Assembly (NCBI GenBank): GCA_028561875.1 | Contig: JAQQTI010000003.1 | Coordinates: 62,001-126,000, forward strand | Origin: Methanomassiliicoccaceae archaeon COG_1 | Lineage (GTDB): Archaea > Thermoplasmatota > Thermoplasmata > Methanomassiliicoccales > Methanomethylophilaceae | DNA length: 64,000 nt | Direction of reading: 5' to 3' | Part shown: one piece after another, positions 1 to 64,000 of the stretch | Layout of the letters: each line of letters starts with the position of its first letter | How positions within the stretch are numbered: position 1 is the stretch's first letter | Position numbers and translations under genes: made by a program | Notes under the pieces: model-generated | Told to the model about the DNA's origin: nothing | The model's input: only the letters and a program-made list of their open reading frames with translations | The model's database searches: none

Positions 1-141
1 GAGAACGACGTCCTCTACGTCGACATGATCGAGAGCGGGTTCAAGGCCCTCTCCGGCGTGGACCTCGACGAGGACGAGAAGGCGGCGCTCGGCGACACCG
101 TCGCCATCAAGCGCCGCTCGGAGCCGTTCTGGGGGATGTGA
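1..141 (+). CDS. C-terminal fragment of an unidentified protein
   Basis: The window opens inside a reading frame that ends at TGA 139-141. Only the last 46 residues are visible. They are acidic in the middle (DLDEDEKAAL) and end in SEPFWGM. No family can be named from this piece. The next gene begins one base after the stop, so the two are probably co-transcribed. Confidence 0.7.
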   Translation, partial: ENDVLYVDMIESGFKALSGVDLDEDEKAALGDTVAIKRRSEPFWGM

Positions 142-142
142 T

Positions 143-1168
143 ATGACCTCGCCCGAGATCAAGCAGGCCACCGACCGCATGTTCTACGAGGTCGGGCAGT
201 TCCCGCAGATGCTCCTCGACACCGTGGAAACCGGCTTCAGGTTCAAGCCCAAGGGGGCCGAGGCGAGCGGCATACTCCTGCTCGGGATGGGAGGGTCCGG
301 AATAGCCAGCGACATCGCCCACGACATCTCCCTGGCGGATTCGAGGATTCCCGTCAAGGTGTGGAAGTACCCCGACCTGCCCGCATGGGCGGGGCCCGGG
401 GTCATCGCCGCCGTCTCGAGCTACTCGGGAAACACCCGCGAGACCCTCGCGCAGTACAGGCAGGCCATGGGGCGGGGGTGCCAGATCGTCGTCTTCACTC
501 AGGGAGGGGTTCTCGGCGAGGAGGCCGTCCGCAACAAGCAGGCGACGTTCGCCTACGTCGGCGGGGTCCAGCCCCGCAGCGCCCTGCCCGCCGGCCTCGC
601 GGGGTACGCCCTGCTGCTCGACAGCATCAACGGCACCGACTACGCCGGGGACATCCGCAGGACCGTACCGGACCTGCAGAGGCTGTCCCGCCGGTACGCC
701 AAATCGGACGGCTTGGCACATCGCATCGCCGAATCCATCGGCGGCCGCACGCCGGTGATCTACTGCTCGTCGGACATATCCGGCACGGGGGTCAGATGGA
801 AGGGGCAGGTCTGCGAGAACGCCAAGACCACCGCCGGAGTCGGCATAATATCCGGCCGCACCGAGCTCCCGGAGTGGTCCCGCAGGGGCATGTCCAGGAA
901 GTGCGTCCCCGTGTTCCTCTACGAGGAGGGCGCCCCGAAGGCCGTCAGGGACTGCTTCGACGCCTGCATCAAGGACGTCAGGGCCCGCGGAGCCGACGCC
1001 AAGGTCGTCATGCTGAAGGGCGGCACCGTCCTCCAGAGGACGCTGTACGGCACGCTCCTCGGCGATTACGTCTCCCTCTTCCTGGCCAAGGCCCGCGGCG
1101 TGGACCCGATGAACGTTCCCACGATCACCGAGCTGAAGAGGCTGCAGTCCGCAGCGCTGGACCCCTGA
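143..1168 (+). CDS. Bifunctional phosphoglucose/phosphomannose isomerase (SIS family)
   Basis: 341 residues, the usual size for archaeal PGI/PMI, which interconverts glucose-6-P or mannose-6-P with fructose-6-P in the cytoplasm. The N-terminal SIS domain shows the glycine-rich phosphosugar motif LLGMGGSGIA near residue 50 and the serine/threonine-rich SSYSGNTRET near 90. A second SIS half follows, with GVGIISGRTELPEWSRRG around residue 230. ATG 143 lies one base after the previous stop. The stop is TGA. The gene supplies hexose phosphates to glycolysis and sugar-nucleotide synthesis. Confidence 0.9.
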   Translation: MTSPEIKQATDRMFYEVGQFPQMLLDTVETGFRFKPKGAEASGILLLGMGGSGIASDIAHDISLADSRIPVKVWKYPDLPAWAGPGVIAAVSSYSGNTRETLAQYRQAMGRGCQIVVFTQGGVLGEEAVRNKQATFAYVGGVQPRSALPAGLAGYALLLDSINGTDYAGDIRRTVPDLQRLSRRYAKSDGLAHRIAESIGGRTPVIYCSSDISGTGVRWKGQVCENAKTTAGVGIISGRTELPEWSRRGMSRKCVPVFLYEEGAPKAVRDCFDACIKDVRARGADAKVVMLKGGTVLQRTLYGTLLGDYVSLFLAKARGVDPMNVPTITELKRLQSAALDP

Positions 1169-1198
1169 ACGTCCCGCGCGCCCGCGCCCGGAAGAACC

Positions 1199-1206
1199 TT
1201 TATATG
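1199..1206 (+). promoter_or_regulatory. TATA box for the S6e - aIF2-gamma - PIN operon
   Basis: TTTATATG lies 35 bases before the S6e start, between two GC-rich flanks. Its sequence and spacing fit an archaeal box A with a short leader. Confidence 0.6.
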
Positions 1207-1240
1207 CCGTCCGCCGTTAGGGCGCCTCACAGGCGTTCAA

Positions 1241-1645
1241 ATGGCAGATTTCAAAGCTATCGTCAACGACGTGAAGACCGGCAAGTCGTACAACGTTGCC
1301 GTCACAGGCCACCACGCGAACTCCCTGGATGGAAAGAACATCGGGGAGATCGTAGACGGGATTTTCGTAGGTCTCCCCGGATACAAGCTCAAGATCACCG
1401 GCGGCAGCGACAGGAACGGCACCCCCATGAGGGCCGACCTCCCCGGGAAGAAGAGGGGCAGGCTACTCCTCGCCGACGGCCTCGGGTTCCGCGAGAGGGA
1501 GCCCGGGCAGAGGAAGAGGGTCGCCGCCCGCGGATCGGCCATCTCCTCCGAGACGGTCCAGATCAACATGGCAATCACAGAGTACGGCCCCAAGTCCGTC
1601 GAGGACCTCCTGGCGGCCCCCGAAGGTGAGGAGAAGAAAGAATGA
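1241..1645 (+). CDS. rps6e: 30S ribosomal protein S6e
   Basis: 134 residues matching archaeal S6e over its whole length: [17 protein letters not shown] at the start, [25 protein letters not shown] near residue 30, and the basic [19 protein letters not shown] segment. It is a small-subunit protein. The stop TGA overlaps the aIF2-gamma start in an ATGA junction (1642-1645), so translation of the two is probably coupled. This S6e-aIF2-gamma order is known from other archaea. Confidence 0.95.
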
Positions 1646-2880
1646 AGGTCCCCGAGCAGCCCGAGATCAACATCGGGATGATCGGTCACGTCGACCACGG
1701 GAAGACGACCCTCACCAAGGCACTATCCGGCGAATGGACCGACCGCCATTCCGAGGAGGTCAAAAGGGGGATCTCCATCCGCCTCGGGTACGCCGACGTC
1801 GCCTTCTACAAGTGTCCGGACTGCGAGGGCGCGAAGGCGTACTCCACGCAGAGGAAGTGCCCTGGATGCGGAGCGGCCACCGAGTTCCTTCGCGCGGTGT
1901 CCTTCGTCGACGCCCCCGGGCACGAGACCCTTATGGCCACGATGCTGTCGGGTGCCGCCCTCATGAGCGGCGCGCTGCTGCTCGTCGCGGCCAACGAGAG
2001 GTGTCCCCAGCCGCAGACCAGGGAACACCTGATGGCGCTGTCCATAGTCGGCATCGACAGGATCGTCATCGTCCAGAACAAGATCGACATAGTCTCCCGC
2101 GAGAGGGCGCTGGAGAATTACAGGGAGATCAAGGATTTCGTGAGGGGCACCGTCGCCGAGAACGCCCCCATCATCCCCGTCTCCGCCAACCGCGGCGTGA
2201 ACATCGACCTCCTCATCGAGGCGATCGAGAAGGCCATCGTCGAGCCCGCCAAGAGGAACCTCAAGGCCGCCCCCGTCATGCACGTGGCCCGCTCCTTCGA
2301 CATCAACTCCCCCGGCACGGCCCCCAAGGACCTGAGGGGCGGGGTGATCGGCGGCACCCTCCTGCAGGGCAAGCTGAAGGTCGGCGACGAGATCGAGGTC
2401 GCCCCCGGCAGGCGCGTCGTGAACGGAGGCAAGACGACCTACGAGCCCATCACCGCGAAGATCACCTCCCTCGAGGCGGGGGAGAGGAGCGTCAAGGAGG
2501 TCCTGCCCGGGGGGCTCATCGCCCTCGGCACCGAGCTCGACCCGTCGATAACCAAGTCGGACGGGCTCACCGGGAGGGTCGTCGGCAAGCCCGGCTCCAT
2601 GCCGCCCGTGGTCTCCGCGTTCAAGATGAAGATCACATTGCTCGACAGGGTCGTCGGCTCCGCCGCCGACATGCAGGTCGAGGGCATCAAGAGCAACGAG
2701 CCGCTCATGCTGTCCGTGGGGACAGCCACCACCGTGGGAGTCGTCAAGTCCGCCCACGAGGGCTACGCGGAAGTCACCCTCAAGCTGCCAGTGTGCATAC
2801 TCCCGGACCAGAGGGTCGCCATCTCGAGGAGGATCTCCAACAAGTGGAGGCTCATCGGGTACGGCGTGGTCAGCGACCGA
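1642..2880 (+). CDS. eif2g: Translation initiation factor aIF2 subunit gamma, ending at CGA
   Basis: GTPase that delivers initiator tRNA to the 30S subunit. G1 [10 protein letters not shown] is near residue 15, DAPGHE (G3) near 91 and NKID (G4) near 146. A zinc knuckle (CPDC and CPGC) lies between residues 55 and 75. The last family-like residues are [12 protein letters not shown]. The next codon is CGA 2878-2880 where a stop is expected, giving 412 residues, the normal length. No TAA, TAG or TGA follows in frame for another 169 codons, which read as an arginine-rich shadow across the PIN gene. The PIN start lies one base after the CGA. Confidence 0.93.
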
Positions 2881-2881
2881 G

Positions 2882-3238
2882 ATGCAGACCGTCGTGCTCG
2901 ACACGAACGCTTTGCTGATGCCGTTCGAGGTCGGCATCAACCTCGACCTCGCGGTGGGGGAGATCCTCGGCGAGGTCAGGTTCGTGGTCCCCGGCCCGTT
3001 GATCGGGGAGCTCAAGCATTTGGACAACAAGCACGCGAAGGCCGCACTGGCCCTCGCGCGCTCCCGCGAGATCGTGCCGACCGACGCCCGCGGCGACGAC
3101 GCCGTCATCGACATCGCCCTGAAGGAGAACGGGTACATCCTCACGAACGACAAGGCGCTCAGGCGCAGGGCGCGCACGCAACGCATACCTCTGCTCTATC
3201 TCCGTTCGGGGACGCACCTCGTCGAAGAGACGTATCGA
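2882..3238 (+). CDS. PIN-domain nuclease, Fcf1/VapC9-like, ending at CGA
   Basis: Small PIN nuclease of 118 residues. [12 protein letters not shown] at the N-terminus gives the first acidic residue, GELKHLD the second near residue 41, and DDAVIDIA...[12 protein letters not shown] the C-terminal acidic pair near residues 79-99. This arrangement resembles archaeal PIN proteins close to the rRNA-processing Fcf1/Utp24 group. An RNase role is inferred. The gene sits one base behind aIF2-gamma in the S6e operon. CGA 3236-3238 is taken as the stop; a second CGA and a TAG follow within eight codons. Confidence 0.8.
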
Positions 3239-3289
3239 GCCGTGGACCGACTCAAACCCTAGCCTCTACGGCGCGTTCGGCTGCAGGCC

Positions 3290-3850
3290 TCGCGGTCATC
3301 CCCATCCTGGCCATCGTTGCAGGTTTCGACATCTTGTATGGGGGAAACCGTTCGATTCATTCCGAAAATTCATCAATGAATACCTAGCCGGCCCCTTCGA
3401 CAATCCCGATCCGGGACTCAGCACGGAAGAAGTCTCCTAAGGGACGTCATCGAATACACGGCCCACGGCGGATGGCCGGGCGATGGGACCCACGGCCGAC
3501 GAAGCCCTCGAGGTCGCCAACGGATACATCGAAATTTTGGTGAAAAACGACACATCCTTCGACGAGGCGTCTCTCGGACCCCTCGTTGGTGTGCGTGGCG
3601 ATGGGCGTCGGAACCGAATCGCATCTGCACGATCTGAACTCCTTCGGATACCTGTTCGAATCGCCGTGCGTGCACGACCTCGGAGAATCGATGCCGGGCG
3701 GAATCCCTCCTCAGGATAGACGGCAGGATCATATTACGAGACGGGGGAAGCCGTCCGCGCCCCCCTGTGTCATCTGCGGGATGACGAACGCCGCATACCG
3801 CCGCCAGGACGGCGTCTACGTGCTGTCCCTGACGGCTCTGGGCCCTCGAT
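3290..3850 (+). pseudogene. Decayed DUF4143 AAA ATPase gene
   Basis: No open frame spans this stretch, yet pieces of a DUF4143-type ATPase appear in order on the plus strand in different frames. They are an EEV...RDVIEYTAHGGWPG segment (about 3420-3480), DEALEVANGYIEILVKND (3495-3550), SLVCVAMGVGTESHLHDLNSFGYLFES (3580-3665), IDGRI then a frame change to YYETGEA (3718-3750), and the typical C-terminus YRRQDGVYVLSLTALGP (about 3795-3843). Stops, frame changes and at least one internal deletion are present. The ATP-binding part is not recognisable. This is an inactivated relative of the intact ATPase family at 22875-24227. Confidence 0.72.
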
Positions 3851-3852
3851 GC

Positions 3853-4692
3853 TCAATCGAACAGCGGGGTCGGCTCGTCCTTAGGCCCGCCGTCGTACGG
3901 CTTCCTGCCGATCGAAGCGAGCTTGTCGATCAAGAGCCTCTTCCCGATGTCTGTGACGCCGTAGACCTGCACCTTGTTGCCTGCGACCACGACGTTCCTC
4001 GATTCCGCCTCCCGCCTTATCGGTCCGGAGGCGCAGGCGGTGATCATGTCGCAGCAGTCGAAGTACGTGCGCGCCCCCGCGTGGTCAGCCCCGCTCGTGT
4101 GCACAGCGACGACGACGGCGTCGCTCCCGTACTTGTCGCGGATGGCCCTCGCATCATCAGGCCTCGCCACGGTGACCGCGAACCTGCGGTATCCCTTCGA
4201 ATGCGCGAGGTCTGCCCCGCGGACGGAGTCCACGGGCACGGTGTCCGGGTCGAGGACGTTGTCCCTCCCGACGGCGTCCAGGACGACCTTCAGCGGTGAT
4301 GTCTCCACTAGGCCGGAGATCCTCCCGCAGAGCCCCTGCAGGAGCTCCGGCTCGGTGACGACGGCGGTCCCGCACCCGTCGGCGGCGATGGCCGCCGCCT
4401 CGATCTCCCCGTTCCTCAGCGCGGTGCTGAGTATCTCGGATACCCCGAAGGTGACGTAGTCCGGGGCGCGGACCATCCTGTTCTCGGTGCACATCCCGAA
4501 GTCGGCGATCCTGAACCCGATGTTCTCGCGGATCGCCTCCGGGGTGATCTCGTCAATGCCGCGGAACTTCTTGTACAGCGGGCAGTAGCCGAGCCCCGGC
4601 TCCCCCACCGACACGACCCGGCCGTCCTCGATGACGATGCGGGCCATGCCCATGGCCTCGAACACGTGCCGGTCCCTCCCCACGGCGCTCAC
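3853..4692 (-). CDS. mmp8: Methanogenesis marker protein 8 (DUF2099)
   Basis: 279 residues. The family signature is clear: VVSVGEPGLGYCPLYKKFRGI, TPEAIRENIGFRIADFGMCT, FGVSEILSTALRNGEI, and the repeated glycine-rich GCGTAVVTEPELLQG and RISGLVETSPL. This family is restricted to methanogens and their relatives; its exact biochemical role is unknown to me. It is the best sign in the window that the organism is a methanogen. Several cysteines could bind metal. The start overlaps the end of the cyclophilin gene by four bases. Stop TGA. No in-frame CGA. Confidence 0.93.
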   Translation of the reverse strand: MSAVGRDRHVFEAMGMARIVIEDGRVVSVGEPGLGYCPLYKKFRGIDEITPEAIRENIGFRIADFGMCTENRMVRAPDYVTFGVSEILSTALRNGEIEAAAIAADGCGTAVVTEPELLQGLCGRISGLVETSPLKVVLDAVGRDNVLDPDTVPVDSVRGADLAHSKGYRRFAVTVARPDDARAIRDKYGSDAVVVAVHTSGADHAGARTYFDCCDMITACASGPIRREAESRNVVVAGNKVQVYGVTDIGKRLLIDKLASIGRKPYDGGPKDEPTPLFD

Positions 4693-5171
4693 TCCACGAC
4701 CTCCGTCCCGACTATGACGACGTCCTCGACGGGGCGGTCGTTCGCGTCCGTGCGGACCCGGGAGATCCTGTCGACGACGTCCATGCCCTCGACGACCCTC
4801 CCGAACACCGGGTGGGCGTACGGGGTGGAGGGGTCCTCCCTGTCGAGGTAGGCGTTGTCAACGGTGTTGATGAAGAACTGGGAGCCTCCGGTGTGGGGCC
4901 TGCCGGTGTTGGCCATGGACACGTACCCCCTCCGGTTCGAGTGGCCGCTGCCGAACTCGTCCTCGATGGTGTACCCCGGGCCGCCCCTGCCGGTGCCCTC
5001 GGGGTCGCCTCCCTGGACCATGAAGCCGTCGATCACCCTGTGGAAGACCGTGCCGTCGTAGAACCCGCTCTTGGCGAGTTTGACGAAGTTGCCGGTGGTT
5101 ACGGGCATGTCTTCGTGCATCTCGAGGACGACGTCCCCCATGCTGGTGTGCAGGATTACCTTGGTAGCCAT
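4689..5171 (-). CDS. Peptidyl-prolyl cis-trans isomerase, cyclophilin type
   Basis: 160 residues, a single cyclophilin domain acting as a cytoplasmic protein-folding catalyst. The active-site region FHRVIDGFMVQGGDPEGTGRGGPGY is at residues 44-68, and the GGSQFFINT core strand lies near 95. VFGRVVEGMDVVDRI closes the fold. There is no signal peptide. It is the first gene of a two-gene operon with methanogenesis marker 8. Stop TGA. Confidence 0.95.
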   Translation of the reverse strand: MATKVILHTSMGDVVLEMHEDMPVTTGNFVKLAKSGFYDGTVFHRVIDGFMVQGGDPEGTGRGGPGYTIEDEFGSGHSNRRGYVSMANTGRPHTGGSQFFINTVDNAYLDREDPSTPYAHPVFGRVVEGMDVVDRISRVRTDANDRPVEDVVIVGTEVVE

Positions 5172-5276
5172 GGAGCGCGAATCGGGAGGATGCGTAATAA
5201 GAATTCGGGGGCCCTCTTTTATATCTCGTAGGGTATCGGGTGACAGTCTAGGCGCCCCGTGCGCCGGGTGTTTGAC

Positions 5277-5399
5277 ATGGACATTAAGGAAATGGCGCAG
5301 AAGGTGGCGACCCCCGGGGTGAAGGTCGCGGTCATCATGGCGGCGGCGGTCTTCGCGGTCATGCTCTTCTCGTTCTTATGGGGTCCCGCCTCCCGGTGA
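5277..5399 (+). CDS. Possible 40-residue single-span membrane protein
   Basis: A short frame from ATG 5277 to TGA 5399 encodes MDIKEMAQKVATPG followed by one hydrophobic helix (VKVAVIMAAAVFAVMLFSFLWG). A T/A-rich TTTTATAT box lies about 55 bases upstream at 5218-5225. It resembles small one-helix membrane proteins, but I cannot name a family. The gene is divergent from cyclophilin. The 260 bases that follow show no coding signal I can support. Confidence 0.4.
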   Translation: MDIKEMAQKVATPGVKVAVIMAAAVFAVMLFSFLWGPASR

Positions 5400-5662
5400 G
5401 GCCGGCATCGGTTCTGATTCCCAGCCAGCGGAAGCCGGGCACTCACGCGGGAGACGCGTCGAAGTCCCGCAGGGAACGGGGTCGCGCCGTACCGTGGCGG
5501 GATGCATCATCAGAGGATGCCGTGCCGGAATCGGAATCCCGCCGCCGGAATCGCGAAAGGGGAGGGCCTCGCAACAACGAAAGAATGGCAAGACCGAACG
5601 GGGAACAAAAAAGGGAAAAGGGAACGCCGGCGGAGGCCGCCGGCAGGGTTTGGAAGGGAAGG

Positions 5663-5761
5663 TCACTCCTTCTTCTCTGCGTCCTTCTTGTCGCAGCCGC
5701 ACTTCTTGTCGTCCTTCTTGTCCTTTTTCTTGAATTTGTCTAAGAATCCCATGTCTTTCAT
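5663..5761 (-). CDS. 32-residue lysine-rich mini-protein with a CGC motif
   Basis: On the minus strand an AAGGAG site immediately precedes ATG 5761. The product reads MKDMGFLDKFKKKDKKDD then KKCGCDKKDAEKKE, ending at TGA. It is almost all lysine and aspartate, with two cysteines that could bind a metal or form a disulphide. A TATATA-type box (about 5806-5813) is about 45 bases upstream. The ribosome site plus promoter make it a likely gene although it is short. Function unknown. Confidence 0.6.
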   Translation of the reverse strand: MKDMGFLDKFKKKDKKDDKKCGCDKKDAEKKE

Positions 5762-5959
5762 CTCCTTGGGAAGTTAATCCCTCGACCTGCTTATTGTTTA
5801 TGCATCTATATACGTATTTCGCCATGGGCATCCAATTAGCGTCGTCAGCCGCCCGCACATGGCACATTCCGGCAATCGTCCGAGCGTCCAGCATCCTGAC
5901 GAGCACGAGAGGATCTTGCCGGAGAATGTCACAATCCGGGTGCATTTTCAGACCCTTCC

Positions 5960-6399
5960 CCCCGGGCGGGATACGTACGGGGGCCGAGGAGGGTGATTGC
6001 CCATCCCGACTGCAGCCTCATCTTCAGGAGGTACCTCGCCGCCCGGCGGCTCGGTCTCGAAAGAGTCGGGAAGGAGGAGGACGCGTTGTTCCCGTCGATT
6101 GACAGGTACGGCAGGTCACCCGATTTCCAATTCTCTTAGAAAAATGGCCGCCGAGGTGCGTGATGAGATGGGCGAGGACTTCGACTTCCGCAAGTGCCGG
6201 AGGACATACGGTCGGAACTTCCAGGGGAAGGGTAGAACATCCACAACGTCCCCATCAGCATGGGGCAACACGACATCTCCACCACGCAGCACGACTGCGC
6301 CGACAAGGAGATTCAGGAGGTGGACTCGGAGATACGCGACGTTTGGATAGCGAATCGGAGGAAAACCGGGCAATCGCATGATTCAATAGCTCGCTAAGC
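5960..6399 (+). pseudogene. Remnant of a tyrosine recombinase (old integrase)
   Basis: Fragments of an integrase like the intact one at 12888-13853 appear in order but in shifting frames. HPDCSLIFRRYLAARRLG...EEDALFP (about 6000-6090) matches HPDGTAAFEKYLEARRIRLG...SEDALFP of the intact copy. MAAEVRDEMGEDFDFRKCRRTYG (about 6144-6215) matches the catalytic RKCRRTFG segment. A third frame gives HNVPISMGQHDISTTQHDCADKE (about 6240-6320), which covers the HxxR/tyrosine end. At least two frameshifts disable it. It ends 43 bases before the left attachment repeat, the same arrangement as the live integrase at the other end. Confidence 0.8.
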
Positions 6400-6442
6400 G
6401 CGGCTACTCGGATTTTGGTAATTGGCAACTGGGGTACAAGGT

Positions 6443-6462
6443 TGGCGGGCCTGAGGGGATTC
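6443..6462 (-). repeat. Left attachment repeat (copy of the tRNA-Lys 3' end)
   Basis: TGGCGGGCCTGAGGGGATTC is identical to 13973-13992, covering the CCA end, the acceptor strand and part of the T arm of tRNA-Lys. The match stops at the next base (A here, G in the tRNA). Confidence 0.88.
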
Positions 6463-6557
6463 ACCACGATTCTTCTCCAGCTTCTGATTCCATGATTCTA
6501 TCGAGCTCCTTTTGAGCTCCAATAGGAAGTTTCGAATCCCTGGCGAAAACCTATTAG

Positions 6558-7763
6558 ATGACGGTTCCAAAAGCGTCCGAAACCTTTGCATTAGCTGACT
6601 CTCCAGAGGGCCTCTCTTTGAGGGTCAGTTTGTCGGAGATCATCAGGAATGCCCCTGCTATCGAACGCCGTGCGGGAGAGTCCGGATGTTGGCCTTACGA
6701 GCCTGGGGAACTCATAACCAAGCTCGTCAATGGAGAGATGTCGATAAGCGATCCTCGCCTGCAGGCCATACTTCTGGATTGGATCGAGTCTGCGGATTAC
6801 AACAAGTTCTTGAATACCGAATCCGGAGACGTGGTCTATGCGCAGGCCGCCAAGAGGGGGAACGTGGTCTATGCCACGAGGAAGACGAAGAAGAGGGATG
6901 CCCTCAAGACGGCATTGGACGGCAAGGTCTTCGACGAACCCCTCAAAGGGTTCAGGAACAGAAGGAGGACGAGATTGCTGCTATGCACCGTGAACTTCGA
7001 CAGATCCCGGTTCACTGCGGAACAGGCATGGGCCGCACTGCGCTCGACTCCCGTCGAGGGTTTGGATTACACATACAATGTGATGAACTCTCTCAATGCG
7101 AACATCAGCAAGATCTTCGGGAAACACGGCACGCTCACATCCAAGGAGGCACAGTCCTCCGGGTATCCTGCACCCCATCTGATCTTCATCCTCGATGAAC
7201 CCGTCACGGTGGAACGCCATATCGGGAAGGATGGACACATCTCATGGAGGATATGCGACCATAGGATTCTGAACAGGATCGGCAAAGGATCTCTCATGAG
7301 AAAGCTCGCCAGAGCGGATCACCACGCGGCCATAGATCTGAATCCGATCTGGAAGCACGGTTTCATCGATTTCGAGGGCATAGTCTCCGAGGACGGTTCC
7401 AGGTCCGGAAGGGATGCGGTGACATACCCGTTCAAGTATCTCGTCAAGTGCCTCACCGAGGACGGTTCCAACTCCATCAAAGGCGTTCCCGACATCAATT
7501 CGGTGAAGGACAAAGACAAACGCACCATGCTTTTCACACATCTCGGAAACAAGTGCTTCAGGACGAGGGACGTTTCTTTCGGAAAGGGATTCAAAGATCG
7601 CATCGGCATGCTGCCCGAAGAGAAGCCCTCCGAAGCTACCAAGTGGAAGAGGGTCAGAACAGTGACCGATCTCGAATACAACCTCATCAGCGCTTACAAC
7701 GAACAGCTCGCAATCGCCAGATTCAGGGATGCAATGGGGTTGCAAAGCGGTGAACCGACATGA
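6558..7763 (+). CDS. Putative rolling-circle-type replication initiator of the element
   Basis: 401 residues, first gene of the element. The middle resembles archaeal plasmid Rep proteins: RRTRLLLCTVNFDRSRF near residue 135, an AWAALRST...NSLNANISKIFGKHG segment, then SGYPAPHLIFILDEP around 201-215 where a Rep would carry its His-hydrophobic-His metal site, and FKYLVKCLTE at 292-301 where the catalytic tyrosine-lysine helix is expected (Tyr294). The metal motif is degenerate, with one histidine (His207), so activity is uncertain. Stop TGA; a short frame starts in the same ATGA. No in-frame CGA. The identification rests on motif order only. Confidence 0.5.
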   Translation: MTVPKASETFALADSPEGLSLRVSLSEIIRNAPAIERRAGESGCWPYEPGELITKLVNGEMSISDPRLQAILLDWIESADYNKFLNTESGDVVYAQAAKRGNVVYATRKTKKRDALKTALDGKVFDEPLKGFRNRRRTRLLLCTVNFDRSRFTAEQAWAALRSTPVEGLDYTYNVMNSLNANISKIFGKHGTLTSKEAQSSGYPAPHLIFILDEPVTVERHIGKDGHISWRICDHRILNRIGKGSLMRKLARADHHAAIDLNPIWKHGFIDFEGIVSEDGSRSGRDAVTYPFKYLVKCLTEDGSNSIKGVPDINSVKDKDKRTMLFTHLGNKCFRTRDVSFGKGFKDRIGMLPEEKPSEATKWKRVRTVTDLEYNLISAYNEQLAIARFRDAMGLQSGEPT

Positions 7764-8074
7764 TCCCCTCAAGGTTCAGGACTGTTCTTTCAGTTGTTCT
7801 TCACAATCTTGCCAGTTATTCACATCAGGCTATCCAGCGTTTCGTACAGGCTTCAACAGGGTTCGTTCTTCAAGCATTATCCGACATCTCTGAACTATCC
7901 TACAGTTTCTTTTGCAGTCACTGCGAGGCATACAAGAGAAAGATAGCTGACAGAGCATCCCGTACGTCTTACATCAAGGATATCAATGGAATGAGACGCA
8001 AGGTCGTTTCTCCCCCTACCAGGGAGTTTCGCGCAATTAATTACAGACCGCCATTACGGCGTCTTTTCAGGCGA
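7760..8074 (+). CDS. Doubtful 104-residue frame after the Rep-like gene
   Basis: Starts in an ATGA overlap with the Rep-like stop and runs to CGA 8072-8074, with TAG two codons later. The product is basic at the C-terminus and has a few cysteines (FFCSHCEAYKRKIADRA). I recognise no family. The start-stop overlap is the main argument for it; it could also be chance in a low-constraint region. Confidence 0.28.
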
Positions 8075-8370
8075 TTGTAGCAACAACGATGTTGTTATCC
8101 CGACAGCTCGTGCACGGCCACGCGACGGCATGGCCCCCTAGGGCCTCCGGCCAGGGGGCGCCGGCGGGTGGACGGCACGAAGGTCGAGGCAGAGCGAAGC
8201 GCAGCCGAGGCCTCCATTCACGGTGCCGAGCGCAGCGAAGGCAACGGGAATGGGTAGCATACGTCCCGAAGCGAGCGCAGCGAGCGAAGGGCGTATGCCG
8301 ACTTGATATAGATAACCCGAGTTAAAACCAAGTCAAAGAGAGGTTGATATGTTTCGAGTACATGATTCGC
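8075..8370. other. Non-coding, repeat-rich segment of the element
   Basis: No convincing gene. A 7-bp hairpin (GCCCCCT 8133-8139 with AGGGGGC 8153-8159) is followed by several near-copies of a G/A-rich word built on GAGCGCAGCGA (8190-8290). The block is far more GC-rich than the methyltransferase genes beside it. Position between the Rep-like gene and the restriction genes would suit an origin or a transcription-stop region; this is only a guess. Confidence 0.35.
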
Positions 8371-11082
8371 TCATATTCTGTCTTTATCGACGATGATAGC
8401 ATTCCTAATATGGAAGATGCCTAGGAGCGTATTGGTAATATCATCTGCGATATCGTCCAATCCGAAAGCTTCCAATATGGCCAAATCCAATTGTCTGCGA
8501 TCTTCCATCTTTACTTCTTCTGGAATTTCCTTTATATCACGATGGAGAAGGGGCTCAAATTTATCCAGAATATTTTTACGATGTCCATCATTAATCAATT
8601 TGGGATTAAGCATCATTAACATGCGTTTCAACCTTGTGGCAGATAGATCCAGGACTCCTTCTCCACGTCCGAATCCGCACGATTCTATCATCAGCATTCC
8701 CAGTGTAGAGTTCATTAGCGCATGACATAAATCTACGTCAGTAGATTTAGACAATCTAGTCAGGCGGATGAGCCTTTGATTGACAAATGCTCTCGAAGAT
8801 GGGCGATACACGCATATTCTATTTCCTGGATTCATTGAGACGGTCAAATCCGCTATTGTTGAATCTGACATCTCGTACCAGTGCATATTGGGTCTTTTTA
8901 GAACTTCAATCAACGGTTGATTCGTTGTATTGACACCACCTTCGAATAGATTGATCCAAGATAATGCTCCAGTTGCCTTTGTTTTCTTCAATTGATCAAT
9001 GCTATCGGAGCAACAGAATGCTATTCCGTCTGGTTCTATTGTCAATCTTTTTGTGTTCTTTGATGAAAGTACTACAGGTTTCAGGTATTTTGCTTCGATG
9101 TTGTTATTGTTGCTAGGGTAGAACAATTTGTCCCAACCTCTCCTTTCGCCTCTGTTGATGTTAAAATAATCTGAAACAGGTACTACTTTGTTCTTTAGAC
9201 GTTGATACCAATGGGCGTTTGTGAACAATGACATTGGTCCAAGACCCACAGAAGCTATATCTTGCATTTCTTCGAAGGTGTATGAATTAAGATAAATCGA
9301 TTCGGAATCTTTTTTTCTCATCCAAATTGAGGTAACCATGTCGTTGTAAATACTTTCATCAGCCCAATATTCGATTCTATTGGCTGTAGAAACGAAATCT
9401 GTAATTTCATTATCATCGCGGTATGTTGATCTCTTCTTCAGAATGAGGATAGTAGTTACTACTTTGGCGTTTTTAAACCATCTTCCAGATTGTGATATTA
9501 TCACTTTTTCTAATGCGTATTTCTCGAATAATTGTTCTTTGAACTGTTGTCCCCATTCAGCATATAACCATGAATTTGAGATAATAATGCCAATGCGACC
9601 ACCTTCTTTAATTAATCTTGATAGCGTCAGAGATATGTGTGCATAGAGATCACATTTCTTTCCCATTGTGTTTTCGAGTTTTTCCCTCTCAAGTTCCGGA
9701 AGGTCTTCATAGTTAACGAATGGGAGATTTGAGACAATCGCATCGAATACGGGGAGAGGCTTCTCTAATTGGATGCCAGTTTTGGGGTGAATCATTTCGA
9801 CAATCGAGCCAGATTCGAAATCGAAGACGTCTTCTTTGAAAATTTGAAGCGGAACGTCCGGAGCATCTGGTTCGAAGAGTCCTAGGGCAGTTAGTCTCAG
9901 AGGATATGCGAATTTGTCTGATGCCCATATTGTTTCTTGATAGTTGGGAATTGACCGCTCTTTCTTTAATTCCTCTGCAGCTTTTATTATTGTACCAGTT
10001 CCACAACAAGGGTCTAGAATCAACTCTCCTGAGTCACTCATGGTTATATCTACAAGGAGTCTGGCCAACAGTTTGGGTGTTGTATATTGACCATAAGCTT
10101 CACGCTTGGAGATGTCTATGACTTTTTCTAGCATTGCTTGTAGACTATCTGGAGATATGTCTGACACTAGTACTGTTTTAAGATAGTTATTTAGTTCCAG
10201 GAACATGTTCCATGTTCTTTCATCGATACAAGCATCACCTGTCATTCTTCCAAAGATCTCTATGAAGCCACATTGATCGCAAATCTCTTCAAAAAGAGAC
10301 AACCCCTCGTCGAGTGTTGTTTTTTCATCAATATTATCAACACCTCTGGCGGCTACATAGTATTTTTTAAGATAGTGGGCGAAAAGGAATTTATTCATCC
10401 AATTGACAACGATTAGTCTTGAGAGGATGTCGACTTTATCACTGTCTTTTGGATAGCTTTCCTTCTCATACATCCACCAATTATCGACTTCTGCCATGAA
10501 TTCACGGTCGGCCTTCATATCGTCGTGTATCAATTTCTGAATCCTGGGGGATGCATCATCGATGTATTCCGTGTAGACATCTCCGTTGATCGTGTCTATT
10601 ACCTTTGTTGCACGGATTTGTTGGCCTGAAAGTAATATTTCGATGGTATCGATTATTTCATGGAGTTTGTTAATCCATACGTCACTTTTTGTTTCAACAT
10701 CCGCTCTAGTTTTTATCTCGGGTGTCGACCATTGTTTTACTATTCTATAGATGTCGTCTTCATCTCTTATGAATAATGCGGCATCGGACGCATTCCAAAG
10801 GACGAAGCTGTTAAGTTTTAATGCACGAGCTTTTTGTTCTGCTGGTATGAGAGGATCATCTGCAGTAATGGGGGTTTCGGGCATTTTTAATTCCCAACCC
10901 TGTAGCAATTCATCACCAATTCCGCCGAATAATAGAATATCTGGAAATTTGTTAATGGATGCAACAGTCATTTCTCCCGAAGCCTTTGTTATCTTCATTT
11001 GTTTTCCGTGGATGTATTTGTTGATCTCCACGACGACATCGATTTTCCAAGATACTTCATTGATACGGAGGCCAGAAACCAT
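8371..11082 (-). CDS. Type IIG-like restriction endonuclease-methyltransferase
   Basis: 903 residues combining cutting and modifying parts. The N-terminus has a PD-(D/E)xK nuclease signature: Pro47-Asp48, then Glu64-Leu-Lys66 in GWELKMP. The centre is an N6-adenine methyltransferase, with SAM motif DPCCGTG at 357-363 and catalytic SNLPF at 451-455, a variant of NPPF. The C-terminal 300 residues look like a target-recognition region of type I/IIG enzymes (INRGERRGWDKLFYPS, then GVNTTNQPLIEV). It is AT-rich compared with the chromosome. The stop is TGA. All 45 arginine codons are AGA, AGG, CGT, CGC or CGG, never CGA. It lies two bases from the upstream methyltransferase. Confidence 0.85.
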   Translation of the reverse strand: MVSGLRINEVSWKIDVVVEINKYIHGKQMKITKASGEMTVASINKFPDILLFGGIGDELLQGWELKMPETPITADDPLIPAEQKARALKLNSFVLWNASDAALFIRDEDDIYRIVKQWSTPEIKTRADVETKSDVWINKLHEIIDTIEILLSGQQIRATKVIDTINGDVYTEYIDDASPRIQKLIHDDMKADREFMAEVDNWWMYEKESYPKDSDKVDILSRLIVVNWMNKFLFAHYLKKYYVAARGVDNIDEKTTLDEGLSLFEEICDQCGFIEIFGRMTGDACIDERTWNMFLELNNYLKTVLVSDISPDSLQAMLEKVIDISKREAYGQYTTPKLLARLLVDITMSDSGELILDPCCGTGTIIKAAEELKKERSIPNYQETIWASDKFAYPLRLTALGLFEPDAPDVPLQIFKEDVFDFESGSIVEMIHPKTGIQLEKPLPVFDAIVSNLPFVNYEDLPELEREKLENTMGKKCDLYAHISLTLSRLIKEGGRIGIIISNSWLYAEWGQQFKEQLFEKYALEKVIISQSGRWFKNAKVVTTILILKKRSTYRDDNEITDFVSTANRIEYWADESIYNDMVTSIWMRKKDSESIYLNSYTFEEMQDIASVGLGPMSLFTNAHWYQRLKNKVVPVSDYFNINRGERRGWDKLFYPSNNNNIEAKYLKPVVLSSKNTKRLTIEPDGIAFCCSDSIDQLKKTKATGALSWINLFEGGVNTTNQPLIEVLKRPNMHWYEMSDSTIADLTVSMNPGNRICVYRPSSRAFVNQRLIRLTRLSKSTDVDLCHALMNSTLGMLMIESCGFGRGEGVLDLSATRLKRMLMMLNPKLINDGHRKNILDKFEPLLHRDIKEIPEEVKMEDRRQLDLAILEAFGLDDIADDITNTLLGIFHIRNAIIVDKDRI

Positions 11083-11083
11083 A

Positions 11084-12007
11084 TTATCCCTTGTAAATTG
11101 TTAACGATTCAACACCCGACTCAATAAGGCGTTCTTTTATGACATCAATATAATCAATCGATTGAGATTTAAAAAGGGTCACTTCCTGGTTACGTTCAAT
11201 ACCACAGAAATTTCTCCCTTCTTGTAATGCGGAAACAAGGAAGCTTCCACTGCCGCACGTGTTATCCATGATGAGGTCTCCAGGCTTGGAGTAAGTTCTA
11301 ATGAGGTATCTGCCAAGCCCCACGGGCTTTTGTGTAGGGTGCCAGACTTTCCCTTCACTCTCTGCTGTTTTGAAATAAATGATGTCTGTGGGATATCTCT
11401 CACCATTACTTTTTACGTGAACGGGTGAAAAATCACCATATGAACCTGAATGCTGGTTCTTGCGAATCCCTTTATCGTATGCAGAGCCCGGCTTCATTTC
11501 TGGATTATATGTGGGTTGTTTTGAGTAGAAAACACAGACATCTTCATGTTTTCTAAGTGGTTGTTTCTTAGCATTTAAAAAATTGGTCGGTTTTGATTTT
11601 TCCCAGACGATTTTGTATTTGAACAGATCTTCGTTGGATAGAATTAATCTGGCTGTGAAAAGGCCTTGAGAGGTTAGCACTATGGCACCATCGGGTTTGA
11701 CTATTCTCTTATATTGGCACCATAGCTCTTTGAGATCGAGTATGCTATCCCAGCGATTCTGCGTTGTTCCATATGGGAGATCGCACAGAACCATATCTAC
11801 TGAGTTGTCGGGCATTCTTTTCATTATTTCTAAACAATCTCCTTCAAACACGGAGTTCGTCATTTCTTCAATAAATATGGGGCCTTTCGGTACCTTCTTG
11901 GTTGTAACTTGCGGATTATAAGGAGTGACTACTGTCCTCCCTCCCGCAGCATCATATTCACTTAGTGTTGATGTCAATGCCAAACTATCGACCCCGGTTA
12001 CATACAC
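11084..12007 (-). CDS. DNA methyltransferase (beta-class N6-adenine or N4-cytosine)
   Basis: Up to 307 residues. Catalytic DLPYGTTQNRWD starts at Asp76 and replaces the usual DPPY. WHPTQKPVGLGRYLIRTYSKPGDLIMDNTCGSGSF (near residues 220-255) carries the SAM-binding motif, so motif IV precedes motif I as in the beta class. ATG 11863 (MTNSVFEGDC) is the start most like the family; ATG 12007 adds 48 residues of unclear nature. It precedes the type IIG gene on the same strand, so it probably modifies the second strand of the same site or a related one. Stop TAA. No in-frame CGA. Confidence 0.85.
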   Translation of the reverse strand: MYVTGVDSLALTSTLSEYDAAGGRTVVTPYNPQVTTKKVPKGPIFIEEMTNSVFEGDCLEIMKRMPDNSVDMVLCDLPYGTTQNRWDSILDLKELWCQYKRIVKPDGAIVLTSQGLFTARLILSNEDLFKYKIVWEKSKPTNFLNAKKQPLRKHEDVCVFYSKQPTYNPEMKPGSAYDKGIRKNQHSGSYGDFSPVHVKSNGERYPTDIIYFKTAESEGKVWHPTQKPVGLGRYLIRTYSKPGDLIMDNTCGSGSFLVSALQEGRNFCGIERNQEVTLFKSQSIDYIDVIKERLIESGVESLTIYKG

Positions 12008-12072
12008 TCTTTAGTTCTGTTGTATACTTGTTTAGTTTAACAATATAATCTAATAATAGTCCGTACTCGGCC

Positions 12073-12588
12073 TCATTGTCCACAATTCATCATCTCCTCC
12101 CTCATTTTTTCTATTTGTTTCCTAAGTTCGGAGGTTGATTGGTTGCTTTTGAGGTAATTATCGGCAAGCATCGCATTTGTGTTTTCGGTACCGATTTCCG
12201 TTAGGAGATAGACTATGGAGCACTTCACGAATTCTTGGTGGTTTTTGAAACATTCGGTACGTTCCACGGTGCGGTCTATCTGGGCCGCCAAACCCTTTGG
12301 GAGACTTAGAAGAACATCAATGTCTTTCTCCGATTTTGATATGGCGTTTGCTACTGCCTTTCTGTACGATTCGGTGCTAGATTTGATTGATTCTCTATAG
12401 AATTCAAGGCGAACATCACGGTCAGCATCGCTTTTTTCTTGGAGGTAGATCATTATCTCTGCCTCTGTACAACAGATGAAATGGATGAATCTGCGGACCC
12501 CGTCGATGACGCAATCCGGTCTGGACGAATGGGTATTTCCTACCATGTTGTCGATGGCCAAAGCGAGACCGTCCGGTACCCTAACCAT
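12073..12588 (-). CDS. Tandem ribbon-helix-helix protein, likely regulator of the restriction locus
   Basis: 171 residues with two copies of an RHH-like unit. The first is VRVPDGLALAIDNMVGN...CVIDGVRRFIHFI (residues 2-38), the second LLSLPKGLAAQIDRTVERTECFKNHQEFVKCSIVYLL (about 92-128). Each is a short strand followed by two helices, as in CopG/Arc-type DNA-binding proteins that normally act as dimers. A charged helical linker joins them and a coiled C-terminal helix ends in EKMREEMMNCGQ. It is encoded just upstream of the two methyltransferases on the same strand, which suggests control of their expression. The role is inferred. Stop TGA. Confidence 0.6.
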   Translation of the reverse strand: MVRVPDGLALAIDNMVGNTHSSRPDCVIDGVRRFIHFICCTEAEIMIYLQEKSDADRDVRLEFYRESIKSSTESYRKAVANAISKSEKDIDVLLSLPKGLAAQIDRTVERTECFKNHQEFVKCSIVYLLTEIGTENTNAMLADNYLKSNQSTSELRKQIEKMREEMMNCGQ

Positions 12589-12746
12589 GAGGCTCGCGTT
12601 CTTTTGCCATCATTCTTTGTTATTATTCCATGTATTCATCCATTTTAGTGAGATAATTCTAACTTTATAACTCTCATGTTACGAATCAATATCATTAAAT
12701 AGGTTTTATGTGATGATATAATTACAAAATACGGAGGCCGTGATAA
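12589..12746. promoter_or_regulatory. AT-rich divergent promoter region of the element
   Basis: This gap separates the ribbon-helix-helix gene (minus) from the small gene and integrase (plus). It contains TTTATAACT (about 12663-12671) and TTAAATAGG-type boxes near 12695. A GGAG ribosome site at 12732-12735 precedes ATG 12747. Confidence 0.4.
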
Positions 12747-12839
12747 ATGGTTTACATGGACGAGTGGGAGTACAACCTATGGTTGGAGCTCCACAAAGAC
12801 GAACTTCTGGCAGCAAAGGGTGCCGGATCCAAGGACTAG
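12747..12839 (+). CDS. 30-residue acidic mini-protein before the integrase, ending at TAG
   Basis: GGAGGCC at 12732-12738 is well placed for ATG 12747. The product begins MVYMDEWEYNLWLELHKDEL and ends at TAG 12837-12839. If TAG is read through as pyrrolysine, translation would run 15 more codons to TAA 12882-12884, three bases before the integrase start and in the same frame. It is the only candidate gene here that would use TAG as its stop. Function unknown; it may be a leader or regulator of the integrase. Confidence 0.45.
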   Translation: MVYMDEWEYNLWLELHKDELLAAKGAGSKD

Positions 12840-12887
12840 GAGAATCAGAAGCCGAAGGTTTCCGTATTATCGGAGTGTGAGTAAGAA

Positions 12888-13853
12888 ATGGGAAGATATC
12901 CGTTCACAGAATGCATAAACGAATACTTGCCCACTGAAGTGGGCCATCTGTCTGCCGAGACGATCTCTACCAATGGCAGGCGTCTGAGGCAGATTGCCAC
13001 GATCTTCAACCAGCTGAAGGCCGAGGGGAAGGTCAGCACAGACAATCCCCGGAAGATAACCGCCCAGGACATCGACGCGTTCGTCGGATACAGGCGTCAG
13101 ACTGTCAAGGCATCCACCGTCAACAAGGATCTCAGCATCCTGATCAAGATGCTGATGTACTTCGACAACGACGCCGTCCTCAAGTTCAAGATCAAGTATC
13201 CCGCGCATTATCCCAAGCGGTACAAGAAACGCGGAGCTTCGCTGGAAGAGGAGAAGGTCCAGGCGATTTTCGACAGGGCCTCCAAGATCAATGTCGGGAA
13301 TTGGGAGCTCATGGAGGCGTACGGGCTGGTCTGTCTGTCCATAAGCACGGGGTTCAGACCCAAGGAGCTCCGCATGCTCTCGTTCCGCAACGTGAACAAG
13401 ACGGAGCACGGCTATGAGATCCTTGCCGAGCATGTCAAGGGGGAAGGAACATACGGCAACGCCCGTTGGGTCCCCGTCCATCCGGACGGTACTGCGGCCT
13501 TCGAGAAGTATCTCGAGGCCAGGAGGATCCGTCTGGGGAGGGCCGGGAAGTCCGAGGATGCCCTTTTCCCTCCGATCAAGCACAACGGCGGATACATCTC
13601 GTACGGGAGGATCCGCACGCTGAAGAGCATGGTCGAGGACGATCTCGAGATGAAGTTCGACTACAGGAAGTGCAGGCGCACTTTCGGTCAGAGGGCGATC
13701 GACGAGGGGCAGAGCATGCATGATGTTTCCCTGGTCATGGGGCATGTGACCACCGCCACGACTCAGAAGGATTACTGCGACAAGGACGAGCACAACGCGG
13801 CCCGCGACATGCAGAGATTCTGGTCCGGCAAAGGGGCAATAGAGGAGCAGTGA
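12888..13853 (+). CDS. Tyrosine recombinase (integrase) of the element
   Basis: 321 residues. The N-terminal half is a SAM-like core-binding domain (TISTNGRRLRQIATIFNQLK...TVNKDLSILIKML). The catalytic half shows the first arginine in STGFRPKELRML (near 151), the RKCRRTFGQRAIDEG segment with the second arginine (near 265), MGHVTTATT with histidine (near 285) and the nucleophile tyrosine in QKDYCDKDE (near 295). It lies 120 bases from the tRNA-Lys end it is expected to recombine. Stop TGA. No in-frame CGA. It appears intact, so the element may still be able to excise. Confidence 0.9.
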   Translation: MGRYPFTECINEYLPTEVGHLSAETISTNGRRLRQIATIFNQLKAEGKVSTDNPRKITAQDIDAFVGYRRQTVKASTVNKDLSILIKMLMYFDNDAVLKFKIKYPAHYPKRYKKRGASLEEEKVQAIFDRASKINVGNWELMEAYGLVCLSISTGFRPKELRMLSFRNVNKTEHGYEILAEHVKGEGTYGNARWVPVHPDGTAAFEKYLEARRIRLGRAGKSEDALFPPIKHNGGYISYGRIRTLKSMVEDDLEMKFDYRKCRRTFGQRAIDEGQSMHDVSLVMGHVTTATTQKDYCDKDEHNAARDMQRFWSGKGAIEEQ

Positions 13854-13972
13854 TGAATCCGCCTGCGTTCGAACCTACCCTTAGATTCGAGCGCACTTTT
13901 CGATATCGGAGGCGCTAAAGGCCTCGAAACGCCGAAACAATAGAATTTTTTCAGAAGATCTGGATAAGTAAG

Positions 13973-13992
13973 TGGCGGGCCTGAGGGGATTC
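13973..13992 (-). repeat. Right attachment repeat inside tRNA-Lys
   Basis: Identical to 6443-6462. It covers the CCA end, acceptor strand and part of the T arm, the usual crossover zone for archaeal tRNA integrases. Confidence 0.88.
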
Positions 13993-14049
13993 GAACCCTT
14001 GGCCGTCCGATTAAGAGTCGGACGCTCTACCTAGCTGAGCTACAGGCCC
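13973..14049 (-). tRNA. trnK: tRNA-Lys (anticodon CTT), with encoded CCA
   Basis: On the minus strand the acceptor GGGCCTG pairs with CAGGCCC over 7 bp, followed by discriminator G and a genomic CCA. The D arm GCTC..GAGC, the anticodon stem TCCGA/TCGGA around loop CTCTTAA, and the T arm with GGTTCGAATCC are all present. The anticodon CTT lies at 14013-14015. No intron is visible. Its last 20 bases are the attachment repeat of the integrated element. Confidence 0.95.
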
Positions 14050-14144
14050 GTGTTTTTCGCCCATCCCTTCATACTAGATAAAGATTGTTGGGTTCCCTTC
14101 TGGCATCCACCATCCGCTCTGGACCGCCCCGGCCCTTCTGACAA

Positions 14145-14153
14145 GTAATATAA
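14145..14153 (+). promoter_or_regulatory. TATA box for the CBS protein gene
   Basis: TAATATAAG stands out in GC-rich sequence 24-32 bases before ATG 14177. The spacing suggests a leaderless or very short-leader transcript. Confidence 0.55.
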
Positions 14154-14176
14154 GCGCAGTCGGCAATCGAGGTCCG

Positions 14177-14659
14177 ATGAACCAGCTAAGGGTAAGGGAT
14201 CTGATGACCACTCAGGTCATCACGGTGAGGCCGACGGACACGGTCAAGCAGGCGGTCATCAAAATGGCGATCGACAACATCGCCGCCGTTCCCGTGACAG
14301 ACAACCGGAGCCACGTGGTGGGCCTCCTCTCGCAGACGGACGTATTGGCGCTGATTCTGAAGTACCAGAACATGCTTGACAAGGCCCCGGAGCACGGGCA
14401 CCTCCTGAGCATGCCCATGGACGACAAGGCGCCGAACGCGGAGGTGGACCAATACAACAGGGAAATCTCCGGGACGAAGGTCGAGGAGATCATGACCCAT
14501 ACGATCATCACCACCACCCCCGACGCGGAGATCGTCGAGGCCCTGCGCGCCATGCTCGACGCCAACATCAACCGCCTCCCCGTGCTTGAGAAGGGCGTCC
14601 TCATCGGGACCATATCCCGCGCCGACATCCTGTTCTACATCTACAAGAGGAAGGTCTGA
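14177..14659 (+). CDS. CBS-domain pair protein
   Basis: 160 residues forming two CBS domains, MTTQVITVRPTDTVKQAVIKMAIDNIAAVPVTD (7-40) and MTHTIITTTPDAEIVEALRAMLDANINRLPVLE (near 105-138), with little else. Such Bateman modules bind adenine nucleotides or SAM and act as energy or ligand sensors. The partner is not evident. Stop TGA, seven bases before the metallo-hydrolase gene. Confidence 0.9.
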   Translation: MNQLRVRDLMTTQVITVRPTDTVKQAVIKMAIDNIAAVPVTDNRSHVVGLLSQTDVLALILKYQNMLDKAPEHGHLLSMPMDDKAPNAEVDQYNREISGTKVEEIMTHTIITTTPDAEIVEALRAMLDANINRLPVLEKGVLIGTISRADILFYIYKRKV

Positions 14660-14665
14660 CCGGGG

Positions 14666-15430
14666 ATGCTGGAGGTCCATGTTCTGGCCAGCGGCAGCGA
14701 CGGCAACTGCACCGTCGTGAGGCTGGACGACGAGGCCGTGATGATAGACGCCGGCCTCAGCTTCAAGCAGACCCACCGGCTCATGGAGCTCGAGGGCATA
14801 GACGAATCCGCCGTCAAGGCGCTGCTGATCACCCACGAGCACGGCGACCACGTCAAGGGCGCCGGGGCCGTGGCTAGGAAGCTGGGCGTCCCCCTGTACG
14901 CCAACCGCGAGACCTTCACGGCGTTCGACGCGGGGAGGGTGGACTGGCGGGAGTTCAGGATCATGGACTCGTTCAGCCTCTGCGGCATGGAGGTCACCCC
15001 CCTGCCCACCTTCCACGACGCCGTAAACCCCTGCGCCTTCATGCTGAGAGCGGACGGGAGCAGCGTCCTGGTGGCCACCGACACCGGCAAGCTGTCCTTC
15101 CAGTGCGAGAGGGCCCTGGAGGAGGCGGACCTGGCCATCATAGAGGCGAACTACGACAGCCGCATGCTGCGCGACGGCCCCTATCCGGAACCCCTCAAGA
15201 GGAGGATAGCCAGCGATTGCGGCCATATGTGCAACTCGGTCACCGCGCAGGAGATAAGGAAGACCGCCGTGAACGAGAGGAGGCAGATATTCCTCGCCCA
15301 CCTCAGCAAGAACAACAACACCCCGGACATCGCGCGCCAGACCGTGGCCGACATCACCGGGATAAAGCGGTTCAAGATCGACTGCCTGGAGAGGCTGGGC
15401 GACACCCGCACCCTGACGGTCTCGCGGCGA
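14666..15430 (+). CDS. Metallo-beta-lactamase-fold hydrolase (YycJ-like), ending at CGA
   Basis: Metal-dependent hydrolase with LASGSDGNCTVV at the start, the zinc motif THEHGDHVKGA near residue 53, ATDTGKLS near 137 carrying the bridging aspartate, and FLAHLSKNNNT near 212. The family-like sequence ends at LGDTRTLTVSR (254 residues), and the next codon is CGA 15428-15430. No classical stop occurs for another 110 codons, which are an Arg/Gly-rich shadow of the GINS gene on the other strand. Substrate unknown; the family includes phosphodiesterases and nucleases. Confidence 0.85.
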
Positions 15431-16211
15431 GGGGTCGACCCTCACGGCGACCCCGCGGTTCTCCATCGCCCGCGCCATCATCGCCGGCATCCTGACTATC
15501 TGCTCCTTGCGCAGGGTGTAGTCGCGGTCCGGGCCGGCGAACGTCGGCATGTCCTCGGTGACGCGCACGAAAACGTAATCCGGGTCCGCGGCGGCCGCCG
15601 GCCCCTCCCCCGCGGGCGCCGCCGCGCGGAGGGGCATCGGGTCGTCGGGGCATGGCGTCGAGCTCGTCGTCAGGATCTCCGCGTCCGCCTCGTCGAACTC
15701 CAGGCTCTCGTCGATGGGGAGCTTCTCGGCCGGGGCGGCCGCCGGGGCGGGGCTCCATGATGACCTTCTCGACCTCCCTATCCTTGACGGCGGGCTCCTC
15801 CGGCTCGGGCACGAGCTCCTTCGTCCTGTACTTCTGGCTGTTCGTGAGCCTGCCGAGTATGCCCTTGTGCTCCCTGGAGGTCTTGAGGATCTCGGAGTAG
15901 TAGCCCCTCTCCTCCTTGGTGAGCATGTCCACGGGGTTGTCAGCGCCCATGGCTCCGCGGAGGGCCATGTCGCAGATCTTCTCCATGCGCATCTCCACGA
16001 CCTCCTTGGAGAGCTGCAGCCCCTTGCGGCGGCGCTGGTTCGCGCCCTCCGCCATGATGGAGTCCGGGTTCTCCGAGAGGAGGTGGCCGTACTCGTCCCT
16101 CTGGCTCTTCAGGAGCACGGCCAGCGCGGGGTACAGGTCGGGCCTCACGGCGGACAGCGTGCCGGATTTCTTCTCCACCCGGTAGATCTCCGTAAGATCC
16201 CCGATGGTCAT
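15422..16211 (-). CDS. GINS replication-complex subunit, with a frameshift and a CGA end
   Basis: Archaeal Gins51-like protein, part of the replicative CMG helicase. The N-terminal A domain reads MTIGDLTEIYRVEKKSGTLSAVRPDLYPAL and SKYLQ-type helices (RGYYSEILKTSREHKGILGRLT). The C-terminal B domain (DYVFVRVTEDMPTFAGPDRDYTLRKEQIVRMPAMMARAMENRGVAVRV) lies in another frame. Dropping one C from the C/G run near 15747-15757 joins them through EPAPAAAPAEKLPIDESLEFDE, a natural acidic linker. As written, the first frame ends at CGA 15726-15728. The B domain ends at CGA 15422-15424, overlapping the opposite gene by nine bases. A sequencing slip is most likely, because GINS is expected to be essential. 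Confidence 0.7.
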
Positions 16212-16330
16212 CGGGTCCCCCAACCTCTCGCCCATAACGGGAGACCATAGCCCCGTCGGCATTTAAGGGTATCATCGCGCGCCCGGCGGGACGGGGGAAA
16301 ACACGATATGAGGAACGCCGATACGCCCCC

Positions 16331-16627
16331 ATGGAGCCTGCCGAAGCATGCCGCCGGGCCCGGGACGGGGCGGAGGTCGACGTCATCGTCTCGCCCCGCG
16401 CCTCCCGGAGCGGGTTCGACGGCTTCGACCCATGGCGGGGGAGGTTCGTCGTCAGGGTGAGGGCGCCCCCGCTCGGCGGACGGGCGAACCGGGAGGTCGA
16501 GGAGCTTTTCGAGGAGGTCACGGGCTTCCGCGCCGCGGTGTCGTCCGGGCAGGCCTCGAGGCAGAAGACCGTCGCCGTCGCCGGCGACCGTGATGCGGTA
16601 TGGGGAGAGCTGAAGAAGACGTTATGA
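16331..16627 (+). CDS. DUF167 family protein
   Basis: 98 residues matching the YggU/DUF167 fold: VDVIVSPRASRSGFDGFDPWRGRFVVRVRAPPLGGRANREVEELF, then GQASRQKTVAVAG. The family is small, cytoplasmic and of unknown function. The TGA stop overlaps the start of the Toprim gene in ATGA. It is divergent from GINS and separated from it by about 120 bases. Confidence 0.85.
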   Translation: MEPAEACRRARDGAEVDVIVSPRASRSGFDGFDPWRGRFVVRVRAPPLGGRANREVEELFEEVTGFRAAVSSGQASRQKTVAVAGDRDAVWGELKKTL

Positions 16628-17022
16628 ACGACGCGGTCCGCCTGGAGGGGATACGCGAGGCCCTCGAGAGGCTCGCGGAGCTCGCCGACGACCACGTTCT
16701 CCTCGTGGAGGGGATCAACGACCGCCGGTCGCTCCTCGCCCTCGGCATCGGCGGGGACTTCTTCCATATCCAGTCCGGCGGGGGGCCCGCCCGCGCCGCC
16801 GAGTACGTGGCCTCCAGGGGCGGGAAAGCGGTGGTGCTCACCGACTGGGACCGCAAGGGCGGGGCGATCGCCAAGGGCCTGAGGGCCATCCTCGGCCCGG
16901 ACAACGCCGACGTCGACTTCTCCGTCCGCGCCGACCTCTCACGCCTCTGCCGGCACTACATCAAGGACGTGGAGTCCCTGTACGCCCTGGTCTCCCGGTT
17001 GGAGGGCGGCATCCGTCCGTAA
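16624..17022 (+). CDS. Toprim-domain protein (small primase/RNase M5-like)
   Basis: 132 residues with a Toprim fold: HVLLVEGINDRRSL supplies the catalytic glutamate near residue 30, and VVLTDWDRKGGAIAKGLRAIL the DxD pair near 70. Small archaeal Toprim proteins of this type are related to the DnaG/RNase M5 domain; a nucleic-acid role is likely but unproven. The C-terminus RHYIKDVESLYALVSRLEGG is typical. It is co-transcribed with DUF167 and probably tmk. Stop TAA. Confidence 0.8.
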   Translation: MNDAVRLEGIREALERLAELADDHVLLVEGINDRRSLLALGIGGDFFHIQSGGGPARAAEYVASRGGKAVVLTDWDRKGGAIAKGLRAILGPDNADVDFSVRADLSRLCRHYIKDVESLYALVSRLEGGIRP

Positions 17023-17046
17023 GAATGTAATACCGCGGAGGCGTTC

Positions 17047-17649
17047 GTGTTGCGGATGAGAGGCACCTTCGTCGTTCTGGAGGGCATAGACGGCTCGGGC
17101 AAGAGCACGCTCGCGCTGGCGCTCGCGGAGCGTCTCGGGGACGCCGAGGTGACCTCGGAGCCTACCCGGGGGCCGATCGGCGCCGCCCTGCGCAGCGGAG
17201 AGCTCGGGGACCTGCCGCCCGCCGCCGAAGCGCTGCTGTTTGCCGCCGACCGTGCCTTGCACACCGAAGAGATAAACCGCCTCCTCGGCGAGAGGCGGTG
17301 GGTGATATGCGACCGGTACTTCGCGAGCACCGTAGCGTACCAGTCGGCGGCCATGGGCGGGGACTCCGCCGGATGGCTGATCGAGATACAGAGGAATTCC
17401 GTTATGGATCCGGATATGACCATCCTGTTGGACGTCGACCCCCGGATCTCCATGCCGAGGGTCGAGGGCAGGGGGGAGGCGAGGAGCCGCTTCGAGGAGC
17501 CGGGATACCTCTGCGAGGTGAGGAGGCAGTACCTCTCCCTCGCAGAGCGCTACGGGTACCGCGTCATAGACGCCTCGAAGAGCAAGGAGGAGGTCCTGGA
17601 AGAGGCCCTAGCCGCGTTTGGGGAGAAGGGATTGTATGCATCCGAGTGA
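17047..17649 (+). CDS. tmk: Thymidylate kinase
   Basis: About 200 residues. The P-loop FVVLEGIDGSGKSTLA, DR-motif VICDRYFASTVAYQ near residue 95 and a lid segment (RVEGRGEARSRFEEPGYL) are as in dTMP kinases, which make dTDP for DNA synthesis. GTG 17047 is chosen because GGAGG at 17036-17040 is correctly spaced; ATG 17056 (MRGTFVVLEG) is the alternative. Stop TGA. The gene overlaps the coaBC start by 14 bases. Confidence 0.93.
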   Translation: MLRMRGTFVVLEGIDGSGKSTLALALAERLGDAEVTSEPTRGPIGAALRSGELGDLPPAAEALLFAADRALHTEEINRLLGERRWVICDRYFASTVAYQSAAMGGDSAGWLIEIQRNSVMDPDMTILLDVDPRISMPRVEGRGEARSRFEEPGYLCEVRRQYLSLAERYGYRVIDASKSKEEVLEEALAAFGEKGLYASE

Positions 17650-18826
17650 GGAGATTTACTGTGAGAAGAGCAACAAGCTCTACGGGAAGACCATCGTGCT
17701 CGGCATCACGGGCAGCATCGCCGCGGTGAACTGCTTCGCGCTGGTCCGCGAGCTCGTGCGCAACGGCGCGAAGGTGATACCGGCGATGACCGAGGCCGCC
17801 TGCAGGCTGGTGGCACCGGACTCCCTGGAGTTCGCTTCCGGGAACAAGCCGATCACGGGGATCGGCGGGCAGACCGAGCACATCAAGTTCCTCGGCGACC
17901 ATACCGACGCCGACCTGTTCCTCGTGTATCCGGCGACGGCCAACACCATCTCGAAGATGGCGAACGGCATCGCCGACTCGCCGGTGACGGACATGGCCGC
18001 CGTCGCCCTCGGGGGCAGCGTCCCCGTCGCGGTCGCTCCGGCGATGCACGGGTACATGATGGAGAACCCCTCCGTGGCGGAGAACCTACGGAGGCTCGCC
18101 TCGTGGGGCGTGAGCGTCATCGGCCCGCGCATCGAGGGCGATAAGGCGAGGGTCGCCTCGGTCTCGGAGGTGCTCGCGTGGTCGATCAAGCTACTGTCGA
18201 GGGACGACCTCCGCGGCAGGAAGATCCTCGTCATCGGCGGCAGGAGCGAGGAGCCCATCGACTCGATGAGGCTGATCACCAACCGCTCCTCGGGGATGAT
18301 GGCCGTCGCGCTGGTGCAGCGCGCCTTCGAGCGCGGCGCGGACGTGGAGCTGTGGATGGGCGGCGGCAGCGTCGTTCTCCCGGACTACGTCCGGGTGAGG
18401 AGGTACGAGAGCGTCGAGGACCTCGTGGGGATGCTCGATTCCATAGACCACGACGTGGTCATCGTCCCCGCCGCCCTCGCCGACTTCACGCCGGAGAAGG
18501 TCGCGGAGGGCAAGATTCCCAGCGGCAAGGGGCTAAGCCTCAAGCTCAAGCCCGTGCCGAAGGTGCTCCCGCTCATACGCGAGAGGTGCGCGAACGTCAT
18601 CGGCTACAAGGCGGAGTCGAACCTCTCCCGCGGAGACCTTGAGATGAAGGCGCGGGCGAGGCTTAACGAGTACGGCCTTCGCGCGGTGGTCGCCAACGAC
18701 ATCGACTCCGCGGGGAAGACCTCGGCGTCGATGATGCTCGTGACCGAGGATTCGGCGGCGGACATCACCGGGACCAAGCCCGACATCTCCGACTACATCC
18801 TGAACTTCGTCTCCGAGAAGCTCCGA
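17636..18826 (+). CDS. coaBC: CoaBC: phosphopantothenoylcysteine synthetase/decarboxylase, ending at CGA
   Basis: Bifunctional CoA-synthesis enzyme of 396 residues. The flavin-dependent decarboxylase half has GITGSIAAVNCFALVRELVRNGA and PATANTISKMANGIADS, with PAMHGYMMENP (Met-rich substrate clamp). The synthetase half begins at RKILVIGGRSEEPIDSMRLITNRSSGMMAVAL and includes the KLKPVPKVL motif. Family-like sequence ends at LNFVSEKL, followed by CGA 18824-18826, whose A is the first base of the next ATG (CGATG). A TGA lies ten codons later. The arrangement copies the usual TGATG stop-start overlap with C in place of T. Confidence 0.9.
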
Positions 18827-19668
18827 TGGCCTCCGCGTTCTGCCCCGGGCACGTGACGTGTTTCTTCCAGCCGGACGGCGGAGAGGGGGATTACAGGCTC
18901 CGTGGTTCGCGCGGGGCAGGCATCAGGATATCCGCCGGGACAGAGGTGTCTGCCGATGAGAGGGCGGACGGGAGAGTCCGTGTCGTCATCGGCGGAGTGG
19001 ATTCGGACGCGCCGGTGACGCGGGCACTGCTCGCACGGCTCGCCCCCGGGAGGGGGTACGATGTGGTCGTCGAGAGCTCGGTACCGTGCGGCGAGGGGTT
19101 CGGGATGTCAGCGGCGGGTGCGATGGCACTCGCGCTGTGTCTCGCTGACGGCGGCGAGGAGGCGACATACGCCGCCCACGCCGCGGACATCGAGGGCGGA
19201 GGGGGGCTCGGAGACATCGCCGGACTGTCCGGCCCATCGGACGTGAACATCAGGCTGGCCCCGGGGATAGGCGAGGGGTGCGTGGCCGGCACGGACATAA
19301 GGTTCGGAAGGCTCACCCTCGCCGTCCTCGGTCCCAAGATAAACACGGGGGCACTGCTCTCCCGCCGCCCGGTCCGCGACTCGATCGTCGCCGCGGGGCG
19401 CGAGGCGGTAGACGGCTTCATCGGGTCCGAGGGCGTGCGCAACCTGTTCGCGGTATCGAACAGGTTCTCTTCCCTAACCGGGGTGGAATCTCCGGAGGTG
19501 ACCGACGCCATACGGAGGCTCCGCGAGGCGGGGATAATGTCGGGTATGTGCATGCTCGGCAACTCCCTGTTCATCGATGCGTCCGAGGGCGAGGTCAGGG
19601 AGGTCCTCGGCGAGAATGTCGAAGCATACGCATGTTCGTCGACATCGGAGAGGGCGCACATCATTCGA
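18826..19668 (+). CDS. Pantoate kinase (GHMP family), ending at CGA
   Basis: Archaeal CoA-pathway kinase that phosphorylates pantoate. It starts ASAFCPGHVTCFFQPDGG and has the GHMP ATP-loop PCGEGFGMSAAGAMALAL near residue 88, followed by GDIAGLSGPSDVNIRLAPG. About 280 residues, the family size. The last codons read ATC ATT CGA AGA GGG TGA; I place the end at CGA 19666-19668, but the TGA nine bases on would add only three residues, so this gene alone does not decide the question. It is directly coupled to coaBC, which acts two steps later in the same pathway. Confidence 0.88.
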
Positions 19669-19960
19669 AGAGGGTGAAGAGGCGGTCGTCGCCGCCCACG
19701 TCGAAGAGGCCGATCCTCGCGCCGCAGTCTATCCACCCGTGGGCGTAATTGACCGCGGCGAAGGAGGTTACGTAGTCTCCTGCCTCCTTGAAGTGCAACG
19801 CGTCACTGTAGTAGGACTGGGCCATCTCGAGGAAGCTGTCGGCGAGCTTCCGGCTGTACGACCTCTCCGGAGCGGCGATCCTGATCTTGTCGAGCGCACA
19901 GCGCGTGACGTCAAGATATCTCTCGATCTTCTCGTCTGTAATCCGGTTGCATATCTCCAA
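19661..19960 (-). CDS. DUF357 family protein
   Basis: 99-residue helical archaeal protein matching DUF357: ITDEKIERYLDVTRCALDKIRIA, then RSYSRKLADSFLEMAQSYYSDALHFKEAGDYVTSFAAVNYAHGWIDCGARIGLFDV. Proteins of this family have HEPN-like helices and are often called archaeal conserved hypotheticals. The stop TGA overlaps the end of pantoate kinase. Function unknown. Confidence 0.85.
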   Translation of the reverse strand: MEICNRITDEKIERYLDVTRCALDKIRIAAPERSYSRKLADSFLEMAQSYYSDALHFKEAGDYVTSFAAVNYAHGWIDCGARIGLFDVGGDDRLFTLFE

Positions 19961-20028
19961 GTCCGCAGACCTCTACTCCTTGCGAACGGATGGTGAATAC
20001 CGAAAACGAAACGGCAGAGCCCTAACCT

Positions 20029-20415
20029 TTACCAGGGCCTCTGACCGGTGGTTTCCAGCGCCATGTTGTATTCGTTGGTGAGGGTGTATGCATCGTAGAT
20101 GTTGTAGATCCAGAACGCAACCGCGGCCACTCCTGGTAAGATGAAGATGAAGGTAGCAACGCCGAGGAGGAGCCCTACGAAGATGAAGAGCAGACCTTTC
20201 GTAATCTTCCCGGCGTATATCTGTCCCAGCCCGCAGAACAGGAAAGATAAGACCGCCGCCAAGCCCGCGTTTTTGTTGGTAACCACGTAGTTCGGCCTCA
20301 CCTGCGTGGGTTCGGATGTAATTGGAACGCTTTTTTCGTCGATGCCGGCTCCGCATTTGGGGCAAAATCTGGTGCCGGATTCAATCTCATTTCCGCAACT
20401 GGTACAAAAGACCAT
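20029..20415 (-). CDS. Zinc-ribbon membrane protein (TM2-like)
   Basis: 128 residues. An N-terminal zinc ribbon CTSCGNEIESGTRFCPKCGAGI is followed by a hydrophobic part: NAGLAAVLSFLFCGLGQIYAGKITKGLL then FIFVGLLLGVATFIFILPGVAAVAFWIYNIYDAY. The GLGQIYAGK turn and the DAY end are typical of TM2-domain proteins. It is probably an inner-membrane protein with a cytoplasmic ribbon; role unknown. A TTTATAAAAAG box (20436-20446, read on the minus strand) lies just upstream. Stop TAA. Confidence 0.8.
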   Translation of the reverse strand: MVFCTSCGNEIESGTRFCPKCGAGIDEKSVPITSEPTQVRPNYVVTNKNAGLAAVLSFLFCGLGQIYAGKITKGLLFIFVGLLLGVATFIFILPGVAAVAFWIYNIYDAYTLTNEYNMALETTGQRPW

Positions 20416-20553
20416 GAAACGAGTATGCCTTGTCTTTTTATAAACATGCTGATACCTCTCCCGTCGCCCCTCACCTCTCTTTTTTCTTCAAGATTGGCCG
20501 CCTCGGGCCGTTATCGACACATTACTTAAACAAAGAGCAGGATGGCCCCAAGC

Positions 20554-21426
20554 ATGATAGTGATAGGCGGGTCCGCCTCCATGGACCTGGCCAAGGAACT
20601 GGCCGGAGACCTCGGGTGCGACTACATACAGGCTGCCACGACCCGGTTCCCCGACGGCGAGTGCTACACGAGGATAGACCTCGAGAGAATCGACGGTGAC
20701 GCGGTGATCGTCCAGAACACCTACCCCGACGGAAATCTCGTGGAGATGTTCCTCTTGCAGGACGCCGTCCGCAGACTCGGCGCGGAGAGGATAACCCTGG
20801 TAATCCCGTACTTCGGGTATGCCAGGCAGGACAGGGTGTTCAAGCCTGGCGAGCCGGAGTCCGCTAAAGTGATGTGCCAGCACCTGGACATGAACTGCGA
20901 AAGGGTAATCACCGTGGACATCCACAAGGAGGGGGTCCTCGACTACTTCCGCTGCCCGCACAGGGACCTGAAGGCGGCCCCGATCATCGGGGAGTACTTC
21001 ACGGGCAAGGGAATAGACATGGTACTCTCCCCCGACATCGGGGCCGCGGGCAGGGCAAAGATAGTCGGCCAGACCATGGGCCTCCCGTACGATCGTCTCG
21101 AGAAGACCCGGTTCTCCGGGACCGAGGTGAAGATTAAGCCTGCCACCATGGACTGCAAGGGAAAGAAGGTCCTCATAATCGACGACATGATCTCCACCGG
21201 GGGCACCATAATCGCCGCCTCCCAGGCGCTGAAAGAGGCTGGCGCCGCGGGCGTGTCCGTCGCATGCACTCACGGTGTGTTCGCGAGCAACGCCCTGGAG
21301 AGGTTCGCGGGCAGCACCCTGGACTCCCTCCTCTGCTGCAACACCCTGACCAACGCCGTGTCCCACATCTCCGTCGCGCACCTCATCGCCGACGCGATCC
21401 GGGATGCCCAGGCGGGGAAGTGGTGA
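20554..21426 (+). CDS. prs: Ribose-phosphate pyrophosphokinase
   Basis: Makes PRPP from ribose-5-P and ATP for purine synthesis. MIVIGGSASMDLAKELAGDL opens the typical fold. DGECYTRID, the ATP loop YFGYARQDRVFKPGEP near residue 88, and the PRPP-binding site KVLIIDDMISTGGTI near 210 are all present. About 290 residues. ATG 20554 is preferred because the TTACTTAAA box at about 20522-20530 then gives a leaderless start; ATG 20542 would add four residues. Stop TGA, one base before the proS start. Confidence 0.93.
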   Translation: MIVIGGSASMDLAKELAGDLGCDYIQAATTRFPDGECYTRIDLERIDGDAVIVQNTYPDGNLVEMFLLQDAVRRLGAERITLVIPYFGYARQDRVFKPGEPESAKVMCQHLDMNCERVITVDIHKEGVLDYFRCPHRDLKAAPIIGEYFTGKGIDMVLSPDIGAAGRAKIVGQTMGLPYDRLEKTRFSGTEVKIKPATMDCKGKKVLIIDDMISTGGTIIAASQALKEAGAAGVSVACTHGVFASNALERFAGSTLDSLLCCNTLTNAVSHISVAHLIADAIRDAQAGKW

Positions 21427-21427
21427 A

Positions 21428-22834
21428 GTGACGAACAAGGACGAGGACTTCGGCGAGTGGTACAACGAGACCGTCGACAAGGCGAACCTCTGCGATAAGA
21501 GGTACCCCATCAAGGGGATGAACGTCTGGACCCCGTACGGGTGGAAGATCATGACAACCATCGACTCCTTCATCCGCAGGGACATGGAGGCCACCGGCCA
21601 CGGCGAGGTGTGCTTCCCGCTGATGATCCCCGAGACCGAGTTCAAGAAGGAGAAGGAGCACATCAAGGGATTCGACGAGGAGGTATACTGGGTCACCCAC
21701 GCCGGGCTCAACCCTCTCGACGTGAGGTTGGTCGCGAGGCCCACCTCCGAGACTGCGATGTACCCCATGTTCTCCCTGTGGGTGAGATCGCACCAGGACC
21801 TCCCGCTGAAGATCTTCCAGATCGTCAACACGTTCAGGTACGAGACCAAGATGACCCGCGCCTTCATGCGCGTCAGGGAAATCCACTTCTTCGAGTCGCA
21901 CACCTGCCACGCCGACAAGGAGGACGCGGAGAGGCAGATCAAGCAGGACGTGGAGATCATGGGCTCCGTGGCCAAGGACCTGTGCCTTCCGCACTCCCTC
22001 CTGGTGAGGACCGACTGGGACAAGTTCCCGGGCGCGGTGTACACCGTCGGCATCGACACGGTCATGCCCAACGGGAAGACGCTGCAGATCGGCTCCATCC
22101 ACTACTACGGCACCAACTTCTCCGAGCCGTACAACATCACGTACGAACAGGAGAGCGGGGAGCACACCTTCGTGCACCAGACCACCTACGGAATGAGCGA
22201 GAGGCTGCTCGGGGCGATCATCGGCATACACGCCGATGACAAGGGCCTCGTGCTCCCGCCGAGGATCGCGCCCACCGAGGCCGTCATCATCCCCATCTTC
22301 AAGAAGGACAACGAGGACGCCGTGATGGCCGCCGTGATGGCCGCCGCCGACGTGCTGACGAAAGCGGGGGTCCGCACCCACGTGGACGACCGCGACGCGC
22401 GCCCCGGCAGCAAGTACTTCGACTGGGAGATCAAAGGCGTCCCGATCAGGCTGGAGATCGGCCAGAGGGACATCGACAACGGCATGGTAACCTACGTCCG
22501 CAGGGATACCGGCGAGAAGGGCACAATCTCCGCGGGCGATCTCGCCGACGGCGTGAAGCTCGTCATGAAGATGATCTCTCAGAGCATGTACGAGAAGGCC
22601 GCGGTCGAGAGGAAGAAGTTCATCCAGGAGATGGACTCCATGGACGTCGATTCCATCCCGGACGGGAAGATCATCAGTCTCGGCTGGTGCGGGAACCCGG
22701 AGTGCGGTCACCGGTTCGAGGACAAGTACGACATGAAGATCCTCGGCACCGTCTACCGCCCCGACGAGTGGAAGGGCAGATGCATCGTCTGCGGCAAGGA
22801 AGGCAAGCACGCCTATGCCGCGAGGACCCTCTAA
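21428..22834 (+). CDS. proS: Prolyl-tRNA synthetase, archaeal/eukaryotic type
   Basis: 468 residues. Class II core motifs: KGMNVWTPYGWKIMTTIDSFIR, GLNPLDVRLVARPTSETAMYPMFSLWVRSHQDLPLKIFQIVNTFRYE (motif 2), and LPPRIAPTEAVIIPI with the anticodon-binding domain after it. A C-terminal zinc-binding end, WCGNPECGHRFED...CIVCGKEG, is typical of the archaeal form. GTG 21428, just after prs TGA, is taken as the start; an upstream ATG at 21404 would overlap prs. Stop TAA. No CGA in the frame. Confidence 0.95.
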   Translation: MTNKDEDFGEWYNETVDKANLCDKRYPIKGMNVWTPYGWKIMTTIDSFIRRDMEATGHGEVCFPLMIPETEFKKEKEHIKGFDEEVYWVTHAGLNPLDVRLVARPTSETAMYPMFSLWVRSHQDLPLKIFQIVNTFRYETKMTRAFMRVREIHFFESHTCHADKEDAERQIKQDVEIMGSVAKDLCLPHSLLVRTDWDKFPGAVYTVGIDTVMPNGKTLQIGSIHYYGTNFSEPYNITYEQESGEHTFVHQTTYGMSERLLGAIIGIHADDKGLVLPPRIAPTEAVIIPIFKKDNEDAVMAAVMAAADVLTKAGVRTHVDDRDARPGSKYFDWEIKGVPIRLEIGQRDIDNGMVTYVRRDTGEKGTISAGDLADGVKLVMKMISQSMYEKAAVERKKFIQEMDSMDVDSIPDGKIISLGWCGNPECGHRFEDKYDMKILGTVYRPDEWKGRCIVCGKEGKHAYAARTL

Positions 22835-22874
22835 ATCTCCTTACCGGCCCGGAAGGGCCAGGTATTGCCGTTTC

Positions 22875-24227
22875 TCAAAGGAACATCGTCATATAAATCG
22901 GGATGTACGTTATCTTCCCGTCCACGCGGAGGTCCTTCCCATGTATCACGAACGCTTCCGATATGCGGGTATGGTATTTCTCCATGAACGCGTCCAGTGA
23001 TCTGTGCCTGGACGACATCCCGGATTTCACTTCTATCGGCGTGATCTTCCTGCCCATGCTCAGAACGAAATCGACCTCGTACGGGTGCTTCTTATCTCCC
23101 TTGACATAGAATTCCGAGAAGCGGAGCTTATGGCCGGCGGCCTTGAGCTCCTGTCCGACCATGTTCTCGAAGAACATCCCTTCATTTACGGACAGCCGGC
23201 CCTTGAGGAATGCGAGATAGACCTCTTTGTCGGAAGTAATGTTCATGTCAAAGGAGAGCGTCATGAGCAGGCCCGTATCGGCGGCATAGCATTTGAGCGA
23301 ATTCGGATTCAGGGACAGGTTGAGGGCGATGTTCGGGTCGGAGTTGCTGCAGCATATGTTGCAGATCCCCGCATCCTTCAGCCACACTATGCTGTCCATG
23401 TAGTCGCTCGTGTCGGCGGATTCCCGTACCATTCCAGGACGGAACGTCTTCTTGCGCAGGGATAGCATCGATGGCAGGAGATCGAAGATGAACCTGGCCT
23501 TCGTCCCGTTGCCGACCGGTATCTTGCCCATGTCGTTGCGGTATAACGTCAGTATCTCGCGCTTCTTGGCTTCTGCAGCGGCGACGCTGTGGGTGCGGCG
23601 GTAGGCATCCACCACCTGAGGCATTCCGCCGACCATCATGTATGTCTTGTATCTTTCCATGAAGAGGGAATGCACGGAATCGCCGAGAGGCATTCTCTTC
23701 TCGAAGCACTTCCGCATATGTGGCACCGTGACCTCGTCGCCCTGTGCCCACAGGAATTCCTCGAAATCCATGGGATACATGTCAATATGATGCTCTTCGG
23801 AGGGAATCTGAATTTTTTCCACGTTTTTCTTTATGGATATGAGGGAGCCCGTCTCGGCGTAATCGTAACGACCGTTCAGGACGAGATATTTTATCAGCTG
23901 TCTCGCACGCGGATAATGCTGAACTTCGTCGAAAATAATCAGGGATTCGCGGTCAAACAATTCGACGCCGTACAATATTCCGAGGTTGGAGATCAGCCGG
24001 TCCACGTCATGATAGAACCTCTCGAACGTCTCGATGGTTCCTTCCAGAGGCCGTGTGAAATCGATCATCAGATATGACCTGTATTCCCTTCTTGCGAACT
24101 CTTCAACTATCGTGCTTTTGCCGACCCTTCTCGCACCCTCGATCAGAATAGCACATTCACCGTTGCGGTTCTTCCATTCGAGCAGCCCGTCGTATATCTT
24201 TCTTTTGAACGGTTCGATTTTGGGCAT
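22875..24227 (-). CDS. AAA ATPase with DUF4143 domain
   Basis: 450 residues. Walker A is ILIEGARRVGKST near residue 31, Walker B LIIFDEVQHYPRARQLIKYL near 94, and an ETGSL sensor follows. YPMDFEEFLWAQG near 151 and the nuclease-like C-terminus VDFVLSMGRKITPIEVKSG near 410 are hallmarks of the DUF4143 group. These ATPases are common, often duplicated and possibly linked to selfish or defence functions; the role here is unknown. Start MPKIEPFKRKIY is chosen over an upstream frame made only by the repeats. Three 17-bp repeats spaced 33 bp lie 44-126 bases upstream. Stop TGA. No CGA. Confidence 0.88.
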   Translation of the reverse strand: MPKIEPFKRKIYDGLLEWKNRNGECAILIEGARRVGKSTIVEEFARREYRSYLMIDFTRPLEGTIETFERFYHDVDRLISNLGILYGVELFDRESLIIFDEVQHYPRARQLIKYLVLNGRYDYAETGSLISIKKNVEKIQIPSEEHHIDMYPMDFEEFLWAQGDEVTVPHMRKCFEKRMPLGDSVHSLFMERYKTYMMVGGMPQVVDAYRRTHSVAAAEAKKREILTLYRNDMGKIPVGNGTKARFIFDLLPSMLSLRKKTFRPGMVRESADTSDYMDSIVWLKDAGICNICCSNSDPNIALNLSLNPNSLKCYAADTGLLMTLSFDMNITSDKEVYLAFLKGRLSVNEGMFFENMVGQELKAAGHKLRFSEFYVKGDKKHPYEVDFVLSMGRKITPIEVKSGMSSRHRSLDAFMEKYHTRISEAFVIHGKDLRVDGKITYIPIYMTMFL

Positions 24228-24270
24228 TTTCGTAAACAGATTGTAAATCAAAATCCAGCTTAAATATATT

Positions 24271-24353
24271 CCGTATTCCCGCAAATCGATAACAGCATTT
24301 TTACCGTATTCCCGCAAATTTATCTAGGCTATTATACCGTATTCCCGCAAATT
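24271..24353 (-). repeat. Three 17-bp repeats with exact 33-bp period upstream of the ATPase
   Basis: CCGTATTCCCGCAAAT(T) occurs at 24271, 24304 and 24337 on the plus str and, so AATTTGCGGGAATACGG reads toward the ATPase gene on the minus strand. The spacers are 16-17 bp and unrelated. The copy nearest the gene abuts the AATATATTTAAG promoter-like sequence (24259-24270). A constant 33-bp step puts all copies on nearly the same helix face, as expected for a cooperative regulator site. Confidence 0.75.
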
Positions 24354-24506
24354 GGCGCGCTATAATACGACCTTACAGATGAATACTGGGTGAAAAACAA
24401 CATTTCCAAAATGTTGTGTGAAAAGTAACATGTATGTGCCAGATTAAGGAATATGCGTAATCGGGCATCTGCATACAGATTTATTGGAGCAAGCAATCGT
24501 CCCGTC

Positions 24507-25286
24507 ATGGCATTCACCGAGGGCGAGATCCTCTACCTCCAGGACGAGGAAGGTAAGCGCCACTGGTTCAGATACCAGCCCGTCATGATGAAACTGGGCG
24601 GACTGGGATCCATCGATGGTTCCCGCATCGCCGATCTGGAGGACGGCGATTCCATCGAGATAGCTGGGCGCTGGTTCAACGTGTTCCGCCCCGGCGTCAG
24701 GGAACTCTCCGACTCGCTCGACAGAGGGGCGCAGATCATCACCCCGAAGGACGCGAGCGCGATAGTCTACGAGTGCGACGTGAAGTGCGGTGACCGCGTC
24801 ATCGAGGTCGGCGCGGGCTCCGGGGGGCTTACGACGGCGCTGTTGCACGCTGTCGCCCCGGAGGGGCGCGTGCATACCGTGGAGCTCTACGACAAGAACG
24901 CCGGGAAGGCGCTTAAGAACGTCAGGCGTACCGGGCTCGACGAGCATTGGTCGTACCAGATCGGGGATGCGAGGTGTGCGGATATAGAGTTCGACGGTGC
25001 CGATGTCATAACCACCGACATTCCCGACGTCGAGCAGGCCCTGGATAACCTGTACCCCCACCTCAGGAACGGTGGCAGGATATGCACTTACGTTCCGAAC
25101 GCGAACCAGCTTGAAAGGGCGGTGAATGCGTTGAGGGGGAAGGGATTCTGCGACATCCGCTCGATGGAGATCCTCCGCAGGGGCATGGAGGTCGGGCCCG
25201 GAGGGGTCAGGCCCTCGTTCGATATGCTCGGGCACACCGGGTATCTCACGTTTGCGAGGAAGAGGGCGATTCTGCAATCGCGCTGA
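24507..25286 (+). CDS. trmI: tRNA (adenine-N1-)-methyltransferase TrmI
   Basis: 259 residues, the archaeal TrmI type that methylates A57/A58 in the T loop. SAM motif RVIEVGAGSGGLTTAL is near residue 97; VHTVELYDKNAGKALKNV follows, and the catalytic-region TTDIPDVEQALDNLYPHLRNGG is near 172. ATG 24507 lies about 25 bases behind an AT-rich box (GATTTATTGG). Stop TGA 25284-25286, overlapping the end of the convergent Fic gene by nine bases. Confidence 0.9.
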   Translation: MAFTEGEILYLQDEEGKRHWFRYQPVMMKLGGLGSIDGSRIADLEDGDSIEIAGRWFNVFRPGVRELSDSLDRGAQIITPKDASAIVYECDVKCGDRVIEVGAGSGGLTTALLHAVAPEGRVHTVELYDKNAGKALKNVRRTGLDEHWSYQIGDARCADIEFDGADVITTDIPDVEQALDNLYPHLRNGGRICTYVPNANQLERAVNALRGKGFCDIRSMEILRRGMEVGPGGVRPSFDMLGHTGYLTFARKRAILQSR

Positions 25287-26336
25287 TTTCCGGCGGTACT
25301 TCGCGTTTCTGTTACCACCGATCTTCTCGATACTCCCCTCCCTCATCAGCTTTGACAGCACCGCTTCGGCGGTGGTCTCGCTCACGTCGGGGAGCTTCGC
25401 GAGTATCTCCGCCTTCGATATCGGGAGGATGCTGCTCAGGACCGCGGCCTCCACCCTGTTCGATTTGTTAACCTTCTTCCCCGCGACGGTGGCGAACCTC
25501 GAGTCGAGGTCGCGGTAACACTGGAACAGGACGTCGAGGTAGTAGCGGACGAAGGGGATGTAGTCGTTCGTCCCCTCATGCCATCCCGCCGATGATTGGG
25601 AGAGCGCCCAGTAGTAGCGCTGCTTCGAGGAGCTTATCCTCTCCTCGAAGGAGATGTATTTCCCGACGTCGATTCCGGATTTGTAGTAGAGGAGCAGCGA
25701 GAGCAGGCGCGACATCCTTCCGTTCCCATCCGCGAAGGGATGGATCGAGAGGAAGTCGAGCACGAAGCACGGGATCAGCAGGAGGCGGTCGATGCCGTGG
25801 TCCCGCATCGCGTCGGCGAGTGCGAGCATAATTTGCTCCATGGCTTCTGGGGTATCCTCCGCGGACAGGGGGCGGAAGCGGATGCTCCTCCGCCCGGAAG
25901 CATCGATTTCGATGATGACGTTGTTCTCCCTCTTGTACTCGCCCGGAGGTTCGGCAGGATTCCCGACGTGTGACATCAGAACCATGTGGAGGCTCTTCAC
26001 GAAAGCCTCGTCCGTCGCTATCCTGCTGTGGTCCGTATGTATCAGATCCAGGGCGTCGACGTATCCGGCAATCTCCTCCTCATCGTGACCCACGGGCTCG
26101 ACGACCCTCCGGATTAAGGAGGCGATCCTCTCGTCGGAGGTGGATATGCCCTCTATGGCATTGGATTCCTTGACGGATTGCATCCTGGCTATGCCTTCGA
26201 GGTCCGAGTACACCTCTGGGAACTCCTCTCTGCGTACGGCGCTGCGCTCCATGAGCCTCCCGAGGCCGACGGCGGTACCCAGGATGTCGGACGGAATCTC
26301 CGCGGTCTTCAGGAAGCTGTAGTCGAAATGGCGCAT
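25278..26336 (-). CDS. Fic-family protein with winged-helix C-terminus, ending at CGA
   Basis: 352 residues. The Fic motif HPFADGNGRMSRLL (near residue 210) is complete, including the catalytic histidine, so AMP transfer is possible. An inhibitory-helix-like SNAIEGI segment lies near residue 61. The C-terminus SKAEILAKLPDVSETTAEAVLSKLMREGSIEKIG is a winged helix-turn-helix, typical of self-regulating Fic/DOC proteins. The domain ends at NAKYRRKSA, then CGA 25278-25280; no classical stop appears for 278 more codons, which run antisense through trmI. The promoter holds an inverted-repeat cluster. Confidence 0.88.
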
Positions 26337-26349
26337 GCGTGTTTATTCA

Positions 26350-26423
26350 ATTGCATATATTTAACGATTTTATATGCAATAATTTATATGTTGTTGCATA
26401 TCTGCCCGGAATTGCTATGCAAT
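26350..26423 (-). promoter_or_regulatory. Operator-like inverted repeats in the fic promoter
   Basis: ATTGCATAT (26350-26358) and ATATGCAAT (26372-26380) form a perfect 9-bp inverted repeat with a 13-bp spacer. TTGCATAT recurs at 26394-26401, and ATTGC-TAT-GCAAT forms a smaller palindrome at 26411-26423. TATA-like sequence lies between the arms. All sit within 90 bases upstream of the fic start, so autoregulation by its winged-helix end is likely. Confidence 0.6.
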
Positions 26424-26651
26424 GGGTAACGCGTCATACCTTGAACCACCCAATCTGCCAAGATATGCCTGTAACCTATGGAATCATGGAAGCGCGCCGC
26501 CCCCCAGCCTTTACGGCACGTCCGGCATAGTGAAAGACAACATTCCATGTGCCAGGCCCCGCGTTTTAGTCTTTCGGGGAGCGGAACCGCTCCGCCTTCG
26601 GAGCTCGCGACCCCCATCAACGTTTTATTGCGCGTGCGCATAGCGCGAGCA

Positions 26652-26891
26652 ATGGCAGTCATAGACATTCGCATCGAGCTGAAGAGGGGCGTGGCGGATC
26701 CCGAAGGAACGAACACCAGGAAGACCCTCGAGTCCCTCGGCTTCAAGGGGATCGAGTCCGTGAAATCGGTCAAGGTCTTCGAGATAGAACTCGACATGTC
26801 CGACGAAGATGCCCTAAAGGCGGGCGACGAGTACTGCAGGAGGCTCCTCGCCAATCCAGTCGTGCAGAGCTACAGGGTGTCGCTCAGGTGA
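26652..26891 (+). CDS. purS: Phosphoribosylformylglycinamidine synthase subunit PurS
   Basis: 79-residue PurS: VIDIRIELKRGVADPEGTNTRKTLESLGF then VKVFEIELDMSDEDALKAGDEYCRRLLANPVVQSY. It is the small dimeric subunit that bridges PurL and PurQ. A TTTTATTG box is about 25 bases before ATG 26652. The stop TGA overlaps the GTG start of purL (GTGA), giving a purS-purL-purQ operon. Confidence 0.93.
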   Translation: MAVIDIRIELKRGVADPEGTNTRKTLESLGFKGIESVKSVKVFEIELDMSDEDALKAGDEYCRRLLANPVVQSYRVSLR

Positions 26892-29230
26892 TCCAGTTGT
26901 CCGTAGAAGAACGCATGGTCCGCAGGGACGCGCCCTACGACCTCTGCGACGTAACGGTCCGGGGCGCTCCCGACCCCGACCTCACCGCCCTGTCCGAAGC
27001 GCTCGGCCTCGGCCTCTCGCTCGACGAGATGAGGGCCGTTCGCGGGTACTACGAGAAGGAGGACAGGGACGCCACCGACGTCGAACTCCAATCCCTCGGA
27101 CAGGCCTGGAGCGAGCACTGCTGCTACAAGAGCTCGAAGGTCTTCCTCAAGCAGTTCGTGTTCGGCATCGACCGCCCCGACGTACTGTCCCGCGGCGACG
27201 CGGGCGTTATGGCATTCGACGATGACTACGGCTACTGCCTCCGCGTCGAGTCGCACAACCACCCTTCCGCCATCGAGCCCTACGGCGGCGCGGCCACCGG
27301 CATCGGCGGCATAGTCAGGGACGTCATCTGCATGGGTGCCCGGCCCATCGGACTCGCCGATCCGCTGTGCTTCGGGCCGGTCGACACAGGCAGGAGGATA
27401 CCCAAGGGGATAAAGCACCCCCGCTACCTCGCGAGCGGCGTGGTCGCGGGCATCCGCGACTACGGGAACAGGATCGGCGTGCCGACGATCGCCGGCGGCT
27501 TCTTCTTCGACGACTCCTACATCGGGAACTGCCTCGTGAACGTCTGCTGTTTCGGCATCGTGAAGAGGGAGGACCTTCTCAACAACTACGCCTCCGGGCC
27601 GGGGGAGGTCATGATCCTCTTCGGCGGGCGTACCGGCAGGGACGGGATCCACGGGGTGAACTTCGCCTCGAAGGACATCACGTCCACCTCGGAGGACGAT
27701 TCGAGGGGCGCCGTTCAGCTCGGGGACCCGATTACCAAGGAGCCGGTAATCCATGCCTGCACCGAGCTCGCCGAGAGGCACCTCGTAACGGGCATGAAGG
27801 ACCTCGGCGGCGGCGGGCTGAGCTGCGTCGTCGGCGAGATGGCGATAGAGAAGGGCTGCGGCGCGGACGTGGACCTGGAGAAGGTGCCGCTCAAGGAGAG
27901 CGGCCTTGCGCCCTGGGAGATATGGGTGTCGGAATCGCAGGAGCGCATGATGTGCACCTGCCGCCCCGAGAACGTGAACAGGGTTATGGAGATCTTCGAC
28001 CTGTGGGACATAGTCGCCACGCCCGTGGCGAGGACCACGGACACCGGCAGGACCCGCCTGTTCTGGAACGGGGAGAAGATCTTCGACATGGACATCGAGT
28101 TCCTCACCGGCGGGCCGATGTACGAGCGCCCGTTCGAGATGCCAGACGTCTCCTCGAAGAGGAACGAGGCGTTCCCGGACACCCCGGAGCCCGGCGAGGC
28201 CATCCTCGCCATGCTATCCGACCTGAACGTAGCCTCTAAGGAGTGGGCGATCAGGCAGTACGACCACGAGGTCCGCGCCGCCACCGTCATAAAGCCGATG
28301 GTCGGCGGGCTCAACCGCACCGGCCCCGGCGACGCTTCGGTGCTCATGCCCGTGCCCGGCAGGTGGAGGGGGCTCGCCTGCGCCGTCGGGTGCAACCCAT
28401 GGTTCACCGCCGCCGACCCGTACCGGGGCGGGATGGCATCCGTCAACGAGGCCATCCGGAACGTCGTCGCCGTCGGCGCCTACCCCGACGCGCTCACCGA
28501 CTGCCTCAACTTCGGGAACCCCGAGATACCCGGGAGGCTCGGCGAATTCCGTGAGGCGGTGCGCGGCATCGGCGACCTCGCGAGGGAGCTCAACATACCG
28601 ATCCCTTCGGGCAACGTGTCTATGTACAACGAGGCCCCTGGCGGGGAGCACATCCTGCCCACGCCGGTGATCGTCTGCTGCGGCCTCATCGACGACGTCC
28701 GCAGGGCGGTCACCGCCGACTTCAAGAAGGTCGGCTCGCGCATCTATCTCGTCGGCGAGACGAGGGACGAGATGGGGGCCTCTCTCCTGTTCAGGAAGTA
28801 CGGCGGCAAGGGAGGGGACGTGCCATCCACCGACCCGGCCGGGCTGAGGGCGAACTACGAAGCGCTCCTCGAAGCCATGGGTGGCGGGCTCGTGAGGGCC
28901 TGCCACGACTGCTCAGACGGCGGGATGGCCGTCGCCGTGGCGGAGATGTGCATCTCCGGGCAGGTGGGCGCCGAGCTCGACCTGGCGGCGATGGGCGACA
29001 TGCCGGCCGAGGTGAAGCTTTTCTCGGAGAGTGAGTCGAGGTGGGTCGTCGAGGTCGGGGGAGAGGATGCCGAGGCGTTCGAGAGGACCCTCGGCGGGCG
29101 TGCCGTACCGATCGGGATGACGAAGGGGGACTCCCTGATCGTCAGGGGCACGTCCGCGGACGTACCCGTCGAGGAGATGAGGAGAGCTTGGAACGACCCC
29201 CTATGGAAGATCATGGGGGGAGAGCAGTGA
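26888..29230 (+). CDS. purL: Phosphoribosylformylglycinamidine synthase subunit PurL
   Basis: 780-residue ATP-dependent FGAM synthase large subunit. SLGQAWSEHCCYKSSK, the ATP/metal site RVESHNHPSAIEPYGGAATGIGGIVRD near residue 118, GMKDLGGGGLSCVVGEMA near 300 and the second-half VRACHDCSDGGMAVAVAEM are all in place. GTG 26888 overlaps the purS stop. TGA 29228-29230 overlaps the purQ GTG start. In all 780 codons there is no CGA, although arginine is frequent (AGG, CGC and CGG). Confidence 0.95.
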   Translation: MIQLSVEERMVRRDAPYDLCDVTVRGAPDPDLTALSEALGLGLSLDEMRAVRGYYEKEDRDATDVELQSLGQAWSEHCCYKSSKVFLKQFVFGIDRPDVLSRGDAGVMAFDDDYGYCLRVESHNHPSAIEPYGGAATGIGGIVRDVICMGARPIGLADPLCFGPVDTGRRIPKGIKHPRYLASGVVAGIRDYGNRIGVPTIAGGFFFDDSYIGNCLVNVCCFGIVKREDLLNNYASGPGEVMILFGGRTGRDGIHGVNFASKDITSTSEDDSRGAVQLGDPITKEPVIHACTELAERHLVTGMKDLGGGGLSCVVGEMAIEKGCGADVDLEKVPLKESGLAPWEIWVSESQERMMCTCRPENVNRVMEIFDLWDIVATPVARTTDTGRTRLFWNGEKIFDMDIEFLTGGPMYERPFEMPDVSSKRNEAFPDTPEPGEAILAMLSDLNVASKEWAIRQYDHEVRAATVIKPMVGGLNRTGPGDASVLMPVPGRWRGLACAVGCNPWFTAADPYRGGMASVNEAIRNVVAVGAYPDALTDCLNFGNPEIPGRLGEFREAVRGIGDLARELNIPIPSGNVSMYNEAPGGEHILPTPVIVCCGLIDDVRRAVTADFKKVGSRIYLVGETRDEMGASLLFRKYGGKGGDVPSTDPAGLRANYEALLEAMGGGLVRACHDCSDGGMAVAVAEMCISGQVGAELDLAAMGDMPAEVKLFSESESRWVVEVGGEDAEAFERTLGGRAVPIGMTKGDSLIVRGTSADVPVEEMRRAWNDPLWKIMGGEQ

Positions 29231-30045
29231 AGGCTTCTGACGTCAGGGTGTGCGTGGTACGCATCGAGGGCACGAACTGCGAGGGCGAGATGGCGGAGGC
29301 GTTCCGCACGGTCGGGGCGCAGGCCGAGGAGGTGCATCTCAAGCAACTCGAGGGCCGCTGTGCCCCGGAGCTCGGGAGGTCGCTCGAGGATTACGATATT
29401 CTCGCCATCCCCGGCGGGTTCTCCGCCGGCGACTACGTACGTGCGGGAGCTCTCTTCGCGGCGAGGATGAAGGCCTCGTTGAGGTCCGATCTGGTAAGAT
29501 TCGTGGAGAACGGCAACCCCGTGCTCGGCGTGTGCAACGGATTCCAGGTCCTCGTGGAGCTGGGTCTGCTGCCGGCATTCGACAGCACCATGTCCGAAGA
29601 GCCGCAGGCCGCGCTGTACACCAACGACTCCGGCCGTTTCGAGTGCAGGCCCACCGTCCTCCGCAACGACAACAGAGGGAAGTGCGTCTTCGTCTCGGAC
29701 ATCGGGACGGGCGAGGCAATCTACTCTCCGTCCGCCCATGCCGAGGGGAAGTTCATGTGCGACGTCCCGGACTTCCTGGCCAAGCTTGAGGAGCATGACC
29801 AGGTCGTGTTCCGCTACGCCTCGCCAGAGGGCGACAGGGTGCTGTATCCGTGGAACCCAAACGGCTCCCCTTCGAACATCGCCGGCATCTGCAACCCCGC
29901 CGGGAACGTGATGGGCATGATGCCCCATCCCGAGAGGGCGATGACCGCTTACACTGTGGCGGACTGGGCCCGCGGGCATGCGTCCGAGGACGGCGATGGC
30001 AGGAAGATCTTCACCTCCGTCATGAAGTACATGGCGAAGCGCCGA
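29227..30045 (+). CDS. purQ: Phosphoribosylformylglycinamidine synthase subunit PurQ, ending at CGA
   Basis: 272-residue glutaminase subunit that supplies ammonia to PurL. The class I amidotransferase nucleophile is in PVLGVCNGFQVLVELGLLP near residue 102; the histidine and glutamate are in MMPHPERAM near 236. GTG 29227 overlaps the purL TGA. The family-like end MKYMAKR is followed by CGA 30043-30045. No classical stop occurs for 133 codons. The next base starts the CGA (minus strand) of ribK, so the two genes abut exactly at CGATCG. Confidence 0.93.
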
Positions 30046-30678
30046 TCGGATGCTGACCTTCACATCGACGCGGTCGCCGGTATCGAGGCTCAGCGTCCGG
30101 CGCAGGTGGTATTGGCATATGATCTCGATCACGTCGACGTAATGGGACCTCTCCGGCACGACGACGGCGCAGTCCAGGTTGCGGATCCTCGCTTTGTAGG
30201 CGATGACGTCACCGAAGCTGCGACCGTTGTCCGAGAAGCCGTTGATGAAGACGCCGGAGGTGGCGCGGACCACGTCGAGTTTGCCGACGTCCTCCTTGTC
30301 GACGATGACGTTGAGGGTGCCCTCGAACGGCCTGAATCCGAGCTTCTTCTCGAACTGCTCGGTATACCCCTTCTGAGAGATGTAGTACCCCCCCTCGCCC
30401 ATGCCGTCCTTCACCGAGCCGTGGATGACGATGTGGTCGCTTAGTTCGAATATGCGGCGGTACTCGTTGTATTCGCGTTTGAGTTCGTCGACCCCCTTCT
30501 GCGTGATTTTGATCTTCTGCTTGCGGGCGCCGAGGTCGCGCACGATCAGGCCATTCTCGAGAAGTTCGAGGATCCTCTTGGACGCCGATTGCTGGCTCAT
30601 CTCGAGGGCATCCCCGAGCTCCTTGGAGGAAACGGCAGCGTAATCGTCCATGGCGCCCAGCAGGGCGAGCTTCCTCAT
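30046..30678 (-). CDS. ribK: CTP-dependent riboflavin kinase with HTH domain, ending at CGA
   Basis: Archaeal FMN-forming kinase (DUF120). Residues 1-85 are a winged helix-turn-helix: LGDALEMSQQSASKRILELLENGLIVRDLG. The kinase part starts near 95 with GMGEGGYYISQKGYTEQFEKKLGFRPFEGTLNV, and ends SHYVDVIEIICQYHLRRTLSLDTGDRVDVKVSI. CGA 30046-30048 (minus strand) follows; the same frame has no classical stop for about 400 codons. ATG 30678 (MRKLALLG) is taken; an upstream in-frame CGA at 30718-30720 bounds the frame. The HTH suggests it may also regulate transcription. 210 residues. Confidence 0.9.
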
Positions 30679-30877
30679 GGCGGAGGTGTACTTTTCGTCC
30701 ACGGTGCGCAGAGCATTTCGGCGTTGAAATAATTTGTCGGCCCGTAGCCACGTGTTCTCTGGTTCGGGACCCTCGCATGCCCAAGGGGGGGGGGCGCGTC
30801 CAGGAGATGATGACCCCTCGCCGCGGGAATGAGCTGAAAACATTGCCCGGCGGTCCCCCTCCCGCCGGGCAACAGGG

Positions 30878-31246
30878 TCAGTAGATTGTCCTCTCGGAGT
30901 CGACGTATTTCTTGACGCCGGAGGTCATGCCGATGACGATGATAGCAACGGCGATGACGGTCCCGACGGCCCCGAACCGCGGGTCGTAGTACTCCGCTAT
31001 GGTGCCACCGGCGATGATGCCGACGGTGACGAAGGCCATGAAGGCGAGCACCTTGCTGGACCATTGTCCGTGCTTGGCGAACGCACCGCCGAGCGCAAAA
31101 TACAGGCAGGCCGCCAGGAGGTATGCCCCCGTGGTGGCGATCGTGCCGTCATCGTCTTCGTAGAATATACCGAGCGAGGCCACGGCGACGATGCCGCCGA
31201 GGAGCCCCAGGCCCAGGCCGAGGTTCATTATTGCGGGTTTCTTCAT
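30878..31246 (-). CDS. Four-helix membrane protein of unknown function
   Basis: 122 residues. Hydrophobic helices lie at roughly 5-27, 38-56, 66-84 and 93-110 (FGAVGTVIAVAIIVIGMTSG), with short charged loops and a tail VKKYVDSERTIY. No family recognised. The start overlaps the stop of the upstream DUF998-like gene (ATGA), so the two are an operon and may form one complex. Stop TGA. Confidence 0.7.
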   Translation of the reverse strand: MKKPAIMNLGLGLGLLGGIVAVASLGIFYEDDDGTIATTGAYLLAACLYFALGGAFAKHGQWSSKVLAFMAFVTVGIIAGGTIAEYYDPRFGAVGTVIAVAIIVIGMTSGVKKYVDSERTIY

Positions 31247-31842
31247 TGGGATTTCCCTCTCTTGATATGGCTGGTCATCTGGTAGCCGGCCACCATGGCG
31301 GTCCAGGCGAGCATCACGACGGCCGACCAGACCTCCCATTTTTCGAATTCGAACGCGAGGACGCAGGCGCAGATGATGCAGAACAGGGTGACGGCGATCC
31401 CGCCGAGGGCGAGCTTTCCGCACTGCCAGTACTGTGCGGCGGATGCGATCATGGCGCCGAGGAGCAGAAGGGCCGCGGTCCACGCGAAGAAGCTGTGGGC
31501 GTTGCCTCCGTTGTAATCCGAGTCGTATTGTCCGATGAAGATTATGCAGACTCCCGCGAGGGCATAGAAGGTGCCGGCGGCGAGGAGGCCGGTCTTCGGC
31601 CCCGAAGTGAGGGCGAGCCCTGCGCCGAAGGCGGCGAGGAGGATACCAGAGACCATGCAACCGTATTCGAAATAGTCGGCAGCATCGGTATCGGAGACGC
31701 CGAAGTCGGAGATCGCATTCGCCCCCCAGACCCAGGTGTCGTCGGCCGCCATGCAGGCAAGCCACATGATGCAGAACACCGCGACCGCAAGTATGCCGAA
31801 CCAGCCTATGGCCGTAGCATGCTTCGTTATATCGGCTTTCAT
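31243..31842 (-). CDS. DUF998-like multi-pass membrane protein
   Basis: 199 residues with about six membrane helices, starting near AIGWFGILAVAVFCIMWLACM. The loop WVWGANAISDFGVSDTDAADYFEYGCMVSGIL is typical of DUF998 proteins. It ends in a basic cytoplasmic tail HIKRGKSQ. Divergent from the Gpn GTPase gene. Stop TGA, coupled to the next membrane gene. Confidence 0.75.
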   Translation of the reverse strand: MKADITKHATAIGWFGILAVAVFCIMWLACMAADDTWVWGANAISDFGVSDTDAADYFEYGCMVSGILLAAFGAGLALTSGPKTGLLAAGTFYALAGVCIIFIGQYDSDYNGGNAHSFFAWTAALLLLGAMIASAAQYWQCGKLALGGIAVTLFCIICACVLAFEFEKWEVWSAVVMLAWTAMVAGYQMTSHIKRGKSQ

Positions 31843-31895
31843 GGCTCGCGTAATCGCTTCAATGCTTATATTGATTGAGGGCGCCAGGTCCAGGT

Positions 31896-31905
31896 TCTAT
31901 TTATA
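31896..31905 (+). promoter_or_regulatory. TATA box for the Gpn GTPase gene
   Basis: TTTATATTGG lies 25-34 bases before ATG 31930, the distance for a leaderless archaeal transcript. It supports ATG 31930 over upstream GTG codons. Confidence 0.55.
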
Positions 31906-31929
31906 TTGGTGCAGGGCGTCCCAGGTGTG

Positions 31930-32697
31930 ATGGACAACGTCTACTTCGTGGGAACCGCGGGGAGCGGGAAGAGCACCATGGTTGGTGCCTTCAAGGCTTG
32001 GCTTGACGACAACGGCGTCGATGCCGCGACCGTCAACCTCGATCCCGGCGCAGAGAGAATGCCTTACGTTCCGGACATCGACATCCGTGAGTGGATAAGC
32101 CTAGACCGGGTGATGAGCGAGTACGGCCTCGGCCCGAACGGGGCGCAGATCGTCGCCGCCGACCTGATGGCCGTGAACATCGGCAAGGTGCAGGAGGCTC
32201 TCGGGGGATATGGCGCGGACTACGCGCTCATCGACACCCCGGGGCAGCTTGAGCTGTTCGCCTTCCGCGAGTCGTCCGGCATCGTGATCGACGCCCTAGG
32301 CAGGGAGAAAAGCATGCTCGCCTACCTCTCCGACCCGACGCTGTACAAGACCGCCAACGGCTTCGTCTCGGCGATGATCCTCGCCTCTCTCGTGCAGTTC
32401 CGCGCGAACGTACCGATGGTGAACCTGCTCTCGAAGGCGGACACCCTCGCGGAGGATGTTTCCGGCCGCATCCTGGATTGGTACAACAACCCCGACACTC
32501 TATACGGCGACCTCCTAGATGAGGACCGCGATCCGGAATCGGTGATGGGGATGGAGCTCTTTCGCGCCATGGAGGACACCGGCGTGTTCGGTGAGATGAG
32601 GAGGGTCTCCTCGGAGAAGGGCGAGGGGCTCGAGGAGATTTACGGAGCGGTGCAGCAACAGTTCCACGGCGGGGACGATGCGGGCGTCGGTAGCCGA
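31930..32697 (+). CDS. Gpn-type GTPase (XAB1 family), ending at CGA
   Basis: 255 residues. P-loop FVGTAGSGKSTMV near residue 6, the family's Gly-Pro-Asn segment in GLGPNGAQ near 65, G3-like DTPGQLELFAFRESS near 101 and LLSKADTL (G4) near 168 match archaeal Gpn GTPases. They form dimers and in eukaryotes assist RNA polymerase assembly. The end EEIYGAVQQQF...GVGS is followed by CGA 32695-32697; the next classical stop is 51 codons on and would overlap the opposite PAN gene. Confidence 0.87.
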
Positions 32698-32755
32698 GCG
32701 CCATCGGTTTCTGGAAACCGACACGGGGGCTCTATGGCCCCCTCACGGTCCCGCG

Positions 32756-33961
32756 TCAGGTGTACAGGAACGCCGGCGGCGCGCCCGCGCCCTTGTTCCT
32801 GTCGGCCTCGAGGACCTTCTCGCGCGCGGCGTCGAAGTCCTCGGGTCTGACGATGTCCCTGTCCGCCCTGATGGCGAGCATGCCCGCCTCGGTGCAGATG
32901 CTCTTGATCTCCGCGCCGGAGGCGCCCTCGGTGGCTCTCGCGAGTGCCGCGGGATTAACCCTCTTCGAGATGTGCATGTGGGCGAGGTGGATTCTGAAGA
33001 TCTGCTCCCTGCCGGCCTCGTCGGGCAGCCCCACGGTGATGATCCTGTCGAACCTGCCCGGCCTAAGCAGGGCGTCATCGAGGATGTCCGGCCTGTTCGT
33101 GGCGCCGATGATCTTCACGTCCCCGGTGGGGGTGAACCCGTCGAGCTCGGCGAGGAGCTGCATGAGAGTCCTCTGCACCTCCCTGTCGCCGGAGGTGGCG
33201 ACGTCCGCCCTCTTCGCCCCGACGGAGTCTAGCTCGTCGATGAACACGATGGACGGGGCCTTGTCCTTGGCCAGCTCGAACAGCTCGCGGACCAGCCGCG
33301 CGCCCTCGCCGATATACTTCTGCACCAGCTCCGAGCCTACGAGCCGGATGAACGTGGCCTTGGTGGCGTTCGCCACGGCCTTGGCCATGAGGGTCTTCCC
33401 GGTCCCTGGCGGGCCGACGAGAAGCACGCCCTTCGGGGGCTCGATGCCGACCTTCTTGTACAGCTCGGGGCGGTTGAGCGGGTCCTCCACCGCCTCGCGG
33501 AGCTCCAGCATCTGCTTGGAAAGGCCGCCGATGTCGGCGTACGTCACCTCGGGCTTCTCGACGATCTCCGCGCCGGTGACGACGGAGTCCAGGGCCGAGG
33601 GCAGTATCTCCATGACGGCTAGGCTCTGCTTGTTGAGCGAAACCCTCGCCCCGGGGACGAGGTCCTTCTCGGGCACGAATTTCGACACCGAGACGATGAA
33701 ATCCGGGCCGGTGCTGCTCTTGACGACGACCTTGTGGTCGGGCAGGACGTCTCTAAGGGAGCCGACGACTAGGGGAGGGCTCTTCAGCCTCTCCAGCTCG
33801 CTGCGGATGTGTGCAACGTCTTTCTGGAGCCTGAACAGCTCGGTCTCGGAGTAGCGCTTCTCGTTTTCCGCGTTCTGGAGGTCCTCCATGAGGCGGACGT
33901 TCCTCTCCTCGAGGGTCACGATTTTGGCCTTCATCTCCTCTATGTCTGCATCCTCGGACAT
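32756..33961 (-). CDS. pan: Proteasome-activating nucleotidase (PAN)
   Basis: 401-residue AAA ATPase that unfolds proteins for the archaeal proteasome. An N-terminal coiled coil (residues 1-60) is followed by an OB-like domain (LVVGSLRDVLPDHKVVVKSSTG). Walker A GPPGTGKTLMAKAVAN is near 182, Walker B FIDELDSVG near 243, and the arginine-finger region NRPDILDDALLRPGRFDR near 290. The C-terminus ends FLYT, close to the HbYX tail that opens the 20S gate (hydrophobic-Tyr-X). Stop TGA. A TTTATAAA box (about 33988-33996) lies upstream. Confidence 0.93.
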   Translation of the reverse strand: MSEDADIEEMKAKIVTLEERNVRLMEDLQNAENEKRYSETELFRLQKDVAHIRSELERLKSPPLVVGSLRDVLPDHKVVVKSSTGPDFIVSVSKFVPEKDLVPGARVSLNKQSLAVMEILPSALDSVVTGAEIVEKPEVTYADIGGLSKQMLELREAVEDPLNRPELYKKVGIEPPKGVLLVGPPGTGKTLMAKAVANATKATFIRLVGSELVQKYIGEGARLVRELFELAKDKAPSIVFIDELDSVGAKRADVATSGDREVQRTLMQLLAELDGFTPTGDVKIIGATNRPDILDDALLRPGRFDRIITVGLPDEAGREQIFRIHLAHMHISKRVNPAALARATEGASGAEIKSICTEAGMLAIRADRDIVRPEDFDAAREKVLEADRNKGAGAPPAFLYT

Positions 33962-34072
33962 GTCAAACGATAGGCCATCGTTTCTGTTTATAAAAACCGG
34001 TAACTATTCTGCATGTAAGTGATAGCCGTGGCAGTGTGCGCGGGTGACGATGTTTTAATCTACGTCTAGCGC

Positions 34073-34600
34073 ATGGAGAGCGCCATGATCTGCGAGATGT
34101 GCGGCGGCGATGTGCCGAAGACGCGCAGGATGACGGTCCAGGGCGCCTACCTCAATCTCTGCGACAAGTGCGCCCGGTTCGGCGAGGGGTACAGGCCCCT
34201 GCCCTCCTCGGACGACCGTCCCGCCGAGGCCTCCAGCAGGGGGGTCATAGACCAGAGGCTGGAGAGACGCGAAAGGCGCATGCAGACCCGCGACATCTAC
34301 GCGGGAGCCGCGGCCGTCGAGCTGATCCCTGGCTACGGGAAGGCCATCCGTCAGGCCAGGGAGGCTAAGGGGCTCTCCATGGACGACTTCGCGAAGTCCA
34401 TCGGCGTGAAGAAGCTCACCCTCAACAAGGTGGAGGCGGGGAACCTCACCCCGGACGACAAGCTCGTGGCAATCCTCGAGAAGGCCCTCGGGATCAAGCT
34501 GAAGGAGGCCGTGCAAAGCGGCGCCCCGGTCGGCGGAGGGCAGAAGAGCCAGGGCATGACCCTCGCCAACTTCGTCAGGGAGGACAAGCGCAAGGGGCGA
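34073..34600 (+). CDS. MBF1-like transcription factor, ending at CGA
   Basis: 175 residues: an N-terminal zinc ribbon MICEMCGGDV...LNLCDKCARFG, a basic linker RLERRERRMQTRD and a cro/C1-type helix-turn-helix GKAIRQAREAKGLSMDDFAKSIGVKKLTLNKVEAG. The tail LANFVREDKRKG is followed by CGA 34598-34600; otherwise the frame would run 131 codons antisense through the DUF2240 gene, which ends three bases away. Archaeal MBF1 proteins bridge TBP to regulators or bind ribosomes. ATG 34085 is an alternative start. Confidence 0.88.
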
Positions 34601-34603
34601 CCC

Positions 34604-35125
34604 TCATTTCCTGCCGGCCGCGATTTGGGCGTAGGCCCTGTCGGCCAGGCCGGCGATGTCCACGCCGGCGTCGCGCAGGACCAGCAGCGCGGCGGCCACC
34701 ATCTCCACGCCCAGCCTCCGGCGAACGGAGTTGCATTCGGACACGAACTCCCCCTTGGGTATGCCGGCGGCCACAGCCTTTTCGACCATTTCCGGGAACA
34801 TGTCGCCGGGCGCCGCCGGTCTGTCAGCGACGCCCCTTCTCCTCCCCTTCGCGACCCTTTCGGCGACCGCCTTCTTCAGGGACTCCGGCGGGGAGTAGGC
34901 GATTGGCACCTGTACGGCGGTGTAGTCCCCGGCCGGCCTGGCGTATCCATTGGACTCCTCGACCGCCCCCGCCTCGATAAGCAGGGCGAGTAGCGCCTCC
35001 GCGTCCTTGACGGACATCCACTTAAGGTCCAGCGACACGGACATGGCGAACTCCTTTGCGGTCACCACGTCCTTGCCCCTGCTGCGGAAGAACGCCGCTG
35101 CGCATTCGACGGCCTCAACGGACAT
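34604..35125 (-). CDS. DUF2240 family protein
   Basis: 173 residues, all or mostly helical: AVECAAAFFRSRGKDVVTAKEFAMSVSLDLKWMSVKDAEALLALLIEAGAVEE looks like a winged-helix pair, then a proline-bounded linker and MVEKAVAAGIPKGEFVSECNSVRRRLGVEMVAAALLVLRDAGVD. This matches the archaeal DUF2240 group. It is probably DNA- or RNA-related, but function is unknown. ATG 35125 (MSVEAVEC) is preferred to an Arg-rich upstream extension. Stop TGA. Confidence 0.75.
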   Translation of the reverse strand: MSVEAVECAAAFFRSRGKDVVTAKEFAMSVSLDLKWMSVKDAEALLALLIEAGAVEESNGYARPAGDYTAVQVPIAYSPPESLKKAVAERVAKGRRRGVADRPAAPGDMFPEMVEKAVAAGIPKGEFVSECNSVRRRLGVEMVAAALLVLRDAGVDIAGLADRAYAQIAAGRK

Positions 35126-35226
35126 GGGTGGCCATCCCTGCCTGCGTAAATTACGTTTTCGGCACCGTCCCCTCGCGCGCGCGTTGTTTGTGACTCCACT
35201 AACTAACAAAAATTAGGGGGTGGAAA

Positions 35227-35236
35227 CTTTTATAAC
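35227..35236 (+). promoter_or_regulatory. TATA box for the rpoK-rps2 operon
   Basis: CTTTTATAAC, about 42 bases before the rpoK ATG 35278, is the clearest box A in this segment and follows an AT-rich stretch. Confidence 0.6.
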
Positions 35237-35277
35237 AGAGGGGCGTGTACCGCGGGACAATCCCGTATGGTGTGACT

Positions 35278-35448
35278 ATGAAGTACACAAGGTTTGAGAA
35301 AGCCAGGATTATCGGCGCGAGGGCGCTGCAGATTTCCTTCGGCGCGCCGGTGCTCGCGGACTATCCCGAGGACATGCTCGACCCGATTGATATCGCCATG
35401 CTGGAATTCGACAAGGATATGATTCCGATCACTGTCGTCAGAAGCTGA
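35278..35448 (+). CDS. rpoK: RNA polymerase subunit K (Rpb6-like)
   Basis: 56 residues, the core of the Rpb6/omega family: [25 protein letters not shown] then [19 protein letters not shown]. It helps assemble and stabilise the polymerase. An upstream in-frame GTG/TTG region is excluded because the conserved sequence starts at MKYTRFE. Stop TGA, twelve bases before rps2, the usual archaeal neighbour. Confidence 0.93.
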
Positions 35449-35460
35449 GAGGTTCATCGC

Positions 35461-36084
35461 ATGGCTGAAGAGGAAGAACAGGTCGTCGCCACGGAGCTCC
35501 TCGTTCCGGAGGAAGTTTATCTCACGTCCGGTGTCCACATCGGCACCCAGTACAAGAGCAAAGACATGAAGCGGTTCATCTACAAGGTCCGCCAGGACGG
35601 TCTGTACGTCCTTGACGTCAGCAAGACCGATGAGAGGATCAAGGTCGTGGCGAAGTTCCTCGCCGGGTACAACCCGCAGAGGGTCCTCGTGGCGTCCGCC
35701 AGGCAGTACGGGCAGAGGCCGGCCAGGGAGTTCTCCAAGGCCATCGGGGCCCCCGCCTTCGCCGGTCGTTTCGTCCCCGGCACCCTGACGAACCCCATCA
35801 ACCCGAGTTTCATGGAGCCCGACGTCCTGGTCGTCACCGACCCCGCCGCCGACAGGCAGGCCCTCAACGAGGCCCTCAATCTCGGCATCCCGATCATCGC
35901 CCTCTGCGACACCAACAACGAGACCCGCAGCGTCGACGCGGTCATCCCCACCAACAACAAGGGGCGCCGCTCGCTAGCATGCATATATTGGCTTCTCGCG
36001 AGGGAGGTCCTCCTGGCCCGCGGGGACATCAAGTCGCCCGACGACTTCAGGATGACAATCGACGACTTCGAGGCGAAGTACTGA
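35461..36084 (+). CDS. rps2: 30S ribosomal protein S2 (archaeal Sa)
   Basis: 207 residues: [31 protein letters not shown] near 22, [38 protein letters not shown] near 78, and [41 protein letters not shown] near 144. It is complete for the archaeal form. It follows rpoK closely in one operon. Stop TGA. Confidence 0.95.
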
Positions 36085-36138
36085 CCGCGTCAGGGTCCCG
36101 TCGCAAACGCTTTACCGTCCTTACCTTTTACCTCCCTT

Positions 36139-36948
36139 ATGCGCTTCCCGGCAGTCGCTGGAAGGTTCTACCCCGACGAAGCGGGCGCCCTCCGCAGATC
36201 GATCTCCGAGTGCTTCGCCAAGGGGGCGGGCGCGCCCGGTCCCCGCTCGGGCGGAAGGCGGGTCTCCGCCGTGCTGGTCCCGCACGCGGGCTACGTGTGC
36301 TCAGGATACTGCGCGTCGCACGCTTTCAGGGCCCTCGCCGAAGACGGTCGGCCGGAGGCCTACGTCATCATAGGTCCCGACCACTACGGCGTGCCCTACG
36401 GGTCCGTGACGTGCTCCGAGGGCTACGCCACGCCCTTCGGAACGTGTCATGTCGACGAGGGGATATGCGGGAAGCTGAGGGGAGCGGTCTCCGACGACCC
36501 CCGCGCCCACGCCTTCGAGCACTCCATCGAGGTGGAGGTTCCGTTTCTGCAGTACATCGACCCGGATGCGAGAATAGTGCCGGTGATGATGTCCCGGCAG
36601 ACCCCGCAGGAGGCGGAGAGGCTTGCCGGGGCCCTGCGCGCCGCCTGCGCGGGGAGGGACGTGGTCTACGTCGCGTCGAGCGACCTGATGCACTACGTCC
36701 CCAAGGAACGCGCGGACTCCCTCGACAGGGAGTTCCTCGGCGCCGTGGCGTCTAACGACCCCTCCGAGGTCTTCGACGCTGTGCGCAGGAGGAGGATGTC
36801 GGTCTGTGGCTACGGGCCCGTCGCCGTCGCGATGATGGCCGCGCGCCCATCCTCCGTCGAGATACTGAATCAGACGGATTCCAGCGAGGCGCTAGGATAC
36901 GGACGCGGGTCCGTCGTGGGGTACGGCTCCGCTGTGATGTACAAGCGA
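36139..36948 (+). CDS. MEMO1 family protein, ending at CGA
   Basis: 269 residues. VLVPHAGYVCSGYCASHAF near 49, IIGPDHYGVPYG with a metal-binding histidine near 80, HSIEVEVPFLQYI near 135 and VASSDLMHYVPKERAD near 178 are the conserved histidine/aspartate motifs of Memo, related to iron-dependent dioxygenases. In archaea the gene often sits with isoprenoid or translation genes; the reaction is unknown. The end VVGYGSAVMYK is followed by CGA 36946-36948. The next classical stop lies 24 codons further, inside the opposite RPA-associated gene. Confidence 0.88.
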
Positions 36949-36983
36949 GCGGGCGAGCCCCGCGGCCCGCCCAGGGTTTGCGT

Positions 36984-37898
36984 TCAGATTCTCTTGAGGT
37001 ATCTGAGGTTGGGCTCGTAGACGAGGCCCTTGTCCATGAGGTTGTTGGCGATCTCCTCGAGGTCCATGCTCGAGATGCCCTCCTCCTCGGCGCGTCTCTC
37101 GAGCTCGTCGCGGGCGGCGCCCTTGCCTTCTGTGTCGAGCTCGTCGAGCAGTCTGAGGATGGTCTCCTCGGCGCCGTCGTCCGAGGCGGACGTCGATTCC
37201 TGCCGTCCGCTCTCGACGTCGATCTCGTCCGGCGAGCCGCTAAGGTCCTCGGGCAGGCCGAAGTCCACGCCTTTGTCGGGGAGCAGGGTGCGGAGCGCAT
37301 CCTGCACGGACCTGAGGAACACGGCCGAGTCCGGCGCTTCGTATTGCTCGATTGCCATGGCGATGCCTTTGGCCGCGGCCTCGGGGATGCCCGCTCTGAC
37401 CAGCCCCTCCGGGGTCCGGTCGGGCGAACCGAGGGCCTTCCTCATGTTCAAGAGCCTTTCCCACGTGGATCTGGCGGCGTCCAGTAGCCATTCCCTCTGA
37501 ACGGTTTCGCCGATGGGCACTATCCTCTCGGGACGCACGGACACGAACGTCTTCTGGTCGTCGGTGGTGTAGGATTTCACCTTGCCCATGACGGCAACGA
37601 GCGTCGGGGGCATGAGATCGGCCATGGCCGCGGCGGCGTCAGGCTGGAACCTTCCGACGTTTATGTAGACGATTCCGTTCGAGATGTCCTGTATCCTCCC
37701 GCGCCACATGGGCTCGTCATCGCTGCCGACGTTCTCCTTCTCGGTTAGCACGCCGGCGATGAGCACTCTGTTGATGACGGCGCCAAGGCGGCTGATCTGG
37801 TAGGACGGCATCATCTCCTCGGTGGCCTTGATCTCCGCGGTGGCGGAGTTCAGTTCGGAGGAGAAGACCCTCCACGCGGTCTCCCTGGATTTGCTCAC
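36984..37898 (-). CDS. RPA-associated protein (COG3390-like)
   Basis: 304 residues. The N-terminal OB-like domain has RVLIAGVLTEKENVGSDDEPMWRGRIQDISNGIVYINVGRFQPDAAAAM and VRPERIVPIGETVQREWLLDAARSTWERL. An acidic serine-rich linker (near residues 210-245) leads to a small winged-helix C-terminus. In euryarchaea this gene follows the single-strand DNA-binding RPA gene and its product binds RPA. It begins with GTG 37898, overlapping the RPA stop. Stop TGA. Confidence 0.8.
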   Translation of the reverse strand: MSKSRETAWRVFSSELNSATAEIKATEEMMPSYQISRLGAVINRVLIAGVLTEKENVGSDDEPMWRGRIQDISNGIVYINVGRFQPDAAAAMADLMPPTLVAVMGKVKSYTTDDQKTFVSVRPERIVPIGETVQREWLLDAARSTWERLLNMRKALGSPDRTPEGLVRAGIPEAAAKGIAMAIEQYEAPDSAVFLRSVQDALRTLLPDKGVDFGLPEDLSGSPDEIDVESGRQESTSASDDGAEETILRLLDELDTEGKGAARDELERRAEEEGISSMDLEEIANNLMDKGLVYEPNLRYLKRI

Positions 37899-39220
37899 AG
37901 GCTCGCCTCCACCTCGCCGTAGAGTTTCTCGGCCTCGGCGTCCACGTCGACGTTGACGAGCTCCGTCCGGCGCGCGGTCATCTGCGGCCCGTATTCGTCG
38001 GACATGACGTTGCCGGTGACGGTGACCTTCTTGAGGATGACGGCGGCGGTCATCCTCGAGGCGACGGCGTCCAGGTCGCCCTTCTGCTTGGAGTACTTCT
38101 CCGCCTCGGCGAGGGAAATGCCGGTGAGGTTCTCGGTGTCGGCTTTGAGTATTATCACGGAGATGGCGCCGGTACCGTCGTCAAGGGTGGCCTTGAGCCT
38201 GAGGTCATTGACGGGAACTATATGCCCGTGCACGGTGCACTCCTCGCCATGCACGGAGCGGTTGCACTGCGGGCAGCGCCGGATGAGTCCGCTGCCGGCG
38301 CGGACGTCGACGACGGTCCCGGTGATGGAGATGTCCAATCCTCCCCCGACCCTCACAATCTCCTCGACGGTCTTCGAGGCGGGCCCGCTCTCGACGGTGC
38401 CCACGTCCGCGTTGGTGCGGGTTACTGTGGCCCTTTCGCCGAAGTTGAGCTGCGGTATGCCCTTCCATGCGCGTACGTAGGCGTTCTCTACCCTCACCAC
38501 GATATCGTTGCTGAGGTTGAAGTCGTTCCACGCCGTGAACTGTATCTTGCCGGAATCGTCGGCGATGATGCCGCCCCATATGGTCTTCTCGGTGCCCTGC
38601 ACCGTGACGGTACGGGGCTCGACTTCGGTGATGCGGCCGGTGAGGGAGACGTTCCCGGTATGGTCGGTGATCTCGCCGATCTTCATCTCGGTCGGTGCGG
38701 TGTCAGCGGACGTCTTCACGTCGAGCGAGACATCATCACACTCCTCGACCTTGCCGCGGGTTCCAATGTTGAGCTGTATCTGCTCCCGGTACTTCTTGGT
38801 GTACGCGTTCCTGAAAGCGTACACCTTTCCCTTCTCGTAGTCGCCGGTGTCGCCCCAGATGGTGAACGGTGCGGTACCAGTGTCATCGCCGGCGATGCCG
38901 GAGATGATGGTCTTCGGCGATCCCTTCACGGTGATGGCCCTCTTCTCGACGAACACCATCTTCGCGACGACCGTGACGTTCATCTCCGTACCCTCGAGCT
39001 CGGCAATCTTCTTCGTAACGCCCGCGGCGCCCGAGACGCCGGTGCGCCTGCTGGCACCGAACTTCTTGACGATGCCGCTCTTGGCCGGGCCGAGCCCGAT
39101 GCCATAGACGTTCACGTACGTGTCCAGCTCCTTGCGGAGCGTCTCCTTCGGGACCTTCCCCTCAAGGGCTTCGAAGAGCTCCTCGACGTGGGGCTCGAAA
39201 TCTTCCTTAGAATCAGTCAT
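37895..39220 (-). CDS. Replication factor A (RPA), single-strand DNA-binding protein
   Basis: 441 residues made of three to four OB folds. Repeated SPKTIISGIAGDDTGTAPFTIWGDTGDYEKGKVYAFRNAYTKKYREQIQLNIG and TEKTIWGGIIADDSGKIQFTAWND...ENAYVRAWKGIPQLNFG units are internal duplicates. A zinc finger CPQCNRSVHGEECTVH is near residue 312. It protects single-stranded DNA in replication and repair. ATG 39220 (MTDSKEDFEPHVEEL) is preferred to a GC-rich extension. Stop TGA, overlapping the RPA-associated gene. Confidence 0.9.
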   Translation of the reverse strand: MTDSKEDFEPHVEELFEALEGKVPKETLRKELDTYVNVYGIGLGPAKSGIVKKFGASRRTGVSGAAGVTKKIAELEGTEMNVTVVAKMVFVEKRAITVKGSPKTIISGIAGDDTGTAPFTIWGDTGDYEKGKVYAFRNAYTKKYREQIQLNIGTRGKVEECDDVSLDVKTSADTAPTEMKIGEITDHTGNVSLTGRITEVEPRTVTVQGTEKTIWGGIIADDSGKIQFTAWNDFNLSNDIVVRVENAYVRAWKGIPQLNFGERATVTRTNADVGTVESGPASKTVEEIVRVGGGLDISITGTVVDVRAGSGLIRRCPQCNRSVHGEECTVHGHIVPVNDLRLKATLDDGTGAISVIILKADTENLTGISLAEAEKYSKQKGDLDAVASRMTAAVILKKVTVTGNVMSDEYGPQMTARRTELVNVDVDAEAEKLYGEVEASL

Positions 39221-39397
39221 TATCCAGGCCTCTTCTTGCAGCGTTTCGCGAGGCATTGCTGTTCGCTTGCGGGCCCGTTGCGGGACCCGGATGTTGCTAT
39301 CCTCTAGGAGGTAGATAAAAGGTCGGAGAGGAGTAACCCCCTCGGCCGGGAGGCGGGCCCATCCATATCTATATTACCACCAAGTCAATTGTTGGAT

Positions 39398-40471
39398 ATG
39401 GTCCCCAAGAAGAAGATCGACGAGATTCTCGCGGGCTACGACCCCGAGGAGATAACCATCGCCACGCTGTGCTCCCACTCGTCGCTGCAGATTTTCCACG
39501 GGGCCCGGAAGATGGGGTTCAGAACCCTGGGTCTGCTGACGAAAGACAACAGGAAGGTCTACGACGCCTTCCCTCTCGCCAAGCCCGACGAGTTCCTGTC
39601 CTACTCCGACTACGACGATATGTTCGAGCGCACCGGCGAACTCATAGACCACAACGTCGTCGTCATCCCCCACGGCTCCTTCGTGGAGTACATGGGGGCC
39701 AAGAAGTTCGAGGACTACGGAGTCCCTTCATACGGCAACCGTGCCGTCCTCGCCTGGGAGTCTGACAGGGACGCTCAGAGGCGGTGGATCACCTCCGCGG
39801 GCGCGCCGATGCCCCGGCTGATCACCGACGCGAGGGAAATCAAAGAGCCAGTGATGGTGAAGTACCACGGCGCCAAGGGCGGCAGGGGATTCTTCATCGC
39901 CAAGGACTACCCCGATTTCAAGATGGGCATCGACAGCAGCCAGCCGTACACGGTCCAGGAGTACTGCCTCGGCACGAGGTACTACCTCCACTTCTTCTAC
40001 GACCCCCTCAAGACCGACGGGTACCTCATCAAGCAGGGCGGGTCCCTCGAGCTCCTCTCCATAGACAGGAGGGACGAGTCCAACATCGACGAGATGTACA
40101 AGCTCGGCAGCATCGAGGACGCCAAGAGGCACGGGTTGTATCCCTCCTTCGTCGTCACCGGCAACACCCCGGTGGTCATCAGGGAGTCCCTGCTCCCCAA
40201 GGCCTTCGAGATGGCTGAGAACATCGTGAACCGCTCCTACGAGCTGTTCGGCGGCATGTGGGGCCCGTTCTGCCTCGAGACCGTCGTCAACGACAAGCTG
40301 GAGTTCAGAATCTTCGAGATATCCACGAGGATCGTCGCGGGCACCAACCCGTTTATCGGCGGCTCCCCCTACGCGGAGATGGTCTATCCCGGACTCAGCA
40401 CCGGCGGCAGGCTCGCCATGGAGATCCGGGACGCCATAGCGGTCGGGAAACTCGGCATGCTCGTGTCTTGA
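39398..40471 (+). CDS. purP: PurP: formate-dependent FAICAR synthetase
   Basis: 357 residues, archaeal ATP-grasp enzyme that formylates AICAR using free formate and ATP. CSHSSLQIFHGARKMGFRT near the N-terminus, VIPHGSFVEYMG near 84, VKYHGAKGGRGFFIAKDYPDF near 148 and the metal-binding ETVVNDKLEFRIFEISTRIVAGTNPFIGGSPY near 297 are typical. TATCTATATTA at 39367-39377 is 21-31 bases before ATG 39398, arguing for a leaderless start there. A complete PurH is also encoded (49333-50892). Stop TGA. Confidence 0.92.
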   Translation: MVPKKKIDEILAGYDPEEITIATLCSHSSLQIFHGARKMGFRTLGLLTKDNRKVYDAFPLAKPDEFLSYSDYDDMFERTGELIDHNVVVIPHGSFVEYMGAKKFEDYGVPSYGNRAVLAWESDRDAQRRWITSAGAPMPRLITDAREIKEPVMVKYHGAKGGRGFFIAKDYPDFKMGIDSSQPYTVQEYCLGTRYYLHFFYDPLKTDGYLIKQGGSLELLSIDRRDESNIDEMYKLGSIEDAKRHGLYPSFVVTGNTPVVIRESLLPKAFEMAENIVNRSYELFGGMWGPFCLETVVNDKLEFRIFEISTRIVAGTNPFIGGSPYAEMVYPGLSTGGRLAMEIRDAIAVGKLGMLVS

Positions 40472-40671
40472 GGCGGCATGTGCCCCGGGCCTCCGCCGGG
40501 CGACTAAGCGAACGCTGAGGGACTTCCGGAATCTGAGGCCTTACACCTCACGCAGCGAGGTTTTCCGGACCGGGCAGCGTCCCCCGCTAGATGTTTTCCG
40601 CCCCGGATGCCTGGTTTTGGACCCAAACATTATATTGGGCGCGCGAAATCCCTCGGGAAAGGGTCGCGGCC

Positions 40672-41832
40672 ATGGTAAACACATCGAAGAGGCTCCAGAA
40701 GATCCCGGCGTCGGGGACGATAGCCATTTCCAATCTCGTCAGCGAGATGAAGGGCCAGGGGATAGATGTCGTCTCCTTCTCCATGGGGGAGCCGGATTTC
40801 GTCACGCCCGAGAACGTCATCACCGCGGCCCAGAAGTCGCTCGGCAGCGGGTTCACCCACTACACCCCGAGCATGGGGGTGTCTGCGCTCAGGGAGGCCA
40901 TCGCTAACACCGTGAGGAGGGACAACGGCATCGTCGCCTCATCTTACAACGTCCTCGTGACTCCCGCCAAGCAGGCCATATTCATGACCGCGCTGGCATA
41001 CCTCGACTCCTGCGACGAGGTCATCCTCCCCGACCCGGGGTGGGTGACCTACGAGGCGGTCATAAAGCTCTGCGGCGCCAAGCCGGTGTACGTGCCACTC
41101 TACTTCGACGAGGGCTTCGTCCTCAGCCCCGAGAGGGTGGAGGCCGCCATCACCCCCAATACGAAGATGATCATCCTCAACACCCCGGCGAACCCCACCG
41201 GATGCGTCCTTCCCGAGGACGCGGTCCGCGCCATCGCCGAGATTGCCGAGAAGCACGACCTCCTCGTGCTGGCTGACGAGATCTACGAGAAAGTCATCTA
41301 CTCCGGGAAGCACTTCTCCATCGCGTCGATCCCAGGCATGATGGACCGCACCATCACCGTATCCGGCCTCTCCAAAACCTATGCAATGACCGGCTGGAGG
41401 ATCGGATGGGCAATCAGCTCCCGCGAGAACATACAGAACATCAACAAGCTGCAGACCCACTCGATCTCCTGCTGCACCTCCTTCGCGCAGATGGGCGCCG
41501 TCGAGGCCCTGACCGGCACGCAGGTGCCCATGGCGCACATGGTCGAGGAGTTCAGGAGAAGGCGCGACCTCGCCCTCGACCTCATCGAGGAGATTCCCGG
41601 CATGGAGTGCCAGAGGCCGGAGGGGGCGTTCTATCTCTTCCCCAGGTACGACGCTGATATGCACTCCGAGGACCTCGCCACGAAGCTGCTGAGGGAGGCC
41701 CACGTCGCCGTCACCCCGGGCGCCGCCTTCGGCCCCAACGGCGAGGGGTTCTTCAGGATTTCGTACGCCACCTCCGAGGACCAGATCCGCGAGGGCCTCG
41801 GTCGCATAAAAGCGTTCATGCAGAGCCTCCGA
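40672..41832 (+). CDS. Class I aspartate-type aminotransferase, ending at CGA
   Basis: 386 residues, PLP-dependent fold-type I. NTSKRLQKIPASGTIAISNLVSEMKGQGIDVVSFSMGEPDF opens the domain; NTPANPTGCVLP is near 170, VLADEIYEKVIYSG near 200 and the PLP-lysine motif SGLSKTYAMTGWRIGWAI near 230. The likely substrates are aspartate or related amino acids. The last helix GLGRIKAFMQSL is followed by CGA 41830-41832. Reading on for 19 codons would cover the promoter (CTCTTATAAA, 41881-41890) of the next gene. A TTATATTGG box lies before the start at about 40626-40634. Confidence 0.9.
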
Positions 41833-41952
41833 GCAACCCGCACTCCCCACGTCCCTTGGGACATCGCGCCCGCGCGCAACCTCTTATAAAGGAGAGTGCA
41901 ATCGCCGACCATCGCCTCCGCGGTGCGGCCGCCGGGGCAGTCAGTGATCCCA

Positions 41953-43026
41953 ATGAGCAGAAAGTTGTACACCGTCGGCCCCGTAAACGTCCCCGAAGAC
42001 GTCCTCAAGGCAATGGACAGGCCGATGATCACCCACCGCTCCAAGGAGTATAGGGAGCTGCACCGCTCCATCGAGGAGAAGCTCCACAAGGCCATCGGCA
42101 CCGACGACGACATCTTCATGGTCGCTGGCTCTGCCACCATACTCCTCGAGGGCGCGGCCAGGAACGGAATCAGGAAGCGCTCCCTCGGTCTTTCTGGCGG
42201 CTCCTTTGGCGACCGTTTGGTCCAGGTCGCCCAGCTCAACGGGCGCCAGGTCGAGGTGCTGAGGAAGCCCATGGGGCAGGGTTTCTCCCCCGCCGACCTC
42301 GAGGGGAGGGTCATGGGAGACATCGACGCCGTGCACTGGGTGTGCAACGAGTCCTCCTCCGGCGTGCTACTCGACAGTGCCGCCCTCGCAGAGGAGGTGC
42401 GCTCTCAGAATCCCGATGCGATCGTCATGGTCGATGCCGTCACTTCGATGTTTGCCGTGGACCACCGCATGAAGGACCTGCAGGCCGACTCCGTCGTGTT
42501 CGGCTCGCAGAAGGACCTCGCTCTCCCGCCGGGGATCGCCTTCGCCGTCGTATCGAAGGAGATGATGAAACGCTCCGAGAAGATGGAGAACAAGGGGTTC
42601 TACACCGACTTCGTGAGGCTCAAGGAGAAGAACGACGAGGACTACGCCCTCACCACTCCCCCCGTCTCGCTCATGTTCGGTCTGGACTATCAGCTTGACA
42701 AGATGCTGAGGGAGGGCATGTCCGCCCGTTACAGGCGCCACGAGGAGATGGCGGACGCAATCCGCAAGTGGGCGGAGGAGAGGATGGAGGGAATATTCCC
42801 CGAGAGAGGATACGAGTCGAAGACCATCGGCGTCGTGAGGAGAGGCGGTCTGGACTTCGACAGGTTCCACTCGATTCTCAAGTCCAAGGGGATGGAGATC
42901 TCCAACGGGTACGGGGATGCTAAGAAGACGACGTTCAGAATCGGCACCATGGGGGACCTGGGGCTGAAGGACGTGAAACAGCTTATGGACTCAATGGACG
43001 AGGCACTCGAGGAGATGAAGCAATGA
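41953..43026 (+). CDS. Class V aminotransferase (alanine-glyoxylate/serine-pyruvate type)
   Basis: 357 residues: KLYTVGPVNVPEDVLKAMDRPMITHRSKEY at the start, AGSATILLEGAARN, HWVCNESSSGVLLDSAAL, VDAVTSMFAVD near 165 and the PLP-lysine FGSQKDLALPPGI near 193. It runs directly into serA with an ATGA overlap, so the pair probably interconverts phosphoglycerate-derived hydroxypyruvate, glyoxylate and serine. ATG 41953 (MSRKLYTVG) is chosen. Stop TGA. Confidence 0.88.
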   Translation: MSRKLYTVGPVNVPEDVLKAMDRPMITHRSKEYRELHRSIEEKLHKAIGTDDDIFMVAGSATILLEGAARNGIRKRSLGLSGGSFGDRLVQVAQLNGRQVEVLRKPMGQGFSPADLEGRVMGDIDAVHWVCNESSSGVLLDSAALAEEVRSQNPDAIVMVDAVTSMFAVDHRMKDLQADSVVFGSQKDLALPPGIAFAVVSKEMMKRSEKMENKGFYTDFVRLKEKNDEDYALTTPPVSLMFGLDYQLDKMLREGMSARYRRHEEMADAIRKWAEERMEGIFPERGYESKTIGVVRRGGLDFDRFHSILKSKGMEISNGYGDAKKTTFRIGTMGDLGLKDVKQLMDSMDEALEEMKQ

Positions 43027-44612
43027 ACACGAGAATCCTGGTATCCGACAAACTGAGCAAGGAGGGGCTCGACATACTCGAGGCGTCCGGCATCCCCGTG
43101 GTCATGAAGCCCGGGCTGTCCGAGGAAGAGCTCTGCAGGGAGATAGCCGAATACGACGCCCTGATCATCAGGTCGGGGACGAATGTGACCAGGAAGGTCA
43201 TCGACGCCGCGAAGAGGCTGCGCGTCATCGGGCGTGCGGGCGTCGGGGTCGACAACGTCGACGTCCCCTATGCCACAGAGAAGGGGATACTCGTCATGAA
43301 CACGCCCACCGCGAACATCCTTTCCGCGGCGGAGCACACCTGCGCGATGATTCTCTCGCTCGCGAGGAACATACCCTTCGCCCACGCCTCCATGCACGAA
43401 GGCAGGTGGGACAGGTCCAGGTTTACCGGCGTGGAGCTCAATGGCAAGGTGCTCGGCATCATCGGCGTCGGCCGCGTCGGAGGGGAGGTGGTCAAGAGGC
43501 TCAGGCCCTTCAACATGATCATGATCGGCTACGACCCCTTCCTCCCGAAGGAGGTCGCCGACAACCTGGGCGTAAAGCTTTACGACAATCCCGAGGAGGT
43601 ATACAGGCAGGCGGACTTCATGACCATCCACACCCCGTTGCTCCCCAGCACGAGGAACATGATCTCCATGCCCCAGTTCAGGATGATGAAGCCCACCGCT
43701 AGGATCGCCAACGTGGCCCGCGGCGGCATAGTCAACGAGGACGACCTCTACACCGCCCTCAAGGAGCACGTCATCGCCGGCGCCGCTTTCGACGTCTGGT
43801 GCAGCGAGCCGCCCTCTCCCGGGGAGCAGAAGCTCCTGGAGCTGGACAATCTCGTGACCACGCCCCACCTCGGCGCCTCCACCGTGGAGGCCCAGGAGAG
43901 GGTCGCCGTGGACATCGCCGAGGCCGCGGTAAGATACCTCAGGGACGGCGTCATCACCAACGCGATCAACGCCCCGCGCGGCAAGCTCGACCCCGAGTCC
44001 GCGCCCTACGTCCCCCTCGCCGAGAGGATGGGCGTGTTCATGCAGAGCATCGTCGACGCCCCCATCACTGAGGCCGAGGTCATCTACTACGGCGGTCTTG
44101 CCGCCAGGGACACCAAGCTCCTCACCGTCTCCGCGGTGAAGGGCCTCATCACCGGCATAGTCGGCAAGGACAACGCGAACATCATCAACGCCCTTCCCGT
44201 GGCAAAATCCAAGGGTATCGATGTGAAGGAGTCGAAGACCGACAGGGCCTCCAACTACTCCAACATGATAGAGCTCAAGGTCGTCTCCGGCGGCCGGGCG
44301 CTCTGCATCCGCGGCTCGGTCTTCGGCGAGGAGCCCAGGCTGGTCAACTACTGCGGCTACAGGTTCAACGTCGCCATGTCCGGCGACCTGGTGTTCCTCT
44401 CATACAGGGATCAGCCGGGGGTCGTCGGCAAGGTCGGTACCGTCCTCAGCGCCGCCGGTGTGAACATCGTGCAGATGGCGGTGTCGGCGAAGGAGGGGAG
44501 CGATAAGGCGATGATGGTCATCACCGTCGACAGGAATTTGGACAAGGCGACCGTCGGCGCCCTCGCGGCCGCGGCCGGCGGCGAGGCGAAGTTCTCGGAC
44601 ATAGCGGACTAA
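43023..44612 (+). CDS. serA: D-3-phosphoglycerate dehydrogenase
   Basis: 529 residues, first step of serine synthesis. The catalytic and NAD domains show GRAGVGVDNVDVPYATEKGILVMNTP near 66, KVLGIIGVGRVGGEVVKRL near 142 (Rossmann loop), NVARGGIVNEDDLY near 232 and PHLGASTVEAQERVA near 282. A substrate-binding ASB domain and an ACT domain (FLSYRDQPGVVGKVGTVLSAAGVNIVQMAV) follow, giving serine feedback. Stop TAA. Confidence 0.95.
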   Translation: MNTRILVSDKLSKEGLDILEASGIPVVMKPGLSEEELCREIAEYDALIIRSGTNVTRKVIDAAKRLRVIGRAGVGVDNVDVPYATEKGILVMNTPTANILSAAEHTCAMILSLARNIPFAHASMHEGRWDRSRFTGVELNGKVLGIIGVGRVGGEVVKRLRPFNMIMIGYDPFLPKEVADNLGVKLYDNPEEVYRQADFMTIHTPLLPSTRNMISMPQFRMMKPTARIANVARGGIVNEDDLYTALKEHVIAGAAFDVWCSEPPSPGEQKLLELDNLVTTPHLGASTVEAQERVAVDIAEAAVRYLRDGVITNAINAPRGKLDPESAPYVPLAERMGVFMQSIVDAPITEAEVIYYGGLAARDTKLLTVSAVKGLITGIVGKDNANIINALPVAKSKGIDVKESKTDRASNYSNMIELKVVSGGRALCIRGSVFGEEPRLVNYCGYRFNVAMSGDLVFLSYRDQPGVVGKVGTVLSAAGVNIVQMAVSAKEGSDKAMMVITVDRNLDKATVGALAAAAGGEAKFSDIAD

Positions 44613-44625
44613 CTGAGGACCCCAT

Positions 44626-45012
44626 ATGATCTACCTCAATGACCTCACGACCGCCATAGAGAACAGCATCAACGGTGGCAACGGTCTCGACCGCGAGCAG
44701 GCTTACGACCTCGCCCAGCACGTGCTCAACTTCTTCGGCTACGACGACAGGATAATCGATAACGTGCTGGAGCCCGAGGATCGCGACGCGTTCTACATGC
44801 TCGAGGACGCCCGCATCCTCTTCACCGAGAGGGAGGAGATAACCCTGTACGACGGCCGCGAGTGGAGGATCCACTACTGGTTGTTTGACAAGGACAGGAT
44901 CGCCGAGCTTATGGAGTTGGCCTCGCCGATGAAGGAGCAGCGCGACGTCTCCGATTTCGATTACGACAGCCTCCCGTCCGACGCGTGGGACCGCGCCCCC
45001 AGGACCGAATGA
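44626..45012 (+). CDS. DUF6015-like small protein
   Basis: 128 residues, acidic: LTTAIENSINGGNGLDREQAYDLAQHVLNFFGYDDRIIDNVLEPEDRDAFYMLEDARILFTEREEITLYDGREWRIHYW. It resembles a small family found in Thermoplasmata with no assigned function. The TGA stop overlaps the helicase start as ATGA, which suggests a shared mRNA and possibly a shared role. The family name is from memory, hence moderate confidence. Confidence 0.7.
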   Translation: MIYLNDLTTAIENSINGGNGLDREQAYDLAQHVLNFFGYDDRIIDNVLEPEDRDAFYMLEDARILFTEREEITLYDGREWRIHYWLFDKDRIAELMELASPMKEQRDVSDFDYDSLPSDAWDRAPRTE

Positions 45013-46886
45013 CGGACCTCCTTCCCTATGATGCGCGCCCCGGGCAGAGGGAGTTCGTCGATCTCGTCCGCGACTGCGCCCGCTCGGGGAGGAGCGCCGT
45101 CATCGAATCGGGCACCGGCACGGGAAAGACCGTCCTCTCCCTCACCGGCACCCTCGAGGCCTCCGGCCCTAAGCGGGTAATCTTCCTAACCCGCACCAAA
45201 TCGCAGCAGCGGCAGGTCTCGCTCGAGGCGCGTGCCATCGGCTCCCGCGCGGACATACTCTGCGTAGCGGTCCAGGGGCGCGGGCCGGCTACCTGTCCGA
45301 TGATGGCCGAGGACCGCGACCTGGCGGATGGCACTTCCGAGGAGATGTCGAAGCTATGCTCCGAGCTGAAGAACGGGAGGGGCGCCGCCGGCTCCTGCCG
45401 GTATCACGAGGCCCTACGCTCCTCGGAAATCAAGGCGGTGCTCGCCTACGCGCGCACCGCCCATCCCGATCCAGAGGAGTTCCGCGCGTTCTGCCTTTCC
45501 CGGGGCGTCTGTCCCTACGAGGCGGCGAAGAGGATTCTCCCCTACGCCAGCGTAGTAAGCGCCCCCTATGCTTTCTACTTCATACCGCCGATCCGCGCCC
45601 ACCTCATGCAGTGGATGGGCGTCTCCGAGAGGGACTGCGTCGTCATAGTCGACGAGGCGCATAACCTCCCTTCGTACCTCCGTGACATGCAAACCTGCCG
45701 CGTCACCCGCCGCTTCCTTGAGCTTGCCGAGAGGGAGGCGGAGTCCAACGGGGATCCGGAGATCGGCGAGGGGTTGGCGGCGAGCGACATGGTGCGCCTG
45801 ATACGCGACATCCTCGAAGACGCCGTGCGGGAGTACCTGAGGAGAGACAACGACATGATTCCTGCCAGCTACCTGAGCGAGGAGATGATGTGTCGGCTCG
45901 GCATGGGCACGCAGGCGATACGCGGATGCGTCGGCCGTCTCCTGGAGGCCGGAGACTCCATCGCCGAGGCGCGCAAGGCGAAGCGCAAGCTCCCTCGCTC
46001 CCGCCTCGCATCGTTGGCGAGGTTCGTCATAGGGTGGTGGTCCTGCGAGGAGTCCTCGCACGTCTTCCTGGTCTCCGGCGGGGACAATCCCGCCCTCGAG
46101 GCCTACTGCCTCGACCCTGAAGACGCAGCCGAGCCCCTGCGCCTGTGCAGGTCCTCGGTGAGCATCTCGGGCACCCTCGCCCCGCTCGGGCCCTACTCCC
46201 GCGAGCTCGGCCTCTACGACCCAGAGATGAGGGTGTTCCCGTCGCCGTTCCCGAGGGCGAATCTGCGGACGTTGTACGTCGCTGACGTCTCCACGAAGTT
46301 CAGCGAGATAAACAGCGAGGACGGCACCTTCGAGAGGCTGAGGGAACACATCGTCAACATCGTCACCGCCACCGACCGCAGCGCGGCGGTGTTCTTCCCG
46401 TCGTATGCGGTGATGGACCGCTTCGTCGCTGACGGGCTGGTGGATGACCTGGGCAGGGACGTGTACTGCGAGAGAAGGGGCATGCCGCAGTCTGAGCTCA
46501 TGGACCAGGTGACGGACTTCCGCGACAGCGGGGGCAGCGCGCTCTTCGCCGTTACCGGCGGGAGGGTCAGCGAGGGTCTGGACTTCCCCGGGAAGGAGCT
46601 GGAGGTCGCGGTCATAGTCGGCATACCTTATTCCAGGCCGTCGGCGAAGCAGGACGCCCTCGTGGGCTACTGTCAGAACCGTTTCGGGAAGGGGTGGGAG
46701 TATGCCGTGAAGGTCCCCGCCGTGCGGAAGATGAGGCAGGCGATCGGCCGCCTGATCAGGTCGGAGAAGGATCGCGGGGTGGCCGTCATCCTCGACCGCC
46801 GTGCCGCCGGGATCGAGGGAATCGATGCGGAGCTCACCGATGACCCCGTGCGCGAGGTCAGGGAGTTCTTCCGGGGGTTCCCCCGA
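45009..46886 (+). CDS. XPD/Rad3-like DNA helicase, ending at CGA
   Basis: 625 residues, superfamily 2 helicase. Walker A is AVIESGTGTGKTVLSL near 35, the Walker B DEAH box VVIVDEAHNLPSYL near 217, and the C-terminal VTGGRVSEGLDFPGKELEVAVIVGIPYSRP and RQAIGRLIRSEKDRGVAVILDRR motifs close the motor. Four cysteines between 90 and 180 could hold an iron-sulphur cluster as in XPD. The end VREVREFFRGFP is followed by CGA 46884-46886, directly before the TTTATATAT promoter of the next gene. Without CGA as stop, helicase and the next protein would be one 785-codon fusion carrying a promoter inside. Confidence 0.88.
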
Positions 46887-46890
46887 CCTA

Positions 46891-46899
46891 TTTATATAT
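46891..46899 (+). promoter_or_regulatory. TATA box between the helicase end and the next gene
   Basis: TTTATATAT lies five bases after the helicase CGA and 24-32 bases before ATG 46923. Its strength and spacing argue that a gene ends before it and a new one begins after it. Confidence 0.65.
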
Positions 46900-46922
46900 C
46901 CCGAACAAATCCGAGGCGCACC

Positions 46923-47207
46923 ATGGCAATCCAAGTGGACGATGACGTCAGGGATATGATCCTTCGCGAGAAGCAGGACTACCGCGTGTGCACAGCATGC
47001 ATGGGTCCCGCCCTCGTGCCGATCAGCGTCAAGTGCCCGAAAGAGTCCGACATAAGGATCCCCATCGGGGAAAACTCCCTTTACATATCAGGTACCCAGG
47101 CGCCGTTCATGGACAGGGTTACCATGGACATGCTGTACGACGAGGACGAGATTGACTCCTGCCCGGCGTTCTACGTCTACTCAGACCGCAGGCGCGGCTT
47201 CCGCCGA
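46923..47207 (+). CDS. 94-residue conserved-looking protein, ending at CGA
   Basis: Starts MAIQVDDDVRDMILREKQDY, contains two close cysteines (VCTACMGPALVP) and two more (KCPKESD, DSCPAF), and ends YSDRRRGFR before CGA 47205-47207. The next classical stop lies 53 codons on, through the opposite ThiI-like gene, which ends three bases away. The family is unknown to me; the cysteines suggest a metal site. Its own strong TATA box supports it as a separate gene. Confidence 0.75.
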
Positions 47208-47209
47208 TC

Positions 47210-47836
47210 TCAAGATAATCTGACCGCGGCATCGGCCGCTCTTTCGGCGAGCCTCTCCACCCCGCTCTTCTCGAACAACGCCGCCGCCTTGTCCGGACTC
47301 GCCCCGGTCACCACCTTCCTCGGTAGCGCGGTGCACCCGCTCGCCGGCAGTGTGGATATGTCGTAGGTGCCGATTCTCTCGGCGATGGCCTTGATTTCGA
47401 GCTTGTCGTAGCCGATGAGCGGTCTCAGCACGGTGAACCCCACGGCGAGGTTCTCAGACGCGATGTTCCTGAGCGTCTGTGAGGCGACCTGCCCCAGGGA
47501 GTCCCCCATGACGATTGCCCCGGCCCCAATCCGCCCGCAGAAGTGCTTCGCGGTCAGCTGCATGGCGTGCTTGCACAGGACACACTGGTAGCTCCGGTCG
47601 CAGGTCTCCATGAACATCTCCTGCGCCGGACCGTGGGGCGCGGAGTAGAGCGGGAGCTCCTTGCCGGTCACCTCTCTCAGCCGGGAGGCGATCTCTTCCA
47701 CCCTCGCAACGGAGGAGCTCCCGGAGTACGGGCGGTTGTCCATATGGAGAAGGACGATGTCCGCCCCCGCCTCGGACATGACGTAGGCCGCCACCGGCGA
47801 ATCAATCCCGCCGGACAGCAGGCATACCGCCCTCAT
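47210..47836 (-). CDS. thiI: ThiI-like PP-loop enzyme without THUMP domain
   Basis: 208 residues. ATP loop CLLSGGIDSPVAAYVMSEAGADI opens the protein, GDSLGQVASQTLRNIASE follows near 112, and the active-site CVLCKHAMQ and SGCTALPRK cysteines are near 86 and 165. ThiI makes 4-thiouridine in tRNA and can feed thiamine synthesis, but full-length ThiI has an N-terminal ferredoxin-like and THUMP part absent here. It may act with a separate THUMP protein. It overlaps a small upstream coiled-coil gene in ATGA. Stop TGA. Confidence 0.82.
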   Translation of the reverse strand: MRAVCLLSGGIDSPVAAYVMSEAGADIVLLHMDNRPYSGSSSVARVEEIASRLREVTGKELPLYSAPHGPAQEMFMETCDRSYQCVLCKHAMQLTAKHFCGRIGAGAIVMGDSLGQVASQTLRNIASENLAVGFTVLRPLIGYDKLEIKAIAERIGTYDISTLPASGCTALPRKVVTGASPDKAAALFEKSGVERLAERAADAAVRLS

Positions 47837-48021
47837 GTGTTCAGCCTTCCGAACTCCATGCCGCCGCGGAAGCTCCCGTCGGCTTCGTAGTCGCCGTCCT
47901 CCTCCTCGTTGATCATGGCGTAGAGGGCGCTGACGAACTCACGGAGGGTCTTGACCTCGCCCCGGAGGGTTCTGACCTCCAAGCGGAGGGATTCCAGCTC
48001 CCCCGCCTCGTCTGGCGTCAT
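47833..48021 (-). CDS. 62-residue coiled-coil protein
   Basis: MTPDEAGELESLRLEVRTLRGEVKTLREFVSALYAMINEEE shows a heptad-like helix followed by an acidic tail (DGDYEADGSFRGGMEF). It lies between csl4 and the ThiI-like gene with four-base overlaps at both ends, so it is translated with them. Function unknown; it may be a small adaptor. Stop TGA. Confidence 0.65.
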   Translation of the reverse strand: MTPDEAGELESLRLEVRTLRGEVKTLREFVSALYAMINEEEDGDYEADGSFRGGMEFGRLNT

Positions 48022-48575
48022 ATGGCCACGTCCCCGTAGTCGTCGGCCAGTTTCCGCGGCTGGGAGCGGCGGCATTTGGGGCAGTAAAGCCCCCTCCCTT
48101 TGCGCACCAGCTCGGTCTTGCACCGGCCGCACTGGGCGCGGACGACCCCGAGATGGGGGTCCTTCGTGGTGATCTGCAACGAGGGGTCCACGCCGATGAC
48201 GCGGGCGCGAACAAGGTCAAGCTTCCTGACCTCGGCGTCGACGTTGTCGGTGTAGTCGGGGGAGATCTTCGATACGTGCAGCGTGGCGACGGTGCTCGAG
48301 GAGATGCACCTCCTCGACCCATCCTTGGCCACGGCGGTGGCGGTGGCCATGGTCTTCCTCGTGTCGTCTATCGTGACGTATATTATGTCCCCGACCTTCA
48401 GCACGTTAGGCGCGTTCGGGGTGACGACCTTCGCCATGCTTTCCTCCTCGTCGAGCACGAGGGTCCCGACGCGGGAGGCGTAGATCCTGCCTTCTTTGAC
48501 GTACGTGCCCTCGTCGGCGACGTACTCCTCCTCCGTGGCGATCTCGTCGCCCGGGAGAACCGTTCTTCCTGTCAT
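48018..48575 (-). CDS. csl4: Exosome subunit Csl4
   Basis: 185 residues, RNA-binding cap protein of the archaeal exosome. VLPGDEIATEEEYVADEGTYVKEGRIYASRVGTLVLDEEE is the N-terminal domain, LKVGDIIYVTIDDTRKTMATATAV...LHVSKISPDY the S1 domain, and CGRCKTELVRKGRGLYCPKCRRSQPRKLADDYGDV the C-terminal zinc ribbon. It starts an operon with the coiled-coil and ThiI-like genes. Stop TGA. Confidence 0.93.
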   Translation of the reverse strand: MTGRTVLPGDEIATEEEYVADEGTYVKEGRIYASRVGTLVLDEEESMAKVVTPNAPNVLKVGDIIYVTIDDTRKTMATATAVAKDGSRRCISSSTVATLHVSKISPDYTDNVDAEVRKLDLVRARVIGVDPSLQITTKDPHLGVVRAQCGRCKTELVRKGRGLYCPKCRRSQPRKLADDYGDVAI

Positions 48576-48593
48576 GTTATCACTCGGAAAGGA

Positions 48594-49187
48594 TCAAGAG
48601 ATCAGGACGGCGGCGACATCCACCGTCCGCTTTGTCCTGGTGTGGAATTCGAACGTGTGAGGTATATCATACTTATAAAACCTGTAGGAGAGGAGGCGCC
48701 TCCCGCGGGCCTCGGCGTAATCCCTTACGAAGTCCAGCGTTCCCGCCATGTGGATGGAGTAAACCTTCTCCGCCGACTCCATCGCCTTGTCCAGGAACGG
48801 GCGGTCGGCGTTGCGCCTCTGGCTCCCGAAGGGCGGATTCATGATGACGGTGTCGGCGCCTTCGGCGACCGAGCGGACGTCTGATACCCTGTACTCTATT
48901 CCCGCGCCGATGGACCTCGCATAATTCTCGGCCATCCTCACGGCCTCCTCGCAGACGTCGTACCCGACGACCATGCCAGCGCCCATGAGCCAGGCGCCGA
49001 TCGAGAGGATCCCCGGGCCACATCCGAGGTCCATCACCTTCGCGCCCCCGACATCCCCATTAGAGTAGGCCCAGAAGACGGCGTCCGCGGCGATGGTCGC
49101 GGGCGTGGGGTATTGCTCGAGGGAGGGGTCCGGCGATTCGAAGCGCGGGACCTTCTCAAGGGCAATCTCAAGGTCTTTCTTCTTCAC
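48594..49187 (-). CDS. METTL5-like RNA methyltransferase
   Basis: 197 residues starting with GTG 49187 (VKKKDLEIALEKVPRFESPDPSLEQYPTPATIAADAVFWA). SAM motif VMDLGCGPGILSIGAWLMGAG is near residue 47 and the catalytic NPPFGSQRRNADRPFL near 113, as in METTL5-type N6-adenine rRNA methyltransferases. The gene reads toward csl4 and lies 18 bases upstream of it. Stop TGA. Confidence 0.87.
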   Translation of the reverse strand: MKKKDLEIALEKVPRFESPDPSLEQYPTPATIAADAVFWAYSNGDVGGAKVMDLGCGPGILSIGAWLMGAGMVVGYDVCEEAVRMAENYARSIGAGIEYRVSDVRSVAEGADTVIMNPPFGSQRRNADRPFLDKAMESAEKVYSIHMAGTLDFVRDYAEARGRRLLSYRFYKYDIPHTFEFHTRTKRTVDVAAVLIS

Positions 49188-49332
49188 GCCGGGACGATGG
49201 CGGGCGAGTATAAACAAGGTCGGAGGAGGGCGGGCGGATGCATGTACCAGCGCCCCCTCTGCGAACCCTTTATCTAAACCATCGCGATACCAAAGCAGTG
49301 TTGCTCGGGCCAGGCGTCCGGGAGGTATTAAG

Positions 49333-50892
49333 TTGGTAAAGATCAAGAGGGCGATCATTAGCGTGTCGGACAAGAGCGGCGTCGTCGAATTCTCCCAGAG
49401 GCTGAGGTCCATGGGCGTGGAGATCATCTCCACCGGCGGGACCTACAGGCTACTCAGGGAGAGCGGCGTCGAGGTGAGGGAGGTCTCGGACGTCACCGGG
49501 TTCCCGGAGATGCTCGACGGCAGGGTCAAGACCCTCCATCCGAAGATCCATGCCGGCATCCTCGCCCGCAGGGACCTCCCCGTGCATATGGGGGCCCTCG
49601 GGGAGTTGGGGATCGAGCCCGTCGACATGGTCGTGGTGAATCTCTATCCGTTCAAGCAGGCCGTCCTCAAGGAGGGTGCGACCCTCGACGAGGTCGTCGA
49701 GAACATCGACATCGGTGGTCCGAGCATGATCCGCGCCGCGGCCAAGAATTACAGGTCCGTAGCCGTGGTCACAGATCCCTCGCAGTACGCCAAAGTCGCC
49801 TCCGACATGGAGGCCAGCGGCGGCGAGGTCTCCGAAGGAACGCTCCGTCAGCTCATGGCACAGGCCTTCGTCGTCACCGCTGGGTACGATGCGATGATAG
49901 CCTCGCAGATGCAGAAGAGGTTTGGCGCGGAGGCGTTCCCCCGGTCTTGGCCGGTCCCCACCGAGAAGGTGTGCGACCTAAGGTACGGCGAGAACCCGAA
50001 CCAGAAGGCGGCGTTCTATAGGAACCCCTTCACCTCCGGCGTAACCGTCGCGAAGTCCGAGGTGCTCCACGGGAAGGAGCTGTCCTACAACAACATTCTC
50101 GATCTCGATAAGGCGCTCGACATCGTCATGGACTTCGAGAGGCCCACCGCGGTCATCATGAAGCATACCAATCCCTGCGGCCTCGCCTCCGAGGACACCA
50201 TTTCCAAGGCGTTCCGCACCGCCTACGACGTGGACCCCATGTCCGCCTTCGGCTGCGTCATCGCCCTCAACAGGCCTTGCGACAAGGCCACCGCCGAGAT
50301 GATTCACGGGTACTTCGTGGAGGCCGTCATTGCCCCTGGCTTCGAGGGTGGGGCGCTGGAGATTCTCCAGGGGAAGAAGAACATCCGTCTGCTGAGCACC
50401 AACCAGCCCATCGGTCCGAAGTACCGCGTGCGCGAGGCGAGGATGAAGGAGGTCCAGGGCGGGTTGCTTGTGCAAACAGACGAGGACGCCCCCATAGACC
50501 CCAAGAACCTCAAGGTCGTCACCAGGAGGGCGCCGACCGAGGAGGAGGTGCACTCGCTCCTCTTCGCGTGGAAGCTGGCGAAGCACGTCACCTCGAACGC
50601 CGTCGTCTACGTCCGCGGGGAGCGCGCCGTGGGCATCGGGGCCGGGCAGATGTCCCGCGTCGACTCCGCGAAGATCGCTTCGTTCAAGGCGAACGAGCCC
50701 ACCCAAGGCTGCGTCATGGCGTCCGATGCGTTCTTCCCGTTCAGGGACGGCGTAGACGCCGCCGCCGAAGCGGGCATCACGGCGATCATCCAGCCCGGGG
50801 GCAGCATCAGGGACCAGGAGTCCATCGATGCGGCAGACGAGCACAACATCGCGATGGTCTTCACCGGGTGCCGCGTGTTCAGGCACGGCTGA
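49333..50892 (+). CDS. purH: PurH: bifunctional AICAR transformylase/IMP cyclohydrolase
   Basis: 519 residues. The MGS-like cyclohydrolase part has ISVSDKSGVVEFSQRLRSMGVEIISTGGT near the start, GRVKTLHPKIHAGILARRD near 63 and NLYPFKQ near 100. The transformylase part has DLRYGENPNQKAAFYR near 214, KHTNPCGLASEDT near 276 and the end AADEHNIAMVFTGCRVFRHG. TTG 49333 is the start, with GGAGGT at 49321-49326. The presence of the full transformylase alongside PurP is unusual. Stop TGA. Confidence 0.93.
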   Translation: MVKIKRAIISVSDKSGVVEFSQRLRSMGVEIISTGGTYRLLRESGVEVREVSDVTGFPEMLDGRVKTLHPKIHAGILARRDLPVHMGALGELGIEPVDMVVVNLYPFKQAVLKEGATLDEVVENIDIGGPSMIRAAAKNYRSVAVVTDPSQYAKVASDMEASGGEVSEGTLRQLMAQAFVVTAGYDAMIASQMQKRFGAEAFPRSWPVPTEKVCDLRYGENPNQKAAFYRNPFTSGVTVAKSEVLHGKELSYNNILDLDKALDIVMDFERPTAVIMKHTNPCGLASEDTISKAFRTAYDVDPMSAFGCVIALNRPCDKATAEMIHGYFVEAVIAPGFEGGALEILQGKKNIRLLSTNQPIGPKYRVREARMKEVQGGLLVQTDEDAPIDPKNLKVVTRRAPTEEEVHSLLFAWKLAKHVTSNAVVYVRGERAVGIGAGQMSRVDSAKIASFKANEPTQGCVMASDAFFPFRDGVDAAAEAGITAIIQPGGSIRDQESIDAADEHNIAMVFTGCRVFRHG

Positions 50893-50929
50893 TTCCGGCA
50901 GGGGTCGTGAGCCCCTATTTTTCGAAAGA

Positions 50930-51154
50930 TCAATCACTCTTCGGACCGGAACAGTCCCCAGGACCGGAGACCACGCCCTCAGGGACGATCGGCTTGCCCT
51001 CGGCCTTGCGCTTCATGTGACCCCCTGGGCCGCCCCTCTGCTCCCTCGCCTTATCGATGCAAGCGGGGTCGTCGCATACGAGACTAGCGAAGAGGACGTT
51101 CGTGCAGGTTTTGCCGCAGAACTCGCACTTGTATTGACTGAGGTCTAGGGCCAT
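50930..51154 (-). CDS. 74-residue zinc-binding protein
   Basis: MALDLSQYKCEFCGKTCTNVLFASLVCDDPACIDKAREQ holds a CxxC...CxxxxC pattern likely to bind one zinc; the rest is a flexible Gly/Pro-rich tail. It starts at ATG 51154. No family recognised beyond a small archaeal zinc protein. Stop TGA. Confidence 0.65.
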   Translation of the reverse strand: MALDLSQYKCEFCGKTCTNVLFASLVCDDPACIDKAREQRGGPGGHMKRKAEGKPIVPEGVVSGPGDCSGPKSD

Positions 51155-51251
51155 GTCTGCCGTATCCGGGTACCGCGCATATACCTGTTTCGAGATTTGC
51201 GGAACAGAACGGGCGCCTTCTAGGGGGCGGCGCCCTCCACATGCAAACCGC

Positions 51252-52490
51252 TCAGACATCGAGCTCGAAGGGTTCGCCGGGCTTGGGGAGTATGACGTTG
51301 TAATCTCCAAGGTCGGGCAGCAGCAGCTCCCTGTTATCGGAGTGCATGATGACGATGTTGTCGGGGTCGCAACCCTTTACGAAGTCGACAATCTGGTTAT
51401 GCCCCGCGTGCGCGGAGAAGTCGAACTTCTGAACTTCGCAGGCGACGTCGACAACCTCCCCGTCGAGGCTGATCTTCCTCTCCTCCATGAGCATCCTGCC
51501 GTTAGTATCCTCGGCCTGGTATCCCACGAGGAGGATGGCGTTCTTCGGGTTCGTCCTGAGCTTCTTGAGGTAGCTGAGGACAGGTCCGCCGTCGAGCATC
51601 CCGCCGGTGGTGACGATGATCTGCCCTTTGGCGGCGCGTGCCCTCGTGCCGTTGTTCCTGACCTCGTTGAAAGTCCTCCTCGCGGCCTTGAGGGACTTCG
51701 CGTTGCGTATGTACTCGGGGTAATCGAGGAAGAGGTCCGTGATCGACCGTCCCATGCCGTCTACCCACATCTCGTAGCCGAGGTTCTTCAGCAGGAGCAT
51801 GATCTCCTGCGTCCTGCCCACAGCGAAGCAGGGGATGATGACGGTGCCGCCCCTGTCGATGACCTCATCGATCTTGGCGATGAAGGCGTTGATGGTCTCC
51901 TCCTTGGAGGGGTGGTTCCTGCCCGCGTAAGTCCCCTCTACGAAGAGAGTGGAGCAGTCACGCGGTCTCGCGCCAAGGACTAGCTTCTGGTCCTCGGTGT
52001 GGATGTCGCCTGAGTATAGCATGCTCGTGTCCGCGGAGAACTCGAACATCGTCGCGCCGGGGACGTGCCCGGCGGAGTGGAGGGAGACGTCTATGTCCCC
52101 GAGCTCGATGGTATCCCCGAAGCTCAGGGGGACGACGTTCCTCATGGTCATCTCGACCTCTTCGACCGTGTAGGGTATCGGGTACCCCTCGGCCTTGGCG
52201 ATTTTGAGGGAGTCGTACATCATGAACTCGGCGATCTCCGCGGTCAGCGGGGTGGTGAACAGTTCGCACTTGTTCCTCCCGCAGACAGCGGGGATCATGC
52301 CGCAGTGGTCCAGATGGCTATGTGTCAGGAACACGTGGTCTATCTTCCCTTCGACAGGGAGGGGGTACTCCGGCGGTTTCGTCGGGCTGATGCCGTATTC
52401 TACGAGCATCCGTTTGCCGTCGCCCTCGACGGTCATGGCCATACGGCCGACTATGTCGGCACCTCCCAAGAAATTGAATTTCATTTTCAT
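51252..52490 (-). CDS. Beta-CASP metallo-beta-lactamase nuclease
   Basis: 412 residues. The zinc motif THSHLDHCGMIPAVCGR is near residue 55, HSAGHVPGATMFEFSAD near 137, YSGDIHTEDQKLVLGA near 158, and the beta-CASP part follows (EGTYAGRNHPSKEETINAFIAKI, PCFAVGRTQEIMLLL). The C-terminal SAHAGHNQIVDFVKGCDPDNIVIMHSD is motif C. It matches archaeal RNase J/aCPSF2-type enzymes in RNA 3'-end processing or decay. No KH domain is present, unlike aCPSF1. Stop TGA. Confidence 0.9.
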   Translation of the reverse strand: MKMKFNFLGGADIVGRMAMTVEGDGKRMLVEYGISPTKPPEYPLPVEGKIDHVFLTHSHLDHCGMIPAVCGRNKCELFTTPLTAEIAEFMMYDSLKIAKAEGYPIPYTVEEVEMTMRNVVPLSFGDTIELGDIDVSLHSAGHVPGATMFEFSADTSMLYSGDIHTEDQKLVLGARPRDCSTLFVEGTYAGRNHPSKEETINAFIAKIDEVIDRGGTVIIPCFAVGRTQEIMLLLKNLGYEMWVDGMGRSITDLFLDYPEYIRNAKSLKAARRTFNEVRNNGTRARAAKGQIIVTTGGMLDGGPVLSYLKKLRTNPKNAILLVGYQAEDTNGRMLMEERKISLDGEVVDVACEVQKFDFSAHAGHNQIVDFVKGCDPDNIVIMHSDNRELLLPDLGDYNVILPKPGEPFELDV

Positions 52491-52801
52491 TGATGACGTC
52501 TCCTGTTATTCGCATATGCGGGCCTCGTGCGAGGCTCTTCGCGTGGGAACGCCCTGCGGCTTCATCACGCGGAATCAGGGCAGCCGTTTCGAGGCGTGCC
52601 CCGTGACGGCCTTCGTTATCCTGTACCTCTATATTAAGGCGTGCGATGGACCAATACCTCTCATGATGACCCAGCCCGCAACCCCCTGCATGGGCTGTGT
52701 TCCGGGGCCCTCGGAGTGTTTTATAATGTATATATGTGTGCATTATTAATGTGCCACATCGAGAACACAAGCGAAGCTAATATATCTATTGAGCGTTTCT
52801 A
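52491..52801. other. Intergenic region with promoters, no gene recognised
   Basis: 311 bases between divergent genes. GC-rich first half with no frame I can support; then an AT-rich stretch with TTTTATAATGTATATATG (about 52718-52735) and TAATATATC at 52778-52786, the second being 16-24 bases before ATG 52802. An unrecognised small RNA is possible. Confidence 0.4.
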
Positions 52802-54160
52802 ATGCTCATGAATGGATGGGGTAAAGTACTCGGAGCCGTCGGCATCGCCGGCGCCGTCATTCTGATAGTTAGCATGTTCGTATCGGGCGATCTCTCCTTC
52901 GGGGACGACACTCTGCGGAGTTATCTGGACGAGAAAACGTTCCAGTACGCCGGCGCCGTCTTCGGCGTCCTCGTTCTCGCCATGGGCATAGGCATCGCCG
53001 TTCTCGGCGCAAAATCGAGGGCGTACGTCGACGTCGTTCTCGGAGCCGTCGCCGCGGTCGCCGGCCTTATCGCCGTCATCATCCTCGGCGATGGTTTCCT
53101 CGACCTCGGGATTATCGACAAATACGACGACAAGAAGATCATATTCGGCGCGACATTTTTCGCGCTGGCTCTCTCATCCGTGCTCGCCGGATACTTCAAG
53201 GCCAGATGGGCCTGCGTGTTCGGTCTCATCGGGATCGCGGTCACGCTCTTGCCATTGCTGGAGGGCAACATCCTCGAGGGTATGATGTACCCCCTCGCCG
53301 CCGCCCTAGCCGCCGCCCTAGCCGCCGCCCTCTTATTCCTTCCCGGCAAGCCCGCGGAAGAGAAGGAGAAGGCGGTCAAGGGCAGGAAAGGTAAGAAGAG
53401 AAAGGAGCAGGCGGACGAGCCCAGGAAGGCAGCCGTCCCCGTAAGGAAGTCCTCCAAGGGTGCCACCACCGACGCCGTCAGGAAGCAGCAGAACGTCAAG
53501 CAGGAGAAGCTCGAGATGAGGAAGGAGGAGGCTAAGCCTAAGCCAGCTCCTGAGAACAAAGGGGCCTCCGCGGTCCCCGCTCTGCCCAAGATGATGAGCT
53601 CCCGCGACGCCAACAGGGCCGCCGCCGAGGCCAAGGAGGCCCCCAAGCCGGAGCCGGTCATCGAACCCATGCCCGAGCCGGTCGCGGAGCCTGCGTTCGC
53701 TACCACCGACGACGTCCCCTCTCCCGTCGAGGCCCCCAAGCCGGAGCCGGTCATCGAACCCATGCCCGAGCCCGTGTTCGCCCCCGAGGTCCCAGCCCAG
53801 GAGAGGGAGGGTTACGAGTCGGAGGCCGTGCTTACCCTCGAAGAGCTGGGCATAGAGCCCGACACCCCTGAGACCATCGTCAGGAGGGCCTGCTGGAACC
53901 GCGGCCTCCGCTGCAGGAGGGACTACGGCGACGACCACATCCCCTTCGCCTTCGTGAAGGGCCAGGTGGCGGTCTTCGTGGACGCTTCCGAGCCCGACAT
54001 CTCGATTGACGCCAAGCTCGAGTCGGAGGGGTGGGTGGTCTTCCACTTCAGGGAGTCCGACATCGACGACGGCGAATCCCAGGCCGACATTGTCGAGGCC
54101 GCCGTGAAGGAAAATCTTAAGGCGCATAAGTCCGCCAAAAAGAAGGGCAAGAAGCGCTGA
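52802..54160 (+). CDS. Membrane-anchored protein with Pro/Glu repeats and a Vsr-like C-terminal domain
   Basis: 452 residues in three parts. Residues 1-180 contain about five membrane helices, ending in an Ala-Leu repeat (AAALAAALAAALLFLPG). Residues 185-345 are a charged, probably disordered region with two copies of APKPEPVIEPMPEPV. Residues 350-452 fold like the very-short-patch-repair/DUF559 group: ETIVRRACWNRGLRCRRDYGDDHIPFAFVKGQVAVFVDA...LESEGWVVFHFRESDI. A proline sits where the nuclease usually has its aspartate, so it may not cut DNA. ATG 52808 is an alternative start. Stop TGA. Confidence 0.7.
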   Translation: MLMNGWGKVLGAVGIAGAVILIVSMFVSGDLSFGDDTLRSYLDEKTFQYAGAVFGVLVLAMGIGIAVLGAKSRAYVDVVLGAVAAVAGLIAVIILGDGFLDLGIIDKYDDKKIIFGATFFALALSSVLAGYFKARWACVFGLIGIAVTLLPLLEGNILEGMMYPLAAALAAALAAALLFLPGKPAEEKEKAVKGRKGKKRKEQADEPRKAAVPVRKSSKGATTDAVRKQQNVKQEKLEMRKEEAKPKPAPENKGASAVPALPKMMSSRDANRAAAEAKEAPKPEPVIEPMPEPVAEPAFATTDDVPSPVEAPKPEPVIEPMPEPVFAPEVPAQEREGYESEAVLTLEELGIEPDTPETIVRRACWNRGLRCRRDYGDDHIPFAFVKGQVAVFVDASEPDISIDAKLESEGWVVFHFRESDIDDGESQADIVEAAVKENLKAHKSAKKKGKKR

Positions 54161-54217
54161 AAACGGCCCCGGGGGATCCGGGGCCATCACCTCCAAACGG
54201 ATTCTTGAGGTGCCCGG

Positions 54218-54355
54218 ATGCCTTCTGACGACGACAGGGAAGACGGGACGGTAACCACCGACACGGTCACCGAGGGCGGAGCTCGGGCGAAGGCGAAGAA
54301 GAGCCCCTTCGACTCCCTTATCGACAAGGTCCGCCGCGACATCGAGTCTACGCGA
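54218..54355 (+). CDS. 45-residue acidic/basic mini-protein, ending at CGA
   Basis: ATG 54218 with GAGGTG upstream. The product begins MPSDDDREDGTVTTDTVTEG and ends DKVRRDIEST before CGA 54353-54355; TAA lies 12 codons later. The extra 12 codons would read RRSTRSFSIL-like sequence across the TFS promoter. It resembles a short soluble protein with a helical end. No family known. Confidence 0.45.
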
Positions 54356-54434
54356 CGGTCGACCCGTTCCTTCAGCATTCTCTAAAAACCCTTTAATAGA
54401 CCCATGGGATGCACGCATCAGTAACAAGAGGCTG

Positions 54435-54746
54435 ATGAGTTTGTTCTGCCCCCAATGCGGTTCGATGATGTTCCCGAAGGGAGGGAAATACGTCTGCATG
54501 AGCGCCGAATGCGGGTTCTCCCAGTCCCAGGACGGCAAAGCGCAGGTCTTCACTACCGACTCCATGGAGAAGGAGACTTCCGTCGTCTCCGAGGACGATG
54601 CCACCCTGCCGAAGACCCGCATCCTGTGCCCAAAGTGCGGGCACACCGAGGCGTATTTCGTCATCAGGCAGACCCGCTCCGCGGATGAGCCCGAGACGAG
54701 GTTCTACCGCTGTTGCAAATGTAGCCACACCTGGCGCGAATACCGA
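54435..54746 (+). CDS. tfs: Transcription factor S (TFIIS-like), ending at CGA
   Basis: 103 residues, the normal size. The N-terminal ribbon FCPQCGSMMFPKGGKYVCMSAECG and the C-terminal TFIIS zinc ribbon ILCPKCGHTEAYFVIRQTRSADEPETRFYRCCKCSHTWREY hold the RSADEPET loop that reaches the polymerase active site (acidic pair Asp-Glu). The family nearly always ends within a residue or two of WREY. Here the following codon is CGA 54744-54746, and the frame then continues for 61 unrelated codons into PCNA. This is the cleanest single case for CGA as a stop. CTTTAATAG box at 54391-54399. Confidence 0.93.
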
Positions 54747-54768
54747 ACAGCCTCCCGTGGTGATTCCT

Positions 54769-55506
54769 ATGTTCAAGGCAGAGATAAAATCGGATGTTCT
54801 GAAGGGCATCGTCTACATCGTTTCTACGCTAGTGGACGAGGTCAAGTTCTCGATTCGCCCCGACTCCGTCGGCCTCAAGGCGATCGACCCCGCCCATGTG
54901 GCAATGATCGAGGTCAACGTTTCCTCTAAGGCGTTCGTCTCCTACTCCGCCGACGAGTCCGAGATCGGCCTCGACCTAGATAAGGTGAAGTCCGTCCTCA
55001 AGCTCGCCGGTCCGAGCGACAACATCATCATGGAGCACGACCCGGACCAGGGCAGGCTGACCTTCAGGATTGGCAACATCACCCGCAGCATGAGCCTCGT
55101 GGACACCGGCAGCATGAGCGACCCCAAGGTCCCCGCCATCGATCTCTCCGCCGAGGTGCAGGTGGGCATCGACCAGCTGCAGAGGGGGATCCGCGCCGCC
55201 GAGTCCATCTCCGATCACATCTCGCTCGCGGCCGACCCCGAGGGGTTCGAGCTCTCCTGCAAGGGCGACACCGATTCCGCCACTCTGAGAATCCCCGCCT
55301 CCGATTTGATGGGACTGAAGTCCGAGGGCAGGGCGTTCTCGCTGTACCCTCTGGATTACTTTTCCAACATCGTAAAGGTGATTCCCGCCGGGACGGCAAT
55401 CGCGATACAGCTCGACAACGATTACCCCGTGAAGCTCCTGTTCAACCTCGCCGAGGGCGAGGCCAGTTTCGTCTACTTCCTCGCGCCGAGGATTGAAAGC
55501 GACTGA
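54769..55506 (+). CDS. pcn: PCNA sliding clamp
   Basis: 245 residues. FKAEIKSDVLKGIVYIVSTLVDEVKFSIRPDSVGLKAIDPAHVAMIEVNVSSKAF covers the first domain, RIGNITRSMSLVDTGSMSDPKVPAIDL the linker, and FELSCKGDTDSATLRIP with VKLLFNLAEGEASFVYFLAPRIESD the second. It encircles DNA as a trimer. ATG 54769 lies 22 bases behind the TFS CGA. Stop TGA. Confidence 0.95.
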   Translation: MFKAEIKSDVLKGIVYIVSTLVDEVKFSIRPDSVGLKAIDPAHVAMIEVNVSSKAFVSYSADESEIGLDLDKVKSVLKLAGPSDNIIMEHDPDQGRLTFRIGNITRSMSLVDTGSMSDPKVPAIDLSAEVQVGIDQLQRGIRAAESISDHISLAADPEGFELSCKGDTDSATLRIPASDLMGLKSEGRAFSLYPLDYFSNIVKVIPAGTAIAIQLDNDYPVKLLFNLAEGEASFVYFLAPRIESD

Positions 55507-55515
55507 GGTGCCGGG

Positions 55516-56343
55516 ATGACACTCGGCGCCGAGGAGCTTCAGGAGGTCGCCAGACGGATTAGGATCGACATCATAGACATGACGACCGCCGCCGGCTCGG
55601 GGCACCCTGGGGGCTCGCTGTCCTCCGCGGACCTGCTGGCGGCGCTGTACTTCCGTGTCATGAACGTGTTCCCCGATGATCCGTACAACGACGCCCGCGA
55701 CCGGTTCGTCCTGTCCAAGGGGCATGCCGCCCCCGTCCTCTATGCCGCCCTCGCCGAGAGGGGGTTCTTCCCCGTAAGGGAACTGCTCACGCTCAGGAAG
55801 ATCGGCTCCCGCCTCCAGGGGCACCCCGCCTACCGCGAACCGCCCGGAGTGGAGGTCACCACCGGCTCGCTCGGGCAGGGCCTGAGCATGGCCTGCGGCA
55901 TCGCCTTAGCTGCCAGGATGGACGGCAAGCCGTACCGCACATATTGCCTGCTCGGCGACGGGGAGCTGCAGGAGGGGCAGAACTGGGAGGCGGCAATGTT
56001 CGCCCGCAAGTACGGCCTCAGCAACCTCACCGCCTTCGTGGACCGGAACAGGTTGCAGATTACCGGGGGAACCGAGGAGGCCATGCCCCTCGAGCCGCTG
56101 CCTGAGAAGTTCCGCGCCTTCGGATGGAACGTTATAATCATCGATGGACACAACATGCGGCAGATAATAGAGGCCTGCGGAAAGGCCTCCCGCGCCGAGA
56201 AGAACCCGACGGTCATCATCATGAACACCGTCAAGGGCAAGGGCGTATCGTTCATGGAAAACCAGGCCGAATGGCATGGTAAGGCGTGCAGCCAGGAGGA
56301 ACACGACAAGGCCGTCGCGGAACTTAGGGGGGAGGCGCAGTGA
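55516..56343 (+). CDS. Transketolase, N-terminal subunit
   Basis: 275 residues binding thiamine diphosphate: TTAAGSGHPGGSLSSADLLAALYF near 23, LSKGHAAPVLYAAL near 65, TGSLGQGLSMACGIALA near 115 and the cofactor motif LLGDGELQEGQNWEAAM...RNRLQITGG near 151. Split transketolases are normal in archaea. The TGA stop overlaps the GTG start of the second subunit. It moves C2 units in the non-oxidative pentose pathway. Confidence 0.92.
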   Translation: MTLGAEELQEVARRIRIDIIDMTTAAGSGHPGGSLSSADLLAALYFRVMNVFPDDPYNDARDRFVLSKGHAAPVLYAALAERGFFPVRELLTLRKIGSRLQGHPAYREPPGVEVTTGSLGQGLSMACGIALAARMDGKPYRTYCLLGDGELQEGQNWEAAMFARKYGLSNLTAFVDRNRLQITGGTEEAMPLEPLPEKFRAFGWNVIIIDGHNMRQIIEACGKASRAEKNPTVIIMNTVKGKGVSFMENQAEWHGKACSQEEHDKAVAELRGEAQ

Positions 56344-57293
56344 CCGAGAGGCTTGCGCAGCGCGACTACTTCGGCAAGGCGCTCGTGAGGCTCGGGGAGA
56401 CCAATCCTGACGTCGTAGTCCTCGACGCAGACCTAGCCGGATCCACCAAGACCGGCGACTTCCAGAAGGCGTTCCCGGAGCGTTTCGTGGAGGCGGGCAT
56501 CGCCGAGGCCGACATGGTCGGCGTGGCCGCCGGACTCGCCGCTTCCGGGAAGATATCATTCCTCTCGTCGTTCGGGGTGTTCGCCAGCGGCAGATGCTGG
56601 GAGCAGATCAGGACGGCCGTGGCCTACCCCTCCCTGAATGTCAGGATTGTCGCCACCCACTGCGGGCTGTCGGTGGGTCCGGACGGCGCCACCCACCAGG
56701 CCCTGGAGGACATCGCCGTCATGCGTGTCCTCCCGAACATGACCGTGCTCGTCCCCGCCGACGCTCATGAGACGTACGCGGCGACACTCGCCCTCGCCGA
56801 GCGCGAGGGGCCGGCGTACATGAGAATGGGGCGCTCGAAGTTCCCCGTCATAATGCCGGAGGACGCGGATTTCAGGATCGGGGAGGCGTCCGTGCTCCGC
56901 GACGGCACAGACGTCTCCATCATGGCGTGTGGGCAGATGGTGCAGACCTCCCTTGAGGCCGCCGACCTGCTTGCTGCAGAAGGCATATCCGCCGAGGTGA
57001 TCAGCATGTCCACCGTCAAGCCGATAGACGCAGACGCCATCGTCGCTACCGCGAGGAAGACCGGTGCCGTCGTCACCGCCGAGGAGCACAGCATCATCGG
57101 CGGGCTCGGGGCCGCGGTGGCGGAGGTGCTCTGCACCAGCTACCCGGTGCCCATCAAAAGGGTCGGCACCATGGACACCTTCGGCGAGTCCGGGGAGGCG
57201 GACGAGCTCCTTGTCAAGTACGGACTCGATGCCGCCACCATCGTCGCCAGGGCGAAGCAGTCGATGTACCAAAGGGACGTGATCAGAGAATGA
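56340..57293 (+). CDS. Transketolase, C-terminal subunit
   Basis: 317 residues: DVVVLDADLAGSTKTGDFQKAFPERFVEAGIAEADMVGVAAGLAASGKISFLSSFGVFA near 22 and the histidine-rich IVATHCGLSVGPDGATHQALEDIAVMRVLPNM near 105. The C-terminal half (VSIMACGQMVQTSLEAADLL...AEEHSIIGGLGAAVAEVL) completes the dimer interface. GTG 56340 overlaps the first subunit. TGA overlaps the transaldolase ATG. Confidence 0.92.
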   Translation: MTERLAQRDYFGKALVRLGETNPDVVVLDADLAGSTKTGDFQKAFPERFVEAGIAEADMVGVAAGLAASGKISFLSSFGVFASGRCWEQIRTAVAYPSLNVRIVATHCGLSVGPDGATHQALEDIAVMRVLPNMTVLVPADAHETYAATLALAEREGPAYMRMGRSKFPVIMPEDADFRIGEASVLRDGTDVSIMACGQMVQTSLEAADLLAAEGISAEVISMSTVKPIDADAIVATARKTGAVVTAEEHSIIGGLGAAVAEVLCTSYPVPIKRVGTMDTFGESGEADELLVKYGLDAATIVARAKQSMYQRDVIRE

Positions 57294-57943
57294 AGATCTT
57301 CATAGACACCGCGAATCTGGACATGATCAGGGAAATCAACAGCTGGGGGATCCTCGACGGAGTCACCACCAACCCAAGCCTCGTGGCGAAGGAGGGCGCC
57401 GACACACCCACCCGCGTGAAAGAAATCGCGCGGATTCTCGACGACAGGCCGGTCTCTGCGGAATGCATGTCCATCGAGGCGGAGGGAATGATTGAGGAGG
57501 GCAGGAGGCTCCATGGCATAGCCGACAACGTCAACATCAAGCTGCCGATGTGCGTCGAGTCCCTCAAGGCCACCAAGGTGCTCTCCTCCGAGGGCATCGA
57601 CGTGAACATGACCCTCATCTTCTCTCCGCTGCAGGCCCTCATGGCCGCTAAAGCGGGCGCGAGATACGTGTCCCCATTCATCGGCAGGCTCGACGACATC
57701 GGAACCTACGGCACCAGCATGCTCAACGAGACCGTGGACATCATCCACGGCTACGGCTTCCGCACCGAAGTCATCGCCGCCAGCATCAGGCATCCTACCC
57801 ACGTGCTTGAGTCCGCGGAGATGGGTTGCGACATCGCGACCATCCCCTACAGCGTCCTCAAGATGATGGTTTCTCATCCGAAGACGGAAGAGGGCATCGC
57901 CAAGTTCAAGGCCGACTACGAGAAGGTCAACGGGCCACAGCGA
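57290..57943 (+). CDS. Transaldolase (MipB/TalC type), ending at CGA
   Basis: 217 residues, the short transaldolase form. MKIFIDTANLDMIREINSWGILDGVTTNPSLVAKEG opens it; NVNIKLPMCVESLKATKVLS carries the Schiff-base lysine near 85, and YVSPFIGRLDDIG and VIAASIRHPTHVLESAEMGCDIATIPYSVLKMM follow. The end KFKADYEKVNGPQ is followed by CGA 57941-57943. A second CGA (57950-57952) overlaps the next ATG as CGATG, and TAG is two codons later. With transketolase it makes pentose and erythrose phosphates. Confidence 0.9.
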
Positions 57944-57951
57944 GGCATCCG

Positions 57952-59103
57952 ATGGCCGAGGTAGCGGTGGTGGGCGCGGGGCCTGCGGGGTCGCTGTCCG
58001 CCCGCCTGCTCGCCGCTTCCGGCCGCGAGGTCGTGGTGCTCGAGGAGCACCGCGCGGCGGGGGCCCCCGTGCACTGCGCGGGCATCGTTACCGACGATGT
58101 CATCGAGATGACGGGCGTGAGGCCCGACATCCTCTCCACCGTCTGCGGGGCGGACGTGGTCTTCCCGGATGGGAGGACACTATCGATTGACAGGCAGTCG
58201 CCCATCGCCTACGCCATAGACAGGAAGGTCCTCGACGAGAGGATGGCCGACGCCGCCGCGCAGTACGGCGCGGTCATCAGATGGGGCGACCACTGCACCT
58301 CGTACTCCGTGGACGCACAGGGCGTGACCCTCAACACCAACTCCGGCCAGATAAGGTCGGAGATGATGGTGGGAGCCGACGGGCAGGGCTCCCTCATCGC
58401 CGTCAGCCTCGGCGATAACGCCCCGCGCGAGGTGCTGAGGGGCGCTCAGGCAGACGTCCGGCGCCGTTCCGAGCATCCGGACCGCATGGTGCTGAGGATG
58501 GGCAGCGCCACCTCCCCCGGATTCTTCTCGTGGGAGGTGCCCATGGGCGATCACACCCGTATCGGTGTGTGCGTCGGCTCGCAATACGACATGCCCGCGG
58601 CCTATCTCAAGAAGGTCATGGACGTCGCCGGCTACGCCGACGCCGAGGTCATGGAGAGGTACGGTGGGAAGATACCCATCGGCGGGAGGAGGACGACGTT
58701 CTCGGACAGGCTACTGCTCATCGGTGACGCCGCCGGACAGGTCAAGGCCGTGTCCGGCGGGGGGCTGTACCCAATATGCAAGGCTGCACCCATCCTCCGC
58801 GACGTCGTGAACGAAGCCTTCGAGAAGAAGATGTTCTCATCGGCGCAGTTCGCGCTGTACGAGCGCGGATGGAAGAGGGAGCTGGACGGCTGTATCCGTG
58901 GCGGCATAAGGTTGAGGAAGATGTACACCAGACTCTCAGATGACGGGGTGAACGCCATGGGCGCTGCCCTCGACTCGCCGGAGGCGAAGGCGATCCTGTC
59001 CGCCATAGACCTCGACGATCCTACGAACGTCGTCGGCCCGCTGCTCGGACTAAGGGGCGTCAAGTCCACCGTAGTGAAGGTCCTCCTGAAGGCCATAATA
59101 TGA
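57952..59103 (+). CDS. Geranylgeranyl reductase family flavoprotein
   Basis: 383 residues. FAD loop VAVVGAGPAGSLSARLLAASGREVVVLEEH at the N-terminus, GAPVHCAGIVTDDVIEM near 42, and RLLLIGDAAGQVKAVSGGGLYPICKAA near 250 are typical of archaeal enzymes that saturate the isoprenoid chains of membrane lipids. ATG 57952 lies inside CGATGG. Stop TGA, overlapping the next gene. Confidence 0.9.
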   Translation: MAEVAVVGAGPAGSLSARLLAASGREVVVLEEHRAAGAPVHCAGIVTDDVIEMTGVRPDILSTVCGADVVFPDGRTLSIDRQSPIAYAIDRKVLDERMADAAAQYGAVIRWGDHCTSYSVDAQGVTLNTNSGQIRSEMMVGADGQGSLIAVSLGDNAPREVLRGAQADVRRRSEHPDRMVLRMGSATSPGFFSWEVPMGDHTRIGVCVGSQYDMPAAYLKKVMDVAGYADAEVMERYGGKIPIGGRRTTFSDRLLLIGDAAGQVKAVSGGGLYPICKAAPILRDVVNEAFEKKMFSSAQFALYERGWKRELDGCIRGGIRLRKMYTRLSDDGVNAMGAALDSPEAKAILSAIDLDDPTNVVGPLLGLRGVKSTVVKVLLKAII

Positions 59104-60116
59104 GGACCGTCCGTGAGGCGGTGGTTCCCGCGGGGCGCTCCGCCGAGCTGATACCTCTCCTTTTCTCCGAATGCATCGCCGACCCGTCCGCGCGCATCAC
59201 CGGGGACGACGGTTGCCGCCTTGTTCCGATAATGGAGGGTGCGGAGGGCGCAGTGCGGGCGATGGGGCTGGAGATTGTCGAGGGGCCGGCGCATTCCGAG
59301 GGTTCGCGCCCGCCGATGGAGAGGATAAGGGACGCCCTCGCGGGACTCCCCCCCGATGCGCTTCGGAAGCTCCCGGAGAAGTGGGAGACCGCCGGCAGCA
59401 CTGTCTCCGTGAAGATGGACCCATCGCTCGAGGAATACTCGGAGGAGATCGGCCGCGCCTTCGCATCCGCATTGGGGAAGGGTACCGTCCTCGCCGACGT
59501 ATCCGGCGTGTCTGGCGAACTCCGCCGCCCGGGCATGAGGGTGCTCTACGGCTCGCCCGGGGAATCCGTGAAACTGGAGAACGGCATACGCTACTGTTTC
59601 GACGCCACGAAGGTGATGTTCGCCTCGGGCAATCTCGACGAGAGGCGGAGGATGGGGCAGCTAGACTGCCGGGGGGAGACCGTCGTCGACATGTTCGCGG
59701 GGATAGGCTACTTCGCTCTGCCACTCGCCAGGTTCACCTATCCTCGCCGGCTGTTCGCCTGCGAGAAGAACCCAGACTCCTACGAATTCCTCGTGAAGAA
59801 CGTCGTGCTGAACGGTGTGGGGGACAGGGTGATTCCGATTCTCACAGACAACCGCTCTCTGCCCGGGAGGGCGTTTGCCGACAGGATCCTCATGGGCTAC
59901 GTGCAGGCCACATCGGAGTTCATACCGAAGGCGTTGGAGCTGGCGAAACCGGGGTGCATCATCCACTACCATGACACCTTCCCCGAGGGGAAGCAGGAAG
60001 AGTCCGTGGATGCCGCCTTCTCAAGATACTGCGGAAGCTACAAGGTAATCGCCATCCGCGAGGTGAAGTCCTTCGCGCCCGGGGTCTCACACTACGTCGC
60101 GGATGTCCGGGTTTAA
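59100..60116 (+). CDS. Tyw2/Trm5-family tRNA-Phe methyltransferase or aminocarboxypropyl transferase
   Basis: 338 residues. DATKVMFASGNLDERRRMGQL near 165 and ETVVDMFAGIGYFALPLARFTYPRRLFACEKNPDSYEFLVKNVVLNGVGDRVIPILTDNR near 193 match the wyosine-pathway Tyw2/Trm5 group that modifies G37 of tRNA-Phe. The GNLDERRR variant at the Trm5 position fits Tyw2 (Taw2) rather than Trm5. Stop TAA 60114-60116 overlaps the convergent gene by four bases. Confidence 0.85.
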   Translation: MRTVREAVVPAGRSAELIPLLFSECIADPSARITGDDGCRLVPIMEGAEGAVRAMGLEIVEGPAHSEGSRPPMERIRDALAGLPPDALRKLPEKWETAGSTVSVKMDPSLEEYSEEIGRAFASALGKGTVLADVSGVSGELRRPGMRVLYGSPGESVKLENGIRYCFDATKVMFASGNLDERRRMGQLDCRGETVVDMFAGIGYFALPLARFTYPRRLFACEKNPDSYEFLVKNVVLNGVGDRVIPILTDNRSLPGRAFADRILMGYVQATSEFIPKALELAKPGCIIHYHDTFPEGKQEESVDAAFSRYCGSYKVIAIREVKSFAPGVSHYVADVRV

Positions 60117-61621
60117 ACTGACTCGCCGCAGCTCAGCGCCATTAGGTAGGTGTTCATCTCCGCGCGGTAGGTCTCGCCGTCCGCGCCGACGAGCTTCTTC
60201 GCGAAGGGCGTGAGGAACTGGGCGAAGTCCCTGTCGCCTGCCGAGAGCTTGATTCCCGGATCGGCGCTTGCCTCGGTGGCGTATACGAACGATGCTGCGA
60301 GCGCGCGTGAACTCGCGTCGGAAAGCCTAGCCTTGGAGATTTCGTCCATGAGGCGCGGGAGCCCGCCGACCTTCACGGCTTTGGCGAACATATCGGCGAG
60401 GACGGTCTTCGGCCCCGGCCGGGTGAACGTCGGGAGGGAGTTCACGACGTCTGCGGAGATGTACTGCCGGTACGCGTCCTCCAGGACAATCTGGAACGCT
60501 GAGCGTGGCCTCTCCCTGTACCGGCCGGCGAACTCCGGTGAGGTGAAGGCGGCAATGATTCCCGACCAGGCGTCGTCCCATAGTGCGCCGATGACCTCGC
60601 TCATCTTACCGGATCTCACGACCACGGCTTTGGGCGAGGCTTCGAGGAAGGCGGTCATCGCCGCCTTCTCCCTCTCCGTTCCGTCGACGTCTGCCATGAA
60701 CGCCTTCAGGTCGGAGCCGTAGTTCCTCTCGCCGATGATGAGGGTGAGCGTCTCGCTCTTTGCGAGCATGCCGAGCCTCTCTCTCTTCGTCTTCTCAATC
60801 AGGAGACGGTCGGTGATTCTCCCGAGCATGTACTCTCTGAGGTCCTTATCCCCCACCCTCACCGAGCCCGACTCCTCCGCGGAGTGGTAGCTGTGCTCCA
60901 CCATGACCTCGAAATCGTCGAGCGGGTCGGCGGCGGAGAGCCTGGAAACGAGGAACATCAGGGTGGAGGCGTCCTTCGCGCAGTCTTCGCAGATGTGAAT
61001 AGTCTCGCCGAGGGACCCGATGCGGATGTTGAGGGAAACAGAGCCCTCGTGCCCGCAGTAGAGCCCGTCGTCTGGGAATTTGTAGGGCGTCTCCCACCAC
61101 GTGTCGTAAAGGTAGTCCTCCGGCATTCCTGGGTCATCCGAGCAGACGATGCTCTCGCCGAAGGAGTAGAGGTGGAGCCTGTGCTTCTTGATGAGGTGAT
61201 TGTAATATAGCAGCCTAAGCTTGGGGTCGTCGTAGTGCTGGCAGCCGATAAGCTTGTCGGCGTTGACGGCGCCCCTCACGGCGTAGGGGACCCTCTCGCC
61301 GGCTATGACGGTGGTGGCGAGGAGGGGCACCTTCCCGGCCGCGGCGAGGGAGATCGTGCCAGCGTACGCCCGGGCCATGTCGTCGAAGCCCTTCGAGGCG
61401 AGTTTGAGGAGATCGGCCTCGGAGTCTCTGCTCCTAGCAACCTTGTCGATGTCCTTGAAAACCTTGTCGAAGACGCATCTCCTGCAGTTCCCGGCACACA
61501 TCGGACGGAGGATTCCAGGGTCGTCGGCGATGTCCTGCGAGCGCCCTAGGATGTCGTCCTCGAGCCTTTTCGACGCCTGCTTCACCCCGCGCATCCTGAG
61601 GCGCTTCTTGCCCTCTGCCAT
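60113..61621 (-). CDS. Large conserved-looking protein with cysteine clusters, function unknown
   Basis: 502 residues. Possible metal sites: MCAGNCRRCVFDKVFKDIDK near residue 42, CQHYDDPK near 126 and HICEDCAKD near 214, plus CGHEG near 191. The rest is mixed with long helices (LREYMLGRITDRLLIEKTKRERLGMLAKSETLTL) and ends TYLMALSCGESV. No motif identifies a family. ATG 61621 is preferred to GTG 61630. Stop TAA. Confidence 0.75.
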   Translation of the reverse strand: MAEGKKRLRMRGVKQASKRLEDDILGRSQDIADDPGILRPMCAGNCRRCVFDKVFKDIDKVARSRDSEADLLKLASKGFDDMARAYAGTISLAAAGKVPLLATTVIAGERVPYAVRGAVNADKLIGCQHYDDPKLRLLYYNHLIKKHRLHLYSFGESIVCSDDPGMPEDYLYDTWWETPYKFPDDGLYCGHEGSVSLNIRIGSLGETIHICEDCAKDASTLMFLVSRLSAADPLDDFEVMVEHSYHSAEESGSVRVGDKDLREYMLGRITDRLLIEKTKRERLGMLAKSETLTLIIGERNYGSDLKAFMADVDGTEREKAAMTAFLEASPKAVVVRSGKMSEVIGALWDDAWSGIIAAFTSPEFAGRYRERPRSAFQIVLEDAYRQYISADVVNSLPTFTRPGPKTVLADMFAKAVKVGGLPRLMDEISKARLSDASSRALAASFVYATEASADPGIKLSAGDRDFAQFLTPFAKKLVGADGETYRAEMNTYLMALSCGESV

Positions 61622-61701
61622 GGGACTCACATATCTTCGCGCTCATTTATGCCTTGGCGTCGTGCATGCCGCAAGGGCCGGGACCCCAGCTCAATCTCCC
61701 C

Positions 61702-63429
61702 TCAGGACGCCGCCCCGACGTGCAGAGCGGCGACGAAAGAGTTCACTACGGAGACCGGGACCTGCCCGACCCGCCAACCGTCGGCGGTGGTCTCGCAGTA
61801 GTAGTAGCTTATCCCGCCGGTCTTCCATCCGACGGTGTTACGGCTCACGCTGCTTGAGGTGCTTTTCTCCTTGGTAAAGCTGTCGAGCGCCACCCCGGCC
61901 GCCATGTGTCCGTTGAATAGGAAGAGGGACGTATCGTACCCCATCTCGCGCATGATCGCGCAGAAGAGGAACGAGGAGTCCTCGCAGTCGCCGTCCTGGT
62001 CGAACAGGGTCTCCAACGGGTACTTGAAGTACTCCTCGTATCCGGTCGAGTCTAGGTCGTACCTGTACTTGATGCATTGCGCGAACGCCAGGGTCATGTT
62101 CGCCGTCTCCTGCTGCGACCACCCCTTGGTTTCGGACTCAATGTAGGTGGCGATCTCCGCGAGGTAACGGTCGTCGCGATCGGACTCGGTGATCGCGAAG
62201 CGCAGATCGCCGGATGGATTCCTGGTGCCGTTGTACGTGTCCACCCTGTCCTCGGGGGAGGTGAGGTCCACGAAATGCCGGTAGTCGTCGTAGCGGATTT
62301 CTAGAGAGAGGGTGTACGATTCGCCGCCGTATTCCCACACGTATTTCCTCGTCACCGTCCCGTCGATGAGAACGTCGGCACAGACCATCACCGCGGAGCC
62401 GTCGGACGCGGTACCGTCGAACACGGCGTAGTACTCGCCAGCGTCGGCGAAGGCGTACTCCGCGGCGGAGCCGGAGACGGTTGCGACGACATTCATCGAG
62501 CGGTCGTAGACCGTCCATGTCCCAGAGGTCGCGCCGGTCGCGGTGAGCCCTACCGGCGAGTTGGCGTCGCCCGCGACGTCTACCGTGGTGTTCAGCGCGT
62601 AGACGGAGACGTCGGTCCTGCTGACCTGGAAGCTGTACTTCTCGTCGGAGGACAGCATCCTCCCGTCGTATCTGTCGTACCATCCCTTGAATTCGTATCC
62701 GTCGGACGCCGTCGCGGAGAGGGTCACCGTGCTCCCTGCGGTGTAGCTCCCTGTGCCGGAAACAGCTATCCCGTCCTCGGTGTACGCGGAGACCTTCACA
62801 TCGGCGTCGATTTTGGCGTCGTATCCGTAGTCTGTCAGGGTGTACGTGTACGCGGTCGTGCTCCCGTTCCAGTATCTGCTTTTTTTCGTCATGACGATCT
62901 CATAAGTCACCCAGTCGTCGCCGGTGCCTATGCACCTCTTCTCGTAGACGCGGTAGCCGTTCGAATCCGTGTACGCGGTCTTCCACACCTCGCATTCGAC
63001 GGACTTCCCGTCGTACCGCACGGCCACGGTCTCTCCTGTGTCCGTCCACTTGTGGGATTCGGTCTCGTCCGTCCAGTAGGAGTCGGTGTTGGCGTATTCT
63101 TCGGACACGGTACGGCTGAAGATGCCGGACCCGTAGGTCGTGGTGCGGGTGTACGATATGCGGCTCTCCATGAAGAACGCGTCACGGTCCTCGTTGTACG
63201 CAAGGTACGTGTACGTGGCCGTCCCCTCGATTTCAAAAGAGTCCATAATCCCCGACTTACCGCCTGAGAGTTCGAACGTCATGTAACGTCCCGCCATGGC
63301 GCTCTTCTCCTCTGTGCTCGCCGAGGGGCCCTCGCCGTCATCGTCGCCGTCGATGAGGGCGAAGTATGCGGCGCATCCGCAGACGCAGATTGCCGCCAAC
63401 AGAGCGAGCGCAGCATTCATCCCTGCCAT
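61702..63429 (-). CDS. Exported transglutaminase-like protein
   Basis: 575 residues. An N-terminal signal or anchor helix (NAALALLAAICVCGCAAYFALIDG) is followed by beta-rich repeats with YTYLAYNEDRDAFFMESR, PKD-like TVSGSAAEYAFADAGEYYAVFDGTASDGSAV near 310 and a bacterial Ig-like ISGTGSYTAGSTVTLSATASDGYEFKGWYDRY near 230. The C-terminus is a transglutaminase/protease core: QDGDCEDSSFLFCAIMREMGYDTSLFLFNGHMAAGVALD, holding a Cys-His pair. Probably an extracellular adhesin-like or processing protein; substrate unknown. Stop TGA. No CGA in 575 codons. Confidence 0.78.
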   Translation of the reverse strand: MAGMNAALALLAAICVCGCAAYFALIDGDDDGEGPSASTEEKSAMAGRYMTFELSGGKSGIMDSFEIEGTATYTYLAYNEDRDAFFMESRISYTRTTTYGSGIFSRTVSEEYANTDSYWTDETESHKWTDTGETVAVRYDGKSVECEVWKTAYTDSNGYRVYEKRCIGTGDDWVTYEIVMTKKSRYWNGSTTAYTYTLTDYGYDAKIDADVKVSAYTEDGIAVSGTGSYTAGSTVTLSATASDGYEFKGWYDRYDGRMLSSDEKYSFQVSRTDVSVYALNTTVDVAGDANSPVGLTATGATSGTWTVYDRSMNVVATVSGSAAEYAFADAGEYYAVFDGTASDGSAVMVCADVLIDGTVTRKYVWEYGGESYTLSLEIRYDDYRHFVDLTSPEDRVDTYNGTRNPSGDLRFAITESDRDDRYLAEIATYIESETKGWSQQETANMTLAFAQCIKYRYDLDSTGYEEYFKYPLETLFDQDGDCEDSSFLFCAIMREMGYDTSLFLFNGHMAAGVALDSFTKEKSTSSSVSRNTVGWKTGGISYYYCETTADGWRVGQVPVSVVNSFVAALHVGAAS

Positions 63430-63517
63430 TGCCTTCCCTTCTTTCCTATGCCTTTCTAAGGTATCCCCTTACCCATCGATAGAGTTTGCTACCGGGCTCG
63501 TGTCCGCGCACAGGGGA

Positions 63518-63528
63518 ACTGTATTTAA
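63518..63528 (+). promoter_or_regulatory. TATA box for the ribose-1,5-bisphosphate isomerase gene
   Basis: TGTATTTAACG lies 23-33 bases before GTG 63551, in GC-rich sequence. The divergent transglutaminase gene starts 90 bases to the left. Confidence 0.5.
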
Positions 63529-63550
63529 CGCCGCGGGGGATACGTCGGGC

Positions 63551-64000
63551 GTGAAAGACGTTATCGCCGACACGGCATCAGACATACGGACGATGAAGGT
63601 CCGCGGCGCGGGCAGGATCGCCCGTGCCGGGGCCCAGGCTCTGGCCGACTATGCCGATTCCTATGGAGGGACGACGCTGGAAGGATTCCGTACGGATATC
63701 GCCAAGGCCTCCGACGCCCTGCTGTCCTCGCGCCCTACCGCCGTCTCCCTCTGGAACGGTGTGCATGCGACCGTGAAGGATGTCGACCACGGCCCCGACC
63801 TCGAGAGCGCAAGACTCTCCGTAGTGGACAACGGCAGGGCGTTCGTCGCCTCCTCCGAGAAGGCCGTAGCGGCCATTGCCCGCATCGGCGCGAAGCGCGT
63901 CAAAGACGGCGATGTCATAATGACGCACTGCAACAGCTCCGCCGCAATCGGCGCGATAACCGAGGCCGCGATGCAGGGGAAGGAAGTACGCGTGTACGCC
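63551..64000 (+). CDS. Ribose-1,5-bisphosphate isomerase, N-terminal part (runs off the window)
   Basis: First 150 residues of an eIF2B-like protein: DTASDIRTMKVRGAGRIARAGAQALADYA, RPTAVSLWNGVHATVKD and IGAKRVKDGDVIMTHCNSSAAIGAITEAAMQGKEVRVYA. These match the archaeal AMP pathway enzyme that feeds RuBisCO, though the related translation factor eIF2B-like and methylthioribose-1-P isomerases share the fold. GTG start with a TATA box 23 bases upstream. The gene continues past base 64000. Confidence 0.78.
   Translation, partial: MKDVIADTASDIRTMKVRGAGRIARAGAQALADYADSYGGTTLEGFRTDIAKASDALLSSRPTAVSLWNGVHATVKDVDHGPDLESARLSVVDNGRAFVASSEKAVAAIARIGAKRVKDGDVIMTHCNSSAAIGAITEAAMQGKEVRVYA

Follow-up and report, generated by a model that had tools for sequence, protein, structure and literature searches.

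Does the gene of transcription factor S (TFS) in this archaeon end at a CGA codon, or does its frame encode the longer protein predicted by the standard code? In the window, i.e., the whole 64,000-nucleotide stretch of DNA that was analyzed and whose numbering is used throughout, the TFS frame starts at 54435 and its 3′ end reads TGG CGC GAA TAC (WREY, 54732–54743) followed by CGA, as pointed out in a preliminary description of this locus. Under the standard code the ORF comprises 164 amino acids and is open to a stop ending at 54929, thus containing 103 residues, the CGA and 60 additional codons; the description, which counted 61, was right in stating that the frame remains open and overlaps PCNA, and its calculation that with CGA as stop TFS would have 103 residues, with 22 bases separating it from PCNA, is exact. 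The features of the locus are:

54435–54746, plus strand: transcription factor S gene, 103 codons and CGA stop (Zn_ribbon_TFIIS at residues 64–101; 29 orthologue ends)
54744–54746, plus strand: CGA stop codon of TFS (TGA or TAA at the same codon in 28 of 29 orthologues)
54747–54929, plus strand: non-coding read-through tail, outside the protein (missing in all relatives; overlaps PCNA in another frame)
54769–55506, plus strand: PCNA (sliding clamp), ending with TGA (ATG 22 bases past the CGA)

The TFS family had been said to end at or near WREY, and the comparison of the relatives at the position of the CGA bears this out. When TFS was searched for in 121 genomes belonging to the same family, order or class, 115 matches were obtained, and in all 29 of the best relatives whose DNA was fetched (65–75% identical) the gene ends with TGA or TAA, 28 times at the exact codon of the CGA and once a codon later; CGA occupies this position in the present genome only. 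TGA also ends TFS in two further congeners (SIG2- and ISO4-H5-like) that were read separately. A tail of the read-through type, i.e., the natural extension past WREY that was sought as a refutation, is found in none of the 29 relatives. As to the protein itself, the C-terminal TFIIS zinc ribbon (Pfam PF01096, residues 64–101, E 3e-20) lies near WREY and the N-terminal RPB9 ribbon is also recognized, while no Pfam domain is recognized 3′ of the CGA in the TFS frame.

Chance does not account for the CGA at the end of TFS, since this codon acts as a terminator throughout the genome. The sample consisted of 20 stretches (396 kb) that together with the 64-kb window represent about 460 kb of 1.51 Mb. 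Genes were called by our own codon-usage score with CGA given zero weight; the calls, albeit partial, were preferred because a gene choice based on homology only admitted antisense ORFs and inflated CGA in GC-rich genomes. With the standard code, the CGA counts in successive tenths of gene length are 43, 8, 3, 1, 4, 2, 2, 9, 26 and 94, unlike other rare codons, which are distributed along the gene; the accumulation in the first tenth presumably reflects over-long 5′ extensions. With CGA counted among the stops, the 366 called genes end with TGA (215), CGA (116, i.e., 32%), TAA (29) and TAG (6), and the CGA-ended share ranges from 26 to 41% of the genes on contigs C1–C5; by proportion, the whole genome would contain some 380 CGA-ended genes.

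The coding score, calculated over the 30 codons before and after, changes from +0.27 to −0.37 at CGA and from +0.29 to −0.44 at TGA, and CGA is alone among all sense codons of this genome in having a negative mean downstream coding score. The next standard stop lies at a median distance of 31 codons past CGA vs 27 past TGA, which argues that the tails are under no selection for length. Furthermore, the offset between CGA and the C-termini of homologues has a median of 0 and is within 10 residues in 14 of the 17 testable genes, the corresponding figure for TGA-ended genes being 38 of 44. Examples in the window are aIF2 gamma, transaldolase, the XPD-like helicase, the CoaBC-like protein, the aminotransferase and the glutamine amidotransferase. 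A second in-frame stop occurs within six codons past CGA in 37% of the genes vs 15–17% in the other frames (past TGA, 24% vs 17–22%), a distribution fitting a somewhat leaky stop endowed with back-ups. The use of CGA drops slightly in the most codon-biased genes (0.29 vs 0.32–0.36). The back-up stops past CGA are mostly further CGAs.

Within the window, the following genes in addition to TFS end with CGA, and no inner CGA is present in any of them:

1642–2880, plus strand: aIF2 gamma, 412 codons (eIF2_C domain to residue 410; four-stop gene call)
2882–3238, plus strand: 118-codon gene (gene call)
14666–15430, plus strand: metallo-beta-lactamase-fold gene
17618–18826, plus strand: CoaBC-like gene (Flavoprotein + DFP), 402 codons
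25278–26336, minus strand: Fic/DOC-family gene
29203–30045, plus strand: GATase_5 glutamine amidotransferase gene, 280 codons (domain 14–277)
31906–32697, plus strand: ATP_bind_1 (GPN-type) GTPase, 263 codons (domain 14–253)
34073–34600, plus strand: HTH transcription regulator, 175 codons
36139–36948, plus strand: 269-codon gene (gene call)
40591–41832, plus strand: class I/II aminotransferase, 413 codons (domain 59–406)
45009–46886, plus strand: XPD-like helicase, 625 codons (homologue C-terminus offset +1)
46923–47207, plus strand: 94-codon gene (homologue C-terminus offset +2)
57290–57943, plus strand: transaldolase, 217 codons (8 homologues, C-terminus offset 0.5; domain 3–213)

The window also contains, between 6558 and 14049, an island of lower GC content (42% at 8–12 kb) with two DNA methylase genes, a phage-type integrase (12888–13853) and a tRNA-Lys(CTT) at 13973–14049; the island is likely an integrated element, and in-frame CGA is missing from its genes too.

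What goes beyond the preliminary description is that this code is common to the whole genus and to a second clade, and that the gene of the release factor keeps a single in-frame CGA. Concerning the first point, congeners were sampled in 40 stretches from eleven genus members, and none of the 3129 interior Arg codons counted in nine genomes is CGA, the 1,461,105-bp genome contributing 1178 of them, the 1,937,883-bp genome 562 and UBA78 430. The exclusion is specific for the reading frame, CGA occurring inside genes 0, 286 and 1700 times in frames 0, 1 and 2 of the 1,461,105-bp congener vs 43, 94 and 598 times in an outgroup; avoidance of the motif as such is rejected as the cause of the CGA loss, given its abundance out of frame. 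Genes ending with CGA amount to 16% in 1R26, 7% in G010 and 0–5% in a few other genus members, and CGA is found at the C-terminus of genes having about 30–57 homologues in 1R26, G010 and UBA78. The same CGA behavior characterizes a second Methanomethylophilaceae clade (L063–L091 in part, L113 and L120), where genes having some 30–57 homologues have CGA at their C-terminus in L063, L065, L079, L080, L083, L085 and L120. In the genomes of BRNA1 and ISO4-H5 size (the two complete genomes of the genus are presumably BRNA1 and ISO4-H5) CGA is mainly missing rather than used as a stop. In Methanoplasma-like genomes the rare interior CGAs are flanked by coding signal on both sides, so that in these organisms CGA is still a sense codon; in the Methanomassiliicoccaceae it is freely used, and in the outgroups it is an ordinary codon, flat along the genes. 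The main Arg codon of UBA593 is CGG, as opposed to AGG/CGC in its congeners.

When the inner CGAs having a two-sided coding signal were listed, one besides that of aRF1, in 1R26, was found to have spanning homologues. It is rejected as a sense codon, being located at the junction between cytidylate kinase and Cbf5/TruB; the remaining candidates lack spanning homologues and resemble fused neighbors or wrong frames. The standard-code ORF in question (L222:1485-3011) fuses the two 1R26 proteins, which the CGA at codon 180 parts, and the fusion is likely a misannotation in public records.

The second point concerns aRF1, which has one copy in this genome (G000:C1:331780-333015); no second aRF1 gene was found in it, the other match being weak and fitting Pelota. 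The NIKS and YxCxxxF motifs are intact, and an obvious change of either is rejected. The substitutions common to the CGA-stop clades, A119 (human T122, beside YxCxxxF), F129 and A56, correlate imperfectly with the code, A119 and F129 being present also in some lineages where CGA is sense. No other gene has a conserved in-frame CGA; that of aRF1 is codon 25, the Arg of RGRGTELIS, which aligns to human eRF1 just ahead of the GTS motif. In 14 of 14 genomes of the genus aRF1 contains exactly one CGA, always at this site (numbered 24 in two), in the context TAY or TTC, CGA, GGM; the other aRF1s of the genus are 71–82% identical to this one, and CGA is otherwise missing from the genes of those members. 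Likewise, in the second clade aRF1 contains a single CGA, located at codon 78 (75–78 depending on length), whereas in UBA328, which is the sister of the genus, residue 25 is Lys and the only CGA is codon 11. In the aRF1 tree the three clades form a polytomy, compatible with either one origin followed by loss or two origins.

Since the aRF1 CGA is kept at lineage-specific sites and purged elsewhere, it is best read as negative feedback, and we infer a control resembling that of bacterial prfB (RF2), in which an in-frame stop close to the beginning of the gene is passed by a programmed frameshift (PMC12421855). In both cases a release-factor gene would carry, near its start, a codon at which its own product terminates, with a negative feedback that for aRF1 is a prediction. 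The aRF1 frame is unbroken across the CGA and has no programmed +1 frameshift; thus, unlike prfB, which relies on frameshifting, the archaeal factor would use read-through of CGA by a tRNA. This CGA is probably a self-regulating switch.

A tRNA suitable for such a read-through exists. Indeed, all 14 genus members possess a well-folded tRNA-Arg(UCG) (at L033:12160-12235 in this genome), so that its absence is rejected as the cause of the CGA change, and the loss of the cognate tRNA, usual although not essential in a sense-to-stop change, has not occurred. The tRNA would permit the reading of the aRF1 CGA as Arg, and may also read CGG, for which it is possibly kept; being intact, it would on the other hand compete with termination. 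Its discriminator base (position 73) is U in most CGA-stop genus members and G in SIG2, Horse_feces5 and several outlying species, whereas in this genome the Arg tRNAs with anticodons GCG and CCG have G73; U73 could weaken the charging of tRNA-Arg(UCG).

As judged from the genomes compared, it is very probable that CGA, an arginine codon in almost all organisms, has become a stop, via aRF1, in this archaeon, in its genus and in the second Methanomethylophilaceae clade. The interpretation of CGA as a stop codon, put forward in the preliminary description, is supported by the orthologue stops, the collapse of the coding signal, the homologue C-termini, the frame-specific exclusion, the outgroups and the even spread across five contigs; at the level of sequence, these comparisons show that CGA is shut out of gene interiors and replaces TGA at gene ends, where coding ends. 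Mechanistically, the only aRF1, whose core motifs are preserved, would accept C as well as U before GA and release the peptide at CGA, while tRNA-Arg(UCG) would read the CGA of the aRF1 mRNA mainly when aRF1 is scarce, in which case the aRF1 gene would regulate itself. The route may have been one in which CGA grew rare and nearly vanished from coding sequences, was then captured as a stop and finally spread at gene ends by the build-up of TGA-to-CGA transitions, a process that would have gone furthest in this genome. That CGA is a fourth stop in a cellular genome, ending about one third of the genes and meaning Arg only in aRF1, with an aRF1–tRNA-Arg(UCG) feedback, is regarded as likely. Three findings count against the change of CGA from arginine to stop: no single residue change of aRF1 tracks the code perfectly, the intact tRNA-Arg(UCG) would compete with termination, and this genome alone makes common use of CGA as a stop, 1R26 and G010 doing so less.

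Other explanations must account for the same data. C-to-U RNA editing of gene-end CGA, with termination occurring at an ordinary UGA, has the appeal that a single base change would generate the commonest stop; it is nevertheless very unlikely, since about a third of all genes would have to be edited with no shared flanking motif seen (the bases at +4 and −1 are mixed), the genus-wide loss of in-frame CGA, with thousands of out-of-frame CGAs left in place, would have to be added, and the retention of CGA in aRF1 only would remain unexplained. Little credence can be given also to CGA being an unassigned or “hungry” codon at which ribosomes stall and are freed, without true termination, by a Pelota/ABCE1-type rescue: its disuse in gene interiors and the U73 of tRNA-Arg(UCG) in most of the genus, as opposed to G73 in the Arg tRNAs with GCG and CCG, with possibly poor charging, would agree with this, but the UCG tRNA is intact and conserved, a third of the genes, including the essential aIF2 gamma, end at CGA, and the conserved CGA of the release-factor gene implicates the release factor itself. 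It is hardly credible that CGA is still arginine and that stop-loss mutations have produced neutral C-terminal tails; notwithstanding the presence of the tRNA and the open frame past CGA, the codon is missing from gene interiors in frame only, the tails have no coding signal and the length expected without selection, the next gene would be overrun in 75% of the close-packed cases and the event would concern about one gene in three. An assembly, sequencing or gene-calling artefact, conceivable for a draft genome of six contigs, 86% complete, analyzed with home-made gene calls, deserves next to no weight because CGA ends genes on five contigs, the phenomenon recurs, in frame only, in separate assemblies as well as in genomes of one contig, and the positive and negative controls behave.

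Sense-to-stop changes have been described as rare and mitochondrial, e.g., UCA and UCG in sphaeroplealean algae and UUR in Pycnococcus, and were there fitted to codon disappearance and release-factor change (PMC6821328). The change proposed here is likewise from sense to stop, but unlike those cases, which concern small organelle genomes and the bacterial-type mtRF1a, it involves a whole archaeal genome, an eRF1-type factor and an Arg codon one first-base step away from UGA whose cognate tRNA is still present. Rare Arg CGN codons are known to gain new meanings, albeit from sense to sense, CGA and CGG being reassigned to Trp in Absconditabacteria and CGG to Gln or Trp in Firmicutes according to Codetta; this largest prokaryotic code screen, which found an unexpected amino acid for none of the archaeal sense codons and left 218 of them as “?”, was unable to detect sense-to-stop changes and would have missed a CGA stop because it reports only amino-acid meanings or else “?” (PMC8629427). 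In the open-access literature searched, which covers few subscription papers and preprints, CGA was not encountered as a stop, and neither was any passage from sense to stop in bacteria, archaea or nuclear genomes.

If the interpretation is true, an archaeal clade with a fourth stop means that the specificity of a release factor can widen in a cellular genome, and standard annotation misreads about a third of the gene ends of this one. The graded stages seen among the relatives (rare sense, absent, rare stop, common stop) would make codon capture directly observable, and the CGA of aRF1 offers a ready test of the feedback.

Non-standard decoding is already known in the same order, the Methanomassiliicoccales, where TAG is decoded as pyrrolysine, a change that is from stop to sense and concerns an unrelated codon (PMC4153887). 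A tRNA-Pyl(CUA) is present also in this genome (L043:3380-3450), in which TAG may be recoded too.
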